NCBI GenBank assembly: GCA_015689705.1
Contig: WVSN01000001.1
Location: 310,001-374,000, forward strand
Direction: 5' to 3'
DNA from: Rhodobacterales bacterium HKCCE3408
GTDB taxonomy: Bacteria; Pseudomonadota; Alphaproteobacteria; Rhodobacterales; Rhodobacteraceae
DNA: 64,000 nt
The notes beneath the pieces are model-generated. The model was not told the origin of the DNA and searched no databases. It saw only the letters and a list, made by a program, of their open reading frames with translations. Numbering within the stretch: position 1 is the first letter of the stretch; each line of letters starts with the position of its first letter. Positions 1 through 64,000 of this stretch are shown piece by piece. Made by a program: the position numbers and the translations under genes.

Positions 1-684
1 CGGCAGGACCCGCCCTTCGACATGAGCTACATCACCACGACCCATATCCTGGACCGTATCCATCCGAAGACGCTGGTGGTGAACGACCCGTTCTGGGTCC
101 GGAACTATCCCGAGAAACTTCTGGTCCTCGATTTCCCGAAGCTGACCCCGCCCACCGTGATCGCCCGCGACCTCGCCACGCTGAAAGCGTTCAAGGACGC
201 CCATGGCGACATCATCCTCAAGCCGCTTTACGGCAATGGCGGCGCGGGCGTGTTCAAGCTCGCCCATGGCGACAGCAACCTGAATTCGCTGCATGAGCTT
301 TTCGCCTCGATCAGCCGCGAGCCGCTGATCGCGCAGAAATACCTTCCCGCCGTCTCGAAGGGCGACAAGCGCGTGATCCTCGTCGACGGCGAACCGGCCG
401 GTGCGATCAACCGTGTCCCGGCAGAGGGCGAGACGCGGTCGAACCTGCATGTCGGCGGCCGGGCTGAGGCCGTTGCGCTGACCGACCGGGACCGCGAGAT
501 CTGCGCCGCGATCGGCCCGCTCCTGCGCGAGAAGGGCCAGATCTTCGTCGGTATCGACGTGATCGGCGACTGGCTGACCGAGATCAACGTGACCTCTCCG
601 ACCGGCATCCAGGAGCTTGAGCGGTTCGACGGCGTGAATGCCGCCGGCCTCATCTGGGACGCGATCGAGCGCCGCCGCGCCTAG
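1..684 (+). CDS. gshB: Glutathione synthetase, C-terminal part (5' truncated by window)
   Basis: ATP-grasp ligase joining gamma-glutamylcysteine and glycine to make glutathione in the cytosol. The frame is open from base 1, and RQDPPFDM before the first internal Met matches the conserved RxDPPFDxxY region of GshB, so the true start lies upstream. Visible hallmarks are [14 protein letters not shown] (ATP-grasp loop), [12 protein letters not shown], and the late [14 protein letters not shown] signature that binds ATP/Mg and substrate. About 227 codons remain of a protein usually near 310 residues. It converges tail to tail with the next gene, sharing 3 bases at the stops. A glutathione S-transferase lies two genes away. 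Family assignment is firm. Confidence 0.95.
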
Positions 685-2222
685 TCCGCCGTCGGGGTGA
701 TCAGCCGGAAGCTGAGAGCCTCGCCGATATGGCTGCGGCCGATCGTGGTCGCGCCATCGAGATCGGCGATGGTCCGCGCCACGCGCAGGACGCGATGATA
801 CCCCCGCGCCGACAGCTTGAACCGGTCGGCGGCTGACAGCAGCATCTCGCGTCCGGGCACGTCGGGCGCCGCGATCCGGTCGAGAAGGGCGCCCTCGGCA
901 TCCGCGTTGACCCGCGCCGCCACGCCAAGCTCCGCGAAGCGTGACAGCTGGATCTCTCGCGCTGCGGCGACCCTCGCGGCGATGCCTTCGGACCCCTCGC
1001 CGGTCGGCGCGTTGTCGAGATCGGCGACCGAAACTGGCGGCACCTCGAGGCGGAGGTCGAACCGGTCCATGAGCGGCCCGGAAATCCGTCCGAGATAGTC
1101 CTCGCCACAGATCGGCGCCCGTCCGCAGGCGCGGTCGGCGTCGTAGAGATGGCCGCAGCGGCACGGATTGGCTGCCGCGATCAGAAGAAACCGGCAGGGA
1201 TAGGTGACATGGGCGTTGGCGCGCGCCACGACCACTTCGCCGGTCTCGACCGGCTGGCGCAGGGTCTCGAGCACGGCGCGCTGGTATTCCGGGAACTCGT
1301 CGAGGAAGAGGACGCCGTTATGCGCGAGGCTGACCTCGCCCGGCCGTGCGCCACGCCCGCCGCCGATGATGGCAGCCATCGACGCGGTGTGGTGCGGCGC
1401 GCGGAACGGCCGCGCGCGGCTGATGCCGCCCTCGTCTAGCAGACCAGCCAGAGAGTGCACCATCGAGGTTTCCAGCGCCTCGGCTGCCGACAGCGGCGGG
1501 AGAATGCCCGCAAGCCGGGCGGACAGCATCGACTTGCCCGAGCCCGGTGCGCCGATCATCAGGCAATGATGCCGACCCGCGGCCGCGATTTCGAGCGCGC
1601 GCTTGGCCCGTTCCTGCCCCCGCACCTCGGAAAAGTCTCGCGCCTCGCGCGGTATGATCACCTCGCCCGGCTGCATCGGATCCAGCGGCGTGCGGTCGGT
1701 CAGGTGCGCGATCAGTGCGGCAAGATCGGCCGCGCCGTAGACCGGCGTCGCCCCCACCCAGGCCGCCTCCGGCCCGCTCGCTTCCGGGCAGAAAAGATCG
1801 CGCCCGTCCTCGCCGGCGGCCAGCGCGGCGGGCAGGGCGCCGATGATCGCGTTCAGACGACCGTCGAGGGTCAGTTCCCCGAGCGCCATCGCCTCGGAGA
1901 CCCGTTCGCGCGGCAGGATGCCGATGGCAGACAGCAGCGCCATGGCGATCGGCAGGTCGAAATGGCTGCCCTCCTTGGGAAGGTCCGCCGGTGCGAGGTT
2001 CACGGTGATCCGCTTCGATGGCAGCGCGATGGCGAGCGTGGCGAGTGCCGCCTTCACCCGCTCGCGCGCCTCGGACACGGCCTTGTCCGGCAGACCGACG
2101 ATGGCAAAGCTCGGAAGGCCGGCGGTCACGGCGCATTGCACCTCGACCCGCCGAGCCTCGAGGCCCTCGAAGGTGAGCGTATGGGTGATCGCGACGGTAT
2201 CGGGGCGGCCGGAATCCAGCAT
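681..2222 (-). CDS. YifB/ComM-family Mg-chelatase-like AAA+ ATPase
   Basis: 513-residue AAA+ protein of the YifB/ComM family; ComM members are helicases that promote branch migration during natural transformation. Domain order: N-terminal ChlI-like domain ([19 protein letters not shown] near residue 35), Mg-chelatase AAA core with Walker A GAPGSGKS at 224-231 and Walker B VLFLDEF near 304-310, a Cys cluster NPCRCGH near 355, and a C-terminal Mg_chelatase_C region ending [17 protein letters not shown]. Full length. The ATG at 2222 is the first in-frame start ahead of the conserved N-terminus. It follows the glutathione S-transferase gene on the same strand after 55 bases. Role in this organism (DNA uptake or another) is not shown by the sequence. 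Confidence 0.93.
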
Positions 2223-2277
2223 GGCGCGCAGCCTCGCACCGTTCTGGTTAGGAAAGCGTTAAGGTCAGAAGCTGCGA

Positions 2278-3144
2278 TTAACTCTGCACCAAAGCCATGA
2301 AGGCGGGCCACGCTTCCGGGTCAGCCACGGTCTTGTCGCGGCAGAAGGGGTTGCAGAAGCCGAAGATCCGGCCGTCCAGCTCGAGGAAGTGCGTGACCGG
2401 TTTGCCGGAATAGGGGCAGGCGTCGTTCTCCGATTCCCCGGTATCGACCGCCCGCGCCGCAAGCGGCACCGGACCGGGCCAGGGCTTCCGCGTGTTGTCC
2501 TTGTCATAATAGGCGATGTGCCCGGGATGAGCGAGGCCCATGGCCCGCCAGCGCCGGAAATCAGGATCCGCGAGATGCCGGTCGACATAGGCCTGCGCAG
2601 CGCTCCCGATCGAAAGTCCGTATCCGGCGACCCGTGCTGCGACCGGGGCGAAGAAGGCATCGGCCGCGGAATAGTCCCCGCACAGCCACGGTCCGCCCGA
2701 AAGGTTCATGGCGTAAGCCCAGATCGCCTCCAGCCGGTCGAGATCGGCGCGGACCTCGGGCGAAACCTCGAAATCCGAATAGGACACACGAAGGTTCATC
2801 GGGCAGGCCGAACGCAGGGCGACGAAGCCCGAATGCATCTCGGCCGCCAGCGACCGCGCCGTCGCCCGGAGCACGGGGTCGGCGGGCCAGAGACCGGCCT
2901 CCGGATGCCGTGTCGCCAGTTCCTCGGCGATGGCGAGGGAGTCCCAGATCACCGCGCCATCGGCGCATTCGAGCACCGGAACCGTGCGCGCCGGTCCGAC
3001 GCCTGCAACCTGCTCCGAGATCGTCAGCTCGCTGTAATCGACGAAGCGGATGTCATGCGGGATGCCGAAGCGGGCGTGGAGAAGCCAGCCGCGAAGCGAC
3101 CAGCTCGAATAGGCGCGATTGGCGATATGCAGTGTGTCGGTCAT
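2278..3144 (-). CDS. Glutathione S-transferase with C-terminal Cys-rich extension
   Basis: 288-residue protein starting MTDTLHIANRAYSSWSLRG, a typical GST thioredoxin-fold N-terminus; the SSWS stretch suits a Ser-type glutathione-activating site. An all-alpha C-terminal GST domain follows (SAADAFFAPVAARV near residue 180). After the GST fold, about 60 residues form an added tail with CPYSGKPV, then GRIFGFCNPFCRDK, giving a C-x(n)-C-x3-C pattern like YHS/TRASH metal-binding modules. The frame is open upstream to 3312, but the upstream stretch is low-complexity and unlike GST, so the ATG at 3144 is preferred. Probably cotranscribed with the yifB-like gene. Substrate unknown. Confidence 0.9.
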   Translation of the reverse strand: MTDTLHIANRAYSSWSLRGWLLHARFGIPHDIRFVDYSELTISEQVAGVGPARTVPVLECADGAVIWDSLAIAEELATRHPEAGLWPADPVLRATARSLAAEMHSGFVALRSACPMNLRVSYSDFEVSPEVRADLDRLEAIWAYAMNLSGGPWLCGDYSAADAFFAPVAARVAGYGLSIGSAAQAYVDRHLADPDFRRWRAMGLAHPGHIAYYDKDNTRKPWPGPVPLAARAVDTGESENDACPYSGKPVTHFLELDGRIFGFCNPFCRDKTVADPEAWPAFMALVQS

Positions 3145-3202
3145 GGACTGAGTAATGCGCGGTCCGGCGATCCGGTCAAACGACGGCTCGTGCGGTATTC
3201 CA

Positions 3203-3781
3203 TCACGGAAGGTGATTGACGGATCCGAGTTCGGCGCCGTCGGGCCCGATGATGATCGTCGTGACCGAAAGGTTCGAAATCTTTCGGGTGACGGCGCGGG
3301 ATGGCGGCTCACCGGCGGCGGCTGCGACCTGCGACAGGATCACGCCGATATGAGCCACAGCGACGATATCGGCGCCGGGATGCGCGGCAGAGAGACGCGC
3401 GACCCCCTCGGCCACTCGTGCGGCGACGTCGTGCCAGCCTTCGCCACCGGGCGGAACCGCGGCGGCCGGATCCTCCCAGAAGGCCCGGGACAGCTCCGGA
3501 TCTCGCTCGGCCACTGCGTCGAAGGTCAGCCCATCCCATGCGCCGAAGTCGAACTCCCGGAAGGCCGGTTCGTGCGCGAGGCGGTTCCGGCCCCGTGCCA
3601 GCACGTCGGCCGTCTGCCGCGCGCGCAGCAGATCCGACGAGACGAGCAGCGCCGGCCGGGGCAGGTGCGCGTCGAGCCGCGCGATGACCGCCGCGTCGCT
3701 CAGGTCGGCCGGCACGTCGCGGTGGCCGACAAAGGCCTTTTCGTGGGTCGGCCCGTGCCGGACCCACCACCATCGGTTCAC
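3203..3781 (-). CDS. Histidine phosphatase family protein, CobC-like candidate
   Basis: 192-residue phosphoglycerate-mutase-superfamily phosphatase. The phosphohistidine motif VRHGPTHEK sits at the extreme N-terminus and the second catalytic His is in AVAHIGVI; Arg in SSDLLRARQTA and Glu in REFDFGAWDG complete the usual set. The start is a GTG at 3781 whose GTGA overlaps the cobU stop, indicating translational coupling. Coupling to cobU suggests alpha-ribazole phosphatase (CobC) in the cobalamin nucleotide-loop pathway; this comes from context, because motifs alone do not separate CobC from other family members. Confidence 0.87.
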   Translation of the reverse strand: MNRWWWVRHGPTHEKAFVGHRDVPADLSDAAVIARLDAHLPRPALLVSSDLLRARQTADVLARGRNRLAHEPAFREFDFGAWDGLTFDAVAERDPELSRAFWEDPAAAVPPGGEGWHDVAARVAEGVARLSAAHPGADIVAVAHIGVILSQVAAAAGEPPSRAVTRKISNLSVTTIIIGPDGAELGSVNHLP

Positions 3782-4320
3782 GCCAGCGCCCCCTTCAGAA
3801 CCATGGGCAGCCCGGCGGTGACGAAGACGACAAGATCGGCGGCCTCGGCCAGGGCCTGGTTCATGTGGCCGTGCGCCTCGCGAAAGGCGCGGGTCGCGGC
3901 GTGCGCCGGAACCACACCATGCCCGAGTTCGTTGGTCACAACGACAACTGGTCCTGCCGTCATGTCGAAGGCGTCGAGAAGTGTCTCGAGCGCCGGTTCC
4001 CATTCGAGGCCTTCGCTGATCTGGTTCGACAGCCAGAAGGTCGCACAGTCGATCAGTCCGACCTCCTCGGCCTCCAGTTCGGCCAGGGCGGCGGGCAGCA
4101 CGATCGGCACTTCGACGGTGCGCCAGCCCTGGCCGGCCCGCGCCTGCCGGTGCGCTTCGATCTTGACGCGCATCTCGGCGTCCCGTGCCTCGGCCGTGGC
4201 GATGTACACCTTGGCCAGTCCGCTCGAGGCCACCAGCCCCTCGGCCCAGGCGGATTTCCCTGAGGCCGCGCCGCCGATGACAAGCGTGAGCGGAGGCAGA
4301 GTCACTTTCTGGTCCCTCAA
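3778..4320 (-). CDS. cobU: Adenosylcobinamide kinase / adenosylcobinamide-phosphate guanylyltransferase
   Basis: 180-residue bifunctional enzyme (CobU/CobP) that phosphorylates adenosylcobinamide and transfers GMP to it in late cobalamin assembly and salvage. Motifs: Walker A VIGGAASGKS near residue 14, YIATAEARDAEM with the conserved A-D-E cluster, HRQARAGQGWRTVE carrying the His that accepts GMP, DCATFWLSN, and VTNELGHGVVP. Length is normal. It diverges from rpoH with only 86 bases between start codons and is coupled by GTGA to a histidine phosphatase. The window also encodes a B12-dependent ribonucleotide reductase, a consumer of the product. Confidence 0.95.
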   Translation of the reverse strand: MRDQKVTLPPLTLVIGGAASGKSAWAEGLVASSGLAKVYIATAEARDAEMRVKIEAHRQARAGQGWRTVEVPIVLPAALAELEAEEVGLIDCATFWLSNQISEGLEWEPALETLLDAFDMTAGPVVVVTNELGHGVVPAHAATRAFREAHGHMNQALAEAADLVVFVTAGLPMVLKGALA

Positions 4321-4322
4321 AT

Positions 4323-4351
4323 TGATCCGGTTCCGGGGTGACCGCGTACAA
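4323..4351 (+). promoter_or_regulatory. Candidate ECF/RpoE-type promoter for rpoHII
   Basis: TGATCC at 4323-4328, then 18 bases, then TACAA at 4347-4351, about 60 bases before the rpoH ATG. In Rhodobacter sphaeroides rpoHII is transcribed by RpoE, whose -35 element is TGATC. The -35 match is good and the -10 match is only partial, so this is an inference. Confidence 0.35.
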
Positions 4352-4406
4352 CGCAGTGATAGGCCCGGAACAAGGGCCTTACGTACAGCAGACTAGGGAG
4401 TTATCT

Positions 4407-5288
4407 ATGGCATTCGATGCCGGAGGAGACCAGTCGCTTTCCCGCCGCGCGATGCAGGCGGAGTTGCTGGACGCGGAAACCGAGCTTCAGCTCGCCTATG
4501 CCTGGCGCGACCATCGTGACGAGAAGGCGCTGCACCGCCTCGTGACCGCATATATGCGCCTTGCCATCTCGATGGCCGCGAAGTTCAAGCGCTACGGCGC
4601 GCCGATGAACGACCTGATCCAGGAAGCCGGGCTCGGCCTCATGAAGGCCGCTGACAAGTTCGACCCCGACCGGGGCGTCCGCTTCTCGACCTACGCGGTC
4701 TGGTGGATCAAGGCCTCGATCCAGGATTACGTGATGCGCAACTGGTCGATGGTGCGCACCGGATCGACCTCGAGCCAGAAATCGCTGTTCTTCAACATGC
4801 GCCGCGTTCAGGCCCGGCTGGAGCGTGAGGCGATGGCCCAGGGCCAGACGCTCGACAAGCACCAGCTGCGCCAGATGATCGCGACGGAGGTCGGTGTGCC
4901 TCTCCGCGACGTGGAGATGATGGAAGGCCGGCTGTCGGGCTCGGACTACTCGCTCAACGCTACGCAGTCGGTCGACGAGGAAGGGCGCGAGTGGATCGAC
5001 GTCCTCGAAGACGAAAGCGCGCAGGCCTCCGACCTGGTCGAGGAAACGAGCGATACCGAGACGCTGCGCGAATGGCTTCTGACGGCGATGCGCGCGCTCA
5101 ACGAACGTGAGCGGTTCATCGTGCGCGAGCGCAAGCTGCGTGACGACCCGCGGACGCTCGAAAGCCTTGGCGACGAGCTTGGCCTGTCGAAGGAACGGGT
5201 GCGCCAGCTCGAGGCGGCCGCCTTCCAGAAGATGCGCAAGACCCTCGAATCGCAGTCGAAAGAGGTGCGTGCCCTCCTGCACGCGTAG
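4407..5288 (+). CDS. rpoH: RNA polymerase sigma-32 factor, RpoHII type
   Basis: 293-residue group 3 sigma-70 family factor of the heat-shock type. Region 2 contains RLAISMAAKFKRYGAPMNDLIQEAGLGLMKAADKF and the -10 recognition stretch FSTYAVWWIKASIQDYVMRNWS; the RpoH box QKSLFFNMRR follows; region 4 ends LGLSKERVRQLEAAAFQKM. The N-terminus (LLDAETELQLAYAWRD) resembles RpoHII of Rhodobacter, the singlet-oxygen/oxidative-stress paralogue, more than RpoHI. The ATG at 4407 is chosen over an upstream GTG at 4338 because AGGGAG lies 6 bases ahead. The ChaN-like gene follows after 3 bases and is probably cotranscribed. Confidence 0.95.
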   Translation: MAFDAGGDQSLSRRAMQAELLDAETELQLAYAWRDHRDEKALHRLVTAYMRLAISMAAKFKRYGAPMNDLIQEAGLGLMKAADKFDPDRGVRFSTYAVWWIKASIQDYVMRNWSMVRTGSTSSQKSLFFNMRRVQARLEREAMAQGQTLDKHQLRQMIATEVGVPLRDVEMMEGRLSGSDYSLNATQSVDEEGREWIDVLEDESAQASDLVEETSDTETLREWLLTAMRALNERERFIVRERKLRDDPRTLESLGDELGLSKERVRQLEAAAFQKMRKTLESQSKEVRALLHA

Positions 5289-5291
5289 ATC

Positions 5292-6110
5292 ATGCGACTT
5301 TCCCTCGCATTGGCGGCGGCGCTGGTTTCGGTGCCGCCGCCGCTTTTTGCCGATGAGGATGTGCTTTCGGCCATCGCGGCATCCGGCGCGTCGGTCGTGA
5401 TTCTGGGCGAGGTGCACGACAACCCCCACCATCACCGCCTGCAGGTAGAAGCACTGGACGTCCTTGATCCAACGGCCATCGTCTTCGAGATGCTCACGCC
5501 GGACGAGGTGACACTCGTCACGCCCGATCTTGCGGCCGATCCCAGCGCGCTGGCTGCCGCGCTTGACTGGGACAATAGCGGCTGGCCGGACTTCGCCTTC
5601 TACGCCCCGCTTCTCGCCTACGGGACATCCGTGCCGATCTACGGGGCCGAGGTCACCCGGGAGGACGCGCAACGCGCTTTCGCCGAGGGCGCCGCGGCGG
5701 CGTTCGGGACGGGAGCGGAGCGTTTCGGCCTCGATCGCCCGCTGCCGGAGGATGAGCAGGCGGCGCGCGAAGCGGACCAGATGGCGGCCCATTGCGATGC
5801 GCTGCCCGAAGAGATCCTGCCAGGTTTTGTCGCGGCGCAGCGGTTACGCGATGCGGTTCTATCCGAAACGGCACTGCGCGCGCTGGACGAAACCGGCGGC
5901 CCGGTCGCCGTCATCACCGGGAACGGCCATGCCCGGACGGATCGCGGCGTCCCCGCGCTCATCGCCCTCGCTGCGCCCGGTGTGACGGTTCTCAGCCTCG
6001 GGCAGATCGAGGACGCGGACGGCGCCGATCAGGCCTCGCTGCCCTACGACCTTGTCACGTCCGCGCCGCCACCCGAGGACCGGCCCGACCCCTGCGCCGC
6101 GTTCCGCTAG
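5292..6110 (+). CDS. ChaN-family haem-binding-type exported protein
   Basis: 272 residues of the ChaN/Tiki-fold family. A signal peptide occupies the first 20 residues (LALAAALVSVPPPLFADE) with no lipobox Cys, so it should be soluble periplasmic rather than the lipoprotein form. Family hallmarks are VVILGEVHDNPHHHRLQ with the conserved Glu-His pair, FEMLTPDE, and the late VITGNGHARTDRGVP. ChaN of Campylobacter binds haem cofacially; the Tiki superfamily also includes peptidases, so a hydrolase role is possible. The start follows the rpoHII stop by 3 bases with no clear independent ribosome site, suggesting coupling and membership of the RpoHII stress transcript. Confidence 0.85.
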   Translation: MRLSLALAAALVSVPPPLFADEDVLSAIAASGASVVILGEVHDNPHHHRLQVEALDVLDPTAIVFEMLTPDEVTLVTPDLAADPSALAAALDWDNSGWPDFAFYAPLLAYGTSVPIYGAEVTREDAQRAFAEGAAAAFGTGAERFGLDRPLPEDEQAAREADQMAAHCDALPEEILPGFVAAQRLRDAVLSETALRALDETGGPVAVITGNGHARTDRGVPALIALAAPGVTVLSLGQIEDADGADQASLPYDLVTSAPPPEDRPDPCAAFR

Positions 6111-6173
6111 GCCTTGTCGCGCGTCGGGCCGCGCCCTAGGGTCGCGTGACCCTTGCGAAACGGGGTGATCCCG

Positions 6174-7376
6174 ATGCTGGCTGGCAAGCGCATACTCCTG
6201 ATCATCGGCGGCGGAATCGCGGCCTACAAGGCGCTGGAACTGATCCGGGAATTGCGCCGTGCCGGTGCGTCGGTGGTCCCGGTCCTCACCCGCGCGGCCG
6301 AGGAATTCGTCACGCCCCTGTCCGCTTCGGCGCTGGCGGCCGAGAAGGTCTACCGTGACCTCTTCGACCTGACCGACGAGGCGGAGATGGGCCATATCGA
6401 GCTCAGCCGCGACGCCGATCTCGTCGTGGTCGCACCGGCGACGGCCGATCTCATGGGTAAGATGGCCGCCGGTCTCGCCAACGATCTGGCGTCCACCGTC
6501 CTCATGGCCACCGACAAACGCGTCCTGATCGCCCCGGCGATGAACGTCCGCATGTGGCAGCACCCGGCGACGCAGAGGAACCTGTCCACGCTGACCGGGG
6601 ACGGCGTTCTGACCGTCGGCCCGGACGAGGGCGACATGGCCTGCGGTGAATACGGCCCCGGCCGGCTGGCGACGCTGCCCGCGATCATGGCGGCGATCGA
6701 GGCGGCGCTCTCCGTACCGGGCCCGCTCTCGGGCCGCCACGTGCTGGTGACGTCGGGCCCGACGCATGAGCCGATCGACCCCGTCCGCTACATCGCCAAC
6801 CGCTCCTCGGGCGCGCAAGGCACGGCGCTGGCCGCCGCGCTGCGCGATCTGGGCGCCAGGGTCACCTTCGTGACCGGGCCCGCCCGCGTGTCGCCGCCAT
6901 CCGGTGTGGAGGTCGTCGCGGTGGAAACCGCGCGCGAGATGGCCGATGCCGTTCAGCAGGCACTGCCCGCCGACGCCGCCATTTTCGCCGCGGCTGTCGC
7001 CGACTGGCACGTGAAGAATGCCGGCGCGCAGAAGATGAAGAAGGCGGCAGGCGGGATGCCGGCGCTCGATTTCGCGGAAAACCCCGACATCCTTGCCGGA
7101 GTCGCAGGCATAAAAGCGGGGCGACCGAAGCTCGTTGTCGGCTTCGCAGCCGAGACCGAGAACGTCGTCGACCATGCACGTGCCAAGCTGACGCGGAAGG
7201 GTTGCGACTGGATCGTGGCCAACGACGTCGCGCCGGGCACCGGGATCATGGGCGGGACCGAAAACGCGGTCCACATCGTCACGGCCGAAGGGGTCGAGGA
7301 CTGGCCCCGGCTGAGCAAGGACGAGACCGCGCGACGCCTCGCCGCGCGGATCGCCGACGCCCTCGCTGAAAATTGA
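6174..7376 (+). CDS. coaBC: Phosphopantothenoylcysteine decarboxylase / phosphopantothenate-cysteine ligase
   Basis: 400-residue bifunctional CoA biosynthesis flavoprotein. The CoaC half has GGGIAAYKALELIR, the catalytic His in EMGHIELSRDADL, APAMNVRMW and the Cys-bearing flap ACGEYGPGR; the CoaB half has VTSGPTHEPIDPVRYI, NRSSGAQG, AAVADWHVK and KMKK. ATG at 6174 (MLAGKRIL) is preferred to 6153 because family proteins begin just before the KRILL strand and GGGGTG lies upstream. It precedes dut by 69 bases, the same order seen in many bacteria (dfp-dut). Confidence 0.96.
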   Translation: MLAGKRILLIIGGGIAAYKALELIRELRRAGASVVPVLTRAAEEFVTPLSASALAAEKVYRDLFDLTDEAEMGHIELSRDADLVVVAPATADLMGKMAAGLANDLASTVLMATDKRVLIAPAMNVRMWQHPATQRNLSTLTGDGVLTVGPDEGDMACGEYGPGRLATLPAIMAAIEAALSVPGPLSGRHVLVTSGPTHEPIDPVRYIANRSSGAQGTALAAALRDLGARVTFVTGPARVSPPSGVEVVAVETAREMADAVQQALPADAAIFAAAVADWHVKNAGAQKMKKAAGGMPALDFAENPDILAGVAGIKAGRPKLVVGFAAETENVVDHARAKLTRKGCDWIVANDVAPGTGIMGGTENAVHIVTAEGVEDWPRLSKDETARRLAARIADALAEN

Positions 7377-7445
7377 GCTAGGTTCCGCCTCAAAGGCGCG
7401 CCGCCTTAACGGAATCTTCGCAACCTGAGTGGGATGGAGTGAGGG

Positions 7446-7913
7446 ATGGACATCACGATCGAAATCATTCGCGAAGACTGGGCCGACACCCATGTGCCGC
7501 TGCCAAGCTATGCGACCGCCGGATCGGTGGGGCTCGACCTGCGCGCCAATCTCTCCAAGGAAGACCGCGAGGAGGGATACACCCTCGAACCGCTGGAGCG
7601 GATGGTCGTCCCGACCGGACTGCGCGTCGCCATCCCGGAAGGATACGAGATGCAGATCCGGCCGCGCTCGGGCCTCGCCATCACGCATGGCGTTACGGTC
7701 ATCAACGCGCCCGGAACGATCGACGCGGATTATCGCGGTCCCCTTGGCGTGATCCTCTGCAACATGGGCAAGAAGCCATACAATATCGGCCACGGGACGC
7801 GGATCGCCCAGGCCATCGTCGCGCCGGTGGCGCGCGCATCCTACGTGCAGGTCGCCGCGCTGTCGCCGACACCGCGCGGCGCGGGAGGGTTCGGCTCGAC
7901 CGGCATGGCCTGA
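7446..7913 (+). CDS. dut: Deoxyuridine 5'-triphosphate nucleotidohydrolase (dUTPase)
   Basis: 155-residue trimeric dUTPase, hydrolysing dUTP to dUMP and PPi to keep uracil out of DNA and feed dTMP synthesis. All five motifs are visible: AGSVGLDLRA, MQIRPRSGLA, INAPGTIDADYRG with the catalytic Asp, GTRIAQAIV, and the C-terminal P-loop-like RGAGGFGSTG. A good ribosome site (GGAGTGAGGG) precedes ATG 7446. Its TGA shares one base with the next ATG (TGATG), so the downstream E1-like gene is translationally coupled. Confidence 0.97.
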   Translation: MDITIEIIREDWADTHVPLPSYATAGSVGLDLRANLSKEDREEGYTLEPLERMVVPTGLRVAIPEGYEMQIRPRSGLAITHGVTVINAPGTIDADYRGPLGVILCNMGKKPYNIGHGTRIAQAIVAPVARASYVQVAALSPTPRGAGGFGSTGMA

Positions 7914-8971
7914 TGGCGCTTGTCCTCCTCCTCGCCGCGGGCATCGTCGCCCTCGGTCATTTCATGCGCGTGCCGTGGGCGGCCCGGCTGAACATGCTCG
8001 GGCTGCTTTACGTCGCCGTTCTCGCGCTTCACATCCTGCTGCCCGACGGCCACCCCCTGCGCGAGTCGACCGGGGGCACCGCCGAGCCCTGGCTGATCGT
8101 GGGCGGGCTCGCGGCACTGGCGCTCGGCTACCGCGCCATTCTGCGGCGGGTCCGGGCGCGGGCGCAGGCAAAGCAGGCGGCGCGGGCGGAACCCTCGACG
8201 GCGACAGCGCCGTCCGGCCCGTTCACCGACGACGAACTGGAACGCTACGCCCGCCATATCACGCTGCCGGAGATCGGCGGCGCCGGACAGCGGCGGCTCA
8301 AGGAGGCGAAGGTCCTCGTCATCGGCGCGGGCGGACTTGGCTCGCCGGTGCTGTTCTATCTCGGCGCTGCCGGGGTCGGCCGGATCGGGGTGATCGACGA
8401 CGACACCGTGGCGCTGTCGAACCTGCAGCGGCAGGTGATCCATTCGGACGACCGGCAGGGCATGCCCAAGGTCTTCTCGGCACAACAGGCCATCGCCGCG
8501 CTCAACCCCTTCGTCGATGTCCTGCCCTACAACCGGGCGCTGACCGAGGACATCGCGGTCGAGCTGTTCTCGGACTACGATCTGATCGTCGACGGCACCG
8601 ATACGTTCGAGACCCGCGCGCTGGTCAATCGCGCTGCCGTCGCGGCCGGCCGGCCGCTGCTGGCCGGCGCCATCTCGGCTTGGGAGGGGCAGGTGACGCT
8701 CTACGATCCGGCCGGCGGCGCACCCTGCATGGCCTGCATCTTCCCCGAACCGCCCGCCCCCGGTCTCAGCCGGACCTGCGCCGAGACCGGCGTGATCGGC
8801 GCGCTGCCGGGCGTCATCGGGTCGATGATGGCGCTCGAAGCGGTGAAGGAGATCACCCATGCCGGCGAGGGTTTGCGCGGGCGGATGCTGATCCATGACG
8901 CGCTGACGGTGGACACGCGCGTCATGCGCATCGCGCGTCGGGCCGATTGCCCGGTCTGCGGCGAGGTCTGA
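7913..8971 (+). CDS. Membrane-anchored MoeB/ThiF/HesA-type adenylyltransferase (E1-like)
   Basis: 352 residues. About 90 N-terminal residues carry two or three hydrophobic segments ([45 protein letters not shown]), then a full E1-like domain: [15 protein letters not shown], Rossmann GAGGLGSP near 138, [15 protein letters not shown], and Cys289 in SRTCAETG. Two zinc CxxC pairs (C272/C275 and C346/C349) are intact. Such enzymes adenylate the C-terminal Gly-Gly of MoaD or ThiS sulfur carriers. No carrier gene is adjacent, so MoeB versus ThiF cannot be decided. The ATG overlaps the dut TGA by one base. The membrane extension is not part of E. coli MoeB. Confidence 0.88.
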
Positions 8972-9039
8972 GCCGAGCGCGGGGCCTTGCGCCGCCCGAA
9001 CGGACGGCCATACTTCGCAAAACAACAGGGAGCCTGCCC

Positions 9040-9825
9040 ATGATCCGCACCGCCCTCACACTCGCCGTCGCACTTTTCGCGACCGGCGCCCTCGCCGACG
9101 CGCACATGCCTGATCTCGAAGGTCGCGAGATCGTCATCGTGACCGAGAATGCCTACCCGCCGCTGCAATACATCGACCCCGATTCCGGCGAGCCGATCGG
9201 GTGGGAATACGACGCCATGGAGATCATGGCCGAGCGCCTGAACTTCACCCCGGTCTACGAAACGATTTCCTGGGACGCGATGATCCCCGCCGTGGCCGAG
9301 GGCCAGTTCGACATGGGCATGACCGGGATCACCATTCGTGAGGACCGGGCCGAGGTCGTCGATTTCTCCGACAGCTACATGACCAGCCAGATGCGGATGC
9401 TGGTCCGCGCCGACGAGGAGCGGTTCTCGGACGCCGCCGGCTTCGCTGCCGGCCCGGACCTGCTGTTCGGCACGCAGGCCGGCACGACGCCGTTCTATGT
9501 CGGCGTCTACGAGGTGCTTGACGGCGACGAGGCCAATCCGCGCATCGTCTTCTTCGAAGTCTTCGGCGCGGCTGTTCAGGGCCTCCTGGCGGGTGATGTC
9601 GACATGGTGCTGACCGACGCGACGGCGGGCGAGGGCTATGTCCGCGCCAACCCGGACGGGCTCAAGATCATCGGCGACCCGCTGGGCACCGAGGATTTCG
9701 GGTTCATCTTCCCGCCGGGATCGGACCTCGTGGAGCCGTTCAACGCGGTCATCGCGTCCATGCGCGAGGACGGCACGCTGGCCGAGCTCGACCAGCGCTG
9801 GTTCGGCGCCGATATCGGCCAGTGA
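9040..9825 (+). CDS. Amino-acid ABC transporter periplasmic binding protein (family 3)
   Basis: 261 residues with a Sec signal peptide cleaved about ALA-DAHM. The body is a type II SBP_bac_3 domain: [53 protein letters not shown] (the signature stretch) and a late [12 protein letters not shown]. Ligand class is polar or charged amino acids; the exact ligand cannot be read. The ATG at 9040 is preceded by CAGGGAG. Its permease partner follows after 67 bases containing a compact hairpin. No ATPase gene is in the cluster. Confidence 0.93.
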
Positions 9826-9852
9826 GCCCGGCGAAGGCCCTCCGCGCGGCGC

Positions 9853-9868
9853 GGCCGGACATCCGGCC
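9853..9868 (+). other. Intercistronic hairpin between binding protein and permease
   Basis: GGCCGGA-CA-TCCGGCC, a perfect 7-bp inverted repeat with a 2-base loop and no T-run. Hairpins here commonly stabilise the abundant binding-protein mRNA or reduce read-through into the permease; that role is inferred. Confidence 0.5.
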
Positions 9869-9892
9869 CGCCGCGGCGGGGGACCGCGCGCC

Positions 9893-10693
9893 ATGATCGG
9901 CAACGCCCCGCCCGACCGGGATTTTCCCTACTGGCTTGTCGCCGTCGTGATGCTCGGCCTCGTGGCCGTGTTCGCGATCCTGTCCGACCCGGACTACCGG
10001 CAGGTGCTCGACACGCTCCGGCGGGGCGTGGCCATCACCGTCTTCGTGACGCTCGTCGCCTTCGTCGCCGCCGCGCTCATCGGCCTCGGCCTCGCGCTCG
10101 CCTCGCTGTCGCGGCGGCTCTGGATCCGGCAGATCGCGCGGTTCTATATCGAGATCATCCGCGGCGTGCCGATCCTCGTTCTTCTGCTTTACGTCGCCTT
10201 CGTCATCGGACCCGCACTTGTCGTCGCGTGGAACTGGACGACCGGGTGGCTCGGTCTCGATCCGATCCGCACCCGCGACTTCCCGCTTCTGTGGCGCGCG
10301 ATCATGGCGCTGTCGATCGCCTATTCCGCCTTCATCGCCGAGGTGTTCCGCGCCGGGCTGCAATCGGTCGACAAAGGCCAGATCGAGGCCGCCGAGGCGC
10401 TCGGGCTCAGCCGCTGGAACCGGTTCCGGCACATCGTCTTTCCGCAGGCCTTCCGGATGATCCTTCCGCCGCTCGGGAACGATTTCGTGGCGATGGTGAA
10501 GGATTCGAGCCTTGTCTCCGTCGTCGGCGTTCTCGACATCACGCAGCTCGGCAAGGTCACGGCGGCGGGGAACTTCCGCTATTTCGAGACCTACAACGTC
10601 GTCGCGCTGCTTTACCTCACCATGACGATCACGCTGTCGATGGCGCTTCGCCGCCTCGAACAGCGATTGCGGCAGGGGCGGGGGCGGCCGTAG
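9893..10693 (+). CDS. Amino-acid ABC transporter permease (HisM/GltK type)
   Basis: 266-residue inner-membrane protein with about five membrane spans. The first spans are WLVAVVMLGLVAVFAIL and the following RRGVAITVFVTLVAFVAAALIGLGLAL. The EAA loop that contacts the ATPase is present (GQIEAAEALGLSRWNRFRHIVFPQAFRMILPPLGND), as is YIEIIRGVPILVLLLY, a family hallmark. It pairs with the binding protein upstream. No ATP-binding subunit follows: next is a repeat copy and an unrelated peptidase, so the ATPase must be encoded elsewhere or shared. Confidence 0.94.
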   Translation: MIGNAPPDRDFPYWLVAVVMLGLVAVFAILSDPDYRQVLDTLRRGVAITVFVTLVAFVAAALIGLGLALASLSRRLWIRQIARFYIEIIRGVPILVLLLYVAFVIGPALVVAWNWTTGWLGLDPIRTRDFPLLWRAIMALSIAYSAFIAEVFRAGLQSVDKGQIEAAEALGLSRWNRFRHIVFPQAFRMILPPLGNDFVAMVKDSSLVSVVGVLDITQLGKVTAAGNFRYFETYNVVALLYLTMTITLSMALRRLEQRLRQGRGRP

Positions 10694-10716
10694 CGGCCGC
10701 CTGCCTGCGGCGCGAG

Positions 10717-10737
10717 TATTTTTGGAAAGATGAAGGG
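10717..10737 (+). repeat. Dispersed short repeat, copy A
   Basis: TATTTTTGGAAAGATGAAG plus GG lies between the permease stop and the M3 peptidase. It differs by two adjacent bases from the copies at 32746-32766 (minus) and 45402-45422. All three are preceded by a C/G-rich run. Function unknown. Confidence 0.7.
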
Positions 10738-10790
10738 GTGCGGCGGCGCGTTTGCCGGCCTATGTCAGGGACAAAACCGGAGTGACCGCC

Positions 10791-12809
10791 ATGACCAACC
10801 CGCTGCTGTCCGACTGGACCACGCCCTTCCAGCTGCCGCCCTTCGACGCGATCTCGGACGATGATTTCGCGCCGGCCCTAGAGGAGGCGCTGGACCGGGG
10901 GCGGGCCGCGATCCGGGCCATCGCGGAGTCGTCCGAGCCGCCGAGCTTCGCCAACACGATCGAGGCGCTGGAACGCGCCGACGAGATGCTGAACCGGGTG
11001 GCGGGCGTCTTCTACAACCTCGCCGGATCCACCTCGAACCCGGCGCGCGAGGCGCTGCAGCGGGATTTCGCGCCAAAGCTTTCGGCCTATTCGTCCGAGA
11101 TCGTGTCGAACGCCGCGCTCTGGTCCCGGATCGAGTCGGTCTGGGAGGCGCGCGACAGCCTCGGCCTGAGCGACGAGCAGATGCGGCTTCTGACACTCAC
11201 GCGGCGGAATTTCGTGCGGTCCGGCGCGGCGCTCGACGAGGCCGGAAAGGCGCGGCTTGCGGAGGTGAAATCCCGCCTCGCCGTGCTTGGCACACAGTTC
11301 ACGCAGAACCTTCTCGCTGACGAACGCGACTGGTCGATGGAGCTGACCGAGGACGATCTGACCGGGCTACCCGATTTCGTCGTCGATGCCGCCCGCTCGG
11401 CCGGGGCGGAAAAGGGGGCGAGCGGTCCCGTCGTCACGCTGTCGCGCTCGCTCATCGTGCCGTTCCTGCAATTCTCCCCCCGCCGCGACCTGCGCGAGAC
11501 GGCCTGGCGTGCCTGGACGAGCCGGGGCGAGATGGGTGGCGCGACCGACAACCGCGCCATCGCCGCCGAGATCCTCGCGCTGCGGGAAGAGCGGGCGAAG
11601 CTCCTCGGCTATGATAGTTTCGCCGCCTACAAGCTCGAGCCCGAGATGGCCGGCACGCCGGCGGCGGTGCGCGACCTCCTGATGCAGGTCTGGACGCCCG
11701 CCCGCGCTCAGGCCGAGGCCGATGCCCAAGTCCTGACCGACATGATGCGCGCCGACGGGATCAACGGCCCGCTCGAGCCGTGGGACTGGCGCTACTATTC
11801 CGAAAAGCGGCGGCTCGCCGAACACGATCTCGACGAGGCGGAGCTGAAGCCGTTCTTCCAGCTCGACGCGATGATCGAGGCCGCGTTCGACTGCGCCAAC
11901 CGGCTCTTCGGCCTCGAATTCTCGCCGCTCGACGTGCCGCTCTATCATCCCGATGCGCGAGCGTGGGAGGTGACGCGCGAGGGCCAGCACGTCGCCGTCT
12001 TCATCGGCGACTACTTCAACCGCGGCTCGAAGCGCTCCGGCGCGTGGTGTTCGGCCTTCCGCCAGCAGCAGAAGCTTGCGGGCGACATTCGGCCCGTAGT
12101 CGTGAATGTCTGCAATTTCGCCAAGGGCGATCCGTGCCTCCTGTCCTATGACGACGCGCGGACGCTCTTCCACGAATTCGGCCATGCGCTGCACCAGATG
12201 CTGTCCGACGTGACCTACGAGAGCCTGTCGGGCACCTCCGTCGCGCGCGACTTCGTCGAATTGCCGAGCCAGCTTTACGAGCACTGGCTGGAAGTGCCGG
12301 AGGTGCTCGAGAAGCACGCGCTCCACGCGAAGACCGGCGCGCCGATGCCGGTCGAGCTGCGCGACCGGCTGCTCGCGGCGCGGGATTTCGACATGGGATT
12401 CCACACCGTCGAATACGTGGCGTCGGCCCTCGTCGATCTCGATTTCCACGACGGCCCGGCCCCGGCGGACCCGATGGCGGCCCAGGCCGAGACGCTGAAA
12501 CGGATCGGGATGCCCGAGGCGATCGTGATGCGCCACGCGACTCCGCATTTCGCCCATGTGTTCGCGGGCGACGGCTATTCGTCGGGGTACTACAGCTATA
12601 TGTGGTCGGAAGTGATGGATGCCGACGCCTTCGAAGCCTTCGAAGAGGCCGGCGGCGCCTTCGATCCGGAGACGGCGGAAAAGCTCGAACGCCACATCCT
12701 GTCGGCCGGTGGCTCGGCCGAGGCCGACGAACTTTATACCGCGTTCCGCGGCCGGATGCCGGGGGTCGAGGCGCTCCTGAAGGGCCGGGGGCTAGACAAG
12801 GTGGCTTGA
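10791..12809 (+). CDS. M3-family zinc metallopeptidase (oligopeptidase A / peptidyl-dipeptidase Dcp type)
   Basis: 672-residue cytosolic thimet-like peptidase. The zinc site HEFGHALH is at 461-468 with the downstream Glu in SVARDFVELPSQLYEHW; DGYSSGYYSYMWSEV near 600 is the conserved substrate-binding Tyr/Gly stretch. The N-terminus begins MTNPLLSDWTTPFQLPPFD, as usual for Dcp-like members, with no signal peptide. Motif content does not separate oligopeptidase A from Dcp. It starts 98 bases after the amino-acid permease and may work on imported or turnover peptides, although a link is only positional. Confidence 0.94.
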   Translation: MTNPLLSDWTTPFQLPPFDAISDDDFAPALEEALDRGRAAIRAIAESSEPPSFANTIEALERADEMLNRVAGVFYNLAGSTSNPAREALQRDFAPKLSAYSSEIVSNAALWSRIESVWEARDSLGLSDEQMRLLTLTRRNFVRSGAALDEAGKARLAEVKSRLAVLGTQFTQNLLADERDWSMELTEDDLTGLPDFVVDAARSAGAEKGASGPVVTLSRSLIVPFLQFSPRRDLRETAWRAWTSRGEMGGATDNRAIAAEILALREERAKLLGYDSFAAYKLEPEMAGTPAAVRDLLMQVWTPARAQAEADAQVLTDMMRADGINGPLEPWDWRYYSEKRRLAEHDLDEAELKPFFQLDAMIEAAFDCANRLFGLEFSPLDVPLYHPDARAWEVTREGQHVAVFIGDYFNRGSKRSGAWCSAFRQQQKLAGDIRPVVVNVCNFAKGDPCLLSYDDARTLFHEFGHALHQMLSDVTYESLSGTSVARDFVELPSQLYEHWLEVPEVLEKHALHAKTGAPMPVELRDRLLAARDFDMGFHTVEYVASALVDLDFHDGPAPADPMAAQAETLKRIGMPEAIVMRHATPHFAHVFAGDGYSSGYYSYMWSEVMDADAFEAFEEAGGAFDPETAEKLERHILSAGGSAEADELYTAFRGRMPGVEALLKGRGLDKVA

Positions 12810-12839
12810 CGGATTTCCGGGCCGCGGCAATCGTCGCCC

Positions 12840-13649
12840 ATGGAGATCGACGGGGAATACTTCGGAAGCGACGGGCAGCGGCAGGTACAGCGCCGCGCCG
12901 CTTCGGTGTGGCGCCTGGTCCGGGACGATCCACGTTTCTACACGCACGGACGCGCGGTCGGGCTGTCCAGCCACGATATGGATAACGTGGCCGATCAGGT
13001 TGCCCTGACGCGGCTGATGGGCGCGTCCTCCTGCGACGGCGTCCCGAAGAGCGAGTTCACCGCGCGGAAGGCCGCGCTCGAAGCCGCCGGGCTCGGGACC
13101 GACGCCTTCGTGTCCTGGCGCGGCGGGAGCGGAGCCTTCGCGGCCGCCGAAGCCGTCCTCGCGTCCCGCTCGCTCCCCGACGACCTGACCGTGGTCGATA
13201 TCGGGCCGGACACTCCGTCCGAGACGCTGGCCCGGCTCGACACGCTGACGCAGAGCTGCGAGGTTCTCCTGCCCATGGGCGCGTTCATGCGCGGTATCGC
13301 CCGGCCGGCGGTGTGTATCGTGGCAGAGGACGCGGATGGCCGCGCCGTCGGCTGTTCAAGCGCCGTGGCGCAGTTCCATCCGGACCACCCGCGCGGCAAC
13401 ACGTCGTGGTGGGGTATGCTCGCGACCGATGACGCGCGCCGGGGTCAGGGGATTGCGCTTATCCTCGGCGCGATGTCGATGCTTGCCATGCGGGACCGTC
13501 ACGGCATGGAGGCTGTCTCCACCGGCATCCGCGAGGGCAATACGTCCTCGGAAGTGCTGTGCGCCAAGCTCGGACTCGCGCCGACGGACGAGATCGTGAT
13601 GATCTCCGTCGACCCGCAGGTTCTCGCCGGCGGCCGCATCACCAAGTAG
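12840..13649 (+). CDS. GNAT-family N-acetyltransferase
   Basis: 269 residues; the C-terminal half is a GNAT domain with WGMLATDDARRGQGIALILGA (motif A, the R/Q-x-x-G-x-A acetyl-CoA loop) and GIREGNTSSEVLCAKLGL (motif B). The N-terminal half (about 130 residues) is not a recognised domain; it ends DTPSETLARLDTLTQSC. Substrate is unknown. It begins 30 bases after the peptidase stop on the same strand and ends 2 bases from the convergent SDR gene. Confidence 0.8.
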   Translation: MEIDGEYFGSDGQRQVQRRAASVWRLVRDDPRFYTHGRAVGLSSHDMDNVADQVALTRLMGASSCDGVPKSEFTARKAALEAAGLGTDAFVSWRGGSGAFAAAEAVLASRSLPDDLTVVDIGPDTPSETLARLDTLTQSCEVLLPMGAFMRGIARPAVCIVAEDADGRAVGCSSAVAQFHPDHPRGNTSWWGMLATDDARRGQGIALILGAMSMLAMRDRHGMEAVSTGIREGNTSSEVLCAKLGLAPTDEIVMISVDPQVLAGGRITK

Positions 13650-13651
13650 GT

Positions 13652-14689
13652 TCAGACGAGCCCTTTGCGGAGCAGATCGCCGGCCGCGTCGGCCACGGCC
13701 TCGGGGCCCGGGCGTGGCTGCCATCCGAGGTCCCGCCGCGCCTTGGCCGAGTTTGCCCGGCGGCGGCGGCCCAGTTCCGGCAGGATACGCCGGGCTTGCG
13801 GGCTGACCAGCGCCGCGATCCGGATGAGCCAGGTGGGTACGGTTCGCGTCGGCAGTTTCGGAGCGGCCTCGGGATGGGCGGTGCGGATCGCATCGGCCAT
13901 CTCGCGCAGCATCATGTAGTCCGAACTGGCTAGGAACCGTTCGCCCGCCGCCTCGGGGGTTTCCATCGCGAGAACGTGGAGCGCCGCGACGTCGCGGACA
14001 TCGACCACGCCGAAGCCGAAGTCGATGTATCCCGGGAACATGCCATTCATCAGGCCCGAGACGACCTGGAGCGAGGCGGAGTCGTCCTGTCCGAGCATCG
14101 GCCCGAGCACGAGGACCGGGTTGACCACGGCAAGTTCCATTTCTCCCTGATGGTCCGCCATGAAGTCCCACGCCGCCTTCTCGGCCACGGTCTTCGACAG
14201 CGAATACGCGGTGTGGTCGTTCACGAGTTCGGTCGGCGCCCAGTCGGTTTCGTCGTACTCGGTCTTGCCGTCATTGCCGTGCCCGTAGCCGATGGCGGCC
14301 ATGGACGAGGTCAGGACAACGCGTTTCACGCCGGCCTCGAGGGCGAAGCGCAACGCACGGAGCGCGCCATCGCGGGCCGGGATCACGAGATCGTCGGGGT
14401 CGTCGGGCTGCGACATCGGGAAGGGCGAGGCCACGTGCTGGACAAACTCCACACCCTCCATCGCCTCGGCCCACCCCTCGTCGGATGTGAGGTCGAGCGC
14501 GACGCACTCGAGCGCGTCCGTCCGATCGGTATGGGCGGCCAGAGTCGCCCGAACGCCGTCCGCCTTCGACAGCGAGCGCATCGTGCCGCGCACGCGGTAG
14601 CCTTTCTCCAGCAACTGCAGAATGACGTGCTGTCCGATGAAGCCGGTCGCTCCGGTCACGAGAACGAGGGGGGCTGGTGCGTCGGTCAT
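13652..14689 (-). CDS. NAD(P)-dependent epimerase/reductase of the extended SDR family
   Basis: 345-residue Rossmann enzyme like dihydroflavonol-reductase and aldehyde-reductase relatives. Nucleotide motif VTGATGFIGQHV at residues 10-21, the catalytic Ser region VVLTSSMAAIGYG, and the active pair YSLSK (Tyr-x3-Lys). VNPVLVLGPMLG and DVRDVAALHV are typical of this subgroup. The substrate, probably a ketone or aldehyde, cannot be predicted. Divergent from a TetR gene with 95 bases between starts; that gap holds two matching operator-like palindromes, so control by the neighbouring TetR is likely. Confidence 0.9.
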   Translation of the reverse strand: MTDAPAPLVLVTGATGFIGQHVILQLLEKGYRVRGTMRSLSKADGVRATLAAHTDRTDALECVALDLTSDEGWAEAMEGVEFVQHVASPFPMSQPDDPDDLVIPARDGALRALRFALEAGVKRVVLTSSMAAIGYGHGNDGKTEYDETDWAPTELVNDHTAYSLSKTVAEKAAWDFMADHQGEMELAVVNPVLVLGPMLGQDDSASLQVVSGLMNGMFPGYIDFGFGVVDVRDVAALHVLAMETPEAAGERFLASSDYMMLREMADAIRTAHPEAAPKLPTRTVPTWLIRIAALVSPQARRILPELGRRRRANSAKARRDLGWQPRPGPEAVADAAGDLLRKGLV

Positions 14690-14725
14690 GGTCTGTCCTT
14701 CGGCGGTTGCGGAGGGGAACGGCTT

Positions 14726-14751
14726 CTGACATTTTGGTCAGAGTTTGTCAG
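14726..14751. promoter_or_regulatory. Operator-like palindrome 1 between SDR and tetR
   Basis: CTGACA at 14726-14731 and TGTCAG at 14746-14751 separated by exactly 14 bases. An inner CTGAC-N6-GTCAG palindrome also lies at 14726-14741. The right arm overlaps a candidate tetR -35 (TTGTCA, 14745-14750). It lies 37 bases upstream of the SDR start. Confidence 0.65.
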
Positions 14752-14766
14752 GTGATGAGGGCGATG

Positions 14767-14790
14767 TGACAATCGAGACAGGACATGTCA
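14767..14790. promoter_or_regulatory. Operator-like palindrome 2 over the tetR start
   Basis: TGACA at 14767-14771 and TGTCA at 14786-14790, again with exactly 14 bases between, displaced 40 bases from palindrome 1. The left arm overlaps a candidate tetR -10 (GACAAT, 14768-14773) and the right arm overlaps the tetR ATG. Confidence 0.65.
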
Positions 14791-15375
14791 ACCAGTAGCG
14801 CCGACGATCTGGGCGCCAGGAAACTGCAAGGCATCCGGACCGCGGCTGTCGAGGCCTTCCTGCTCTACGGCTTCAAGCGAACCTCGATGGAGGATATCGC
14901 GCAGCGTGCCGGCATGTCCCGCGCCGCGCTGTACCTGCATTTCCGCAACAAGACCGATGTCTTCCGGTCGGTGACCGAAGGCGTCTACGAAGAAGGGCTG
15001 GAGCGGTTCGCCGCCGCGCTCGACCCGGATGGCGATGTCGCCGAAACCGTCGCGGCGGCGTTCCTCGCCAAAGATGCCGGGTTGACCGAGCGCGTTCTCG
15101 CCTCGCCGCACGGAGCCGAGATCATGGGGATGGGTCAGGAGGCCGCCGCCGACATCGCCCGGTCGGGCGAGTCGCGTCTGGCCGCGAGGCTCGCCCGGTA
15201 CCTCGGGGAGACGGTGCGCCGCCGCGGTCTTTCACCCCGGGCCGCCCCGGAGGAGATCGCCGAATTTGCGTTCAAGGCTTATGGCGGGCTGACGAAGACG
15301 GGCGCTGCGGGCGGGTCGCACCGACGCGGCGTCGCGCTTCTGGGGCAGTCGGTGGCGGCGCTTCTCGGCGCCTGA
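14785..15375 (+). CDS. TetR/AcrR-family transcriptional regulator
   Basis: 196-residue repressor-type protein. The N-terminal helix-turn-helix is clear: VEAFLLYGFKRTSMEDIAQRAGMSRAALYLHFRNK at about residues 23-57, followed by a divergent all-helical ligand domain. ATG 14785 has no convincing ribosome site, and a candidate promoter (TTGTCA 14745-14750, 17 bases, GACAAT 14768-14773) would place the transcript start a few bases before the ATG, so translation may be nearly leaderless. The target is probably the divergent SDR gene plus itself, through the paired palindromes. Ligand unknown. Confidence 0.92.
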   Translation: MSTSSADDLGARKLQGIRTAAVEAFLLYGFKRTSMEDIAQRAGMSRAALYLHFRNKTDVFRSVTEGVYEEGLERFAAALDPDGDVAETVAAAFLAKDAGLTERVLASPHGAEIMGMGQEAAADIARSGESRLAARLARYLGETVRRRGLSPRAAPEEIAEFAFKAYGGLTKTGAAGGSHRRGVALLGQSVAALLGA

Positions 15376-15378
15376 ACC

Positions 15379-15918
15379 TCAGTCGAATTCCTCGCCCGGG
15401 TCTGTTCCCCACAGCGCGTCCTGCGGCACCCATCCGCGGTACCCGCCGGCGACCAGCATGCACCAGCCGGCGTGGCATTCTTCGAGTTGCCCGATCACGC
15501 CGCGTTCGGCCTGCGCCCGGACGCGGGCGGCCATGTCGGGGCGCTGGCGCATCTCGACCAGGTCATGGGTCACGATCGCGGTCCGCACGCCCGACAGAAG
15601 CGAGTAGTGCATCCAGCCACCGCGACCTTCCCAGTCGATCACCCGCCGCCAGTGTCCGTGTTCGGCGACCACGATCAGCGGCATGTTCCGGCGCACGAAC
15701 AGCCAGTCGATCCGGTGCGACACCGACGGCCCCCGCCGCGCGCGCGCCTCCGGCGCATCGAGCGAGACGTAGCGCGGGATCGGAAATCCGGTCTCGGGGC
15801 CGACCCGCGGCGCGTTCGGTGTCGCGGCTGAAATCTCGACAAGCGTCGGGCCCTGCTGCGCGGCCGACGCCGTGCCCAGGCTCAACAGGATCGAGAGAAG
15901 AAGCGCGGCCCTGCGCAT
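15379..15918 (-). CDS. Exported bacterial SH3-domain protein
   Basis: 179 residues starting MRRAALLLSILLSLGTASAAQQ, a Sec signal peptide. The mature part contains two SH3-like repeats: RYVSLDAPEARARRGPS... with HWRRVIDWEGRGGWMHYSLL, and DLVEMRQRPDMAARV... with GWCMLVAGGYRGWVPQDALWG. Bacterial SH3_3/SH3_4 modules usually bind the cell wall. The Met at 15918 is chosen because it begins the signal peptide, although the frame is open to 16020. It converges on tetR with 3 bases between and diverges from the dehydrogenase gene. Confidence 0.82.
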   Translation of the reverse strand: MRRAALLLSILLSLGTASAAQQGPTLVEISAATPNAPRVGPETGFPIPRYVSLDAPEARARRGPSVSHRIDWLFVRRNMPLIVVAEHGHWRRVIDWEGRGGWMHYSLLSGVRTAIVTHDLVEMRQRPDMAARVRAQAERGVIGQLEECHAGWCMLVAGGYRGWVPQDALWGTDPGEEFD

Positions 15919-16057
15919 CTGCTGCAAATTGCCTCGTGCATCCGCGGGCCGGGTTCGTCCCGGCACCGGTTTTTTCCGGGACCCGCGCTTGCGTGAGCCC
16001 CCGCGCTCTGAAAATGTCACGGGGGAGGGCGGATTGCCAGCGGAGGCTCAGGGAACG

Positions 16058-17044
16058 ATGCCAGGACGACGCATGAGTGTTGTCGTGACGCGACGGTTGC
16101 CCGAGGCCGTCGAGACGCGAATGAAGGAACTCTTCGACGTCGAGCTGAACGAAGACGACCGAAAGCTCGGACGTGACGAGATCGTGGCCGCGATGGCGCG
16201 CGCCGACGTTCTCGTGCCCTGCGTCACCGACACGATCGACGCGGCGATGCTGGCCCGCGCGGGCGACCGTCTGAAGCTCATCGCGAATTACGGCGCCGGC
16301 GTTGACCACATCGACGTCTCCACCGCCCGTCAGCGTGGCATCCTCGTGTCGAACACGCCCGGCGTCGTGACCGAGGACACGGCCGACATGACGATGGCAC
16401 TGATCCTCGCCTGCACGCGACGCATCCCCGAGGGGCTGGCGGTGATGCAGGCGGGCAAGTGGGACGGTTGGGCGCCGACGGCCTACATGGGCCGGCGGAT
16501 CGGTGGCACGCGCCTCGGCATTCTCGGCATGGGACGGATCGGGCAGGCGGTCGCGCGGCGCGCCGGAGCCTTCGGGATGCAGGTCCACTACCACAATCGC
16601 CGCCGGGTCCACGAAGAGACCGAGGCCGCCCTGCAGGCGACCTACTGGGAAAGCCTCGACCAGATGATCGCGCGGGTCGACGTGCTGTCGATAAACTGTC
16701 CGCACACGCCTTCGACGTTCCACCTGATGAACGCGCGCCGGCTCAAGCTGATGAAGCCGCAAGCGGTGATCGTGAATACCTCGCGCGGCGAAGTGATCGA
16801 CGAGAATGCGCTGACCCGGATGCTGCGCGCCGGAGAGATCGCCGGTGCCGGCCTCGACGTGTTCGAGCATGGCGCCGAGATCAATCCGCGCCTGCGCGAA
16901 CTGCCCAACGTCGTGCTCCTGCCGCATATGGGTTCGGCCACGCTCGAAGGCCGGATCGAGATGGGTGAGAAGGTGCTGATCAACATCAAGACCTTCGACG
17001 ACGGCCACCGCCCGCCCGATCTCGTGGTGCCGGGAATGCTGTGA
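16058..17044 (+). CDS. D-isomer-specific 2-hydroxyacid dehydrogenase (glyoxylate/hydroxypyruvate reductase-like)
   Basis: 328-residue NAD(P)H-dependent oxidoreductase. Substrate domain: VTRRLPEAVETRMKELFDV; NAD domain: LGILGMGRIGQAVARR (GxGxxG). Catalytic Arg is in VNTSRGEVID, Glu in the GLDVFEHGAEIN stretch, and His in LLPHMGSAT. The tail EMGEKVLINIKTFDDG is typical of D-glycerate dehydrogenase/GhrB-like proteins. ATG 16058 (MPGRRMSVVV) fits related proteins; an alternative ATG lies at 16073. The stop TGA shares a base with the next ATG (TGATG), so the following membrane protein is coupled. Confidence 0.92.
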   Translation: MPGRRMSVVVTRRLPEAVETRMKELFDVELNEDDRKLGRDEIVAAMARADVLVPCVTDTIDAAMLARAGDRLKLIANYGAGVDHIDVSTARQRGILVSNTPGVVTEDTADMTMALILACTRRIPEGLAVMQAGKWDGWAPTAYMGRRIGGTRLGILGMGRIGQAVARRAGAFGMQVHYHNRRRVHEETEAALQATYWESLDQMIARVDVLSINCPHTPSTFHLMNARRLKLMKPQAVIVNTSRGEVIDENALTRMLRAGEIAGAGLDVFEHGAEINPRLRELPNVVLLPHMGSATLEGRIEMGEKVLINIKTFDDGHRPPDLVVPGML

Positions 17045-17880
17045 TGCCGGCCCTTCGGCCGATCCTCTTTCTCGCCGCCGCGATCCTGTCGCTCGTGATC
17101 GGCCTGACCGGCACCAATCCTGCCGTAGCGCCGGGCGAACGGTCGGCCGGCGAGGTCGCCTCGGCGGCGGCGACGGTCTACGTCTCGCTCCGGGTCATCA
17201 ACGCCGCCCTGTCCGCCGCGCAGGAGGTCGAGCTTGGCGCCAGTATCGGCGCACAGGCCTCCGTCCAGCCGCTGCGGGTGCTGGAACCGGTCGACGACAC
17301 CGTCGAACGCGTCGCCGCCGCGGTCTTCACCGTGGCCACGGGGGCGGCGGTCGCGACCGTCGGCCTCGCCCCGGTCGCCAAACTCGGGGCTGTCGCACTC
17401 GCGCTCGGCCTCGCCGGACTCGCGGCCTGCGCGGTCCGTCCGGGTGCGTCTCACGGCGTCCGGCCGGTCTGCATGCGGCTTGCCTGGCTCGGTGGGGTGC
17501 TCGCGATCGGCGTGCCGCTCGTATTCGCCGCCGGCGTCGAACTCGGCGACCGCATGACGAGAGCGAACTGGACAGAGGCGATGTATCAGCTCGACACCAT
17601 CACTGAGCAGGCCGGCCTCATCATCGGGGCCGAGGATGGCTCGCTCGCCGCGATCGACGATGCCGAGACGGACGGGACCGGATTCTTCGGGCGTCTGACG
17701 TCGGCCGTGGACGGCGCGCGGCGCTACGCCGGCGCCATCGAATATTTCTGGGACGAGGCCGACACGCTGTTCTCCGCGACCATGACGATCCTGGGGGTCT
17801 TCATCCTCAGAACGTTGATTCTGCCCGCTCTTTTACTCTGGGCCGCGATCCTGGCCGTGCGCCGCGTGCTGGTACATTGA
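17044..17880 (+). CDS. Membrane protein of unknown function
   Basis: 278 residues, not recognised. Hydrophobic segments near 5-22 (ILFLAAAILSLVIGL), 88-130 (two spans, the second LGAVALALGLAGLAACAV), 147-167 (LAWLGGVLAIGVPLVFAAG) and 245-272 (LFSATMTILGVFILRTLILPALLLW) suggest five spans. An acidic soluble stretch (AEDGSLAAIDDAETDGTG) sits near 197-214. It is translationally coupled to the upstream dehydrogenase by TGATG. Nothing in the sequence assigns a function. Confidence 0.75.
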   Translation: MPALRPILFLAAAILSLVIGLTGTNPAVAPGERSAGEVASAAATVYVSLRVINAALSAAQEVELGASIGAQASVQPLRVLEPVDDTVERVAAAVFTVATGAAVATVGLAPVAKLGAVALALGLAGLAACAVRPGASHGVRPVCMRLAWLGGVLAIGVPLVFAAGVELGDRMTRANWTEAMYQLDTITEQAGLIIGAEDGSLAAIDDAETDGTGFFGRLTSAVDGARRYAGAIEYFWDEADTLFSATMTILGVFILRTLILPALLLWAAILAVRRVLVH

Positions 17881-17911
17881 GGCCGTCACGCCGCATTGGG
17901 ATCACATTCGG

Positions 17912-17928
17912 GAAGGATTTTTTCCTTC
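17912..17928 (+). other. Short hairpin after the membrane protein gene
   Basis: GAAGGA-TTTTT-TCCTTC: 6-bp arms with an all-T loop, 32 bases past the stop, in an AT-richer patch. It could be a weak terminator or lie in the promoter region of the 66-aa gene. Stability is modest. Confidence 0.3.
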
Positions 17929-18003
17929 ATTCTTCTTGGTTATTCCGCAACTTCGCCGAAAATGGAGGGCAGTTTGGGTGGTGTAGCGCGTAAGGAGTGA
18001 CCG

Positions 18004-18204
18004 ATGTTCGATTTCGCTATGACTGCCGAAGAGCTGACCTTCGCCGACGATCGCCGTGGCGATCTGGCCGCCAGCCGCAACTTCCGCCGCGCCCGTGTGG
18101 CTGCCATTGCCACAGGCGCGGGGGAGATCGCGGGAACGATCCTCAGCCGCGGAACGGAGCTGGCCCGGGCCGTCGAACTGCGCCCGGACAACATCTTCGC
18201 CTGA
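18004..18204 (+). CDS. Small 66-residue protein of unknown function
   Basis: Short ORF with a near-ideal ribosome site (TAAGGAG at 17991-17997, 6 bases before the ATG), the strongest reason to believe it is expressed. It begins MFDFAMTAEELTFADDRRG, with a basic middle (RNFRRARVAAI) then an amphipathic Gly/Ala stretch (TGAGEIAGTILSRG) and ends in acidic and polar residues. No signal peptide or clear membrane span. Not a recognised family; it resembles DUF1127 proteins only in size and basic content. It ends 9 bases from the convergent htpX stop. Confidence 0.6.
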   Translation: MFDFAMTAEELTFADDRRGDLAASRNFRRARVAAIATGAGEIAGTILSRGTELARAVELRPDNIFA

Positions 18205-18213
18205 CCTTGAGGC

Positions 18214-19077
18214 CTAGCTCCAGGGGCCGCGCTGCTGCGGCATCTGGCCGGCCATTTCGCGCAGCCGCGCAATCCGGTTCTCGGTCGACGGGTGCGTCGC
18301 AAAGAGCCGGTCGCGCGCATGGGCGTGAAGCGGATTGATGATGAACATGTGCGCCGTCGCCGGGTGGCGTTCGGCGCTGTCGTTGTCGATCCGGGCGGCA
18401 AAGCCCGCGATCTTCTGAAGAGCCGAGGCGAGCCAGAGCGGCTTTCCCACGATCCCGGCGCCGATCCGGTCGGCTTCGTATTCCCGTCCCCGGCTGATCG
18501 CCATCTGGACGAGGCCGGCGGCCAGCGGCGCGAGGATGACCGTCGCGATCACCCCGATGATCCCAAGCTGATTGTCCCGCCCGCCGCGGAAGAAGAAGGC
18601 GAAGTTCGCCAGCATACCGATCGCACCGGCAAGCGTCGCGGTGACCGTCATGATCAGCGTGTCGCGGTGCTTGATGTGCGCGAGTTCATGCGCCATCACG
18701 CCCGCGATCTCCTCGCGGGTCAGTCGCTGCAGGAGGCCGGTCGTCGCCGCGACTGCGGCGTTCGACGGCGACCGTCCGGTGGCGAACGCGTTCGGCTGGT
18801 CGGTCTGGATGATGTAGACCTTCGGCCGCGGCAGCCCGGCTCGGTCGGCCAGATCCCAGACGAGCGGCACCAGATCAGGCGCGGTCCGGTCATCGACTTC
18901 GACCGCGTTGTGCATCCGCAAGACCATCTTGTCCGACGACCACCATGCGAAGACGTTCATTCCGCCCGCGATCAGCAGCGCGATGATCAGCCCGGTCTGG
19001 CCGCCCAGAAGGAGCCCCGCCGCACCGAACAGCGCGGTGAGAAGTGCCAGCAGCATCGCGGTCTTGACGTAGCCCAT
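18214..19077 (-). CDS. htpX: Zinc metalloprotease HtpX
   Basis: 287-residue inner-membrane M48 protease for quality control of membrane proteins under envelope or heat stress. Two N-terminal spans ([18 protein letters not shown] and [17 protein letters not shown]), then HELAH at 130-134 binding zinc, two further hydrophobic segments, and EYEADRIGA providing the third zinc ligand. The usual late [16 protein letters not shown] is present. Divergent from the dimethylglycine dehydrogenase-like gene across 187 bases; the minus strand upstream carries CCCATAT (19113-19107), like a sigma-32 -10, but the matching -35 is poor. Confidence 0.96.
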
Positions 19078-19264
19078 GGTTCCTCCGTCGGACTGTGCTC
19101 AGCGCATATGGGCGCGGCGTCCGGCCCGGAAAAGACCTGGCGCGCGGCGACGCGTCGCTGCCGTCCGAGTCGCTTTCAAGCGCATTTGCGTCGCCCGGTC
19201 CGCGACGGGCGGGGCGGCATCGGATAAATCGGGGGCCGAAACCAGCAGTCCCCGGGAGTCGGCC

Positions 19265-21766
19265 ATGAAATCCCACGTCAAAGCTCTCGTCGTCGGCGGC
19301 GGCGCCGTCGGCACCGGCATCGCCTATCATCTGGCCAAGGCGGGCTGGTCCGACGTGATGCTGCTGGAGCGGGACGAACTCACCTCCGGCTCCACCTGGC
19401 ATGCCGCGGGGCTCCTGCCGCTTTTCAACATGGGCTACGCCACCAGCCACATCCACGACTACTCGGTGAAGTTCTACAAGACGCTCGAGGAAGAGACCGG
19501 CCTCAACCCCGGCTTCTACGTCGTCGGCAACCTGCGGATGGCCCAGACCGACGCGCGCATGGACGAATACATGCTCTACGCGAGCACGGCCGAAACCGTG
19601 GGCATTCCCTACGAATGGCTGACGCCCGCGCAGATCAAGGAGCGCTGGCCACTCGTCCGCACCGAGGATCTGAAGGGCGCGATCTACCACCCGACCGACG
19701 GCTACATCAATCCGGCCGACGTGACCCAAGCCATGGCCAAGGGCGCCCGTCAGCGCGGCGTGACGATCGAGCGGAAGTGGCAGGTCGACGGCTACGAATG
19801 GACCGGCTCGGAGTGGAAGGTCTCGGTCACGAAGATGGTCGAGCGGGGCGGGAACCTCGTCCCGTCCGACGAGAAAGCGACCATAACCGCCGAGCATGTC
19901 GTGACCGCCACCGGCAACCACGCGCAGCGCACCGCGCGGCTGCTCGGCATCAAGATCCCCGCGATCCCGGTCGAGCACCAGTACATCGTGACCGAACCCG
20001 ACCCGGAGCTCGAGGCCTGGCGCGCCGCCGGCAATGCCGAGCATCCGGTCCTGCGGGACGCCGACGCCAAGTGGTATGTTCGGGAAGAGCGCAAGGGCTG
20101 GATCCTCGGCCCCTATGAATACGGCGCCCCCGCGCGGTTCCTCTACGACGTGCCGGACAGTTTCCGCGCTGACCTCTTCCCGCTCGACCTGGAGCGGATC
20201 GAGGAAGAATACATGTCGATGATCCACCGCATCCCGTCCTCCGAGACGGTGGGTCTGAAGGACGATTACAACGGCCCGATCTGCTACACGCCCGACGGCA
20301 ACCCGCTCGTCGGCCCGGCGCCCGGCCTGCGGAACATGTGGCTGGCCGAGGGCTTCTCGTTCGGGATCACGGCGGCCGGCGGCACCGGTTACTACCTCGC
20401 CCAGATGATGGTCGAGGGCGAGGCCGAGATCGACATGGCCGCGCTCGATCCCAAACGCTACGGGTCGTGGATGACCACCGAATACGCGGTGAAGAAGAAC
20501 GAGGAATGCTATTCCCACGTCTACATCCTGCACCATCCCGACGAAGAGCGCGAAGCCGCCCGCCCGCTGCGGACGGCACCGGCCTATGACCGCCAGAAGG
20601 CGCTCGGCGCGCAGTTCGGGCAGGTCAACGGGTGGGAACGGCCGAACTATTACGGTCCCAAAGACGCACCGTCGAATTTCGACCACGACGCCCGGTCGTT
20701 CCGGCGCGGCGGCTGGTGGAAATACGCGATGGAGGAAGCCAAGGCGATCCGCGAGGGCGTCGGCCTGATCGACGCGACGGCCTTTGCCAAGCATCGCCTG
20801 ACCGGTCCAGGCGCGACTGCTTTCCTCGACTGGTTCACCTGCAACAAGCTGCCGAAGGTCGGGCGGATCAACCTGACCTACGCGCTGACCGATGCCGGGA
20901 CGACGCGGACCGAATACACCATCGTCCGGGAAGCCGAGGACGAGTATTACCTCGTCTCCGCCGGCGGCTGGCACGTCTATGACGAGGATTATCTCTACAA
21001 GGCCATCGCCGACACCGAGGACCGCTTCGGCCGGATCAACGTCGAGGACGTCACGACCAAGTGGGGCGTTTTCGCCATCGCCGGTCCGAAATCGCGTGAC
21101 GTGCTGAAAGCCCTGATCCGGGACGCCGATCCAGACACAGCGCTGTCGAACAAGCGTTTCCCGTGGCTGTCCATGCGCAACATCGAGCTTGGCATGTGCC
21201 CGGTGAAGGCGATCCGGGTGGCCTATACCGGAGAGCTCGGGTGGGAACTTCACCACCCCATCGAGATGCAGACCTATCTCTGGGACCGGCTCATGGAGGC
21301 GGGCGCGGAACATGGGCTGAAGCCCGTCGGCGCCCGCGCGCAGAACTGGCTCCGGCAGGAGAAGAGCTATCGCGCCTTCGGCACCGAGCTTGGCCGCGAC
21401 GCGACCCCGCTCGAGGCCGATCTGCCACGCTTCGTGGACCTGTCGAAGGACTTCCACGGCAAGGGAGCGATGGAAGCAAAGGGCATCCGGTCGAAATGCG
21501 TCACGCTGCTGATCGACGGGCCCGACGACGCCGATCCATGGGGCCGCGAGGCGCTCTATTACGGCGACACCAAGGTCGGGCGACTGACCTCGGGCGGCTA
21601 CTCGGTTGCCTTCGGCAAGTCGATCGGCATGGGCTATGTCCGCCCCGAGCTCGCGAACCCCGGCCAGAAGCTGAAGGTCCGGATGTTCAACGAACTCTGG
21701 GACGCCGAGATCGCGGGCGACAGCCCCTACGACCCGGAAAACGCCACCATTCGCGCGGACGGCTGA
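19265..21766 (+). CDS. Dimethylglycine/sarcosine dehydrogenase-like FAD-GcvT fusion enzyme
   Basis: 833 residues. The N-terminal DAO-type FAD domain starts ALVVGGGAVGTGIAYHLAKAG, followed by SGSTWHAAGLLP and GITAAGGTGYYLAQ; an FAO-type bridge follows near residue 400; the C-terminal half is a folate-binding GcvT domain (GPKSRDVLKALI, AYTGELGWELHH, RAQNWLRQEKSYRAFG, SGGYSVAFGKSIGMGYV). Such enzymes oxidatively demethylate dimethylglycine or sarcosine and pass the one-carbon unit to tetrahydrofolate. The ATG at 19265 follows CGGGAGTCGGCC and starts directly before the FAD motif. Glycine-betaine breakdown is a likely context, but no other gene of it is adjacent. Confidence 0.9.
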   Translation: MKSHVKALVVGGGAVGTGIAYHLAKAGWSDVMLLERDELTSGSTWHAAGLLPLFNMGYATSHIHDYSVKFYKTLEEETGLNPGFYVVGNLRMAQTDARMDEYMLYASTAETVGIPYEWLTPAQIKERWPLVRTEDLKGAIYHPTDGYINPADVTQAMAKGARQRGVTIERKWQVDGYEWTGSEWKVSVTKMVERGGNLVPSDEKATITAEHVVTATGNHAQRTARLLGIKIPAIPVEHQYIVTEPDPELEAWRAAGNAEHPVLRDADAKWYVREERKGWILGPYEYGAPARFLYDVPDSFRADLFPLDLERIEEEYMSMIHRIPSSETVGLKDDYNGPICYTPDGNPLVGPAPGLRNMWLAEGFSFGITAAGGTGYYLAQMMVEGEAEIDMAALDPKRYGSWMTTEYAVKKNEECYSHVYILHHPDEEREAARPLRTAPAYDRQKALGAQFGQVNGWERPNYYGPKDAPSNFDHDARSFRRGGWWKYAMEEAKAIREGVGLIDATAFAKHRLTGPGATAFLDWFTCNKLPKVGRINLTYALTDAGTTRTEYTIVREAEDEYYLVSAGGWHVYDEDYLYKAIADTEDRFGRINVEDVTTKWGVFAIAGPKSRDVLKALIRDADPDTALSNKRFPWLSMRNIELGMCPVKAIRVAYTGELGWELHHPIEMQTYLWDRLMEAGAEHGLKPVGARAQNWLRQEKSYRAFGTELGRDATPLEADLPRFVDLSKDFHGKGAMEAKGIRSKCVTLLIDGPDDADPWGREALYYGDTKVGRLTSGGYSVAFGKSIGMGYVRPELANPGQKLKVRMFNELWDAEIAGDSPYDPENATIRADG

Positions 21767-21782
21767 CAGGCCCTCCGCGCGA

Positions 21783-23003
21783 TCAGCCGAGCCCGCTCAT
21801 CGACAGGATCCGCTCGACCGCGCGGGTCGCCTTCGGCAGAAGGCCCCAGTCCAGTCCGTCGCCGAAGTCGATCAGGCTCCAGACGAACGGGTAGAGCAGG
21901 AGCAGCGGTCCGGCGAACCCGACATTGCGCGGCTCGATCAGGCCCTGGTCGAGCGCGACGAGCGTCAGCATCGCCATGACGAAGACATACATCCCGATCC
22001 AGCGGCCCCAGTCCGTGGCGACGACGAAAAGCGGGGCGAAAACGAGGATGCCGAGTACGACGCCCAGATAGACCAGCCCCGCGTTCAGTTTCCTGTCGCG
22101 CGGCCGCAGCAGGAAGAACGGCAGGATCGCGAGCGCATATCCGATGATGTAGTGCCACCAGATGCCGCTTCGGATCTGTTCCTGTATCGTGAATTCTACG
22201 CCATAGAACGCGGACTGGTCCAGCCAGGTGATCGGCCCCATCAGCCCGTTCGGATCGTTGGCGCAGACCGCCTCCATCACCCCGCGCGACAGCACCGACT
22301 CGCATATCGCGGGCGGCAATCCGTGGCCCGGCCAGATCGCCGAGACGCCGAGCGCGACAGCCGAAACCGCGAGGGCGCCGCCCGCCAGCCAAAGCGCTTC
22401 CCGGTTCGACACGAGACCCTGCCGCGCGAACAGCCAGGCGAATATGCAGAGGAAGGGCGCGTAGAAGGTCGTCGCCTCATGGGTGAAGATCGAGAAGACG
22501 TAGACTGCCCCTCCGATCCAGATCATCCAGCGACGGTTCGCGATGGCGGCCGTCGCGAAGACGGTGAGGGCGAGAAACGCCACCGTCTCCTTCACCATGG
22601 CGCTTTTGACGTAATAGAACGGCATCAGCAGCGTGACCGGCGACAGCATCAGCATGACCAGCGGATAGCTCACCGGCTGAGACGCGAAGCAGTAGAGGTA
22701 GAGTGCCGCCATCGCCGCGTAGATGGCGATCATGAACAGGCCGGCGGTGTTGGTCAGCGACAGCCCGGTCGCATCGCTCAGCCAGAGCGTGATGGTTCCG
22801 GCGAGGCCGCGGCGCGTGAAGCCGCCCTCGTAGTTGATGAGCCAGTCGCCAAGCGTCCAGTAATTGCCGCCCTGCAGAATGGCGTAGCCAAAACGCATTG
22901 CGACATAAGCTGCGATCGCCGTGGCGACCGAAAGGACCACAAATTTTGCGGCGGATTCATTGAGCCAGGCTGATTGACCAGCGCGAGCCCCATCGACGGC
23001 CAT
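21783..23003 (-). CDS. Polytopic membrane protein, GT-C-like candidate, unknown function
   Basis: 406 residues with roughly nine to ten hydrophobic spans (for example FVVLSVATAIAAYVAMRFGYA, LFMIAIYAAMAALYLYCF, GLVYLGVVLGILVFAPLFVV). A distinctive conserved-looking loop, WLINYEGGFTRRGLAG near residues 53-68, and a Phe/His loop FSIFTHEATTFYAP recall multi-span envelope-polysaccharide proteins of GT-C or polymerase type; this is a loose resemblance. No partner glycosyltransferases are nearby. The upstream leader (23004-23118) is AT-richer than its surroundings and has a perfect hairpin at 23027-23047. It converges on the preceding dehydrogenase with 16 bases between. Confidence 0.7.
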   Translation of the reverse strand: MAVDGARAGQSAWLNESAAKFVVLSVATAIAAYVAMRFGYAILQGGNYWTLGDWLINYEGGFTRRGLAGTITLWLSDATGLSLTNTAGLFMIAIYAAMAALYLYCFASQPVSYPLVMLMLSPVTLLMPFYYVKSAMVKETVAFLALTVFATAAIANRRWMIWIGGAVYVFSIFTHEATTFYAPFLCIFAWLFARQGLVSNREALWLAGGALAVSAVALGVSAIWPGHGLPPAICESVLSRGVMEAVCANDPNGLMGPITWLDQSAFYGVEFTIQEQIRSGIWWHYIIGYALAILPFFLLRPRDRKLNAGLVYLGVVLGILVFAPLFVVATDWGRWIGMYVFVMAMLTLVALDQGLIEPRNVGFAGPLLLLYPFVWSLIDFGDGLDWGLLPKATRAVERILSMSGLG

Positions 23004-23026
23004 GAGGGCATCCCATTACCAGGTAA

Positions 23027-23047
23027 AGCTTTGGGTGGACCAAAGCT
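23027..23047 (-). promoter_or_regulatory. Hairpin in the leader of the polytopic membrane protein
   Basis: AGCTTTGG-GTGGA-CCAAAGCT, a perfect 8-bp stem with a 5-base loop, ending 24 bases upstream of the ATG at 23003. No T-run follows on the minus strand, so it is more like a leader structure or binding palindrome than a terminator. Confidence 0.45.
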
Positions 23048-23118
23048 GCAAGCCCCCGAACACACTACGTATCTCACCAGATCAGAGGATTCGATACAAG
23101 CTGGCTTGTTGATAGATT

Positions 23119-24189
23119 TCACCGAAGTCGGGCAGGAGACAGCGCCGCGGCAAGCTCTGCGCCGACGTCGGGTGCGCGGCCCGCAACCAGATCGGCGGCA
23201 AGCTGGCTGGCCGCCGGGGCGGTCTGCATGCCGTATCCGCCCTGTGCCGCAACCCAGAGGAACGACGGTTCGTCCGCCTCGAACCCGATCACCAGCTGGC
23301 GGTCCGGGGCAAAGCTCCTCAGACCCGCCCAGGTCGCGATCGGCCGGGTCACGGGCTCGGTGACCGCGGCCTCGTATCGCGCCAGGCCCTCGGCCAGCAC
23401 CATGTCGTCGGCCCAGGCGTCGTGCGGCTCCACCGGGTCCTCGTCCGCCGGAGAGACCAGCAGCGCGCCGGCATCGGGCTTGGCGTACCATCGCTCTCCC
23501 GGACCGAACATCATCGGCCAGCCGGTGACGTCGTGCCCGCCCGGTGCGGCAAGGCGCGCCATGGACCGGCGCAGGGGCTGGATGTTCAGTGGTGCAATAC
23601 CCGCCATGGCCGCGATCCGGTCCGCCCAGGCGCCCGCGGCGTTCACGAGGATGCGGCCGTCGTGGACCTCGCCCTTCGCCGTCACCTGCCAGCCGCCCTC
23701 GATCCGGGCGATCGCCGTGACCTCGGCCTCGAACAGGATCGTTCCGCCATTGCCGCGCATCTCGCGCGCGAAGTTCTGGATCAGCCGGTCGGTGTCGATG
23801 TCCCATGCCTCGGCGCGGTAGCCGGCGCGCCGGACCACGTCGGGGTTCAGGATCGGGACGAGCGCACAGGCCGCAGCCCCGTCAAGCTCCTCCATCTTCA
23901 TCGTCGCCAGATCGGCCTCGAACCCGCCCTCGCCGTCATCGACCAGCATCAGCGCCCGCGGGCTCAGCACGCCGCCATTGGCAGTCATGTGATAGTCCTT
24001 GCTGGCGCGGTTCAGCGCCACGGTCGTCGGTTTGCCGTAGGTCTCCTCGAACAGCGCGGCCGACCGCCCCGAAGCGTGGTAGCCAAGCGCGCTTTCGGTT
24101 TCGAACAGCAGGACGCGGCCCAGATGCGACAGGCGCGCCGCGGCCGAAATACCGGCGATTCCGCCGCCTATGACCAGGAATTCATGCAT
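23119..24189 (-). CDS. FAD-dependent amino-acid/glycine oxidase-like oxidoreductase (DadA/DAO family)
   Basis: 356-residue DAO-fold flavoenzyme. FAD motif FLVIGGGIAGISAAARL at residues 4-20, then LGYHASGRSAALFEE (covalent or tight FAD contact region), a middle substrate domain, and the second FAD stretch AAQGGYGMQTAPAASQLAADL. The substrate is probably a D-amino acid, glycine or N-methyl amino acid; the sequence does not say which. The ATG at 24189 sits directly before the FAD strand. It is followed on the same strand by the membrane protein gene after the 115-base AT-rich leader. Confidence 0.87.
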   Translation of the reverse strand: MHEFLVIGGGIAGISAAARLSHLGRVLLFETESALGYHASGRSAALFEETYGKPTTVALNRASKDYHMTANGGVLSPRALMLVDDGEGGFEADLATMKMEELDGAAACALVPILNPDVVRRAGYRAEAWDIDTDRLIQNFAREMRGNGGTILFEAEVTAIARIEGGWQVTAKGEVHDGRILVNAAGAWADRIAAMAGIAPLNIQPLRRSMARLAAPGGHDVTGWPMMFGPGERWYAKPDAGALLVSPADEDPVEPHDAWADDMVLAEGLARYEAAVTEPVTRPIATWAGLRSFAPDRQLVIGFEADEPSFLWVAAQGGYGMQTAPAASQLAADLVAGRAPDVGAELAAALSPARLR

Positions 24190-24230
24190 GGGCGTTTGGT
24201 GGCATGCAGGCCGACCCGCTGCAAGACCGC

Positions 24231-25499
24231 TCAGATCAGGGGCGGCTCGGCCGAGACCCTCAGCGGCGGCAGGACCACGGCATCGAGCTCGCGCCGCTCG
24301 GCTTCGGTCAGGCCTGCCGCGCCGACGCGTTCACGGGCATCGGCGGCCACGGCTGCGGCCGGTTCGGCAAAGGCGGCCGGGTGGGACTCGGCCAGCGCGC
24401 GAAGTGTCTTCATCAGCCGAAGCTGCACCTCGATCATCGCCGCCCCGTCCCGTGCGATCGGTCGGAAGGCGTGGCGCAATGCCCGCGACGGTGTGATTGG
24501 CGGCACGTGCAGGCGCGGATGGTCAACCGAGGGTTCGGCCCGGTCGGACCAGCGCGCGAGGATCCGGTGGATGCGCCCGATCACGCTGATCGCCGTGCCC
24601 GGATCGTTGACCGCAGGCGACAGCGCGCGCGAGGCGATTTCCGCCAGCACGACCAGCCCGAACAGCGGGTCGTCGTCGAACACTCGGTCGTTTCCGATGG
24701 TGAAGGCCCGGGCCATCCGGCGGGACATGTCCTTGTCCGGCGACGCGCCGTCGACGGCCAGAAGCGCTGCGCCCTTGGACGCGAAATCGCCCGGCATCCG
24801 CACGAGGTAGAGATCGACTCCCGCCGCCTCGGCACAGTTCGACAGGGCCTGAAGGTCGACATGCTGCACGTAACCGGTGCGCTCTGCCTCGATCCGCGCC
24901 GCTCCTTTCGGCGGGTCGCCCACGGCCGGACGCGCGCCCATGAAGGGCTGCGCCACCCGCGCCGACAGGGCGTTCGTCGCCGCGGTCTCGACGCGGTTCA
25001 GCGCGTCGTTCATCCGCCCGAAGCTCATCAGGTGACCGATCCAGCGGATCAGCGCCAGGATCACCAGCGTCACCACCGCGCAGGTGGCGAGGAACAGGAC
25101 CGCGCGTCCGTCCGCGCCGACGTAATCGGCATTCAGTGCGACGAGGCCGAGAAGGCTGAACAGGAACGCGCCGAGGAACGTCGCCAGCACGTTCTGCGTC
25201 GTCGGATCCTCCTGCAGCAGCGCGACGACTCGCGGGGTCGCGTTCTGCGCCGCCGCCGCGAAAGCGTTGACCGCGATCGAAAGCGAAAAGGTCGTGACGG
25301 CCAGCATACTCGAGGCCAGCAGCGTCAGGATCTGGCGCACCGCCTCGTCATCGAGACGGCCGGTCAGCGCGCTCGGAAAGAGGCCGCTGAGAAACGGGGC
25401 GATGGCGATGGCCAGAACGGCGAGAGCCGCGAGACCGAGCACCCGGACCCAGACCTTCCGGGCGAACAGCCGGATCTGCCAGAGCGTCGACGAAATCAT
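24231..25499 (-). CDS. DUF2254 family membrane protein
   Basis: 422 residues. Four hydrophobic spans lie in the first 150 residues ([73 protein letters not shown]). The remaining cytoplasmic part carries the DUF2254 signature: GYVQHVDLQAL, AFTIGNDRVFDDDPLFGLVVLAEIASRALSPAVNDPGTA. The biochemical role of the family is unknown. The gene lies 41 bases downstream of the end of the BMP leader-side hairpin region and upstream of the DadA-like gene on the same strand; a shared transcript is possible. Confidence 0.85.
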   Translation of the reverse strand: MISSTLWQIRLFARKVWVRVLGLAALAVLAIAIAPFLSGLFPSALTGRLDDEAVRQILTLLASSMLAVTTFSLSIAVNAFAAAAQNATPRVVALLQEDPTTQNVLATFLGAFLFSLLGLVALNADYVGADGRAVLFLATCAVVTLVILALIRWIGHLMSFGRMNDALNRVETAATNALSARVAQPFMGARPAVGDPPKGAARIEAERTGYVQHVDLQALSNCAEAAGVDLYLVRMPGDFASKGAALLAVDGASPDKDMSRRMARAFTIGNDRVFDDDPLFGLVVLAEIASRALSPAVNDPGTAISVIGRIHRILARWSDRAEPSVDHPRLHVPPITPSRALRHAFRPIARDGAAMIEVQLRLMKTLRALAESHPAAFAEPAAAVAADARERVGAAGLTEAERRELDAVVLPPLRVSAEPPLI

Positions 25500-25556
25500 G
25501 GGAGTGCCGCGGGGAACATGAGACCGAACCTAGGACGAAAGTCCCCCCGGGGGAAA

Positions 25557-25585
25557 GCGGCCGGCCCGCGAAGGGGGCCGGCCGC
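25557..25585 (-). terminator. Strong hairpin terminator after the BMP gene
   Basis: GCGGCCGGCCC (25557-25567) and GGGCCGGCCGC (25575-25585), a perfect 11-bp stem with a 7-base loop, just past the BMP stop on the minus strand. A short TTT follows. It should close the xdh/purine transporter operon. Confidence 0.75.
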
Positions 25586-25594
25586 GACGTCAGA

Positions 25595-26665
25595 TCAGTT
25601 CGGGATGTCGCCTTCGATGCCCTCGACATAGAAGTCCATGCCCAGAAGCGTGCCGTCATCGGCGACCTCGCCATCGGCGAGCCACGCGGTACCGTCCTGC
25701 CGGTTCAGCGGGCCGGTGAAGGGGTGGTATTCACCCGCCGCGATGCTGTCGGCCAGTGCCTGCGCCGAGGCCCGCACATCCTCGGGGATCGCGTCGGTCA
25801 TCTCGCCGATCTTCACCATGCCCGGCCCGATGCCTTCCCACACGTCGGACTGTTCATAGGTCCCGTCCATCGCCTCGCCGACACGGCGGACATAGTACGG
25901 TCCCCAGTTGTCGATGATCGACGACACCCGGGGCGTCGGCGCGAACTGGCCCATGTCCGAAGCCTGCCCGAACGAGATGATGCCGGCTTCGGCCGCGGCG
26001 GTCTGCGGCGCGGTGGAATCGGTGTGCTGCATCAGGACGTCGACGCCCTGGTCGATCAGCGCCCGTGCTGCGTCCGCTTCGACGGCCGGGTCGAACCAGG
26101 TGTAGGTCCAGACCACCCGCATCTCGACGTCAGGGTTGACCTGGCGCGCGTGGATGTAGGCCGAGTTGATGCCGCGGATGACCTCGGGGATCGGGAAGGA
26201 CGCGATGTAGCCGATGACGTTCGATTCCGTCATGTGGCCCGCGATATGACCGATCACCGCGCGGCCTTCGTAGAAGCGCGCGGAATAGGTCGAGACGTTC
26301 GGATGCTCGCGCAGGTAGCCCGTCGCGTGCTCGAACAGGACGTCCGGGTTGCGGCCTGCAACGGCATTGGTGGCCGGGCCGTAGCCGAACGACGTGGTGA
26401 AGATCATGTCCGCGCCCTGCAGCACCATCTGCTGCATCACGCGCTCGGCGTCGGCGCCCTCGGGTACGCTCTCGGCGTAGATCGTCTCGACTGCGTCGCC
26501 GTAGGCTTCCTCGACGGCCAGCCGGCCCTGGTCGTGCTCGTGGCTCCAGCCAAGGTCGCCGATCGGGCCGACATAGATGAAGCCGACGGTGAACGGATCG
26601 TCCTGCGCAAAGGCCGATCCGGCAGCCAGAAGGCCCGCCGCGGCTAGTGTTACCAGTTTCTTCAT
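25595..26665 (-). CDS. BMP-family ABC transporter binding protein (purine/nucleoside type)
   Basis: 356 residues with signal peptide LVTLAAAGLLAAGSAFAQDD. The mature part is a BMP/PnrA-like type I fold: VGFIYVGPIGDLGWSHEHDQG, EGADAERVMQQMVLQGADMIF, TSFGYG, FEHATGY, and VDVLMQHTDSTAP. BMP proteins deliver nucleosides or purines to ABC permeases. Two in-frame ATGs are close (26671 and 26665); GGGAG is one base from the first and 7 from the second, so 26665 is chosen. It is separated from the permease by 43 bases, while every gene upstream overlaps. The neighbouring xanthine dehydrogenase points to a purine ligand. Confidence 0.92.
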   Translation of the reverse strand: MKKLVTLAAAGLLAAGSAFAQDDPFTVGFIYVGPIGDLGWSHEHDQGRLAVEEAYGDAVETIYAESVPEGADAERVMQQMVLQGADMIFTTSFGYGPATNAVAGRNPDVLFEHATGYLREHPNVSTYSARFYEGRAVIGHIAGHMTESNVIGYIASFPIPEVIRGINSAYIHARQVNPDVEMRVVWTYTWFDPAVEADAARALIDQGVDVLMQHTDSTAPQTAAAEAGIISFGQASDMGQFAPTPRVSSIIDNWGPYYVRRVGEAMDGTYEQSDVWEGIGPGMVKIGEMTDAIPEDVRASAQALADSIAAGEYHPFTGPLNRQDGTAWLADGEVADDGTLLGMDFYVEGIEGDIPN

Positions 26666-26708
26666 CTGCATACTCCCAGTTGGATACGTTGTTTTTTGGA
26701 CTGCGGCA

Positions 26709-27635
26709 TCAGCCGCTGGCGTGGAACACCCTGCCAAGGGCGGCCGGCGCGTTCAACGCCGCGCGCGTGCGATCGGTCGAGATGATCACCAGGACGATGA
26801 TCGTGACGATGTAAGGCGAAGCGTCGAGCAGCGCGACGGGGATGTCGATCTGCGCCGCCTGCAGCCGCAGCTGCAGCGCCGCGATGCCGCCGAACAGGTA
26901 GGCGCCGATCAGCGCCCGCCACGGCCGCCACGACGCGAAAACGACGATGGCCAGCGCGATCCAGCCTGCGCCCGCCGTCATGCCCTCGGTCCAGGATGGC
27001 ACCCGCACTAGGCTCAGATACGCTCCGCCGAGCCCGGCGCAGGCACCCCCGAAGAGGATCGCCAGGATGCGGATGCGGATCACCTTGTAGCCGAGCGAAT
27101 GTGCCGCGTCGTGGTTTTCACCCACCGCGCGGATGATGAGACCGGTGCGCGTGCGGGCGAGGCCCCAGGCGACAGCCGCCACCAGCGCGACCGAGAGATA
27201 CACGATCAGGTCGTGGCCGAAGAGGATTGGCCCGACGACCTCGAGCTGGCGCAGCGCTTCGGGGAACAGCTTGGGCGTCAGCGGCGGGTTGATCCCGGTG
27301 TAGTCCTCGCCCATCAGAGCGGACATCCCGAGCCCGAAGAGCGTCAGGGCAAGGCCGGTGGCGACCTGGTTCGACAGCAGGAACTGGGTCAGGACCCCGA
27401 AGATCAGGCTGAGCGCCGCGCCGCCGGCCGCCCCGGCGACAAAGCCGAGCCAGGGCGAGCCGGTGGTCACGCAGGCGATGAAGCCACAGATCGCCCCCAT
27501 GATCATCATCCCCTCGACCCCGAGGTTCAGGACGCCCGATTTCTCGACCACCAGTTCGCCGATCGCGGCCAGCAGGATCGGCGTCGAGGCGGCGATGAGT
27601 GCCGCGGCCAGCGTGACGGGATCGATACCGAACAT
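26709..27635 (-). CDS. ABC transporter permease, nucleoside/purine uptake (second permease)
   Basis: 308 residues, about eight to nine spans, BPD_transp_2 family (like YufQ/NupQ). Family hallmarks: ALIAASTPILLAAIGELVVEKSGVLNLGVEGMM near the start and RTRTGLIIRAVGENHDAAHSLGYKV with IRILAILFGGACAGLGGAYL. ATG 27635 is chosen over upstream in-frame starts because it matches the family start and overlaps the previous stop by one base (TGATG). It forms the translocation channel with the 361-residue permease. Confidence 0.93.
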   Translation of the reverse strand: MFGIDPVTLAAALIAASTPILLAAIGELVVEKSGVLNLGVEGMMIMGAICGFIACVTTGSPWLGFVAGAAGGAALSLIFGVLTQFLLSNQVATGLALTLFGLGMSALMGEDYTGINPPLTPKLFPEALRQLEVVGPILFGHDLIVYLSVALVAAVAWGLARTRTGLIIRAVGENHDAAHSLGYKVIRIRILAILFGGACAGLGGAYLSLVRVPSWTEGMTAGAGWIALAIVVFASWRPWRALIGAYLFGGIAALQLRLQAAQIDIPVALLDASPYIVTIIVLVIISTDRTRAALNAPAALGRVFHASG

Positions 27636-27967
27636 CACAGCGCCCCGAGAATGGTTTCGGTCAGGCCGAGCCAAGCGGCAAACGCGCCGATGGCGAAGCC
27701 CGCGGGTCCGGCGAGCCTTCGGGCAAGCGGTTTGCCGCGGCGCGCCTCCAGCCTGCGCGCCTGCTTCATGCCGGTGGGAAAGACCCGCTCCGCCATGTTT
27801 TCCAGCACGACGTAGAATGCGAGCCAGGCCAGCCAGGGCACAATGACGGCCAGCGCGATCAGCCAGGCGCCATTGAGGAACAACCCGGCCAGTGCGTAAG
27901 CCGCGAGGCCCAGGAAGAAGCCGATGCCGATCCCGCCGATGGTGCTGATCCAGTCGTCGAAGCTCAT
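27635..27967 (-). CDS. Small membrane protein embedded between the purine transporter permeases
   Basis: 110 residues of unknown function. Three likely spans: GGIGIGFFLGLAAYALAGLF, WLIALAVIVPWLAWLAFYVV and a C-terminal GPAGFAIGAFAAWLGLTETI; a basic cytoplasmic loop (KQARRLEARRGKPLARRL) lies between the second and third. It overlaps both neighbours (ATGA upstream, TGATG downstream), so it is translated as part of the transporter operon. Not a standard subunit of BMP/nucleoside ABC transporters; an accessory or assembly role is the obvious hypothesis. No family is recognised. Confidence 0.75.
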   Translation of the reverse strand: MSFDDWISTIGGIGIGFFLGLAAYALAGLFLNGAWLIALAVIVPWLAWLAFYVVLENMAERVFPTGMKQARRLEARRGKPLARRLAGPAGFAIGAFAAWLGLTETILGAL

Positions 27968-29049
27968 GCCGCGGCCCTCCCGCCGATCCGGATGCGGTAG
28001 TTCGACAGGACGTCGAGGGCGAGGAGGAAGAACAGCAGCATCCCCTGGAACACCTGGATCGCCGAAGCGGGCAGGCCGAGCATGAGTTGCGCCAGCTCCC
28101 CGCCGATATAGGTCAGCGCCATCAGCAGCCCGGCGAACAGGATGCCGACCGGATGCAGCCGCCCGAGGAAGGCGACGATGATCGCCGTGAAGCCGTAGCC
28201 GACATTGAAGTCGATGGTGATCTGGCCGGCGGGACCCGTGACCTCGAACAGCCCCGCCATGCCGGCAAGCGCGCCCGAAATGCCCATGCAGGTCAGGATC
28301 AGCGCGTTGGGCGACACGCCGTGGAACCGCGCGGCCCGCGGCGCCTGCCCGGCCAGCTTCACCTGGTAGCCGAATAGATGCCGGTTCAGCAGCACATAGG
28401 CCGCGATGACCGCGACGAAGGCTGCAATGACGCCCCAGTGCATGCCCGTATTCGCGATCAGCTCGGGATTGTCCGTGCCGGGGTGCCGCGCGAGGTTCCG
28501 CGACCCGGGGAACCCCATGCCCTCCGGGTTGCGCAGGAATCCCGTCGCGGCGAGGGCCAGGATCGCCTCGGCCACGTAGACGAGCAGCAGCGAGACGAGG
28601 ATCTCGTTCGTCCGGAACACCGTCTTCAGCACGCCCGGGATCATCGCCCAGAGAAGACCGCCAAGCGTTCCGACGATGACCATGGCCGGGAAGAGGAAGA
28701 TGCTCTCCGACGGATAGAAGGCCAGCCCGAACGCCGCGCCGCAGATCGCGCCGATGATGTACTGGCCCTCGGCCCCGATGTTCCAGATCCCGGCGCGGAA
28801 GCCGAGCGACAGGCCGATCGCGATCAGGATCAGCGGCCCGGCCTTCACCAGAAGCTGCGGCCGCGAGAAGCTCGCAACGCGCTCATTGAACAGCGGATCC
28901 CAGAAGATCAGCCGGATCGCCTCGACCGGATCCTTGCCGAGCGCTGCGAACAGCGCACCGCCCGCGATCATCGTCAGGATCACTGCAAGGACCGGCGTGC
29001 CGATCGCCCAGGCCCGGCTCGGGTTCGGACGTTTTTCAAGCCGAAGCAT
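27964..29049 (-). CDS. ABC transporter permease, nucleoside/purine uptake (first permease)
   Basis: 361 residues, BPD_transp_2 family (like YufP/NupP), with about nine spans. Hallmarks: KAGPLILIAIGLSLGFRAGIWNIGAEGQ, LLLVYVAEAILALAATGFLRNPEG, ANTGMHWG, and GYQVKLAGQAPRAARFHGVSPNALIL followed by GISGALAGMAGLFEV. ATG 29049 (MLRLEKRPNPSRA) lies 14 bases inside the ATPase 3' end. The stop overlaps the next ATG (ATGA). With the ATPase and the 308-residue permease it forms a BMP-type importer, probably for purines or nucleosides. Confidence 0.93.
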   Translation of the reverse strand: MLRLEKRPNPSRAWAIGTPVLAVILTMIAGGALFAALGKDPVEAIRLIFWDPLFNERVASFSRPQLLVKAGPLILIAIGLSLGFRAGIWNIGAEGQYIIGAICGAAFGLAFYPSESIFLFPAMVIVGTLGGLLWAMIPGVLKTVFRTNEILVSLLLVYVAEAILALAATGFLRNPEGMGFPGSRNLARHPGTDNPELIANTGMHWGVIAAFVAVIAAYVLLNRHLFGYQVKLAGQAPRAARFHGVSPNALILTCMGISGALAGMAGLFEVTGPAGQITIDFNVGYGFTAIIVAFLGRLHPVGILFAGLLMALTYIGGELAQLMLGLPASAIQVFQGMLLFFLLALDVLSNYRIRIGGRAAA

Positions 29050-30565
29050 GGACGACCTCCGCCTCGTGCATGTCATGCGCCCCGCCAAGCATCAGGCCGA
29101 TCTGCTCCATCGTCAGCCCGCGCGCGTCCTTCGGCGCCGACAGCCGGCCCTCGTTCAGCGCCGCGAACCGGTCCGAGATCTCCAGAAGCTCGTCGAGATC
29201 CTGGCTGATGACGAGCACCGCCGAGCCCGACCCCGCGAGGTCGAGGATCGCCTGCCGGATCGATGCGGCGGCCGAGGCATCCACGCCCCAGGTCGGCTGG
29301 TTCACGACAAGCACGCGCGGATCCTGCAGCATCTCACGTCCGATCACGTATTTCTGGAGGTTGCCGCCCGACAGTGCGCGCGCCGCCACCTGCGGCCCGG
29401 GCGTGCGGACATCGAAGCTTGCGATGACCTCGCGGGCGAAATCCTCCGCCGCGCGCCAGTCGATGAACCCGCCATGCGCAAGGCCCCGGCGCAGCTTGGC
29501 AGTCAGCACGGCGTTCTCCGTCAGGCTCATGTCGGGCGCCGCGGCATGGCCGATCCGCTCCTCCGGCGCCGAGCACAGGCCCCGCTCCCGGCGCGCATCC
29601 GGCCCCATCTGGCTGATATCCTCGTCGTCGAGACTGACCGAGCCCCGCGCCGACAGCGTTTCGCCCGACAGAGCCGCCAGAAGCTCGTCCTGCCCGTTCC
29701 CCGCCACCCCGCCGATGCCGAGCACCTCGCCCGCATGCACGGTAAAGCCGATATTGCGAAGCGGTGTGCCGAAAGGCGTGGCCGGCGTCAGGTTCAGGTT
29801 CTGGACGTGCAGCAGCGGCGGCCCGGCCTCGGTTGCCGCGCGCCTCGGCGCCGACAGCGACTTGCCGACCATCATCTCCGCCATCTCGGCGGCCGAGACC
29901 TCGCGCGGCGTGCAGCTTCCGACCACTTTGCCACGGCGCAGGATCGTGGCCGCGTCACACAGCGCCCGGATCTCCTCAAGCTTGTGGCTGATATACAGGA
30001 TCGCCGTCCCCTCGGCCGACAGCTTCCGCAACGTGTGGAACAGGATCTCCACCTCCTGCGGCGTCAGCACGCTGGTCGGCTCGTCCATGATCAGCAGCTT
30101 CGGATCCTGCAGCAGGCAGCGGATGATCTCGACCCGCTGGCGCTCGCCCGCCGACAGGTCCCCGACCTTCCGCCCGGGATCGAGAGGCAGCCCGTAGGTC
30201 TCCGACACCTCCGCGATCCGCCGCGCGAGATCGCGCATCCGTGGCGGCTTCTCCATGCCGAGCGTCACGTTCTCCGCCACGTCCAGCGCCTCGAACAGCG
30301 AGAAGTGCTGGAACACCATCGCGACGCCCGCGGCCCGGGCGGCCGACGGTTCGGACGGCGCGTAGGGCTGGCCCCTCAGCGTCATGTGCCCGGCATCGGG
30401 CCGCACCAGCCCGTAGATCATCTTGACCATGGTGGACTTGCCGGCGCCGTTCTCGCCCAGAAGTGCGTGCACCTCGCCCGGCTGGATCGCGAAGGACACG
30501 TCGTCGTTCGCCACGACGCCGGGATAGGCCTTGGTCAGCCCCGCTATGTCCAGGAATGCCGTCAT
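29036..30565 (-). CDS. Nucleoside/purine ABC transporter ATPase (two ABC domains)
   Basis: 509-residue fused tandem ATPase. Domain 1: Walker A GENGAGKST, Q-loop VFQHFSLF, signature LSAGERQRVEI, Walker B LLIMDEPTSVLT. Domain 2: degenerate Walker A GGVAGNGQDEL, signature LSGGNLQKYVIGREM, and VLVVNQPTWGVD in place of the usual D-E Walker B, a pattern normal for the NupO/RbsA-like second domain. ATG 30565 (MTAFLDIAGL) is chosen because it directly precedes the ABC domain; the long upstream open frame is xdhC antisense-like noise. Its start overlaps the xdhC stop by 4 bases. Confidence 0.95.
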   Translation of the reverse strand: MTAFLDIAGLTKAYPGVVANDDVSFAIQPGEVHALLGENGAGKSTMVKMIYGLVRPDAGHMTLRGQPYAPSEPSAARAAGVAMVFQHFSLFEALDVAENVTLGMEKPPRMRDLARRIAEVSETYGLPLDPGRKVGDLSAGERQRVEIIRCLLQDPKLLIMDEPTSVLTPQEVEILFHTLRKLSAEGTAILYISHKLEEIRALCDAATILRRGKVVGSCTPREVSAAEMAEMMVGKSLSAPRRAATEAGPPLLHVQNLNLTPATPFGTPLRNIGFTVHAGEVLGIGGVAGNGQDELLAALSGETLSARGSVSLDDEDISQMGPDARRERGLCSAPEERIGHAAAPDMSLTENAVLTAKLRRGLAHGGFIDWRAAEDFAREVIASFDVRTPGPQVAARALSGGNLQKYVIGREMLQDPRVLVVNQPTWGVDASAAASIRQAILDLAGSGSAVLVISQDLDELLEISDRFAALNEGRLSAPKDARGLTMEQIGLMLGGAHDMHEAEVVHASA

Positions 30566-31506
30566 CCGCCCCCCGTCCGGACCGGCCGCAGATGGCTGGC
30601 CGTGTCCCGTTCCGCCAGATGCCGGGCCGCAACGCCGATCGCAATTGCCTGCGGATCCCGGCCAAGCGCAGGATCCCCGATCGGGCAGTCGATGCCTGAA
30701 ATTTGGGCATCCGAATGCCCGAGCGCCTTCAACCGCGACCGGAACCGCGCCCACTTGGTCTCAGATCCGATCAGCCCGCAGGTGGCGAAGCCGTGACCGA
30801 GGAGCGCGTGGCAGATATCGAGGTCGAGCGCGTGGGAATAGGTCATCACCAGGTGGTGCGCGTCGCGCGGCGCGGTGGCGACGGCGCGCACCGGCTCCGC
30901 TGTCGGAAGATAGGCGACCTGCGGCAGGCGCTCGGCCGGAAACCGGTCGGGGCTGGTGTCGATCCAGAGGATGCCGAGGTCCGGCAAGGGGGCCATCACC
31001 GCGACGACGGCCCGTCCGACATGGCCCGCACCCCAGACCACCAGCGTGTGGCGCGGCCGGCTGCGCGGCTCGACGAACCAGCCGTCGATCAGCCGGGCGC
31101 CGCCGGGATCGCCCCCGGCCAGCGCCGCCACGTAGCGTGCGACCGCTGGCGGCGGTCCGTCTTCCTCGCCCGGATCGAGCGGCCGGGCGAATGGCCCCTG
31201 CGGCGGCAAGGTCCCGACGTCGAAGCGTTCGAGGAGAAGCTTCACCGATCCGCCGCAGCACTGGCCGAGATCTGGCCCCAGGCTGTGGTTCAGCACCGAG
31301 CGGTGCCCGGACAGACGCCGCGCCCGGGTCACCGCGTCGTGCTCCAGCGCGCCGCCGCCGATGGTGCCGGACTGCCCGTCCCGCCAGACCAGCATCGAGG
31401 CCCCGACTTCGCGCGGGGCCGAGCCGCGGACCTGCGCCACGACGATCCGGACAACCGGCCCATGGTCATGCGCGGCGCGGCGGATGGCATTCGAGTCGAA
31501 GCTCAT
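30562..31506 (-). CDS. xdhC: Xanthine dehydrogenase accessory protein XdhC
   Basis: 314 residues. XdhC binds molybdenum cofactor, supports its sulfuration and inserts it into XdhB; it is not part of the final enzyme. Hallmarks: VRGSAPREVGASMLV, the IGGGALEHDA stretch, the Cys pair GQCCGGSVKLLLE near residue 83, and a Rossmann domain VVWGAGHVGRAV. C-terminal IGSETKWARFRSRLKALG and IDCPIGDPALG match the family. It overlaps both xdhB and the transporter ATPase by 4 bases (ATGA), tying enzyme maturation and purine uptake into one transcript. Confidence 0.95.
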   Translation of the reverse strand: MSFDSNAIRRAAHDHGPVVRIVVAQVRGSAPREVGASMLVWRDGQSGTIGGGALEHDAVTRARRLSGHRSVLNHSLGPDLGQCCGGSVKLLLERFDVGTLPPQGPFARPLDPGEEDGPPPAVARYVAALAGGDPGGARLIDGWFVEPRSRPRHTLVVWGAGHVGRAVVAVMAPLPDLGILWIDTSPDRFPAERLPQVAYLPTAEPVRAVATAPRDAHHLVMTYSHALDLDICHALLGHGFATCGLIGSETKWARFRSRLKALGHSDAQISGIDCPIGDPALGRDPQAIAIGVAARHLAERDTASHLRPVRTGGG

Positions 31507-33938
31507 CCCCGCGCCCTCCCGACTGCGGCCAGCACCGCCTCGGCCGTCGCCGGCGTCTGCAGATCAGGCCAGTTCGGGCCGCAGGCGGCACAGGCCTGCG
31601 CCAGCGCCGACCAGACCGAAATCCCGAGCATCAGGGGCGGCTCGCCCACCGCCTTCGAGCGATAGATCGTCTCTTCCCGGTTCGCCCCGTCCCACAGCGC
31701 AACGTTGAACACGCCGGGCCGGTCCGAACAGGCCGGGATCTTGTAGGTCGACGGCGCATGGGTCCGAAGCCGCCCCGCGCCGTCCCAGACCAGTTCCTCC
31801 GTCGTCAGCCAGCCCGCGCCCTGCACGAAGCCGCCCTCGATCTGGCCGATATCGATCGCCGGGTTCAGCGAGGCGCCGCAATCGTGCAGGATGTCCGTCC
31901 GCAGGATCCGGTTCTCGCCCGTCAGCGTATCGATCACGACCTCCGAACAGGCTGCCCCGTAGGCGAAGTAGTAAAACGGCCGCCCGCGCCCGGCGATCCG
32001 GTCCCACTCGATGCCGGGTGTCGCGTAGAAGCCCGTCGCCGACAGCGAGACGCGCGCCATGTAGGTCTTCGCGATGGCCTCCTCCCAGGACATCGACGCC
32101 TCGCCCGCGCGGACCTGCCCATCCTCGAACACGATGGCCGCGGGTTCCGCCTGAAGCTCGGCCGCCACGACCTCCGCGATCCTATCGCGGATCGCGTCGC
32201 AGGCCGCCTTCACCGCCATCCCGTTCAGGTCCGACCCCGACGAGGCCGCAGTGGCGGACGTGTTCGGCACCTTCGCCGTATCCGTCGCGGTGATCCGCAC
32301 CCGCTCCATCGGCAGGCCGAACCGGCTCGCGGCCACCTGCGCGACCTTCTGGAACAATCCCTGACCCATCTCGGTGCCGCCGTGGTTCATCGATACCGAC
32401 CCGTCCTGGTAGACATGGACGAGCGCCCCGGCCTGGTTCAGATGCGTCAGCGTGAACGAGATGCCGAACTTGACCGGCGTCAGCGCGATCCCCCGCTTCA
32501 GGACCGGGTTCGCCGCGTTCCACTCGGCGACCGCCGCCTTGCGGGCCTCGAATTCGCAGTCGCGCGCCAGTGTCTCCGTCATCTCGTGCAGGATGAAGTC
32601 GGTCACCTCCATTCCGTAGGGCGTCGCGTTCTCCGCCGTCGCCGGCACCCGCGAATGCGCGCCCCCGTAGCGGGTCGCCTTGCCCGAGCCCGTCTCGACC
32701 TTCACCGACCCCCGCCCCGCGAGATCGGCGGTCGGAAGCGGCTGCCCCTTCATCTTTCCCGAAATACTCCCGCCGGAGGCCTCCGACGCCGCCACCGGCG
32801 CCTCGCGGTAGTAATTCGCCCGGCGCACCTCCAGCGGATCCAGCCCCAGGACATGCGCCGCGTGGTCCATCACCCGCTCGATCCCGACCATCCCCTGCGG
32901 CCCGCCGAAACCGCGGAAGGCCGTGGCCGACTGGGTGTTCGTCTTCAGCCGGTGCGAGGTGATCCGCGCCGCCGGCAGCAGGTACGCGTTGTCGGCATGC
33001 AGCATCGCCCGGTCGGCCACCGGCAGCGACAGATCCATCGACCAGCCGCAGCGGCAATACTGGACGAAATCGACGCCCAGACAGCGCCCCTCGCCATCGA
33101 ACCCGGCGCGGTAATCGATGCGGAAATCGTGCCGCTTGCCGGTCACGACGAAATCGTCGTCGCGGTCATAGCGCATCTTCACCGGCCGCCCGGTCCGCGC
33201 CGCGACCACGGCGCAGGCGATGGCAAGGTGGTTGCCCTGGCTTTCCTTGCCGCCGAACCCGCCGCCCATGCGCCGCACCTCGACCTTCACGTCGTGCATG
33301 GCGCGGCCGAGCGCGTCGGCCACCTTGTGCTGGATCTCGGTCGGGTGTTGCGACGAGGAATGCACCACCATCCCGCCATCCTCCGTCGGGATGGCCAGCG
33401 CCGATTGCCCCTCGAGATAGAAATGCTCCTGCCCGCCGACCAGCACGCGGCCTTCGACCAGGTGCGGTGCGCGGCTGATCGCGGCCATCACGTCGCCCTT
33501 TTCGTAGACCCGCGGGCCGTCCTCGAACCGGCTGTCGGCGGCGATGGCGTCCTCGATCGTCAGGATCGCGTCGAGCTCCTCGTAGCCGATCTCCGCCTTC
33601 GCCGCCGCCTTCCGAGCCAGCAGGTGGCTCTCGGCCGCGACCAGGAACAGCGGGTGCCCGGCATAGAACGCCTCGCCCATCGCCAGCAGCGGCTCGTCAT
33701 GGGCCGAGGGCGAGCAATCCGGCATCGGGTCCAGATCGCCGGGGCCGAGCACCAGCGCCACCCCCGCGCTCGCCCGCACCGCCTCCAGCCCGAGCGTCAC
33801 CTTCGCCCGCGCCTTCGCGCTCAGCCCGAAGGCCAGATGCAGCGTGCCCGGCGGCGTCGGCAGGTCGTCGACATAACGCGCCCCGCCGGTGACATGCAGC
33901 CGCGCGGCGTCGTGGGGCAGGGGCTTCGCGACCGTCAC
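31503..33938 (-). CDS. xdhB: Xanthine dehydrogenase, molybdopterin-binding large subunit
   Basis: 811-residue Moco subunit that hydroxylates hypoxanthine/xanthine to urate. Motifs: [20 protein letters not shown], the Gln/Moco contacts around [36 protein letters not shown], and [12 protein letters not shown] with the catalytic Glu. The start is GTG 33938, whose GTGA overlaps the xdhA stop. Odd feature: near residues 385-425 there is a stretch ([16 protein letters not shown], then a Gly/Lys-rich segment) encoded partly by the dispersed repeat at 32746-32766; it sits after NYYREAP and before [12 protein letters not shown] and looks like an insertion. The reading frame stays open. Confidence 0.95.
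32746..32766 (-). repeat. Dispersed short repeat, copy B (inside xdhB)
   Basis: On the coding strand it reads TATTTCGGGAAAGATGAAG followed by GG, identical over 21 bases to the copy at 45402-45422 and two bases different from 10717-10737. It is in frame and encodes part of SISGKMKG in XdhB, near residue 392. Confidence 0.8.
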
Positions 33939-35311
33939 GCCCGCACCTTCAGCACGTCCGCCGCGTGCCCCGCATCCTCGTGGAACGCCCGCCACAGCAT
34001 CCCCTCGGCCGCCCTCAGCCGGTACTCGGCCGAAGCGCGCATGTCCGACATGGGCTTGAAATCACGGGCAAAGGCCGGGATCGCGGCCGCTACCGTCGCT
34101 TCGGTCCAGGGCTGCCCCGTCAGCGCCGCCTCGACTGCCGAGGCCCGCTTCGGCACGCCCGCCATGCCGCCGAACGCAATCCGCGCCGCGGTCACCATCC
34201 CGTCCTCCACGGTGATGCTGAAGCAGCCGCAGACCGCCGAGATATCCTGGTCGAACCGTTTCGAAAGCTTGTAGCAGCGCAGCCGGTCGGGCTGGCGCGG
34301 GACGCTCACCGCCTCGACGAACTCGCCCGGGCGGCGGTCCTGCTTGCCGTAGTCGAGGAAGAACTCCTCCAGCGGCAGGTCCCGCCGCTCGTCTCCGCGC
34401 CTCAGGTGCAGCGTCGCGCCAAGCGCGATCAGCGCGGGCGGGCTGTCCCCGATGGGTGAGCCGTTGGCGATATTGCCCCCGACCGTCGCGGCGTTCCGCA
34501 CCTGCACCGAGCCGTAACGCCGGATCAACTCGGCGAAGCCGGGATGCAGGTCGGCCATGGCCGCGTGCAATTCGCTCAGCGTCGTCATCGCGCCGATCCG
34601 GATGGTGTCATCGCCGATCTCGACGCCCTTCAGGTCCGCGCAGCGCCCGAGAAAGGCGACCGGCGCCAGCTCCCGCAACTGCTTCGTCACCCAAAGCCCC
34701 ACATCCGTCGCCCCGGCGATCAGCGTGGCGTCGGGATGCGCCTCACACCACGCGGCAAGCTCGTCGGCCGAGGACGGGATGAACGGCGACGACCCGTCCC
34801 CCGCCGACAGCCCCGCGACCGCGGCGGCATCCGTCCGCATCCAGGCCGGAACCGGCGCGTGCGCCGCCGCTTCCGCCGCGCGCACGATCGGCGCGTAGCC
34901 CGTGCAGCGGCACAGATTCCCCGCCAGCTGGTCGTCGTGATCGGTCCGTGCGTTCAGCTGCGCCACTGCCATCGAGACGACGAAGCCCGGCGTGCAGAAC
35001 CCGCACTGCGATCCGTGATGGGCGACCATCGCCTCCTGCACCGGGTGCAGCGCCCCGTCCGGGCCGGAAATCCCCTCGACCGTGCGCACGGCCTTCCCGT
35101 CGATCTGCGGCAGGAACAGGATGCAGGCGTTCAGCGCCCGCGACCCGCGCTCGTCGGTCACCATGACCGTGCAGGCGCCGCAATCGCCCTCGTTGCAGCC
35201 TTCCTTGGTGCCGGTGAGACCCCGTCGTTCGCGCAGCCAGTCCAGAAGCGTGGTCGTCGGATCGGCCTCCACGTCTTCCGGGGCGCCGTTCAGCAGGAAC
35301 CGGATGGCCAT
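33935..35311 (-). CDS. xdhA: Xanthine dehydrogenase small subunit (2Fe-2S and FAD)
   Basis: 458 residues. The N-terminal ferredoxin domain has [11 protein letters not shown] with a fourth Cys in NACILFLP; the second [2Fe-2S] domain has CGFCTPGF and CRCTGY; the FAD domain begins with [21 protein letters not shown] and has [19 protein letters not shown]-dehydrogenase flavoprotein C-terminal domain closes the protein. This arrangement, with separate A and B subunits, matches the Rhodobacter capsulatus enzyme. First gene of the overlapping xdhABC-transporter run. The 153 bases to the upstream ArsR-type gene should hold the operon promoter; I could not single it out. Confidence 0.96.
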
Positions 35312-35464
35312 GGGTCACAGGTCCGCCGCGTTACTTCATGCCGGGTGGTCATCCGTCCCTCGATGCGGCGTAGAGGGCGGCCCGCTCCCTGTAAGACCGC
35401 GGGTCAGCAAAGCGGGGAATGCGGGCGGAATCAAGTGCCAAGACCGGCGCCGCGCGCGGCGGTG

Positions 35465-35809
35465 CTATTCGGGCTTGTCGTCGCGCAGGCCGGTCAGCAG
35501 TGACGCCAGCGTGTCGATGCGCCCCGACATGTGCCGCCGGCGCGCCGCCAGCCAGACCTCGGCCGGGCGGAATCCTTCGGGCTGGAGGCGGCAGGTCCGC
35601 ACGCGCCCGCGCTTGGTCGTGGTGACCAGGCCCGCCCGTTCGAGCACGCCGATATGCTTGAGAAAGGAGCTCAGCGCCATGCCGTGCGGCTCGGCCAGTT
35701 CCTTGACCGGCGCCGGCCCGTCCGAGAGCCGTGCGATGATCGCCCGACGGGTGGGATCGGCCATCGCGCCGAACACGTTGTCGAGCATCGGGTCAGTTTC
35801 CTTAGCCAT
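35465..35809 (-). CDS. ArsR-family winged-helix transcriptional regulator
   Basis: About 114 residues with a clear HTH: VFGAMADPTRRAIIARLSDGPAPVKELAEPHGMALSSFLKHIGVLERAGLVTTTKRGRVRTCRL. It lacks the CxC metal-binding motif of ArsR/SmtB sensors and resembles the MALSSFxKHxxVLE subgroup, usually linked to non-metal functions. Start is uncertain: ATG 35809 (MAKETDP) is used, but ATG 35788 (MLDNVF) has AAGGA upstream and is also plausible. It lies upstream of xdhA on the same strand and diverges from dnaE. It could regulate the xdh operon, but only position supports that. Confidence 0.85.
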   Translation of the reverse strand: MAKETDPMLDNVFGAMADPTRRAIIARLSDGPAPVKELAEPHGMALSSFLKHIGVLERAGLVTTTKRGRVRTCRLQPEGFRPAEVWLAARRRHMSGRIDTLASLLTGLRDDKPE

Positions 35810-35924
35810 GAAGCGAACTACCACGCCAACCATTTGAGCAGCAAGGATTTCCCCGGCTCCGAACCTCTGCATGATGGGCGCATTTCGTCGCGATCCACAA
35901 GATGATGTGTCACAAGCGGTTCCC

Positions 35925-35937
35925 AAACAGTCTGTTT
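35925..35937. promoter_or_regulatory. Palindrome in the arsR/dnaE divergent gap
   Basis: AAACAG-T-CTGTTT, 6-bp arms around a single base, 19 bases upstream of the dnaE ATG. It could be a regulator site, perhaps for the neighbouring ArsR-type protein; no second copy was noticed. Confidence 0.3.
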
Positions 35938-35955
35938 CCAGAGTAGCGTCAGCCC

Positions 35956-38900
35956 ATGGCCAGCGCCCCGCGATTCATCCATCTCCGCCTCCACACCGAG
36001 TACTCGCTGCTCGAGGGCGCCGTGCGCGTGAAGTCGCTGGCGAAAGAAGCCGCGCGAATGGGCATGCCCGCCGTCGCGGTGACCGACACCAACAACATGT
36101 TCTGCGCGCTCGAGTTCTCCGAGACGGCGGCGAAGGCTGGCATCCAGCCGATTCTCGGCTGCCAGATCGACCTGATGGCCGAGGCGCCGGCCCCCGGCGA
36201 GAAGCCGAAGCCGCCCGCGCCGATCGTCCTTCTCGTCCAGTCCGAGGACGGCTACCGCAATCTCCTCAAGCTCAACTCCGCGCTCTACCTGCGCGGCGAC
36301 GGCCTGCCGGGTCACGTGACGCCCGCCGAAGTCGCGGCCCATTCCGACGGTCTCATCTGCCTGACCGGCGGCCCGGACGGTCCCGTCGGCCGCTACCTGC
36401 GGGCCGGCCAGCGCCCGGCGGCCGAGGCGCTCGTCGCGCGGCTTCATTCGGCCTTCGGCGACCGGCTCTACATGGAACTCCAGCGGCACCCGGGCGAGGG
36501 CGGCCTGCCCGAGGCCGAGAAGCTGTCCGAACAGGGCGCGGTCGAAATCGCCTACGCGATGGGCCTGCCGCTCGTCGCGACGAACGATGTCTATTTCCCC
36601 AAGGCCGACATGTACGAGGCGCACGACGCGCTGATCTGCATCGCCGAGGGCGCCTATGTCGACCAGCAGGCCCCGCGCCGCCGGCTGACCCCGCAGCACT
36701 ACCTGAAATCGCCCGAGGAGATGGCGGCCCTGTTCGCCGATCTGCCCGAGGCGCTGGAGAACACCGTCGAGATCGCGCGCCGCTGCGCCTTCCGCGCCCA
36801 TACCCGCGACCCGATCCTGCCGCGCTTCGCCGAGAACGAGGTCGAGGAGTTGCGCGCGCAGGCGAAGGAAGGCCTGAAGGCCCGTCTCGCCGTCATCCCG
36901 CACGCCGCATCGGTCGAGGAGTACGAGGCGCGTCTGGAATTCGAGCTCGGCATCATCGAACAGATGGGCTTCCCCGGCTACTTCCTGATCGTTGCCGACT
37001 TCATCAAGTGGGCCAAGGCGCACGAGATCCCCGTCGGCCCCGGCCGCGGCTCGGGCGCGGGCAGCCTCGTCGCCTACGCGCTGACGATCACCGACCTCGA
37101 TCCCCTGCGCTACTCGCTCCTGTTCGAACGCTTCCTGAACCCCGAACGCGTCTCGATGCCGGACTTCGACATCGACTTCTGCATGGATCGGCGCGAGGAA
37201 GTGATCCGCTACGTGCAGGAGAAATACGGCCGCGAGAAGGTGGGCCAGATCATCACCTTCGGCGCGCTCCTGTCCAAGGCCGCGGTCCGCGATGTCGGCC
37301 GCGTCCTGCAGATGCCGTTCGGCCAGGTCGACAAGCTGTCGAAGATGATCCCGGTCGAGGGCGTGAAGCCGGTCTCGATCGAACAGGCGCTGGCGCAGGA
37401 GGAACGGCTGAGGCAGGCGGCCAAGGAGGAAGAGGTCGTCGACCGGCTCCTGAAATACGGGATGCAGGTCGAAGGGCTCCTCCGCAACGCCTCGACCCAC
37501 GCCGCCGGCGTCGTCATCGGCGACCGCCCCCTCGACGAACTCGTGCCGCTCTACCAGGACCCGCGGTCGGACATGCCGGCGACGCAGTTCAACATGAAAT
37601 GGGTCGAACCCGCCGGCCTCGTGAAATTCGACTTCCTCGGCCTGAAGACGCTGACCGTCGTCCAGAACGCGATCGACCTGATCCGCGACGGCGGCCGCGA
37701 CCTGCACATCGCCGCCGACGGCACGCAGCTCTACGAACCCGAACCGGGGACCGAGAACCAGGCCAACGCCATCCCGCTCGACGACGAGAAAACCTACGCG
37801 CTCTACGCCTCGGCCAAGACGGTCGCCGTGTTCCAGGTGGAAAGCTCGGGCATGATGGACGCGCTCCGGCGCATGAAGCCGACGACCATCGAGGACATCG
37901 TCGCGCTCGTCGCGCTCTACCGCCCCGGCCCGATGGAGAACATCCCGAAATATTGCGAGGTGAAGAACGGCATCTCGCCCCGCGAATCCATCCACCCGTC
38001 CATCGACCACATCCTCGACGAAACGCAGGGCATCATCGTCTACCAGGAACAGGTGATGCAGATCGCCCAGGAGATGGCCGGCTACAGCCTCGGCGGCGCC
38101 GACCTCCTCCGCCGCGCGATGGGCAAGAAGATCCAGGCCGCGATGGACGCCGAACGGCCCAAGTTCATCGCCGGCGCCAAGGCCAACGGCGTCGACGACC
38201 GCAAGGCGCTCGAGGTCTGGAACCTCCTCGACAAGTTCGCCAACTACGGCTTCAACAAGTCCCACGCCGCGGCCTATGCCGTGGTCAGCTACCAGACCGC
38301 CTGGCTCAAGGCGAACCACCCGGTCGAGTTCATGGCCGCCGTCATGAACTGCGACATCCACCTCACCGAGAAGCTCGGCGTCTACAAGCAGGAGGTCGAC
38401 CGCCTCGGGATCGAGGTCATCCCGCCCTGCGTCAACCGCTCCGCCGCGACCTTCACCGTTGATCAGGGCCGGCTCGTCTACGCCCTCGGCGCGCTGAAGA
38501 ACGTCGGCGTCGAGGCGATGCGGACGATCGTCGAGGCGCGCGGCGACAAGCCCTTCGCCACGCTGTTCGACTTCGCCCGCCGCGTTGACCTGAAGCGCAT
38601 CGGCAAGCGCAGCCTCGAAATGCTCGCCCGCGCCGGCGCCTTCGACACGCTCGACCGCAACCGCGCCCGCGTCTTCGACAGCCTCGATGCGCTCACCGCC
38701 TATTCCGCCGCGATCTTCGAACAGAAGGCCTCGAACCAGGTCTCGCTCTTCGGCGAGGCCGGCGACGACCTGCCCGAACCGCGGTTGCCCAACCGCGACG
38801 ACTGGCTGCCGAACGAACGGCTCGCGGGCGAACATCTGGGCATCGGCTTCTACCTCTCCGGCCACCCGCTCGACGACTACATGGGCGCGCTCAAGCGCAA

Positions 38901-39453
38901 GGGCTGCCTGACGCTGAAGGAGGTCGAGGAAAAGGCCGCGCGCGGCGCCTTCGTCGCCCAGATGGCCGGCGCCGTCTCCGGCCGGCAGGAACGGAAAAGC
39001 CAGCGCGGCAACCGCTTCGCCTTCGTCCAGATGTCCGACCCGACCGGGCTCTACGAGGTCACGGTCTTCTCCGAGACGCTCGAAGCCTCCCGCGACCATC
39101 TCGAAACCGGTGCGAACATCGTCATCCAGGTCGAGGCGACGATGGAATCCGACCAGCTCAAGCTGCTCGCCCGCGCCGTCCAGCCCATCGACACCAGCAT
39201 CGCGGCTGAAATCGCGGCGGGCCTGCGCGTCTTCGTCGAGGAGGAAAGCGCGCTCACCGCCGTCGCCTCGCTGCTCGACCGGGCGAAGGCCGAGGCGAAG
39301 ATCCGCGGCCGCGGCCCGATCGAGCTCTGCCTCATGGCCCCCGACCTCCCCGGCGAGGTCGACGTCCTGTTGGGCGAAGACTTCCCCGTCACCCCGCAAA
39401 TCCGGGGCGCGCTGAAAAGCCTGCCGGGCGTGGTGACAGTCGAGGAGATGTGA
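35956..39453 (+). CDS. dnaE: DNA polymerase III alpha subunit
   Basis: 1165-residue replicative polymerase. PHP domain: FIHLRLHTEYSLLEGAV, and LGCQIDLMAE. Polymerase core: GPGRGSGAGSLVAYAL near residue 361, the catalytic acids in PDFDIDFCMDRREEVI near 401-415, and TFGALLSKAAVRDVGRV. A late helix-hairpin-helix and OB-fold tRNA-anticodon-like region follows (NRFAFVQMSDPTGLYEVTVFSE). Length and layout match the essential DnaE1 and not the error-prone DnaE2. It stands alone in its transcription direction, with a hairpin terminator candidate straight after the stop. Confidence 0.97.
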   Translation: MASAPRFIHLRLHTEYSLLEGAVRVKSLAKEAARMGMPAVAVTDTNNMFCALEFSETAAKAGIQPILGCQIDLMAEAPAPGEKPKPPAPIVLLVQSEDGYRNLLKLNSALYLRGDGLPGHVTPAEVAAHSDGLICLTGGPDGPVGRYLRAGQRPAAEALVARLHSAFGDRLYMELQRHPGEGGLPEAEKLSEQGAVEIAYAMGLPLVATNDVYFPKADMYEAHDALICIAEGAYVDQQAPRRRLTPQHYLKSPEEMAALFADLPEALENTVEIARRCAFRAHTRDPILPRFAENEVEELRAQAKEGLKARLAVIPHAASVEEYEARLEFELGIIEQMGFPGYFLIVADFIKWAKAHEIPVGPGRGSGAGSLVAYALTITDLDPLRYSLLFERFLNPERVSMPDFDIDFCMDRREEVIRYVQEKYGREKVGQIITFGALLSKAAVRDVGRVLQMPFGQVDKLSKMIPVEGVKPVSIEQALAQEERLRQAAKEEEVVDRLLKYGMQVEGLLRNASTHAAGVVIGDRPLDELVPLYQDPRSDMPATQFNMKWVEPAGLVKFDFLGLKTLTVVQNAIDLIRDGGRDLHIAADGTQLYEPEPGTENQANAIPLDDEKTYALYASAKTVAVFQVESSGMMDALRRMKPTTIEDIVALVALYRPGPMENIPKYCEVKNGISPRESIHPSIDHILDETQGIIVYQEQVMQIAQEMAGYSLGGADLLRRAMGKKIQAAMDAERPKFIAGAKANGVDDRKALEVWNLLDKFANYGFNKSHAAAYAVVSYQTAWLKANHPVEFMAAVMNCDIHLTEKLGVYKQEVDRLGIEVIPPCVNRSAATFTVDQGRLVYALGALKNVGVEAMRTIVEARGDKPFATLFDFARRVDLKRIGKRSLEMLARAGAFDTLDRNRARVFDSLDALTAYSAAIFEQKASNQVSLFGEAGDDLPEPRLPNRDDWLPNERLAGEHLGIGFYLSGHPLDDYMGALKRKGCLTLKEVEEKAARGAFVAQMAGAVSGRQERKSQRGNRFAFVQMSDPTGLYEVTVFSETLEASRDHLETGANIVIQVEATMESDQLKLLARAVQPIDTSIAAEIAAGLRVFVEEESALTAVASLLDRAKAEAKIRGRGPIELCLMAPDLPGEVDVLLGEDFPVTPQIRGALKSLPGVVTVEEM

Positions 39454-39485
39454 GGGCGGCCCCGAAACCGCGCCTCTCACCTTTT
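39450..39485 (+). terminator. Hairpin terminator candidate after dnaE
   Basis: GTGAG (39450-39454) pairs with CTCAC (39476-39480) and GCGG (39456-39459) with CCGC (39468-39471), followed by CTTTT. The stem has internal bulges, so it is moderate. Confidence 0.5.
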
Positions 39486-39606
39486 CCGTATCCAGATTGA
39501 AACACTGAGTTTCCGCCGCAATTCGCCCTCATACGACCGAAAAGCCGCGTCATCGTGTATACTTGGTGATGTTCACCGCGCGTTGACTGGTATCGGGAGT
39601 AACGAG

Positions 39607-39711
39607 ATGCGGCTTTTCATTCTGACCGGGATATTCCTCGGCATGCTCGGCGGCGCGACCATCGCGGCGCAGGCCTCCGACCCTCAGATCGCACAGCTCA
39701 TCCTGCGCTAA
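39607..39711 (+). CDS. 34-residue exported peptide ORF
   Basis: Small ORF with a good ribosome site (CGGGAG at 39594-39599). The product starts MRLFILTGIFLGMLGGATIA and continues AQASDPQIAQLILR: a near-perfect signal peptide or single hydrophobic helix with a possible cleavage after AQA, leaving about 11 residues. TATACT at 39558-39563 may be part of a promoter. It sits alone between dnaE and a convergent exported-protein gene, 6 bases from that stop. Whether it is translated is not proven, but start, ribosome site and hydrophobic core agree. No family recognised. Confidence 0.5.
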   Translation: MRLFILTGIFLGMLGGATIAAQASDPQIAQLILR

Positions 39712-39717
39712 GGCCCC

Positions 39718-40134
39718 TCAGCGGGCGTTGTCGGACAGGCCGCGCCCCCACTGGCTGAAGATCAGCGTCGACGGCCCCGAGCCAAGCGGCGCAGCGAAGG
39801 CCTGCGCGACCCGTTCCGGTCCGGCGCAGGAGTAATGCGCCACCCCGCCGATCCCCTCCAGCGCGATGCAGATGTCCGGAAACTCGGCGTCGATCTCGCC
39901 CGCATAGACGGACCACGTTCCCTGGAAATCATAGGCGTTCGGGTCGAGATTGCAGACATGCACGATCCGGTTGCCGCCATCCCACGCGAATTGCGTGGCG
40001 CGGCCGACCGGCCCGATATTCGCCGACGAGACCAGCCGGGCGTCGGCGACATGCGCCCCGGAAGAGCAGTTGGTCGCGGCCGCGGCCATGACCGGCAGGG
40101 CGGAGAGCGCGGCGGCCAGAATGGCGATACGCAT
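39718..40134 (-). CDS. Small exported protein of unknown function
   Basis: 138 residues with Sec signal MRIAILAAALSALPVMAAA. The mature part has four Cys (TNCSSG, VHVCNLD, ICIAL, YSCAGP), consistent with two disulfides in the periplasm, and a Trp-rich core (FAWDGGN, GTWSVYAG). No recognised domain. It diverges from the MFS gene over 122 bases and converges on the 34-residue ORF. Confidence 0.7.
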   Translation of the reverse strand: MRIAILAAALSALPVMAAAATNCSSGAHVADARLVSSANIGPVGRATQFAWDGGNRIVHVCNLDPNAYDFQGTWSVYAGEIDAEFPDICIALEGIGGVAHYSCAGPERVAQAFAAPLGSGPSTLIFSQWGRGLSDNAR

Positions 40135-40256
40135 GGCGAACGATCCTTTCTGCGACGTTACGGAAACTAGACACGGCCCACCGGCGCGCTGTCAACGAAA
40201 CCGGTCCCGTCCGCGGGCGCTATACATTGCCGCCGAACCGTGGCTATTTCGCCGCC

Positions 40257-41468
40257 ATGACCCTCTCGCTCGACAGCCGTTACTCCTGGACGCGCCTCGC
40301 AATCTCGCTCGCGATCGCGGTTGTCGGCAATGTCGGCATGTGGGCGGTCATCGTCGTCCTGCCGCTTGTCGGGCAGGAATTCGGCGTCGACCGGGCCGAC
40401 GCTTCGCTCCCCTACACCACGACGATGATCGGCTTCGCGCTCGGCAACTTTCTGATCGGCCGGATCGTCGACCGCTACGGCATCACCTGGGCGCTGACCG
40501 GGGCGGCACTCGTGATCGGCGCGGGCTTCGCCTCGGCCAGCCTCGCGCCCTCGATCTACGTCCTCTCGGCGCTCCAGCTTCTCGTCGGCTTCGGCACGGC
40601 GTCCTGCTTCGGTCCGCTCATCGCCGACGTCTCGCACTGGTTCCTGCGCCGCCGCGGCATCGCCGTGGCGCTCATCGCCTCAGGCAACTACCTCGCCGGC
40701 GCCTTCTGGCCCTGGGCGCTGCGCGGCGTGCTGGAAGGGCCGGGCTGGCGCACCGCCTACCTGATCCTCGCCATCGCCGCGCTCGCCGTCATGATCCCGC
40801 TGTCGCAGTTCCTGCGCGCCAAGCTCCCGGACGAGGCCCGCGCCGCCGCCGTCGCCGACCAGTCGGCCCGCGCCCGCGCCGCCGGCCTGTCGCCAAACAC
40901 GCTCGTCTGGATGCTGGCCATCGCCGGCATCGGCTGCTGCGTCGCGATGTCGATGCCGCAGGTCCACATCGTCGCCCTCTGCACCGATCTCGGCTACGGC
41001 CCGGCGGTCGGGGCCGAGATGCTGTCGCTCATGCTGATGGGCGGGGTCGCCTCGCGCCTCGTCTCGGGGCTGATGGCCGACAAGCTCGGCGGGGTGCTGA
41101 CGCTGCTGATCGGCTCGTCGCTGCAATGCGCCGCGCTGATCCTCTACCTGCCGGCCGACGGGCTCACCTCGCTCTACCTCGTCAGCCTCGTCTTCGGTCT
41201 CGCCCAGGGCGGGATCGTGCCGTCCTACGCGATCATCGTGCGGGAATACCTGCCGCCGGCCGAGGCCGGGGCGCGGACCGGCTTCGTCATCATGTCGACC
41301 ATTGTCGGCATGGCGCTCGGCGGCTGGCTCTCGGGGCTGATCTACGACCTTTCGGGCAGCTACACGCTGGCCTTCGTCAACGGCATCGCCTTCAACGCGC
41401 TCAACATCCTCGTGATGCTGGCGATCCTGACCCGGACGCGGGTCCGCGGGACGCCGTTAACGGTTTGA
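40257..41468 (+). CDS. MFS transporter
   Basis: 403-residue permease with twelve predicted spans and the MFS motif A-like loop GNFLIGRIVDRYGITWAL between TM2 and TM3, with the weaker C-half copy GVASRLVSGLMADKLGG. TM4 region GFGTASCFGPLIADVSHWFLRRRG resembles the oxalate/formate or monocarboxylate porter branch; the substrate is unknown. The ATG at 40257 is chosen because it directly precedes the soluble N-terminus and first span. A 12-bp tandem repeat follows 14 bases after the stop. Confidence 0.9.
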   Translation: MTLSLDSRYSWTRLAISLAIAVVGNVGMWAVIVVLPLVGQEFGVDRADASLPYTTTMIGFALGNFLIGRIVDRYGITWALTGAALVIGAGFASASLAPSIYVLSALQLLVGFGTASCFGPLIADVSHWFLRRRGIAVALIASGNYLAGAFWPWALRGVLEGPGWRTAYLILAIAALAVMIPLSQFLRAKLPDEARAAAVADQSARARAAGLSPNTLVWMLAIAGIGCCVAMSMPQVHIVALCTDLGYGPAVGAEMLSLMLMGGVASRLVSGLMADKLGGVLTLLIGSSLQCAALILYLPADGLTSLYLVSLVFGLAQGGIVPSYAIIVREYLPPAEAGARTGFVIMSTIVGMALGGWLSGLIYDLSGSYTLAFVNGIAFNALNILVMLAILTRTRVRGTPLTV

Positions 41469-41482
41469 GGCCGCGCTGCGCG

Positions 41483-41530
41483 CAGGCATACCGTCAGGCA
41501 TACCGAAAGGCATACCGTCAGCAATATCGG
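41483..41530. repeat. 12-bp tandem repeat, about 3.5 copies
   Basis: Units CAGGCATACCGT (41483-41494), CAGGCATACCGA (41495-41506), AAGGCATACCGT (41507-41518) and a decayed CAGCAATATCGG (41519-41530). It lies between the convergent MFS and slyX genes, starting 14 bases after the MFS stop and ending 15 bases before the slyX stop. Confidence 0.85.
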
Positions 41531-41545
41531 CAAAACGTGGTTAAT

Positions 41546-41749
41546 TCACCAGTGCGGCGGGCGTTCCCCGGCGATCGGAACCGCCCCGCCGCCCTCCGCC
41601 TCCCGCTCCGCCTCACGCCGCATCAGAAGCGCCACGCGCCGCGTCAGATCGGCGATTTCGCGGTCCTGCCGCGCCACGACCGACGACAGCTCCTCCAGCA
41701 CGTGCTCGAGATGGGCGATGTGGCTTTCCAGGGCCTCTCGGTTTTTCAT
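41546..41749 (-). CDS. slyX: SlyX-like coiled-coil protein
   Basis: 67 residues, one continuous heptad-rich helix: ALESHIAHLEHVLEELSSVVARQDREIADLTRRVALL, typical of SlyX. The function of the family is unclear. Start ATG 41749 is chosen over 41770 because SlyX proteins begin directly before the coiled coil. The tail GGGAVPIAGERPPHW has the conserved PPHY/PPHW end of the family, supporting a complete gene. Confidence 0.85.
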   Translation of the reverse strand: MKNREALESHIAHLEHVLEELSSVVARQDREIADLTRRVALLMRREAEREAEGGGAVPIAGERPPHW

Positions 41750-41892
41750 ACCTGTTGCATCCCTGCACAAGATCTTGAGAAGACGCTCAAATCCGCCGCC
41801 ATTTCAGGTGCGATTGTTTCCGATAATCAGTCCAATCATGCAATGCCCCTTCCTTCTGTTGCGGGGTTTTGCTATCTGGTCAGGAAATAGAA

Positions 41893-41996
41893 GCGACTGT
41901 TCAAGTCGCGGGTATGCAGTTCCAGTAAAGTAACGAGATCTGGGGTTAGGGTACACCGGTTGTAGAAGCGGCAGGCAACTGCCGCTTTTATTTTTT
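41893..41996 (+). ncRNA. Structured leader or sRNA upstream of hisSZG, ending in a terminator
   Basis: A non-coding 104-base stretch between slyX and hisS. It has a hairpin GCGACT-GTTCA-AGTCGC (41893-41909), a GCAGTT at 41916-41921 that could pair with AACTGC (41977-41982), and a terminator (41966-41987 plus T-run). The possible alternative pairing would break the terminator, as in an attenuator. I found no His-rich leader peptide. It could also be a free small RNA. Low-certainty call. Confidence 0.4.
41966..41996 (+). terminator. Strong rho-independent terminator before hisS
   Basis: AAGCGGCAG (41966-41974), loop GCAA, CTGCCGCTT (41979-41987), then TTATTTTTT. The 9-bp stem and T-run make it one of the best terminators in the window. 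It faces plus, yet the only plus-strand sequence immediately upstream is non-coding. Confidence 0.85.
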
Positions 41997-42078
41997 CCTG
42001 CCGTCCGGCGCTCGCCTTGCCCCCCCTGACGCCCTCCGCTACATGGGCCGCGACCTTGCCCAACCTCAGCGCGACGCC

Positions 42079-43560
42079 ATGGCCAAAGTGAAGAAACAGC
42101 CGCGGCCAAAGGCCGAAACGCCCAAGGGGTTCCGGGACTATTTCGGCGCCGAGGTCACCGAGCGGCAGGAGATGCTCGCGAAGATCGCCGAGGTCTACCA
42201 CCGCTACGGCTTCGACCCTCTCGAGACCTCCGCCGTCGAGACCGTCGAAGCGCTCGGAAAGTTCCTCCCCGATGTCGACCGCCCGAACGAGGGCGTCTTC
42301 GCGTGGCAGGAGGAAGACGGCGGCTGGCTCGCCCTCCGCTACGACATGACCGCGCCGCTCGCCCGCGTCGCCGCCCAGTTCCGCAACGACCTGCCAAGCC
42401 CCTATCGCCGCTACACGATGGGCCCGGTCTGGCGGAACGAGAAGCCGGGGCCGGGGCGATTCCGGCAGTTCTATCAATGCGATGCGGATACGGTGGGCGC
42501 GGGAAGCGTGGCCGCCGACGCCGAGATCTGCGCCATGCTGGCCGAGACGCTCGAGGCCGTCGGCATCAAGCGCGGCGACTACATCATCCGGGTGAACAAC
42601 CGGAAGGTGCTGAACGGCGTGATGGAGGTCGCGGGACTCTCCGGCGACGAAAAGGAAGCTGAACGCGGCATCGTCCTGCGCGCCATCGACAAGCTCGACC
42701 GGCTTGGCGAGGAGGGCGTCCGCGCGCTCCTCGGCGATGGCCGGAAGGACGAGAGCGGTGACTTCACGAAGGGCGCGGGACTTGGTCCGGCGCAGTCCGA
42801 AACGGTTCTGGCGTTCCTTTCCGCCAAGGGGGCCGACGGTGCAGCGACGTGCGACCGCCTGCGCCAGATCGTAAGCGACAGCGAGATCGGCCGGAACGGC
42901 GTCGCCGAGCTCGAGGAAATCGCCGCCCTTCTCGACGCACAGGGCTTCGGCCCCGACCGCATCGTCATTGACCCCTCCGTCGTCCGCGGCCTCGGCTACT
43001 ACACCGGCCCGGTCTACGAGGCCGAGCTGACGTTCGAAATCACCGGCGACGACGGCAAGCCGCGCCAGTTCGGATCGGTCGCCGGCGGCGGGCGCTACGA
43101 CGATCTGGTCAAGCGCTTCACCGGTCAGGAAGTGCCCGCGACCGGCATCTCGATCGGCGTCGACCGGCTTCTCGCTGCGCTGCGCACCACGGGCCGGATC
43201 GGCGGCACCGCCGAAGGCCCGGTCATCGTGACCGTCATGGATCGCGACCGGATGGCCGATTACCAGTCCATGGCCGCGACCCTGCGCGCCGCTGGCATCC
43301 GGGCCGAGGTCTATCTCGGAAACCCGAAGAACTTCGGCAACCAGTTGAAATACGCCGACAAGCGGCAGAGCCCGGTCGCCGTCATCCAGGGCTCGGACGA
43401 GGCCGCGCGCGGCGTCGTGCAGCTCAAGGATCTGATCCTCGGCGCGAAGATCGCCAAAGAGGCCAGCCTCGAGGAATGGAAGGCGCAGCCCGCGCAGGTC
43501 GAGGTGCCTCTGTCCGATCTCGTCGCCCAGGTCCGCGCGATCCTGGACCGCCATTCGTGA
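42079..43560 (+). CDS. hisS: Histidine--tRNA ligase
   Basis: 493-residue class II synthetase. N-terminal [10 protein letters not shown]; motif 2 [29 protein letters not shown]; the HisA signature [12 protein letters not shown]; motif 3 [13 protein letters not shown]; and an anticodon-binding domain at the end ([15 protein letters not shown]...). The ATG at 42079 (MAKVKKQ) is preferred to 42043 because the extension is unlike HisS. The stop overlaps the hisZ GTG (GTGA). Expression may be controlled by the leader and terminator just upstream. Confidence 0.96.
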
Positions 43561-44663
43561 CCGACCGCACCGCGATACGCGCCGAGGCCGAGGCCATCGC
43601 CGCGGCCTTCCGCGCCGCTGGCGCCGTGCCGGTCGAGGCGGACCTGCTGCAACCGGCAGGCACGCTGCTCGACCTCTACGGCGAGGACATCCGCGCGCGC
43701 GCCTACATCACGCAGGACCCGGACTGGGGCGAGATGATGCTGCGGCCCGACTTCACCGTGCCGGTCGTCCAGATGCACATGGAAAGCGGCGCGGCGCCCG
43801 CACGCTATACCTATCTCGGTGAGGTCTTCCGCGTGCCGCCCGCCGGGTCGGGGCGTCCGCGCGAATACCTGCAGGCGGGCTTCGAGCTCTTCGACGGCGA
43901 CCGCAGCGCCGAGGCCGATGCCGAGGTCTTCGCGCTGTTCTCCCGCATCCTTGCGCCGCTGAAGCTCGAGCCGGTGACGGGCGACATGGGGATCCTGATC
44001 GCCGCCGTCGACGGGCTGGCGACGACCGAGCGGCGCAAGCGCGCCCTGCGCCGGCATCTCTGGCGGCCGCGGCGGTTCCGCGCGCTGTTCGACCGCTTCG
44101 CCGGCCGGACCGAGCCGCCGGCCCCGCGCCGCGCCATGCTCGCCGCGATGGCCGAGAAGGGCGCCGACGCGATGCTGGACAAGGCCGGGCCGGAGATCGG
44201 GCAACGCAGCGCGGCGGATGTGCGCACGCGCCTCATGGCGCTTGCCGAGGATGCCGGCAGCCCGCCCATTCCGCCGGCGCAGGCCGAGGTGCTCGACGCT
44301 GTGCTGTCGCTTCGCGAGACGCTGCCGAACGCTCTGACCGCGCTGCGCGACATCTGCGTCGACATGCCGGGCATCGCGCCCGCGGTCGACGGGCTCGGGC
44401 GGCGGATGGCGGCGCTGGAGGCGGCCGGGATCGACCCCGCGACGCTGCCGTTCGAGGCCAGCTACGGCCGCACCAACATGGAATACTACGACGGCTTCGT
44501 CTTCGGCTTCGTCGCCCCGGGCCGCCCCGACCTGCCGCCGGTCGCGACCGGCGGGCGCTACGACGCGCTGACCCGCATCCTCGGCCGCGGCACTTCGGTC
44601 CCGGCTGTCGGCGGCGTCATCCGGCCCGAGATCGTGGCCCGGCTGAAGGAGGGCGCGGCATGA
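43557..44663 (+). CDS. hisZ: ATP phosphoribosyltransferase regulatory subunit
   Basis: 368-residue HisS-like paralogue lacking aminoacylation function, required by short-form HisG as its regulatory partner in histidine synthesis. Class II fold remnants: [76 protein letters not shown] and [15 protein letters not shown]. No anticodon domain. The start is GTG 43557 inside the hisS stop (GTGA); its stop overlaps the hisG ATG (ATGA). The three genes therefore form one coupled operon. Confidence 0.93.
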
Positions 44664-45349
44664 CCCTGCGCCTCGGCATCCCGTCCAAGGGGCGGCTGAT
44701 GGAAAAGACCTTCGCCTGGTTCGCCGATCGCGGCGTTCCGATCCGGCGCACCGGCAGTGACCGCGAATACGCCGCCGAGGCCGGAGCGGACGACCTGACG
44801 CTGATGCTGCTGTCCGCGGGAGAGATCCCGCGCGAACTGGCCACGGGCCGCATCCATCTGGGCGTCACCGGCAGCGACCTCGTCCGCGACCGTATCCCGG
44901 CCTGGGACCAGGCGGTCGAAGTGCTGGCCGAGCTCGGCTTCGGCTTCGCGGATCTGGTGATCGCGGTGCCGGATTTCTGGGTCGACGTGGAGACGCTGGA
45001 CGATCTCGACGCCGCCGCCGCCGATTTCCGCTCGGCGCACGGCCACAGGCTGCGGATCGCGACCAAGTATCACCGGCTGGTGCGGGATTTCCTGCGCGAG
45101 GCGGGCGTGGCCGATTACCGGCTGGTCGACAGCCAGGGCGCGACCGAGGGCGTGGTGCGCCATGGCACCGCCGAGGCCATCGCCGACATCACCTCGACCG
45201 GCGAGACGCTGCGCGCGAACCACCTCAAGCCGCTGGCCGACGGGCTGGTGCATCGCAGCCAGGCAGTGCTGTTCCGGTCGCGCGGGGCCGATTGGGGCGA
45301 TGCGGAGCGGGCGGCGCTGACGCGGCTGAAGACGGTTCTGAAGCTCTGA
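44660..45349 (+). CDS. hisG: ATP phosphoribosyltransferase catalytic subunit (short form)
   Basis: 229 residues catalysing the first committed step of histidine biosynthesis (ATP + PRPP). Short form, without the C-terminal regulatory domain of the long HisG, consistent with the adjacent hisZ. Motifs: RLGIPSKGRLMEKT, HLGVTGSDLVRD, and the PRPP-binding stretch RLVDSQGATEGVVRHGTAEAIADITSTGETLRAN (E/D-x-x-G-A-T-E-x2). Overlaps hisZ by 4 bases; a GC-rich hairpin follows 9 bases after the stop. Confidence 0.95.
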   Translation: MTLRLGIPSKGRLMEKTFAWFADRGVPIRRTGSDREYAAEAGADDLTLMLLSAGEIPRELATGRIHLGVTGSDLVRDRIPAWDQAVEVLAELGFGFADLVIAVPDFWVDVETLDDLDAAAADFRSAHGHRLRIATKYHRLVRDFLREAGVADYRLVDSQGATEGVVRHGTAEAIADITSTGETLRANHLKPLADGLVHRSQAVLFRSRGADWGDAERAALTRLKTVLKL

Positions 45350-45357
45350 GCCGGGCA

Positions 45358-45372
45358 GGGGGCGCTGCCCCC
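45358..45372 (+). terminator. Hairpin after hisG
   Basis: GGGGGC-GCT-GCCCCC, perfect 6-bp stem, 3-base loop, no T-run. It is directly followed by repeat copy C, an arrangement I associate with Rhodobacterales intergenic ends. Confidence 0.5.
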
Positions 45373-45401
45373 GTCGCCAGTGCGGGCGACTCCCCCGGAG
45401 G

Positions 45402-45422
45402 TATTTCGGGAAAGATGAAGGG
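45402..45422 (+). repeat. Dispersed short repeat, copy C
   Basis: TATTTCGGGAAAGATGAAG plus GG, identical over 21 bases to the xdhB-internal copy. It abuts the stop codon of the convergent DUF1489 gene. Confidence 0.8.
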
Positions 45423-45848
45423 TCAGACGACGCCGATATCGGCAAGGGCGCGTTCGAGCGGCGCGGGCAGGTCTTCGTGCGCGCGGGTCCGGTCGAGATC
45501 GCGCGGCGCATCGGCATCGGGCAGATAGCGCCAGCCCTGGAAGGCGCGCTTCGGCATGGGCGCGGTTCGGATGAGCTCCGCGTCGAGGATGATGCCGCAG
45601 CGCCGGATGCCGTCGGCACCGATCACCTCGTCGAGCCGGACGATACGCTGGCGGGCGCGGACGAGGCCCCGGAATACCCAGTAGAGCGAGCCGCCGTCGA
45701 GCAGCTCGTCCTCGCGCTTCGGCCACATCCGCGTTGTGTGGCGGTTGAGACCTTTTCCGAGCGGCGAGGGGTTGGCGGCGCGCCACGCCAGAAGATCCTC
45801 GGGGCTTTCCGCGCCCACGCACAGCTTGATGAGATGCAGCTTGCCCAC
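45423..45848 (-). CDS. DUF1489 family protein
   Basis: 141 residues of a conserved alphaproteobacterial family of unknown function. Hallmarks: LHLIKLCVGAESPEDLLAW, HTTRMWPKREDELLDGGSLYWVFRGLV, RQRIVRLDEVIGADGIRRCGIILDAELIRTAP, and FQGWRYL. No signal peptide or span; probably a cytosolic RNA- or nucleotide-related protein, but that is speculation. No in-frame ATG is near; GTG 45848 is chosen as the closest to the conserved LHLIKL start, and a second GTG lies four codons upstream. It diverges from nrdJ across 111 bases. Confidence 0.85.
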   Translation of the reverse strand: MGKLHLIKLCVGAESPEDLLAWRAANPSPLGKGLNRHTTRMWPKREDELLDGGSLYWVFRGLVRARQRIVRLDEVIGADGIRRCGIILDAELIRTAPMPKRAFQGWRYLPDADAPRDLDRTRAHEDLPAPLERALADIGVV

Positions 45849-45959
45849 AGATCCGCCCACAGAATCCCCAATTCCTGCAACATATCGTAGCCCGCCATTG
45901 CCGGTCTGCAAGCGGTTGTGTATGTTGGAACGTCCCCGCAGCCGCACAGAGACCCTGCC

Positions 45960-48251
45960 ATGACCCGCTTCGCCGCGCCCATCTCCGAGGCCATCTGGGA
46001 CATGAAATACCGGCTGAAACAGGCCGACGGATCGGCGGTCGACGAGACCGTCGAGGATACCTGGCGGCGAATCGCTCGGGCCACGGCCGCGGTCGAGAAA
46101 GATCCGTCCGTCTGGGAGGGGCGGTTCTACGCCGCACTGGAGGATTTCCGCTTCCTGCCGGCAGGCCGGATCATCGCCGGCGCCGGGACCGGTCGGTCGG
46201 TCACGCTGTTCAACTGCTTCGTCATGGGCACGATCGATGATTCCATGGCCGGCATCTTCGGCGCGCTGAAAGAGGCGGCGCTGACCATGCAGCAGGGCGG
46301 CGGGATCGGTTACGACTTCTCGACCATCCGGCCGAAGGGCGCTGCGGTCGCGGGCGTGGCGGCGGATGCCTCCGGGCCTCTCAGCTTCATGGATGTCTGG
46401 GACGCGATGTGCCGGACGATCATGTCCGCCGGCTCGCGTCGCGGCGCGATGATGGCGGTGATGCGCTGCGACCACCCGGATATCGAGGATTTCATCTCGG
46501 CCAAGCAGGACCCGGCGCGGCTGCGGATGTTCAACATGTCGGTCCTCGTGACCGATCCGTTCATGGAGTCTGTGAAGGCCGACGGGTCGTGGGACCTGAC
46601 ATTCCGCGGCAAGGTCTTCCGCACCGTGCAGGCGCGCGATCTGTGGAACCGGATCATGCGGGCGACCTACGATTACGCCGAGCCGGGCGTGATCTTCATC
46701 GACCGCATCAACAAGATGAACAACCTGAGTTACGCCGAGACCATCGCGGCGACCAATCCCTGCGGCGAGCAGCCCCTGCCGCCCTATGGCGCCTGCCTGC
46801 TCGGCTCGGTCAATCTTGCGCGGCTGGTGGAGAGCCCGTTCGAGGAGGACGCCGCGCTCGATCTCGACGCACTGGACGACCTCGTCGCGACGGCGGTCCG
46901 GATGATGGACAATGTCGTCGATGCCTCGCGCTTTCCGCTGCCCGAACAGGCGGCGGAAGCGGCGGCGAAGCGGCGGATCGGGCTCGGGGTCACGGGGCTT
47001 GCCGACGCGCTCCTGATGCTCGGGTTGCGCTACGGCTCGCCCGAGGCGGCGGAGCAGACCGAAGCCTGGCTGCACCGGATCGCGCGGGCCGCCTACCTGA
47101 CGTCGGTCGAGCTGGCGAAGGAAAAGGGGCCGTTCCCGCTGTTCGAGGCCAAGCCGTTCCTGTCGAGCGGCGCGATGCAGGCCATGGACGACGATGTGCG
47201 CGACGCGATCGCACAGCACGGCATCCGAAACGCGCTGCTGACCTCGATCGCGCCGACGGGCACGATCAGTCTGCTCGCCGGCAACGTCTCCTCGGGGATC
47301 GAGCCAGTGTTTGCATATGCTTACACGCGGAAAGTGCTGCAGCCGGACGGGTCGCGGACCGAGGAAGAGGTTGTGGATTACGCTGTGAACATGTGGCGGG
47401 ACAAGTTTGGGGATAAGGAGCTGCCCGACTATTTCGTCAACGCCCAGACGCTCGCGCCCGAGGACCACGTCCGGATGCAGGCGGCGGCGCAGAAATGGGT
47501 CGACTCGTCCATTTCCAAGACGATCAACGTGCCTGCCGACATCTCCTTCGAGGCGTTCAAAAACGTCTACATGCTGGCCTGGGACGAGGGCTGCAAGGGC
47601 TGCACGACCTACCGCCCGAACGCGGTGACGGGCAGCGTCCTGAGCGTGGCGGAAGAGAAGAAGGACAACGCCCCCGAGGTCACCGCCGTCCGCGACCACG
47701 AGCCGGCCATGCCCCACGGCGACGTCATCTACATGTCCGAGCCGCTCGACCGGCCGCAGGCGCTCGAAGGGCAGACCTACAAGCTGAAATGGCCGGACAG
47801 CGAGCATGCGCTCTACATCACGATCAACGACATCGTGCTGTCGGGACACCGGCGGCCCTTCGAGGTCTTCATCAACTCCAAGAACATGGAGCATTTCGCC
47901 TGGACGGTCGCGCTGACGCGCATGATCTCGGCGGTGTTCCGGCGCGGCGGCGACGTGAGCTTCGTCGTCGAGGAGCTGAAGGCCGTGTTCGACCCGCGCG
48001 GCGGGGCCTGGATGAACGGGAAATACGTGCCGTCGATCCTCGCGGCCATCGGCGGCGTGATCGAGCGGCACATGATCGCCATCGGCTTTCTCGAGGGCGA
48101 GGGGATGGGGCTGAAATCCGATCCGCAGGCCGAGGTGGTGAACCTGGGCCACAAGCCCGGGCCGGCCTGCCCCAATTGCGGCCAGTACGAGATGCGGATG
48201 GCCGAGGGCTGCCTGACCTGCGGGAATTGCGGCTTCTCTAAGTGCGGATGA
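45960..48251 (+). CDS. nrdJ: Adenosylcobalamin-dependent (class II) ribonucleotide reductase
   Basis: 763 residues, reducing ribonucleotides with AdoCbl as radical source; functions with or without oxygen. Active-site Cys regions: SVTLFNCFVMGT (redox Cys), and TNPCGEQPLPPYGACLLGSVN (the N-x2-C-x2-E site with thiyl Cys). A C-terminal zinc/redox tail CPNCGQYEMRMAEGC and CLTCGNCGFSKCG is intact. No ATP-cone is visible at the N-terminus. The gap upstream has CAACATA/TATGTTG inverted arms (45878-45884 and 45921-45927), which might relate to NrdR control but do not match its box well. Links to the cobalamin genes at 3.2-4.3 kb. Confidence 0.95.
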   Translation: MTRFAAPISEAIWDMKYRLKQADGSAVDETVEDTWRRIARATAAVEKDPSVWEGRFYAALEDFRFLPAGRIIAGAGTGRSVTLFNCFVMGTIDDSMAGIFGALKEAALTMQQGGGIGYDFSTIRPKGAAVAGVAADASGPLSFMDVWDAMCRTIMSAGSRRGAMMAVMRCDHPDIEDFISAKQDPARLRMFNMSVLVTDPFMESVKADGSWDLTFRGKVFRTVQARDLWNRIMRATYDYAEPGVIFIDRINKMNNLSYAETIAATNPCGEQPLPPYGACLLGSVNLARLVESPFEEDAALDLDALDDLVATAVRMMDNVVDASRFPLPEQAAEAAAKRRIGLGVTGLADALLMLGLRYGSPEAAEQTEAWLHRIARAAYLTSVELAKEKGPFPLFEAKPFLSSGAMQAMDDDVRDAIAQHGIRNALLTSIAPTGTISLLAGNVSSGIEPVFAYAYTRKVLQPDGSRTEEEVVDYAVNMWRDKFGDKELPDYFVNAQTLAPEDHVRMQAAAQKWVDSSISKTINVPADISFEAFKNVYMLAWDEGCKGCTTYRPNAVTGSVLSVAEEKKDNAPEVTAVRDHEPAMPHGDVIYMSEPLDRPQALEGQTYKLKWPDSEHALYITINDIVLSGHRRPFEVFINSKNMEHFAWTVALTRMISAVFRRGGDVSFVVEELKAVFDPRGGAWMNGKYVPSILAAIGGVIERHMIAIGFLEGEGMGLKSDPQAEVVNLGHKPGPACPNCGQYEMRMAEGCLTCGNCGFSKCG

Positions 48252-48363
48252 GGATCTGAGCCCGACCGGGGCATCGGGTCGCTGCCGGCCCGCCCGCGCT
48301 CGACGCCGGCGGACCGACCTGTAATAGTCGAACCGAGTGCACAATCGGGCGGAGCCGGTCTTC

Positions 48364-49275
48364 ATGCGGCATCTTTTCACCTGTCTTTCGTTCATCGCCG
48401 CCCTGGCCGCGGCGATGCCTGCCGCCGCGCAGGGACGCGAGACACTCGGCTTCGGCCGGCTCAGCACCAATGACCGGCTCGGCGACAACGAGGACCGCTG
48501 GCGGACCGGCGGCCTCGTTCTCAGCCTTGTGCGCGGGACCGGCTGGACCGGAAGCCTGCCGACGCGGCCCGGCGCGGTGATCGAGTACCGCTTCCGCGGC
48601 GACATCATCTCGCCGGTCGACCTGACGATGCCGATGGCGCCGGACAGGCTGTTCGCCGGCACGCTGGCCGCCGGTGCGCATCTGCATTTCGATTACCGCG
48701 GATACGAGGTGGCCGCCGGCGCGGACATCGCCGCGATCGGCGAGCAGACGGGTCTCGAGGACCTTCAGCGGAACATCCACGACGCCCTCGATTTCCGGGC
48801 GGTGGATATTGGCGACTACCATGTCGAGGACCAGTTCTTCCTCAACGCCACGGTCGAGGTCGGCCGCACGGTCGATCTCGGGCCGGCGCGGGTCCGGCCC
48901 TTCGTCGAGCTTCAGGCCGGGGTCGAGACGCTGGCGCGCGCGGGGGTCGACGTGACGATCGGCCGGTTCGGGCAGGGCGGCTTGCTGGTCCGCGACGTCG
49001 GTACCGGCCAGCGCTATGCGGCGATCCGGCCGGACGAGGGCTCGGGTCTCAGCCTGACTGTCGGCGCGGATGTCGCCCATGTCGCCGACAGCCACTACCT
49101 GCCCTCCTCGCGCGGCTTCCGGCTCGAGGAGACGCGCTATCGCCTGCGCGCGGGGTTCGTCGCCGATTTCGACTGGGGCGGGGTGCAGTACGGCGTGACC
49201 TATCTGTCCGAGGAATTCCAGGCTCAGCCCGAAGGACAGATCGTCGGGTCACTCGGGTTCCGCTTCCGGTTCTGA
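48364..49275 (+). CDS. LpxR-like outer-membrane beta-barrel protein (DUF2219)
   Basis: 303 residues with Sec signal MRHLFTCLSFIAALAAAMPAAAQG and a C-terminal Phe (LGFRFRF), as in outer-membrane barrels. GRLSTNDRLGDNEDRWRTGGLVLS at the start of the mature part and GEQTGLEDLQRNIHDALD in the middle match the Asn/Asp and His regions of LpxR, the lipid A 3'-O-deacylase. Whether it is an active deacylase here is not shown. The ATG at 48364 directly begins the signal peptide. Monocistronic by appearance. Confidence 0.8.
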   Translation: MRHLFTCLSFIAALAAAMPAAAQGRETLGFGRLSTNDRLGDNEDRWRTGGLVLSLVRGTGWTGSLPTRPGAVIEYRFRGDIISPVDLTMPMAPDRLFAGTLAAGAHLHFDYRGYEVAAGADIAAIGEQTGLEDLQRNIHDALDFRAVDIGDYHVEDQFFLNATVEVGRTVDLGPARVRPFVELQAGVETLARAGVDVTIGRFGQGGLLVRDVGTGQRYAAIRPDEGSGLSLTVGADVAHVADSHYLPSSRGFRLEETRYRLRAGFVADFDWGGVQYGVTYLSEEFQAQPEGQIVGSLGFRFRF

Positions 49276-49362
49276 AACGCTTCCGTCCCGCGAATCAACG
49301 TGTTATCCTGTGGAATGGACCCGGGGTGAACATCCGGGCCGAAGAACGGGTGCGAGGCAGAT

Positions 49363-50439
49363 ATGGGCATGGGCGTGCTGAGCGCGGCGGTGATCGCCTG
49401 GGCGCAGGGGCAGATCGACGGCATTCCTGCCGACAAGTTCAAAGGCAATTCCGAAGGCATGACCTGGCGCTGGTCCGGCGCGCCGATGCCGCTTGTCGGG
49501 CTGGCCGGGATGTCGGTGTCGGATGGCAAGAAGGACGCGGGCGCGCCGCTTCTGCTGACCGGCGGCGCATTGCCGGCGCGGGGCGGCGAGCCGCTTCTGC
49601 TGACCACCCCGGCCAAGCCCAAGACGATCGTCGCCGGTCCCCAGTTCGGATCGGCCTTCGTCGTCACCGACGGCGAAAGGATCTATTCCGGCCTTCCGGT
49701 CGCGCCGGGCGGGGCCGATGCGCCGCTTCTGGTCTTCCATGACGGCCTGCCGCCCTCGGCCACCGATCTCACGATCCTCCAGGCCGACCCGGCGCTGATC
49801 CGCACTCCGGCCGAACCGGACCCGGCGGCGCTGATGTGCTTCACGCCCGGCACCCTGATCGAGACCGCCGAGGGCCCCGTCGCGATCGAGGATCTCGGTC
49901 CCGGCGACCGCGTGATGACGCGGGATTCCGGCGCGAAGGAGGTCGTTTGGATCGGCCACCGGCGGATGTCCGGCGCGCGGCTCTTCGCGCTGCCGAAGGA
50001 GCGCCCCGTTCGCATCCGCGCCGGCGCCCTCGGTGACGGATATCCGGAGCCTGACCTGCTCGTCTCCCCGGACCACCGCATTCTGAAGAAGTCGCCTGAG
50101 GCCGCCGCGCTCTGGGGCGAGCCCGAGGTGCTCATTCGCGCCGCCGATCTTTGCGGAACGCCGGGTGTCAGTGTCGATCATGAGCTGACCGGAACGCATT
50201 ACGTCCATCTCATGCTGGACTCGCACCAGGTGATTTCTGCGAACGGCGCGCCGGTCGAAACCTTCCACCCGGGCTTCGCCGGCTTCGGTGCGATGACCCA
50301 GGCCGCAAAGAAGAGCCTGCTGGAGACCCGGCCCGATCTCGCCCGCAACCCGCATCTGTTCGGCCCGCCGGTCCGGCGGATGCTGCGGCTGGCCGAGGCG
50401 CAGATCCTGGCCCATGCGGAGACCACCGGCCGCGGCTGA
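49363..50439 (+). CDS. Hint-domain protein (Hedgehog/intein-type autoprocessing fold)
   Basis: 358 residues. The Hint domain starts at Cys159 ([28 protein letters not shown]) and includes the block with His238 ([12 protein letters not shown]) and [20 protein letters not shown]. The N-terminal 158 residues, Gly/Pro/Leu-rich, have no clear signal peptide and are not a recognised domain. Such Hint_2 proteins are numerous in Rhodobacterales and of unknown purpose; Cys at position 1 of the Hint fold and the His are present, so N-S acyl shift and cleavage is possible. No partner toxin or export gene is adjacent. Confidence 0.85.
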
Positions 50440-50474
50440 TCCCGCGACCGTCGCCAACGTCCGCCAGACCGTGC

Positions 50475-50502
50475 TTGACACCCGCGCCGGCTCGTTTATA
50501 CG
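50475..50502 (+). promoter_or_regulatory. Sigma-70-type promoter for rpsD
   Basis: TTGACA (50475-50480), 16 bases, TATACG (50497-50502), about 107 bases upstream of the rpsD GTG. The -35 is a perfect match. Confidence 0.7.
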
Positions 50503-50548
50503 CGCCGCTTCATTGGTGTTGGCGGCCCCCGCAAGGGATAGCCTGTCG

Positions 50549-50566
50549 CCCCGGCCAAATCCGGGG
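50549..50566 (+). promoter_or_regulatory. Hairpin in the rpsD leader
   Basis: CCCCGG-CCAAAT-CCGGGG, a perfect 6-bp stem in the long untranslated leader, 29 bases before the ribosome site. S4 autoregulates translation through leader structures in other bacteria; a similar role is inferred. Confidence 0.45.
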
Positions 50567-50608
50567 AAAGGACAACGCCCTCTTGGATATGCAAAGAGGA
50601 GATCAGCC

Positions 50609-51229
50609 GTGACGAAACGCACGTCTGCCAAGTACAAGATCGACCGCCGGATGGGCGAGAACATCTGGGGTCGTCCGAAATCCCCGGTCAACCGCCGCGA
50701 ATACGGCCCCGGCCAGCACGGCCAGCGCCGCAAGGGCAAGCTGTCCGACTTCGGCCTCCAGCTCCGCGCCAAGCAGAAGCTGAAAGGCCATTACGGCGAC
50801 CTGACCGAGAAGCAGTTCCGCCGCATCTACGCCGAGGCCGAACGGGTCCGCGGCGATACCGGTGAGAACCTGATCGGCCTGCTTGAGCGCCGCCTCGACG
50901 CCGTCGTCTACCGCGCCAAGTTCGTGCCGACCGTCTTCGCCGCACGGCAGTTCGTGAACCACGGTCATGTCCTGGTGAACGGCAAGCGGGTCAACATCCC
51001 GTCCTACCGCGTGAAGGAAGGCGACGTCATCGAGGTCCGCGAGAAGTCGAAGCAGCTCGCTTCCGTTCTCGAGGCCGCGCAGCTGCCCGAGCGCGACGTG
51101 CCGGACTATCTCGAGGTCGACCACTCCAAGATGACCGCGACCTTCGTGCGCACGCCGCTTCTGGCCGACGTGCCCTACGCGGTGATGATGGAACCGAACC
51201 TCGTGGTCGAATACTACGCCAAGAACTGA
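50609..51229 (+). CDS. rpsD: 30S ribosomal protein S4
   Basis: 206 residues, primary 16S rRNA-binding assembly protein. Begins [21 protein letters not shown] and includes [19 protein letters not shown], the S4 RNA-binding domain [34 protein letters not shown], and a normal C-terminus. The start is GTG 50609 with AGAGGAG ahead; the open frame upstream is leader sequence. No zinc-Cys cluster. It is a stand-alone gene with its own promoter and terminator, as is common for rpsD outside the alpha operon in alphaproteobacteria. Confidence 0.97.
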
Positions 51230-51254
51230 TCCGGGTCAGCCGGACGAGGGACAG

Positions 51255-51280
51255 GGCCGCCCCCCCGGGGCGGCCTTTTT
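51255..51280 (+). terminator. Rho-independent terminator after rpsD
   Basis: GGCCGCCCC (51255-51263), CCC loop, GGGGCGGCC (51267-51275), TTTTT. A textbook intrinsic terminator; the SulP stop lies 3 bases further. Confidence 0.9.
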
Positions 51281-51282
51281 CG

Positions 51283-52545
51283 TCAGCGCTCGGGCGGTGT
51301 CCAGTCCGTCGGCGCATCCCGCCGTGCCAGCCGGATCGCGAGGCCGAGCGCCACGCCGGTCGCGATGGCGACGGTCAGGTCGACCAGCACCGTCATCGCC
51401 GCCGTCCAGACCAGGAGCGCCAGATCGGCGTGCCGCATCCGAAGCCGCTCCGGCCAGCGCCGCGGCTCGGTCATGTTCCACGCTGTCACGAGGAGAAGCC
51501 CGCCGAGCGCGGCCATGGAGAGTTGCCCGGCCGGCCCTGACAGGAACAGGATCGCCACGAGGATCGTGAGGGCGTGGACGAGGCCTGCGACCGGCGTTCG
51601 CCCGCCCGCATGTACGTTCGTCGCCGTCCGGGCGATGGCGCCGGTCGCCGGCAGGCCGCCCATCAGCGCAGATCCGATATTCGCGAAGCCCTGGGCGAGC
51701 AGTTCCGCGTTCGGCCGGTGACTCCCCTCGATCATCCTGTCGGCGACCATGGCCGAGAGGAGGGACTCGACCCCGGCGAGGAAAGCGATGACGAAGGCTG
51801 ACGGCAGCACTCCAAGGATCGTCTGGGCCGAGAGGTCGGGCAGGGCGGGCCAGGGCAGGCTGGACGGCAGGGCGCCGTAGCGGCCCGCGATGGTATCGAC
51901 CGGCAATGCCAGAAGGGCCGCCGCCGCCGAGGTCAGACCGATGGCCACGATCAGACCGGGAAAGCGGGGCGACAGCCGGCGGAACACCACGATCAGGACG
52001 ATGGTCGCCATGGCGATCAGGGCCGCGCCCGGGGCGATCGTCTCCCGCGCCGCCCAAAGCACCGGCAGCTTGCCGAGGAAATCGGCCGGAACGTTCTCGG
52101 CCTCCAGCCCCAGAACGGTCTGCAACTGGCTCGTGGCGATGATGATCGCGATCCCGATGGTGAAGCCCTCGATCACCGCTTCGGGAATGATGCGCATCAG
52201 CCGGCCGAGCCGCAGATACCCCGCCACGAGCAGGATGACGCCGGCAAGCAGCGTGGCCGTCAGGAGCCCGTCGATCCCGTGCCGCGCGATGACATCATAG
52301 ACCACGACGATGAACGCGCCCGTCGGTCCGCCGATCTGGACCCGGCTGCCGCCAAGCGCCGAGATCAGGAAACCGGCGACCACCGCGGTCACCAGCCCCT
52401 GGCCCGGATCTGCGCCCGACGCGATGGCGATGGCCAGCGAAAGCGGCAGCGCGACCATGGCCACGGTCACACCGGCAATCAGGTCGGACAGGAACAAGCG
52501 CGGCGTGTAGGTCTGGAGCGTCGTGAGTATTTTCGGCGTCAGCAT
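51283..52545 (-). CDS. SulP-family anion transporter without STAS domain
   Basis: 420 residues, about 11-12 spans. SulP hallmarks: LFLSDLIAGVTVAMVALPLSLAIAIASGADPGQGLVTAV, GSRVQIGGPTGAFIVVV, and IEGSHRPNAELLAQGFANIGSALMGGLPATGAIARTATNVHAGGRTPVAG. The protein ends (RDAPTDWTPPER) shortly after the last span, so the cytoplasmic STAS domain usual in the family is absent. Substrate may be sulfate, bicarbonate or another anion. ATG 52545 (MLTPKIL) is chosen over the longer frame as it directly precedes the first conserved span. Divergent from the homospermidine synthase gene over 136 bases. Confidence 0.9.
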   Translation of the reverse strand: MLTPKILTTLQTYTPRLFLSDLIAGVTVAMVALPLSLAIAIASGADPGQGLVTAVVAGFLISALGGSRVQIGGPTGAFIVVVYDVIARHGIDGLLTATLLAGVILLVAGYLRLGRLMRIIPEAVIEGFTIGIAIIIATSQLQTVLGLEAENVPADFLGKLPVLWAARETIAPGAALIAMATIVLIVVFRRLSPRFPGLIVAIGLTSAAAALLALPVDTIAGRYGALPSSLPWPALPDLSAQTILGVLPSAFVIAFLAGVESLLSAMVADRMIEGSHRPNAELLAQGFANIGSALMGGLPATGAIARTATNVHAGGRTPVAGLVHALTILVAILFLSGPAGQLSMAALGGLLLVTAWNMTEPRRWPERLRMRHADLALLVWTAAMTVLVDLTVAIATGVALGLAIRLARRDAPTDWTPPER

Positions 52546-52681
52546 CGGGGCCTCCGGGGCGACGAATCCCGCTAGCTCCAAAGCGGACGCCGTGCAATGG
52601 GCCGGTGCGGGCCGGACGGTTTTCATTCCCGGCGCCGTTCGCTAAGCCTGTGGTCCAATTCGCAGGCCAAGGGAGCGCTTC

Positions 52682-54100
52682 ATGACCGATCACCCCGTCT
52701 ATGCCAGGATCGACGGCCCCATCGTGATGATCGGCTTCGGCTCGATCGGGAAGGGGACATGGCCCCTGATCGAGCGGCATTTCGAGTACGATTCCGACAA
52801 GTTCATCGTCATCGAACCCGATGCGCACAACCACAACTTCCTGCGCCAGCACAATCTCCGCTTCGACCCGACCGCCATTACGCCCGAGAATTTCCGCGAG
52901 GTGCTCGGCCGCCACCTCGAGCCCGGCAAGGGCTTCTGCGTGAACCTCTCGGTCGATACCGGCTCGCTCGACCTGATGAAGTTCTGCCGCGAAATGGGTG
53001 TGCCCTATATCGACACGGTCGTGGAGCCATGGGCCGGCTTCTACTTCGACACCGACGACAACGCCGCCCGCTCGAACTACGCGCTGCGTCAGGCCGTGCG
53101 GGACGAGAAGGCGGCCAATCCGGGCGGTACGACGGCGGTCAGCTGCTGCGGCGCGAACCCGGGCATGGTGTCGTGGTTCGTGAAAGAGGCGCTCCTGACG
53201 CTTGCCAGGGACACCGGCCGAGAGGTCGAGGCCCCGGCCGACCGCGCCGGTTGGGCCGCGCTCATGCGCGATCTCGGCGTGAAGGGCGTTCATATCGCCG
53301 AGCGCGATACGCAGGTCCGCAACCGCCCGCGCCCGCGCAACGTCTTCGTCAACACCTGGTCGGTCGAGGGGTTCATCGCCGAGGGTTTCCAGCCGGCCGA
53401 ACTCGGATGGGGCACGCACGAGACCTGGTTCCCAGAGAACGGGTACCGCCACTCCAAGGGCTGCCAGGCAGCGATCTGGCTCGACCGGCCGGGCGCGATC
53501 ACCCGCGTTCACACCTGGTGCCCGACGCCGGGTCCGCAATTCGGCTTCCTCGTGACTCATAACGAGGCGATCTCGATTTCGGACTACTACACCGTTGGTA
53601 CGCCGGATGCGCCGACCTACCGGCCGACCTGCCACTACGCCTACCATCCCTGCGACGGCGCGGTTCTGTCGCTGCACGAGATGTTCGGCTCGGGCCGTCA
53701 GCAGACGAAGCACCACATCCTCGACGTCGACGAGATCGTGGACGGCATCGACGAACTGGGCGTCCTCCTCTACGGCCACGAAAAGAACGCGCTCTGGTAC
53801 GGCTCTCGCCTGTCGAACGAGGAGACGAAGGACCTCGCCCCTTACCAGAACGCAACCGGGCTTCAGGTGACGTCGGCCGTGCTGGCCGGCATGGTCTGGG
53901 CGCTCGAGAACCCCGAGGCCGGGATCGTCGAGACCGACGAGATGGACCACGCCCGCTGCCTCGAGGTGCAGAAGCCCTATCTCGGCCCGGTCGAAGCCCA
54001 TTACACCGACTGGACCCCGCTTCAGGACCGCTGGCAGCAATTCCCCGAGGATATCGACGAAAGCGACCCCTGGCAGTTCCGGAACGTGCTGGCGAGCTGA
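52682..54100 (+). CDS. hss: Homospermidine synthase
   Basis: 472-residue NAD-dependent enzyme making sym-homospermidine from putrescine, the typical polyamine in many alphaproteobacteria. NAD motif VMIGFGSIGKGTWPL at residues 15-29, DTVVEPWAGFYFDT, SCCGANPGMVSWFVKEALL, FVNTWSVEGFIAEGFQPAELGWG, and AYHPCDGAVLSLHEMFGSG are family signatures. Full length. No other polyamine gene is adjacent. A leader hairpin for the next gene follows within 75 bases of the stop. Confidence 0.94.
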   Translation: MTDHPVYARIDGPIVMIGFGSIGKGTWPLIERHFEYDSDKFIVIEPDAHNHNFLRQHNLRFDPTAITPENFREVLGRHLEPGKGFCVNLSVDTGSLDLMKFCREMGVPYIDTVVEPWAGFYFDTDDNAARSNYALRQAVRDEKAANPGGTTAVSCCGANPGMVSWFVKEALLTLARDTGREVEAPADRAGWAALMRDLGVKGVHIAERDTQVRNRPRPRNVFVNTWSVEGFIAEGFQPAELGWGTHETWFPENGYRHSKGCQAAIWLDRPGAITRVHTWCPTPGPQFGFLVTHNEAISISDYYTVGTPDAPTYRPTCHYAYHPCDGAVLSLHEMFGSGRQQTKHHILDVDEIVDGIDELGVLLYGHEKNALWYGSRLSNEETKDLAPYQNATGLQVTSAVLAGMVWALENPEAGIVETDEMDHARCLEVQKPYLGPVEAHYTDWTPLQDRWQQFPEDIDESDPWQFRNVLAS

Positions 54101-54151
54101 GGCTGTCTGCCTGCGTCGATTGAACCGGCCCGTCGGGACGAACGACCCATT

Positions 54152-54173
54152 CCCGGAACCACACACTTCCGGG
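54152..54173 (+). promoter_or_regulatory. Hairpin in the leader of the proline-rich gene
   Basis: CCCGGAA-CCACACAC-TTCCGGG, perfect 7-bp stem, 18 bases before the ATG and directly before the GAGAAAGGA ribosome site. It could affect translation or end the hss transcript weakly. Confidence 0.5.
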
Positions 54174-54191
54174 ACGAGAAAGGATCGTTCG

Positions 54192-54644
54192 ATGACCACG
54201 CTCAAGACCCTCCGCCGGGCTGCATTCGCTGCCGCCCTGTCCGCAGTCGCCCCGCTGGCCGCAATGGCCGACGGACTGCTCCTTCCGATGCCGACGCCGA
54301 TCCCGCTGCCGCTGCCGACGCCGACTCCCACCCCCACGCCCGGGCCGGTCGTTGAAGTCCTGCCGCTGCCGGTGCCGTTGCCGGCGCCGTTCCCCGGGCC
54401 GATCATCCCGGTGCCGCCGTCGCCGCTGGTCTACCCGTCCTGCCCGACCGGCTTCTCGATCGTGTCGCAGTCGCCGTCGCAGTTCAGCTGCCGCCGGACG
54501 ACCGAACCGGTCGAATTTGCCCAGGTCATGCAGATGGCACAGGCGACGACCTGCCAGTACGCCTACTGGAACCAGGGCCCGGCCGTTCAGTATCTCGGCC
54601 CCCCGACGCAGCCGCGGCTGGAATGGACCTGCCGCCACCACTGA
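54192..54644 (+). CDS. Proline-rich exported protein of unknown function
   Basis: 150 residues. Sec signal TLRRAAFAAALSAVAPLAAMADG, then about 55 residues of alternating Pro with Thr, Leu, Val (PMPTPIPLPLP, PTPTPTPTPGP, VLPLPVPLPAPFPGP), which would form an extended polyproline rod. A compact C-terminal part has four Cys (PSCPTGF, FSCRRT, TTCQYAYW, WTCRHH), likely two disulfides. No recognised domain. Own ribosome site and a strong terminator, so it is a monocistronic gene. Confidence 0.75.
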   Translation: MTTLKTLRRAAFAAALSAVAPLAAMADGLLLPMPTPIPLPLPTPTPTPTPGPVVEVLPLPVPLPAPFPGPIIPVPPSPLVYPSCPTGFSIVSQSPSQFSCRRTTEPVEFAQVMQMAQATTCQYAYWNQGPAVQYLGPPTQPRLEWTCRHH

Positions 54645-54661
54645 GGCTGTCTACCGACCTG

Positions 54662-54700
54662 AACAGACGTCCGGCCGGCCTCGGCCGGGCGTCACTGTTT
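54662..54700 (+). terminator. Long hairpin terminator after the proline-rich gene
   Basis: AACAG (54662-54666) pairs with CTGTT (54695-54699), and ACGTCCGGCCG pairs with CGGCCGGGCGT around a GCCT loop (one T-G pair), followed by T residues. Strong. Confidence 0.8.
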
Positions 54701-54763
54701 GCTGTGAATGGCCGCACAGAAATCGCGCTGTCCTTTTCCCTTTCTTCCGCCTAATCAGCCGGA

Positions 54764-56008
54764 ATGATCGGAGATCGCGCCCGTCGCATGAGCCTCGAGG
54801 ACGCCCGGACGCTGCCGCCCTGGCGGCGGCCGGCGGCGCTGCTCGTGCTCATGGCGCTGGCCATGCCGATCAGCTTCGCCACCTGGTCGGCGCTTCTGAA
54901 CAACTTCGTGGTCGAGGTCGCGTCCTTCCAGGGCGACGATATCGGCTGGCTGCACACGGTCCGCGAGATCCCCGGCTTCCTCGCGATCGGCGTGATCTTC
55001 CTGATCATCTTCATCCGCGAGCAGCTGCTCGGGCTTCTCTCGCTCGTTCTTCTTGGCGTGGCGACGGCGGTGACTGCGCAATTCCCCTCGCTCGGCGGGC
55101 TGCTGATGGTGACCCTGCTCAGCTCGATCGGGTTCCACTACTACGAGACGGTGAACCAGTCGCTCCAGCTGCAATGGATCGACAAGAAGCGCGCGCCGCA
55201 GATGCTCGGCTGGCTGCTCGCCGCCGGATCCGCCGCGACGCTTCTGGCCTATCTCCTGATCGTCCTGACCTGGCGGACCTACGATCTCAGCTTCTCGTTC
55301 GTCTACTGGGCTGCGGGCGGGACGACAGTCGTCCTAGCGCTCGTCGCGCTTCTGGCCTTTCCGCAATTCGAAAGCCCCAATCCGCAGACCAAGAAGATGA
55401 TCCTGCGGCGGCGCTACTGGCTCTACTACGCGCTCCAGTTCATGTCGGGCGCGCGGCGGCAGATCTTCACGGTCTTCGCGGGCTTCATGATGGTCGAGCG
55501 CTACGGCTACGAGGTGCACGAGATCACCGCGCTGTTCATGGCCACGCTGATCGTGAACATGATCGCGGCGCCGCTGCTTGGCCGGGCGGTCTCGCTCTTC
55601 GGGGAACGGGCGGCACTGATCTTCGAATACACGGGCCTGACGGGCGTGTTCCTGCTCTATGCCGGGCTCTATCTGTTCGACTGGGGTCCGGGGCTGGCGG
55701 CGGGGCTCTACATCGTCGACCACATCCTGTTCTCGCTGGCGCTCGCGCTGAAGACCTACTTCCAGAAGATCGCCGATCCCGGTGACATCGCGCCGACCGC
55801 GGCCGTGGCGTTCACGATCAACCACATCGCGGCCGTCTTCCTGCCGGCGGCGCTCGGCTATGTCTGGCTGGTCTCGCCGATGTCGGTCTACGTCCTGGCG
55901 GCGGGCATGGCGATGGTGTCGCTGATGCTGTCGCTTCTCGTGCCGCGCCACCCGATGCCGGGGCATGAAACCCGATGGACGGCACCAGCGCCGCAGGTGG
56001 CGGAATGA
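54764..56008 (+). CDS. MFS transporter
   Basis: 414 residues with about twelve spans: ALLVLMALAMPISFATWSALL, REIPGFLAIGVIFLIIFIREQLLGLLSLVLLG, LVYIVDH-like late helices, and VYVLAAGMAMVSLMLSLLVP at the end. Weak MFS loop motifs; family call rests on hydropathy and internal GR-x-L features such as LLGRAVSLFGERAALIFEY. Substrate unknown. Start at 54764 or at 54788 (MSLEDARTL) cannot be decided. Its stop overlaps the prmA ATG (ATGA), so the two are coupled. Confidence 0.82.
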   Translation: MIGDRARRMSLEDARTLPPWRRPAALLVLMALAMPISFATWSALLNNFVVEVASFQGDDIGWLHTVREIPGFLAIGVIFLIIFIREQLLGLLSLVLLGVATAVTAQFPSLGGLLMVTLLSSIGFHYYETVNQSLQLQWIDKKRAPQMLGWLLAAGSAATLLAYLLIVLTWRTYDLSFSFVYWAAGGTTVVLALVALLAFPQFESPNPQTKKMILRRRYWLYYALQFMSGARRQIFTVFAGFMMVERYGYEVHEITALFMATLIVNMIAAPLLGRAVSLFGERAALIFEYTGLTGVFLLYAGLYLFDWGPGLAAGLYIVDHILFSLALALKTYFQKIADPGDIAPTAAVAFTINHIAAVFLPAALGYVWLVSPMSVYVLAAGMAMVSLMLSLLVPRHPMPGHETRWTAPAPQVAE

Positions 56009-56874
56009 CGACCTGGACGGCGCTCACCACGCTGCCCGGCAAGGAGGCGGCCGAAGCGCTCGGCGAGGCGCTGGAAGGGCTCGAGCCCGAGCCGACGGGC
56101 GTCGGCGTATTCGAGCTCGAGGATGGCTCGGGTCTCTGGGAGGTCGGCGGCTACTTCACCGAACCGCCGGACGGGATCGAGCTCGCGCTTCTGGCCGCGG
56201 CGCACGGCGCCCGCAGCTTCACCGTGTCAGAACTGCCCGAGACCGACTGGGTCGCCCAGGTCCGGCGCGAGCTGCATCCGGTCGAGGCCGGCCGGTTCTT
56301 CGTCTACGGGAGCCATGACGCGGACAAGCTGCCCGACGGCCGGATCGGCCTTCTGATCGAGGCCTCGATGGCCTTCGGCACCGGCCACCACGGCACCACG
56401 CAGGGCTGCCTGGAGCTGCTCGACGATCTCGCACTGTCGGGCGAAGCGGTCGGGGCGGTCGCGGATATCGGCTGCGGGACTGCGGTGCTCGCCATGGGGG
56501 CCGCGCGCGCCTGGCCGGATGCCGGGCCTATCGTCGCCACCGATGTCGACCCCGTGGCGGTCGAGGTGGCCGAGGCCAATGTCGCCGCGAACGGGCTTTC
56601 GGACCGGATCGACTGCCTGGTCGCCGAGGGCTTCGGGAACGCGGCGCTGAACGGTCCCTTCGACCTCGTCCTGGCCAACATCCTCAAGGGTCCGCTCATC
56701 GCACTTGCCCCGGATGTCGCCGCCCGCACGGCACCCGGCGGGCACGCGATCCTGTCGGGCCTTCTGAACGAGCAGGCCGACGATGTTCGGGCCGCCTACG
56801 CCGCCGAGGGCTTCGAGATGCGGGCCCGGAAACAGTTAGGTGACTGGACAAGTCTCCTTCTGCGCCGCTCATAG
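56005..56874 (+). CDS. prmA: Ribosomal protein L11 methyltransferase
   Basis: 289-residue SAM-dependent methyltransferase that modifies Lys and the N-terminus of L11. The N-terminal substrate-recruiting domain precedes GLLIEASMAFGTGHHGTTQGCLELL, the SAM motif VADIGCGTAVLAMGAARAWPDA, VATDVDPVAVEVAEANVAANGL, and FDLVLANILKGPLIALAP with the NxxxxPL-like catalytic motif. The final LSGLLNEQADDV and DWTSLLLRRS are typical. Chosen ATG 56005 overlaps the MFS stop. Confidence 0.94.
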   Translation: MTTWTALTTLPGKEAAEALGEALEGLEPEPTGVGVFELEDGSGLWEVGGYFTEPPDGIELALLAAAHGARSFTVSELPETDWVAQVRRELHPVEAGRFFVYGSHDADKLPDGRIGLLIEASMAFGTGHHGTTQGCLELLDDLALSGEAVGAVADIGCGTAVLAMGAARAWPDAGPIVATDVDPVAVEVAEANVAANGLSDRIDCLVAEGFGNAALNGPFDLVLANILKGPLIALAPDVAARTAPGGHAILSGLLNEQADDVRAAYAAEGFEMRARKQLGDWTSLLLRRS

Positions 56875-56946
56875 GCTGGATTCAAAGGGTAATTTGTGCT
56901 ACCCAATCTCCTCAGGTGGGGGCAGCTCTGTGTTCGGGGTTGTCCC

Positions 56947-57306
56947 ATGGATGAAAAACTGTCCGATTTTCAACGTCGCGTCGGCCGAATCGACCAGGCG
57001 CACGCACGTCGTGGGGGCATGAGGTTCATCGTGCGCTCCGACGGATTGATGGTTCCGCAAACGCGCAGCCGTCTCCGCTTCCACTTTCCCTGGCGGGCTC
57101 TTCTGGCGGGCTTCGTGACGATCGTGCTCGTGAAGGGCTTCCTGATCTACTGGCTCACCACCGACGGCTATGTCGCCCGGATGGAAGACATGCTGGCCGG
57201 CAGCAAGTACCAGGAACTTGCCGCCCACGTGCTGACGCCCGATCCGGTCTCGACCTGGACCGCGGCGCGCATGGCCGACATCGCGGGTCTCTTCGGCGTC
57301 ATGTGA
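56947..57306 (+). CDS. Single-span membrane protein of unknown function
   Basis: 119 residues. The N-terminal cytosolic part begins MDEKLSDFQRRVGRIDQAHARRGG, a basic linker (RSRLRFHFPW) leads into one span (ALLAGFVTIVLVKGFLIYWL), and a short periplasmic tail follows (ARMEDMLAGSKYQELAAHVLTPDPVSTW). Not a recognised family. The ATG 56947 is chosen over the open frame above because the upstream sequence is unlike protein and lies in the leader after prmA. It lies 72 bases after prmA and may belong to its transcript. Confidence 0.7.
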   Translation: MDEKLSDFQRRVGRIDQAHARRGGMRFIVRSDGLMVPQTRSRLRFHFPWRALLAGFVTIVLVKGFLIYWLTTDGYVARMEDMLAGSKYQELAAHVLTPDPVSTWTAARMADIAGLFGVM

Positions 57307-57337
57307 CGCCGCGCCACGCAGCTTCGGCGCACGAAAA

Positions 57338-57363
57338 AAGGCCGGTCCGAATGGGCCGGCCTT
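57338..57363. terminator. Bidirectional terminator between the one-span gene and DUF1127
   Basis: AAGGCCGG (57338-57345), 10-base loop, CCGGCCTT (57356-57363). On the minus strand the stem is followed by a T6 run, so it mainly ends the DUF1127 transcript; it can serve the plus gene weakly. Confidence 0.8.
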
Positions 57364-57390
57364 CGTTCTGTCCGAGGTCCGCGCTGGCGG

Positions 57391-57597
57391 TCAGCGGCGG
57401 TAGGTGCCTTCGGCGATAGAGTCGATGTCGCCGCGGGTCAGACCGAGGTCGTCGAGTTCGCGGGCCGAGAGTTTCGACAGCGCGTTCCGGGTCACCCGGG
57501 AGTCGTTCCACGACACGATCCGGCCGAACAGATCGGCAAGAACAGTCGACACGGCGCTGGTTCCAGCGCCAACGGGGCGGTTGGTGATCGAGGCCAT
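57391..57597 (-). CDS. DUF1127 (YjiS-like) small basic protein
   Basis: 68 residues. The C-terminal part carries the DUF1127 signature: RIVSWNDSRVTRNALSKLSARELDDLGLTRGDIDSIA. Members in Rhodobacter include CcaF1, an RNA-binding protein co-expressed with stress sRNAs; others occur in Agrobacterium. ATG 57597 is preferred to 57606 because AAAGGA sits about 8 bases ahead. No sRNA array is evident downstream: the terminator follows 28 bases past the stop. It diverges from ruvC over 345 bases. Confidence 0.9.
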   Translation of the reverse strand: MASITNRPVGAGTSAVSTVLADLFGRIVSWNDSRVTRNALSKLSARELDDLGLTRGDIDSIAEGTYRR

Positions 57598-57624
57598 GAC
57601 GGTCATCCTTTCCGATCGTTGCGG

Positions 57625-57642
57625 GGCGGCTTCATTGCCGCC
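57625..57642 (-). promoter_or_regulatory. Hairpin in the DUF1127 leader
   Basis: GGCGGC-TTCATT-GCCGCC as written on plus, a perfect 6-bp stem about 28 bases before the DUF1127 ATG. It may affect translation or mRNA stability. Confidence 0.4.
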
Positions 57643-57778
57643 ATCCGCGCCAGATAGACGTGGACTTGTGCTGAATCAATAGGCGCTTTTTGCATGTCAC
57701 GTAGTTTCTGCCTGCATAGCTCGAAAACAGGATAAACCGTTGAAAAACATCCGATTACGCGGGGTCATGAATGTCGCT

Positions 57779-57810
57779 TTCAGACGTCGCCGTGACGCGT
57801 TCAGACGTCG
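57779..57810. repeat. 11-bp direct repeat, 21-bp period
   Basis: TTCAGACGTCG at 57779-57789 and again at 57800-57810. Each contains the palindrome GACGTC, and the offset equals two helical turns, so paired binding of one regulator is plausible. It lies 133 bases before ruvC. Confidence 0.5.
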
Positions 57811-57942
57811 GATGCCACCGGATTGGGCAACAATGTCGAAAACCGGATCGCCGGTGTCGCGATCCGTCTCCGGCTTCCCCGTGTTCGCGTTTCGTGCTAG
57901 TGCTGCAAAAAAATCACTTAACGCGAGGCGCGGGACGGGCAG

Positions 57943-58428
57943 ATGCGGGTTCTGGGGATCGATCCGGGATTGCGACGATTCGGATGGGGCGTCGTCGAAG
58001 GCGACGGAACCCGCGTGTCTCACGTCGCCAACGGTGTATGCGAAGGCTCGGGCGATACGCTGGCCGAGCGCCTTGCGGTGCTGCATGCCCTTCTGACCGC
58101 CATCGTCGCCGAGCACGCGCCCGACCAGGCCGCCGTCGAACAGACCTTCGTCAACCGCGACCCGGCCGCATCGCTCAAGCTCGGGCAGGCACGGGGGGTG
58201 GCGCTGCTGGTTCCGGCGCAGGCCGGCCTGCCGGTGGCCGAATACGCGCCCAACACGATCAAGAAGACCGTCGTCGGCGTCGGCCATGCCGACAAGCGCC
58301 AGATCGACCACATGGTGCGGATGCAACTGCCCGGCGCGAAGCCGGCCGGACCGGACGCGGCCGACGCGCTGGCCATCGCACTCTGCCATCTCGTCCATGT
58401 CCGCCTGCCGGTCGGGGTGCCGCGATGA
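57943..58428 (+). CDS. ruvC: Holliday junction resolvase RuvC
   Basis: 161-residue dimeric endonuclease that cuts Holliday junctions. First acidic residue in [20 protein letters not shown] (Asp7), second in [12 protein letters not shown] (Glu), and the last pair in [29 protein letters not shown] is the DNA-binding stretch. The stop overlaps the ruvA ATG (ATGA). First gene of ruvCAB. Confidence 0.97.
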
Positions 58429-59087
58429 TCGGGCGGCTCACCGGGCGCGTCGCGCTGAAGGCCGCCGATCACGCCATGATCGATGTGGGCGGGGTCGGCT
58501 ATGTTGTTCATTGCTCGGACCGGACGCTCGCTGGCCTGCCGCCGGTGGGCGAGATCGCCAGTGTCTGGACGGAGCTGCTGGTGCGCGAGGATCTCCTCCA
58601 GCTCTTCGGTTTCCTCAGCCCCGAGGACCGGGAGTGGCATCGCCTCCTGACCTCGGTCCAGGGCGTCGGCGCCAAGGCCGCCATGGCGATCCTCGGAACG
58701 CTCGAGCCTGCGGCGCTTGCCCGCGCGGTGGCTATCGGCGACTGGGGGTCGGTCAAGGCCGCGCCGGGCATCGGGCCCAAGATCGCGCAGCGGGTGGTGA
58801 ACGAACTGAAGGACAAGGCGCCGGCGGCCATGGCGATGGGTGCGAGGGCGACCGCGCCCGCCGCGCCGCAGACGCTCGTCACCACCGATGCAGGCCCGTC
58901 CGACGCGCCAGCCGTCGCGCTCACCGACGGCGCCGCGCAGGCCGAGGCCCTGTCGGCGCTGACCAATCTCGGCTATGCCCTGACCGAAGCGGCCTCCGCC
59001 GTCGCGCGGGCTGCCGGCGCTCAGCCGGGTTCCGATACCCCGACCCTGATCCGCGCTGCCCTGCGCCTGCTCGCGCCGAAGGAGTGA
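58425..59087 (+). CDS. ruvA: Holliday junction DNA helicase subunit RuvA
   Basis: 220 residues. Domain I OB fold: [30 protein letters not shown]; domain II has two helix-hairpin-helix motifs in [16 protein letters not shown] and [22 protein letters not shown]; a long flexible Ala/Pro linker; domain [19 protein letters not shown] binds RuvB. It targets RuvB to junctions. Coupled to ruvC (ATGA); ruvB starts one base after its stop. Confidence 0.97.
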
Positions 59088-59088
59088 G

Positions 59089-60126
59089 ATGACGACGCCC
59101 GATCTCCGTCCCTCCGATCTCGATCCGGACCTGCAGCCCGGCGAGGACGCGCCCGACCGCGCGCTGCGCCCGCAGGCGCTGTCCGAATTCGTCGGGCAGG
59201 AGGAGGCACGGGCGAACCTGCGCGTCTTCGTCGAAAGCGCGCGGCGGCGGGGCGAGGCGATGGATCACGTCCTGTTCCACGGGCCGCCGGGTCTCGGCAA
59301 GACCACGCTGGCGCAGATCATGGCGCGCGAGCTTGGCGTGAACTTCCGCATGACCTCAGGGCCGGTGCTGGCGCGCGCGGGCGATCTGGCCGCGATCCTG
59401 ACCAATCTCGAACCGCGCGACGTGCTCTTCATCGACGAGATCCACCGCCTGAACCCGGCGGTCGAAGAGGTGCTGTATCCCGCGCTCGAGGATTTCGAGC
59501 TAGACCTCGTGATCGGCGAAGGTCCGGCGGCGCGGACCATGCGGATCGAGCTTCAGCCGTTTACGCTGGTCGGGGCCACGACCCGGCTCGGGCTGCTGAC
59601 GACGCCGTTGCGCGACCGCTTCGGCATTCCCGTCCGGCTGCAATTCTACTCCGCCGCCGAGCTGGCGCAGATCGTCGCCCGCGGCGCCCGGCTGATGGGC
59701 GTCGGCGCCGAAGAGGACGGCATCGCGGAAATCGCCACCCGCGCCCGCGGCACGCCGCGCATCGCCGGCCGGCTCCTCCGCCGCGTTGCCGATTTCGCGC
59801 TGGTCGAGGGCGAGGGGCGGATCACCCGCGAGATCGCCGACGGCGCGCTTACCCGGCTCGGCGTCGATCGCCTTGGCCTCGACGGGGCGGACCGCCGGTA
59901 TCTGGGCCTCATCGCCGAGAACTACGGCGGCGGACCTGTTGGGGTCGAAACGCTCTCGGCGGCGCTGTCCGAGGCGCGCGACGCGATCGAGGAGGTAATC
60001 GAGCCCTATCTCCTGCAACAAGGCTTGATCGCCCGCACCCCGCGCGGCAGGGTTCTGGCGTCGAAGGCTTGGGCGCATCTGGGATTGCCCGAACCGCAGC
60101 GCCCCGACCAGGGTGATCTATTTTAG
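59089..60126 (+). CDS. ruvB: Holliday junction branch-migration ATPase RuvB
   Basis: 345-residue AAA+ motor. Walker [12 protein letters not shown] near residue 64, Walker [13 protein letters not shown], sensor 1 [11 protein letters not shown], arginine finger region [17 protein letters not shown], sensor 2 [14 protein letters not shown], and a winged-helix end [16 protein letters not shown]. Full length. ATG 59089 lies one base past the ruvA stop with GGAG before it. Confidence 0.97.
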
Positions 60127-60136
60127 AGATATTAAG

Positions 60137-60964
60137 ATGCGGTTCTTATTAGCTATTTCGATGGCTCTGGCGGCGCTGCCGGCCCGGGCCGATGTCGATC
60201 TGATCGAGGTGACCCGGCTTCAGACCCGCTTCGGCGAAGTTCAGGTCATCGGCGGCGATATCGACCAGCAGCTCTGGTACGACGGTCAATTCCTGCCGCT
60301 CAACGTCGCGCAGCTTTACTGGATCCGGGGAGCCTGGGGGCTGGCCGACGAAGCGCAGGACTGGGTTCTCGTCTCGTCGAACCACATGGGCAACATGTGC
60401 GGTGGCTTTGAAAACTACTTCCTGATCCGGGCCCAAGCCGGCAGCGCGCAGGTCTCGCCACCAATCGACGCCTGCGTTGGCGTCCTGGACCTTCGCGTCT
60501 ATCCCGGGCGTGTCGAGATCGACATGGGCCACGCGGACCTGACGATCGCGCGCGAAACGATATCGTGGGATGGCACGTCGATGACCCGGACGCTCGTGCC
60601 GGCAGCGACGCAGCCGGTTCCCGGACCGGGCGCGGACGTGACCCGATGGATCGGATCCGGCTCCGCGCAGATCTTCCAGGACGCGGGGGAGCGTGCCCGG
60701 TTCGGAACGGTCATGCCGCCGGAGGCGGTCCAGCAACTGTACGAGGTCGTCTCTCTGGGCGGATCGGTCATGCAGCGCGACGGCTGGATCATGGCCGCCG
60801 GATGCCGTCCGCACATGTGCGGCGAGGTTCACGGCGCATGGGCGATCCGTATCGCCGACGGAGCGGTTGCCGCGGCGCTCGCCCGTCCCGGCCGCACCTG
60901 GCAGACCTATGGCCAGGCTGGCGATCCCGTCTTCGTCCGCTGGCTTGCCGAGAATACGAACTGA
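60137..60964 (+). CDS. Exported protein of unknown function
   Basis: 275 residues with a signal peptide (MRFLLAISMALAALPARAD). The mature part has two similar halves around conserved Cys: HMGNMCGGFENYFLIRAQ ... DACVGVLDL in the first and AAGCRPHMCGEVHGAWAIR in the second, suggesting an internal duplication of a CGG/CGEVHG-type motif followed by a beta strand. No recognised family. ATG 60137 directly begins the signal peptide; it lies 10 bases after ruvB and may be read from the ruv transcript. Confidence 0.75.
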   Translation: MRFLLAISMALAALPARADVDLIEVTRLQTRFGEVQVIGGDIDQQLWYDGQFLPLNVAQLYWIRGAWGLADEAQDWVLVSSNHMGNMCGGFENYFLIRAQAGSAQVSPPIDACVGVLDLRVYPGRVEIDMGHADLTIARETISWDGTSMTRTLVPAATQPVPGPGADVTRWIGSGSAQIFQDAGERARFGTVMPPEAVQQLYEVVSLGGSVMQRDGWIMAAGCRPHMCGEVHGAWAIRIADGAVAAALARPGRTWQTYGQAGDPVFVRWLAENTN

Positions 60965-61246
60965 AGTCTGGGCTGCTTGCCGAAGCGTCGAGGGTTGGGC
61001 CTGAAGTCCCGTGAAAAACGCGGGTATCCCCTAGCCTCGCGAAGGCCGCCACGACGCTGAGCAAATGTTTTCTGCATATTGCCTCCTTCCCGAGGTCTCG
61101 GGCGGACCCATTCCGTTCCTCGCCAATTCGCCGCACAGCGGCCATATCGCGCGGTCCTGCCCCGACAATGCGGCAGTCCCGGTATGGCAATCGGTATCCC
61201 TGCATCGTTCTTTCCGCCCGCGCCGTGATGCGCTAGAGCGGCGCGC
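60965..61246. other. 282-base gap with no supported gene
   Basis: Between the exported protein and the 209-residue gene. No convincing ORF, tRNA or strong hairpin; the AT-richer stretch near 61060-61090 may hold the promoter of the tol cluster. Confidence 0.5.
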
Positions 61247-61876
61247 ATGGACGAGGCGGCGGTCACACAGCTCTTCACCCGGTCCGACGGATCGTACCTA
61301 TTCGCGCGGTGGGGCCGGCCGCTGGCCCCCGTGGTCTTCGGGGTGGACGACCGGACGATATCGATCCTGAAAGGCGCGATCGAAGCGGTCGTGACCCTGG
61401 CCGATCACAGCATGGCCGAGACCGATCCCGAGCTCGGCGCGAACCTGATGATCTTCTTCCTGACGGACTGGGCCGAGCTGAGCGACGTGCCGCAGATGGG
61501 GCATATCCTCGCCGATCTCGACACGCTCGTCCCGCGCCTGCAGGCGGCCGGGGCGAACCAGTACCGCAGCTTCCGCTTCGATGAGGCGGGCGGGATCAAG
61601 GCGGCGTTCGTCTTCGTCCGGATGGATGCGGAAATGTCGGACCTGCCGGCGGAAACCATCGCGCTTGCGCAGATCGTGCAGACGATCCTGCTCTGGTCCG
61701 ACACGGCCTTCACCGAGACCGGCCCGCTTGTGCAGGCCGGTCCAGACGGTCCGGCGATGCTGCGGCCCGAGATCGCGCAGGTCATCCGGGCAGGATATGA
61801 TCCGGTAATGCCGGTCTCGGCCCGCGACCCGAGCCACGGCCTGAGACTCGCCGCACGGATCGGAGTGATGCAATGA
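61247..61876 (+). CDS. Conserved-looking cytosolic protein of unknown function
   Basis: 209 residues, no signal peptide or span. Features: FARWGRPLAPVVFGVDDRTISILKGAIEAVV, LMIFFLTDWAELSDVP, RSFRFDEAGGIKAAFVFVRMD, and LAQIVQTILLWSDTAF. I do not recognise the family. It overlaps ybgC by 4 bases (ATGA), so it belongs to the ybgC-tol transcript, which hints at envelope or lipid-linked housekeeping. Confidence 0.78.
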   Translation: MDEAAVTQLFTRSDGSYLFARWGRPLAPVVFGVDDRTISILKGAIEAVVTLADHSMAETDPELGANLMIFFLTDWAELSDVPQMGHILADLDTLVPRLQAAGANQYRSFRFDEAGGIKAAFVFVRMDAEMSDLPAETIALAQIVQTILLWSDTAFTETGPLVQAGPDGPAMLRPEIAQVIRAGYDPVMPVSARDPSHGLRLAARIGVMQ

Positions 61877-62307
61877 CCCACCGCTGGCCCATCCGCGTCT
61901 ATTACGAGGACACCGACCTCGCCGGTCTCGTCTACTACGCCAACTACCTGAAATTCATCGAGCGGGCGCGGTCCGAGATGGTGCGTGAGGCCGGTATCGA
62001 CCAGGTGGCGATGAAGGCCGACGGCGTCGTCTTCGCCGTCCGCAGGGTGGTGGCCGACTACCTGCGTGCGGCCCGATACGATGACGACCTGATCGTCGAG
62101 ACCGAACTGACCGGTCTGACCGGGGCCAGATTTTCCATGGGCCAGACGGTCCTGCGCGGCGGAGAAGCCCTGTTCCGCGCCGAGGTCGAGATCGTCTGCC
62201 TGGACGCGGGCGGCCGTCCGCTGCGCATTCCGGGCGAAATCCGGCGAAAGATCGCCGGTCTCGGGGACGTGAAGGGCAACACTTCGTCGCCCATGGATAT
62301 TGGATAA
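61873..62307 (+). CDS. ybgC: Tol-Pal-associated acyl-CoA thioesterase
   Basis: 144-residue hotdog-fold thioesterase. Active-site Asp in YYEDTDLAGLVYYANYLKFIERAR, the YbgC/4HBT signature. It is first in the conserved ybgC-tolQ-tolR-tolA order. Acts on acyl-CoA or acyl-ACP; the physiological substrate is debated. Coupled to the upstream 209-residue gene through ATGA. Confidence 0.95.
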   Translation: MTHRWPIRVYYEDTDLAGLVYYANYLKFIERARSEMVREAGIDQVAMKADGVVFAVRRVVADYLRAARYDDDLIVETELTGLTGARFSMGQTVLRGGEALFRAEVEIVCLDAGGRPLRIPGEIRRKIAGLGDVKGNTSSPMDIG

Positions 62308-62337
62308 CAAGGCTGGTATAGCCAATCTGGCAAAGGA

Positions 62338-62354
62338 CGGCGGGACAACCGCCG
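62338..62354 (+). other. Hairpin between ybgC and tolQ
   Basis: CGGCGG-GACAA-CCGCCG, perfect 6-bp stem with a 5-base loop and no T-run, 38 bases before the tolQ ATG. It may be a processing or partial termination site. Confidence 0.4.
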
Positions 62355-62392
62355 CCGCGTACACAGCTTGGGGCTGACAGGACAGGCGGATC

Positions 62393-63085
62393 ATGGAAGC
62401 AGACGCGCTCGCGGCCGCTCAGGCGGCGGATTTCAGCTTCATCGCACTATTTTTCCGCGCCACCTTCATTGTGAAGCTGGTGATGATCGGGCTTTTGGCG
62501 GCCTCGGTCTGGGTCTGGGCGATCTATTTCAACAAGTTCCGGATGTACCGGCGCGCCAAGGCGAATGCGGCTGCGTTCGATCAGGCGTTCTGGTCCGGCG
62601 AGCCGCTGGACGAGTTCTACGACCAGGTCGCCGAGGCGCCGCGAAGCGCCTCAGAGCGGGTCTTCGTCGCCGGCATGACGGAATGGCGACGGTCGATCCG
62701 GGATGACGGGGCGCTGATCCCCGGCGTGCAGCAGCGCGTCGACCGATCGATGGACGTGGCCATCGCGCGTGAGAACGAGCGCCTGACGAGCGGCCTCGGC
62801 TTCCTTGCCACCACCGGCGCCACCGCGCCCTTCGTCGGTCTGTTCGGCACGGTCTGGGGCATCATGCGGTCGTTCCAGGAAATCGCGGTCTCGGGCAACA
62901 CGTCGCTGGCCGTCGTCGCCCCCGGTATCGCCGAGGCGCTTCTGGCGACGGGGCTCGGCCTGCTGGCGGCGATCCCGGCGGTGATCCTCTACAACACGTT
63001 GTCGGGGCAGGCGAACCGCCTGATCCAGATCTACGAAGGCTTCGCTGACGAATTCTCCACCCTGCTGTCACGGCAGCTCGACTGA
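62393..63085 (+). CDS. tolQ: Tol-Pal system proton channel subunit TolQ
   Basis: 230-residue inner-membrane MotA/TolQ/ExbB family protein with three spans: FRATFIVKLVMIGLLAASVWVWAI, GLGFLATTGATAPFVGLFGTVWGI, and IAEALLATGLGLLAAIPAVILY. The conserved Thr/Gly-rich region around FVGLFGTVWGIM and the AxxxALLATGxGL stretch line the proton path with TolR. The stop shares a base with the tolR ATG (TGATG). Confidence 0.95.
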   Translation: MEADALAAAQAADFSFIALFFRATFIVKLVMIGLLAASVWVWAIYFNKFRMYRRAKANAAAFDQAFWSGEPLDEFYDQVAEAPRSASERVFVAGMTEWRRSIRDDGALIPGVQQRVDRSMDVAIARENERLTSGLGFLATTGATAPFVGLFGTVWGIMRSFQEIAVSGNTSLAVVAPGIAEALLATGLGLLAAIPAVILYNTLSGQANRLIQIYEGFADEFSTLLSRQLD

Positions 63086-63561
63086 TGGCGATGTCGGTGG
63101 CAGGACCGGGCGGAAGCGGGCGGCGCCGGGGGCGTCGCCGCGGCGATATGCGCCCGATGGCCGAGATCAACGTGACCCCCTTCGTCGACGTGATGCTGGT
63201 GCTGCTGATCGTGTTCATGGTCTCGGCCCCGCTGATGACCGTGGGCGTCCCGATCGATCTGCCCGACACCGCTGCCGAAGCCCTGCCGAGCCCGGATGAG
63301 GAGCCGCTGACCGTCACGCTGACCGCCGACGGCACGGTGATGATCCAGACGACCGAGGTGGCGCGCGAGGAGCTCGTCACGCGGCTGACCGCCATCGCAG
63401 CCGAACGCGACACCACCCGGATCTTCCTTCGCGCCGACGGCTCGATCCCCTACGATGCCGTCATGCAGGTGATGGGCGCGCTCAATGCCGGCGGCTTCCG
63501 GGAAATCGGCCTCGTGACCGACGCGGGCGGTGCGGACCTGTCCGCGCCGGTGGCGGAGTGA
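63085..63561 (+). CDS. tolR: Tol-Pal system protein TolR
   Basis: 158-residue ExbD/TolR protein with one N-terminal span: INVTPFVDVMLVLLIVFMVSAPLM, in which the Asp of FVDVMLV is the essential protonatable residue. The periplasmic domain follows (VGVPIDLPDTAAEALPSPDEEPLTVTLTADG). Energises TolA with TolQ. Overlaps tolQ by one base; tolA follows after 7 bases. Confidence 0.95.
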   Translation: MAMSVAGPGGSGRRRGRRRGDMRPMAEINVTPFVDVMLVLLIVFMVSAPLMTVGVPIDLPDTAAEALPSPDEEPLTVTLTADGTVMIQTTEVAREELVTRLTAIAAERDTTRIFLRADGSIPYDAVMQVMGALNAGGFREIGLVTDAGGADLSAPVAE

Positions 63562-63568
63562 GGCTGCG

Positions 63569-64000
63569 ATGCGGCGGGAACTCTACGCCTCGGCCGGCCT
63601 CCACGCCGTCCTCCTGCTGTGGCTCGTCTTCGGCTCGGCCCTCACGAGGACCGAGCCGCGCGACTTCCAGGCGACCGGCGTGACCCTGCTGACCAGTGCC
63701 GAGTTCGAGGCCCTGACCAACCCGGTCGCAGCCCCGCCGGTCGAAGAGCCGACGCCGCCCGCCGCACCGCCGCCGCCCGCCCCCGAAACGGAGCCCGACG
63801 CGCCCGCGCCCGAGGCCGAAGCGCCGGCCCCGGCGCAGCCCGAGACGCCCGAACCGCCCGTCGACGAGACCCCGCCGGCCGAGCCCGACCCGATCCCGCA
63901 GCCACAGGCCGACGTGTCCGAGGACGTGTCGGTTCTGGCGCAACCAGAGGTCGGCGACCCGACCGCGTTGCCGTCGGACGATCCGGCGCCGTCCGAAGCC
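63569..64000 (+). CDS. tolA: TolA-like energy-transducing protein, N-terminal part (truncated by window)
   Basis: Open from ATG 63569 to the last base (144 codons, no stop). Single N-terminal span SAGLHAVLLLWLVFGSAL (with the His conserved in TolA/TonB transmembrane helices), then a long Pro/Glu/Ala-rich linker (PPAAPPPPAPETEPDAP and similar). Position after tolQ-tolR makes TolA the natural reading. The C-terminal domain lies beyond the window. Confidence 0.85.
   Translation, partial: MRRELYASAGLHAVLLLWLVFGSALTRTEPRDFQATGVTLLTSAEFEALTNPVAAPPVEEPTPPAAPPPPAPETEPDAPAPEAEAPAPAQPETPEPPVDETPPAEPDPIPQPQADVSEDVSVLAQPEVGDPTALPSDDPAPSEA

Follow-up and report, generated by a model that had tools for sequence, protein, structure and literature searches.

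Twin palindromes in an SDR/tetR gap as predicted operators of a TetR-family repressor, with a third site before an unlinked molybdopterin oxidase operon

The SDR/tetR gap

The window, meaning the whole 64-kb stretch of DNA analysed here, carries a divergent gene pair, an extended SDR and tetR, whose shared control region contains two palindromes. The features discussed below are:

13652..14689, minus strand: extended SDR of 345 aa, predicted target (open reading frame, Pfam Epimerase and 3Beta_HSD matches, solved structures)
14690..14784, no strand: shared divergent control region (sequence)
14696..14700, minus strand: Shine-Dalgarno-like AAGGA, upstream of the SDR start codon at a distance of six bases (sequence)
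14727..14750, no strand: predicted operator site 1, TGACA-N14-TGTCA (exact match)
14745..14750, plus strand: candidate tetR -35, TTGTCA (consensus scan)
14767..14790, no strand: predicted operator site 2, TGACA-N14-TGTCA (exact match)
14768..14773, plus strand: candidate tetR -10, GACAAT, with a 17-bp spacer and a TG before it (consensus scan)
14785..15375, plus strand: tetR, 196 aa, TetR_N domain, predicted repressor of both sites (open reading frame, Pfam, an operator that follows homologues)

The initial annotation had described twin TGACA-N14-TGTCA palindromes with identical arms and spacer, and both are exact where it had placed them, 40 bp apart from start to start. They are the only exact copies in the window (dinucleotide shuffles gave a mean of 0.00), and a rough estimate from base composition puts the chance of two such copies in the gap at about 1e-9. 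The right arm of site 1 overlaps the candidate tetR -35, and the SDR start codon lies 37 bases from this site; the left arm of site 2 overlaps the candidate -10, and the tetR ATG falls within the right arm of this site. The promoter hexamers claimed to lie under the operator arms are indeed there and, although imperfect (9/12 matches), TTGTCA-N17-GACAAT is the sole sigma-70-like pair in 14600-14900, where shuffles gave a mean of 0.1. No minus-strand promoter for the SDR gene passed the consensus scan of the same interval. TCCTT, the complement strand of the SDR Shine-Dalgarno, is invariant across five aligned sequences, and because AAGGA precedes the SDR start a leader is to be expected on the SDR transcript, in contrast to that of tetR. 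Site 1 also contains an inner palindrome, CTGAC-N6-GTCAG (14726-14741), which is comparable in length to the site of one TetR dimer and has a GAC-n6-GTC core in common with the AcuR operator. A terminator-like match at 14710-14728, overlapping site 1, was taken as chance.

The predicted regulator belongs to the TetR/AcrR family by its TetR_N domain (57.3 bits against a Pfam cut-off of 24, residues 17-62) and by two conserved palindromic operators near its own promoter, binding to which is predicted only. None of the 17 NCBIfam TetR equivalogs listed scored above its cut-off, the best being of the ScbR type (51.3 bits against 150). The nearest solved relatives of the SDR include cinnamoyl-CoA, methylglyoxal and dihydroflavonol reductases and aldehyde reductase II, and it falls below all cut-offs of the NCBIfam families listed for it.

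Conservation of the operator with TetR

Homologues of the TetR protein were found (E<=1e-20) in 77 of 394 family genomes, a set that covers part of the family. Within 260 bp upstream of the residue-13 codon, 75/77 loci have one exact site or more, a count in which, as in the spacing counts below, 12 of the 77 loci were taken from the operator search and not the tetR search; an exact site occurs in 0/689 control tiles from the same loci. The two loci without an exact copy (G012 and G418) each have a one-mismatch copy. Two exactly matching sites are present in 45 of the 77 loci; when one mismatch is allowed at least two are present in 63, the window's locus included. The spacer is 14 in 75/77 loci; a spacer of 22 ranks second, with 52 loci, and arises from an arm of the central core described below. 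Gammaproteobacterial relatives (L039-L042) have one exact site each. In the regulators themselves, 89-90 of 90 homologues retain the HTH residues S45, R46, Y50 and K56, whether the partner is an SDR or iorA; at position 47, 50 have Pro and 31 Ala.

The initial annotation had suggested looking for the same pair next to orthologues in related genomes. Searched for by its pattern alone, the pair occurs in 46 of the 394 genomes, all 46 of them within the 77 and with the pair beside tetR (compared by eye), and reversed-pattern controls were 0 throughout the table as read. Among the relatives compared that have the same gene pair, none had lost both palindromes: L031, L033 and L034 have two exact sites and L013 keeps one, while L032 has site 1 with a 13-base spacer and site 2 with one arm mismatch, hence no exact copy. 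Taken as sequence evidence, this conservation of operator with regulator supports the proposed autorepression by the adjacent TetR. In the genus mate G001 no tetR was found at E<=1e-20 and no SDR at E<=1e-60, and the tetR/SDR pair is therefore sporadic and patchily distributed.

Partner genes and the TetR tree

The gene divergent to tetR encodes a 2Fe-2S protein of the xanthine-oxidase family (iorA) in 73 of the 77 loci, mostly of 154 aa, with Fer2 and Fer2_2 domains in the one divergent example scanned. The four exceptions are the extended SDR of the window, a classical SDR in G348, and G012 and G418, in which no partner was recognised. Shared control of the divergent reductase, as proposed in the initial annotation, is supported by operator conservation, with the correction that the oxidase and not the reductase is the usual partner.

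In a TetR tree of 90 rows (from 92, two proteins shorter than 150 aa having been dropped), the SDR-partnered regulators of the window (L001) and L031-L034 form one clade (100/99). This clade is nested in a 16-row group that is otherwise iorA-partnered (100/96); its exact sister has modest support (98/66), and the bootstrap of the tree had not converged. Because the SDR clade sits inside an iorA-partnered group, the SDR is most simply read as a derived, replacement partner in the window's clade. The SDR-partnered TetR of G004 falls elsewhere in the tree on a long branch. All SDR relatives encountered in the 61-71% identity range were neighbours of tetR, and the best relative listed from the 394 genomes, the window's own aside, has 48% identity. 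Of 75 SDR matches listed, 30 loci were checked, and two of these have an operator within 300 bp upstream, namely that of the window and the tetR-linked locus of G004; the other 28 are without one.

Spacing between the sites

Among the 63 two-site loci, near-copies with one mismatch included, the start-to-start distance is 34 bp in 51, 35 in five, 42 in four, and 26, 40 and 47 in one each, the 40 being the window. It is 33 in L031, L033 and L034 and 32 in L032. The four helical turns that the initial annotation had read into the 40-bp distance carry no special meaning: with spacings of 32, 33, 34, 35 and 42 in relatives, variation of this extent means that the sites need not keep a fixed helical phase, and four-turn phasing was ruled out as a requirement. 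The 40-bp spacing of the window, together with a start codon inside site 2, is unusual in the family.

A core that leads into site 2, TGTCAATTGACA, hardly varies among 51 loci (for example L061 and L068) and reads TTGACA on both strands. It could provide back-to-back -35 elements for divergent promoters or, alternatively, could be a further binding element. A -10 of iorA inside site 1 is plausible, and the position expected for the family tetR -10 is weak (consensus CAGAAC). The core is missing in the window and in L031-L034. Three loci with 42-bp spacing (L085, L110 and L115) have eight extra bases between the sites, which apparently split the shared core.

Start of the tetR gene

Downstream of an in-frame TGA, the first start codon to be met is ATG 14785, which, as the initial annotation had stated, lies inside the right arm of site 2. 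That annotation had also reported a missing ribosome site, and no usable Shine-Dalgarno was found before this ATG, as AGGA at 14780-14783 is only one base away and too close for use. The promoter-like pair predicts a transcript start about 5 nt before the ATG. No special mRNA structure was found at the start codon (z -0.24).

In a set of 92 loci (the 77 plus 15 extra, at least one duplicate included, L035 being the same as L076), the tetR ATG lies 10-14 nt past the last site in 63, the start being taken as the most upstream in-frame ATG that precedes the last base of this site (<=1 mismatch) by no more than 6 nt; the distance is inflated where only site 1 was recognised (for example 45). If TTGACA at site 2 is combined with a spacer of 17 bp, transcription in the family would be expected to begin at the ATG or right beside it. 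Upstream of tetR a Shine-Dalgarno-like core is present in 4/58 loci versus 37/44 for the divergent iorA, counted over the 58 of the 77 loci with an ATG 9-14 nt past the last site and the 44 of these in which the iorA start was placed by motif. This contrast is suggestive but not clean, because the right arm of site 2 occupies some of the counted bases. The near-leaderless tetR mRNA of the original proposal would fit both the family geometry and the missing Shine-Dalgarno.

The tetR start in the window seems to have moved upstream, and the promoter of the initial annotation fits such a move. In L033 (Boseongicola), an in-frame ATG lies inside site 2 at 2947-2967, in the same place as the start in the window, and the conserved downstream ATG is kept as well. 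The window may represent a further stage in the shift of a start codon into the operator.

A third site before an oxidase operon

The genome of the window (47 contigs, 3.9 Mb) has three exact sites, the pair and a further copy on another contig (C6:49233-49256), 49 bases upstream of its best iorA, the product of which is 68% identical to the tetR-linked IorA of L061. The operon encodes, in order, a 2Fe-2S subunit, a molybdopterin subunit of 744 aa whose N-terminus is twin-arginine-like, and a protein of 221 aa that carries two CXXCH motifs and is read as a putative cytochrome c, although Pfam gave no match for it. The best solved relative of IorB is the large subunit of the aldehyde dehydrogenase 8gy3 (E 1.2e-53). 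An exact site also lies about 56-76 bases before the best iorA in the genomes of L031-L034 (G434-G437), so that all five SDR-clade genomes have the site about 49-76 bases before an iorA whose product is 68-81% identical to the L061 IorA. The operator is absent before the other iorA homologues examined, three of three in the window's genome and three of three in its relatives, of 12 listed. No tetR homologue was found around the oxidase in stretches of 3.3-12.5 kb in these five genomes, each of which has a single tetR homologue (at 1e-20 in the window's genome and 1e-10 in the relatives). Isolated exact sites, one to several per genome, are present at other places as well, and it is therefore the position of the site and not its mere presence that carries the argument for control in trans. 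Taken together with the conservation described above, the comparisons suggest that the most likely targets of TetR are its own gene, the neighbouring reductase gene and, in trans, the oxidase operon.

A further 2Fe-2S subunit homologue lies within the window itself, on the minus strand at 34871-35299 (344871-345299 of contig C1) in a 459-aa frame; no operator was found upstream of it, the best 24-mer having three arm mismatches. G004, which has tetR, the SDR and one exact site, has no site before its best iorA. In G418 no operator was found upstream of iorA, and a different TetR-like gene (33% identity) lies near this operator-less orthologue (locus L192), a possible case of regulator replacement. 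No close iorA was found in G348 and G438, which have a classical SDR partner, the best matches being 42% and 44% identical.

Alternative readings

The sites could be operators of this TetR while the start or promoter of tetR lies elsewhere, either at CTG 14809 or through transcription from upstream. In L031-L034 the ATG lies 16-17 nt past site 2, where the window has this CTG, and L033 has both an in-site and a downstream ATG. However, CTG is a rare start codon, there is no Shine-Dalgarno before 14809 either, the only promoter-like pair points to ATG 14785, and the family geometry sets the start codon close to the operator. ATG 14785 is hence the best start candidate, though not a proven one, with CTG 14809 also possible, and we regard a start or promoter elsewhere as unlikely, though still a reading to be reckoned with. 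A more distant possibility is that the pair belongs to another regulator, particularly one of the CrtJ/PpsR type. Sites of that type have the form TGT-N12-ACA, and the TGTCA-N8-TGACA sites before photosynthesis operons of R. sphaeroides are presumably PpsR sites. The half-sites are similar and the family core TGTCAATTGACA has the same arm order, with TGTCA-N8-TGACA among the sites given for those operons in the consulted part of the source (PMC4344238). Orientation and spacing differ from the TGACA-N14-TGTCA found here, however; in the reverse arm order the family has mostly spacers of 10 and 2, a spacer of 8 in only 1/77 loci, and the window one of 16. The motif also tracks tetR across genomes. 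A CrtJ/PpsR identity was accordingly rejected, and another regulator altogether appears highly improbable.

It might also be that the sites control tetR and the SDR only and that the iorA site is a chance match, as the single exact sites elsewhere in these genomes and the lack of one before iorA in G004 would allow. Set against this are its presence in 5/5 SDR-clade genomes at a similar distance before one particular iorA, its absence before the six other homologues examined, a rough chance probability of 1e-4 per genome, and the nesting of the SDR clade among iorA-partnered regulators. We judge a chance match improbable.

Proposed mechanism and significance

The preferred reading, which we consider very probable from these sequence comparisons, is that the palindromes are operators of the adjacent TetR, which would also repress the SDR and, via the third site, the unlinked oxidase operon. 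Without inducer the repressor would sit on both gap sites and block its own near-leaderless promoter, occupancy of site 1 covering the -35 and that of site 2 the -10 and start codon, and would at the same time block the divergent SDR promoter. At the third operator it would block the iorA-iorB-cytochrome c operon, which is predicted to encode a molybdopterin oxidase of the aldehyde-dehydrogenase type. The inducer would be a small molecule tied to the substrate of the enzymes, most likely an aldehyde or its product, and release of the repressor would jointly induce the reductase (predicted to be cytoplasmic) and the oxidase (predicted to be exported). Both enzymes likely act on aldehydes, because the nearest solved relatives of both are aldehyde-type; by analogy with the nicotine dehydrogenase locus of Agrobacterium tumefaciens S33 described below, an N-heteroaromatic inducer would be an alternative.

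A wider reading, for which we see the case as evenly poised, is that of a widespread and apparently undescribed regulon: a leaderless, doubly operated TetR ancestrally placed on an exported molybdo-oxidase and, in the clade of the window, beside a reductase with the oxidase kept in trans, so as to command both oxidation and reduction of one class of compounds. On this reading the tetR start codon of the window would itself have shifted into the operator. A regulator present in 77 of 394 sampled family genomes, with a defined operator and two enzyme systems, constitutes a testable regulon, and a common substrate of the two systems would point to the inducer. The locus also offers a traceable case in which a regulator leaves its usual target and the operator before that target survives, and the family supplies many loci on which leaderless regulator mRNAs of Proteobacteria could be compared.

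Comparison with known systems

The literature searched (mainly open-access, by titles and abstract openings) gave no account of this TetR, its operator or a TetR-controlled IorAB-type operon in the group. In NCBIfam, the large oxidase subunit of the window's genome and the small subunit of L061 both fall below the cut-offs for equivalogs. The operon resembles membrane-bound aldehyde dehydrogenases and PaoABC-type enzymes in having a 2Fe-2S and a large molybdopterin subunit, followed by a putative cytochrome c with CXXCH motifs. The divergent tetR/tetA pairs of Tn10 and Tn1721 have tandem operators over both promoters and are autoregulated; they have short operators, an efflux target and no known third site. 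The present locus is like them in its divergent target, tandem operators and proposed autoregulation, and unlike them in its longer operators, enzyme targets and third site. The tetR of Tn1721 is cited as leaderless in the excerpted AcuR report (PMC3017554).

AcuR of Rhodobacter sphaeroides, a TetR-family protein, was shown experimentally to have a leaderless mRNA starting exactly at the AUG with no Shine-Dalgarno, and the same excerpts describe one operator, TAATAGAC-n6-GTCTATTA, over the promoter of the co-transcribed, acrylate-induced acuR-acuI-dddL genes (PMC3017554). As far as that partial account extends, the TetR studied here is similar in its family, a predicted inverted-repeat operator over its own promoter, predicted catabolic targets and a candidate near-leaderless mRNA, and differs in having two TGACA-N14-TGTCA sites between divergent genes and a third in trans. 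An operator of the AcuR type, TAATAGAC-n6-GTCTATTA, was considered for the window and rejected in favour of TGACA-N14-TGTCA.

Operators of the dimer-of-dimers regulators QacR, CgmR and CprB measure 22-32 bp versus 15-17 bp for single dimers, according to the portion of the source cited (PMC4150764). The likeness to these lies in the long operator: because its 24 bp exceed the 15-17 bp of single-dimer TetR sites, two dimers may bind each site, by analogy with that portion. The inner half-sites that a strict dimer-of-dimers model would place in the 24-bp operator are weakly conserved. In Agrobacterium tumefaciens S33, a TetR-family gene whose product is 36% identical to NicR2 is divergent to the nicotine dehydrogenase genes ndhAB, the regulation of which by this gene is, in the text consulted, proposed only (PMC5500553). 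As there, 73 of the 77 relatives have a tetR gene opposite a two-subunit molybdopterin/2Fe-2S enzyme, a likeness, within what that text covers, of gene layout alone.
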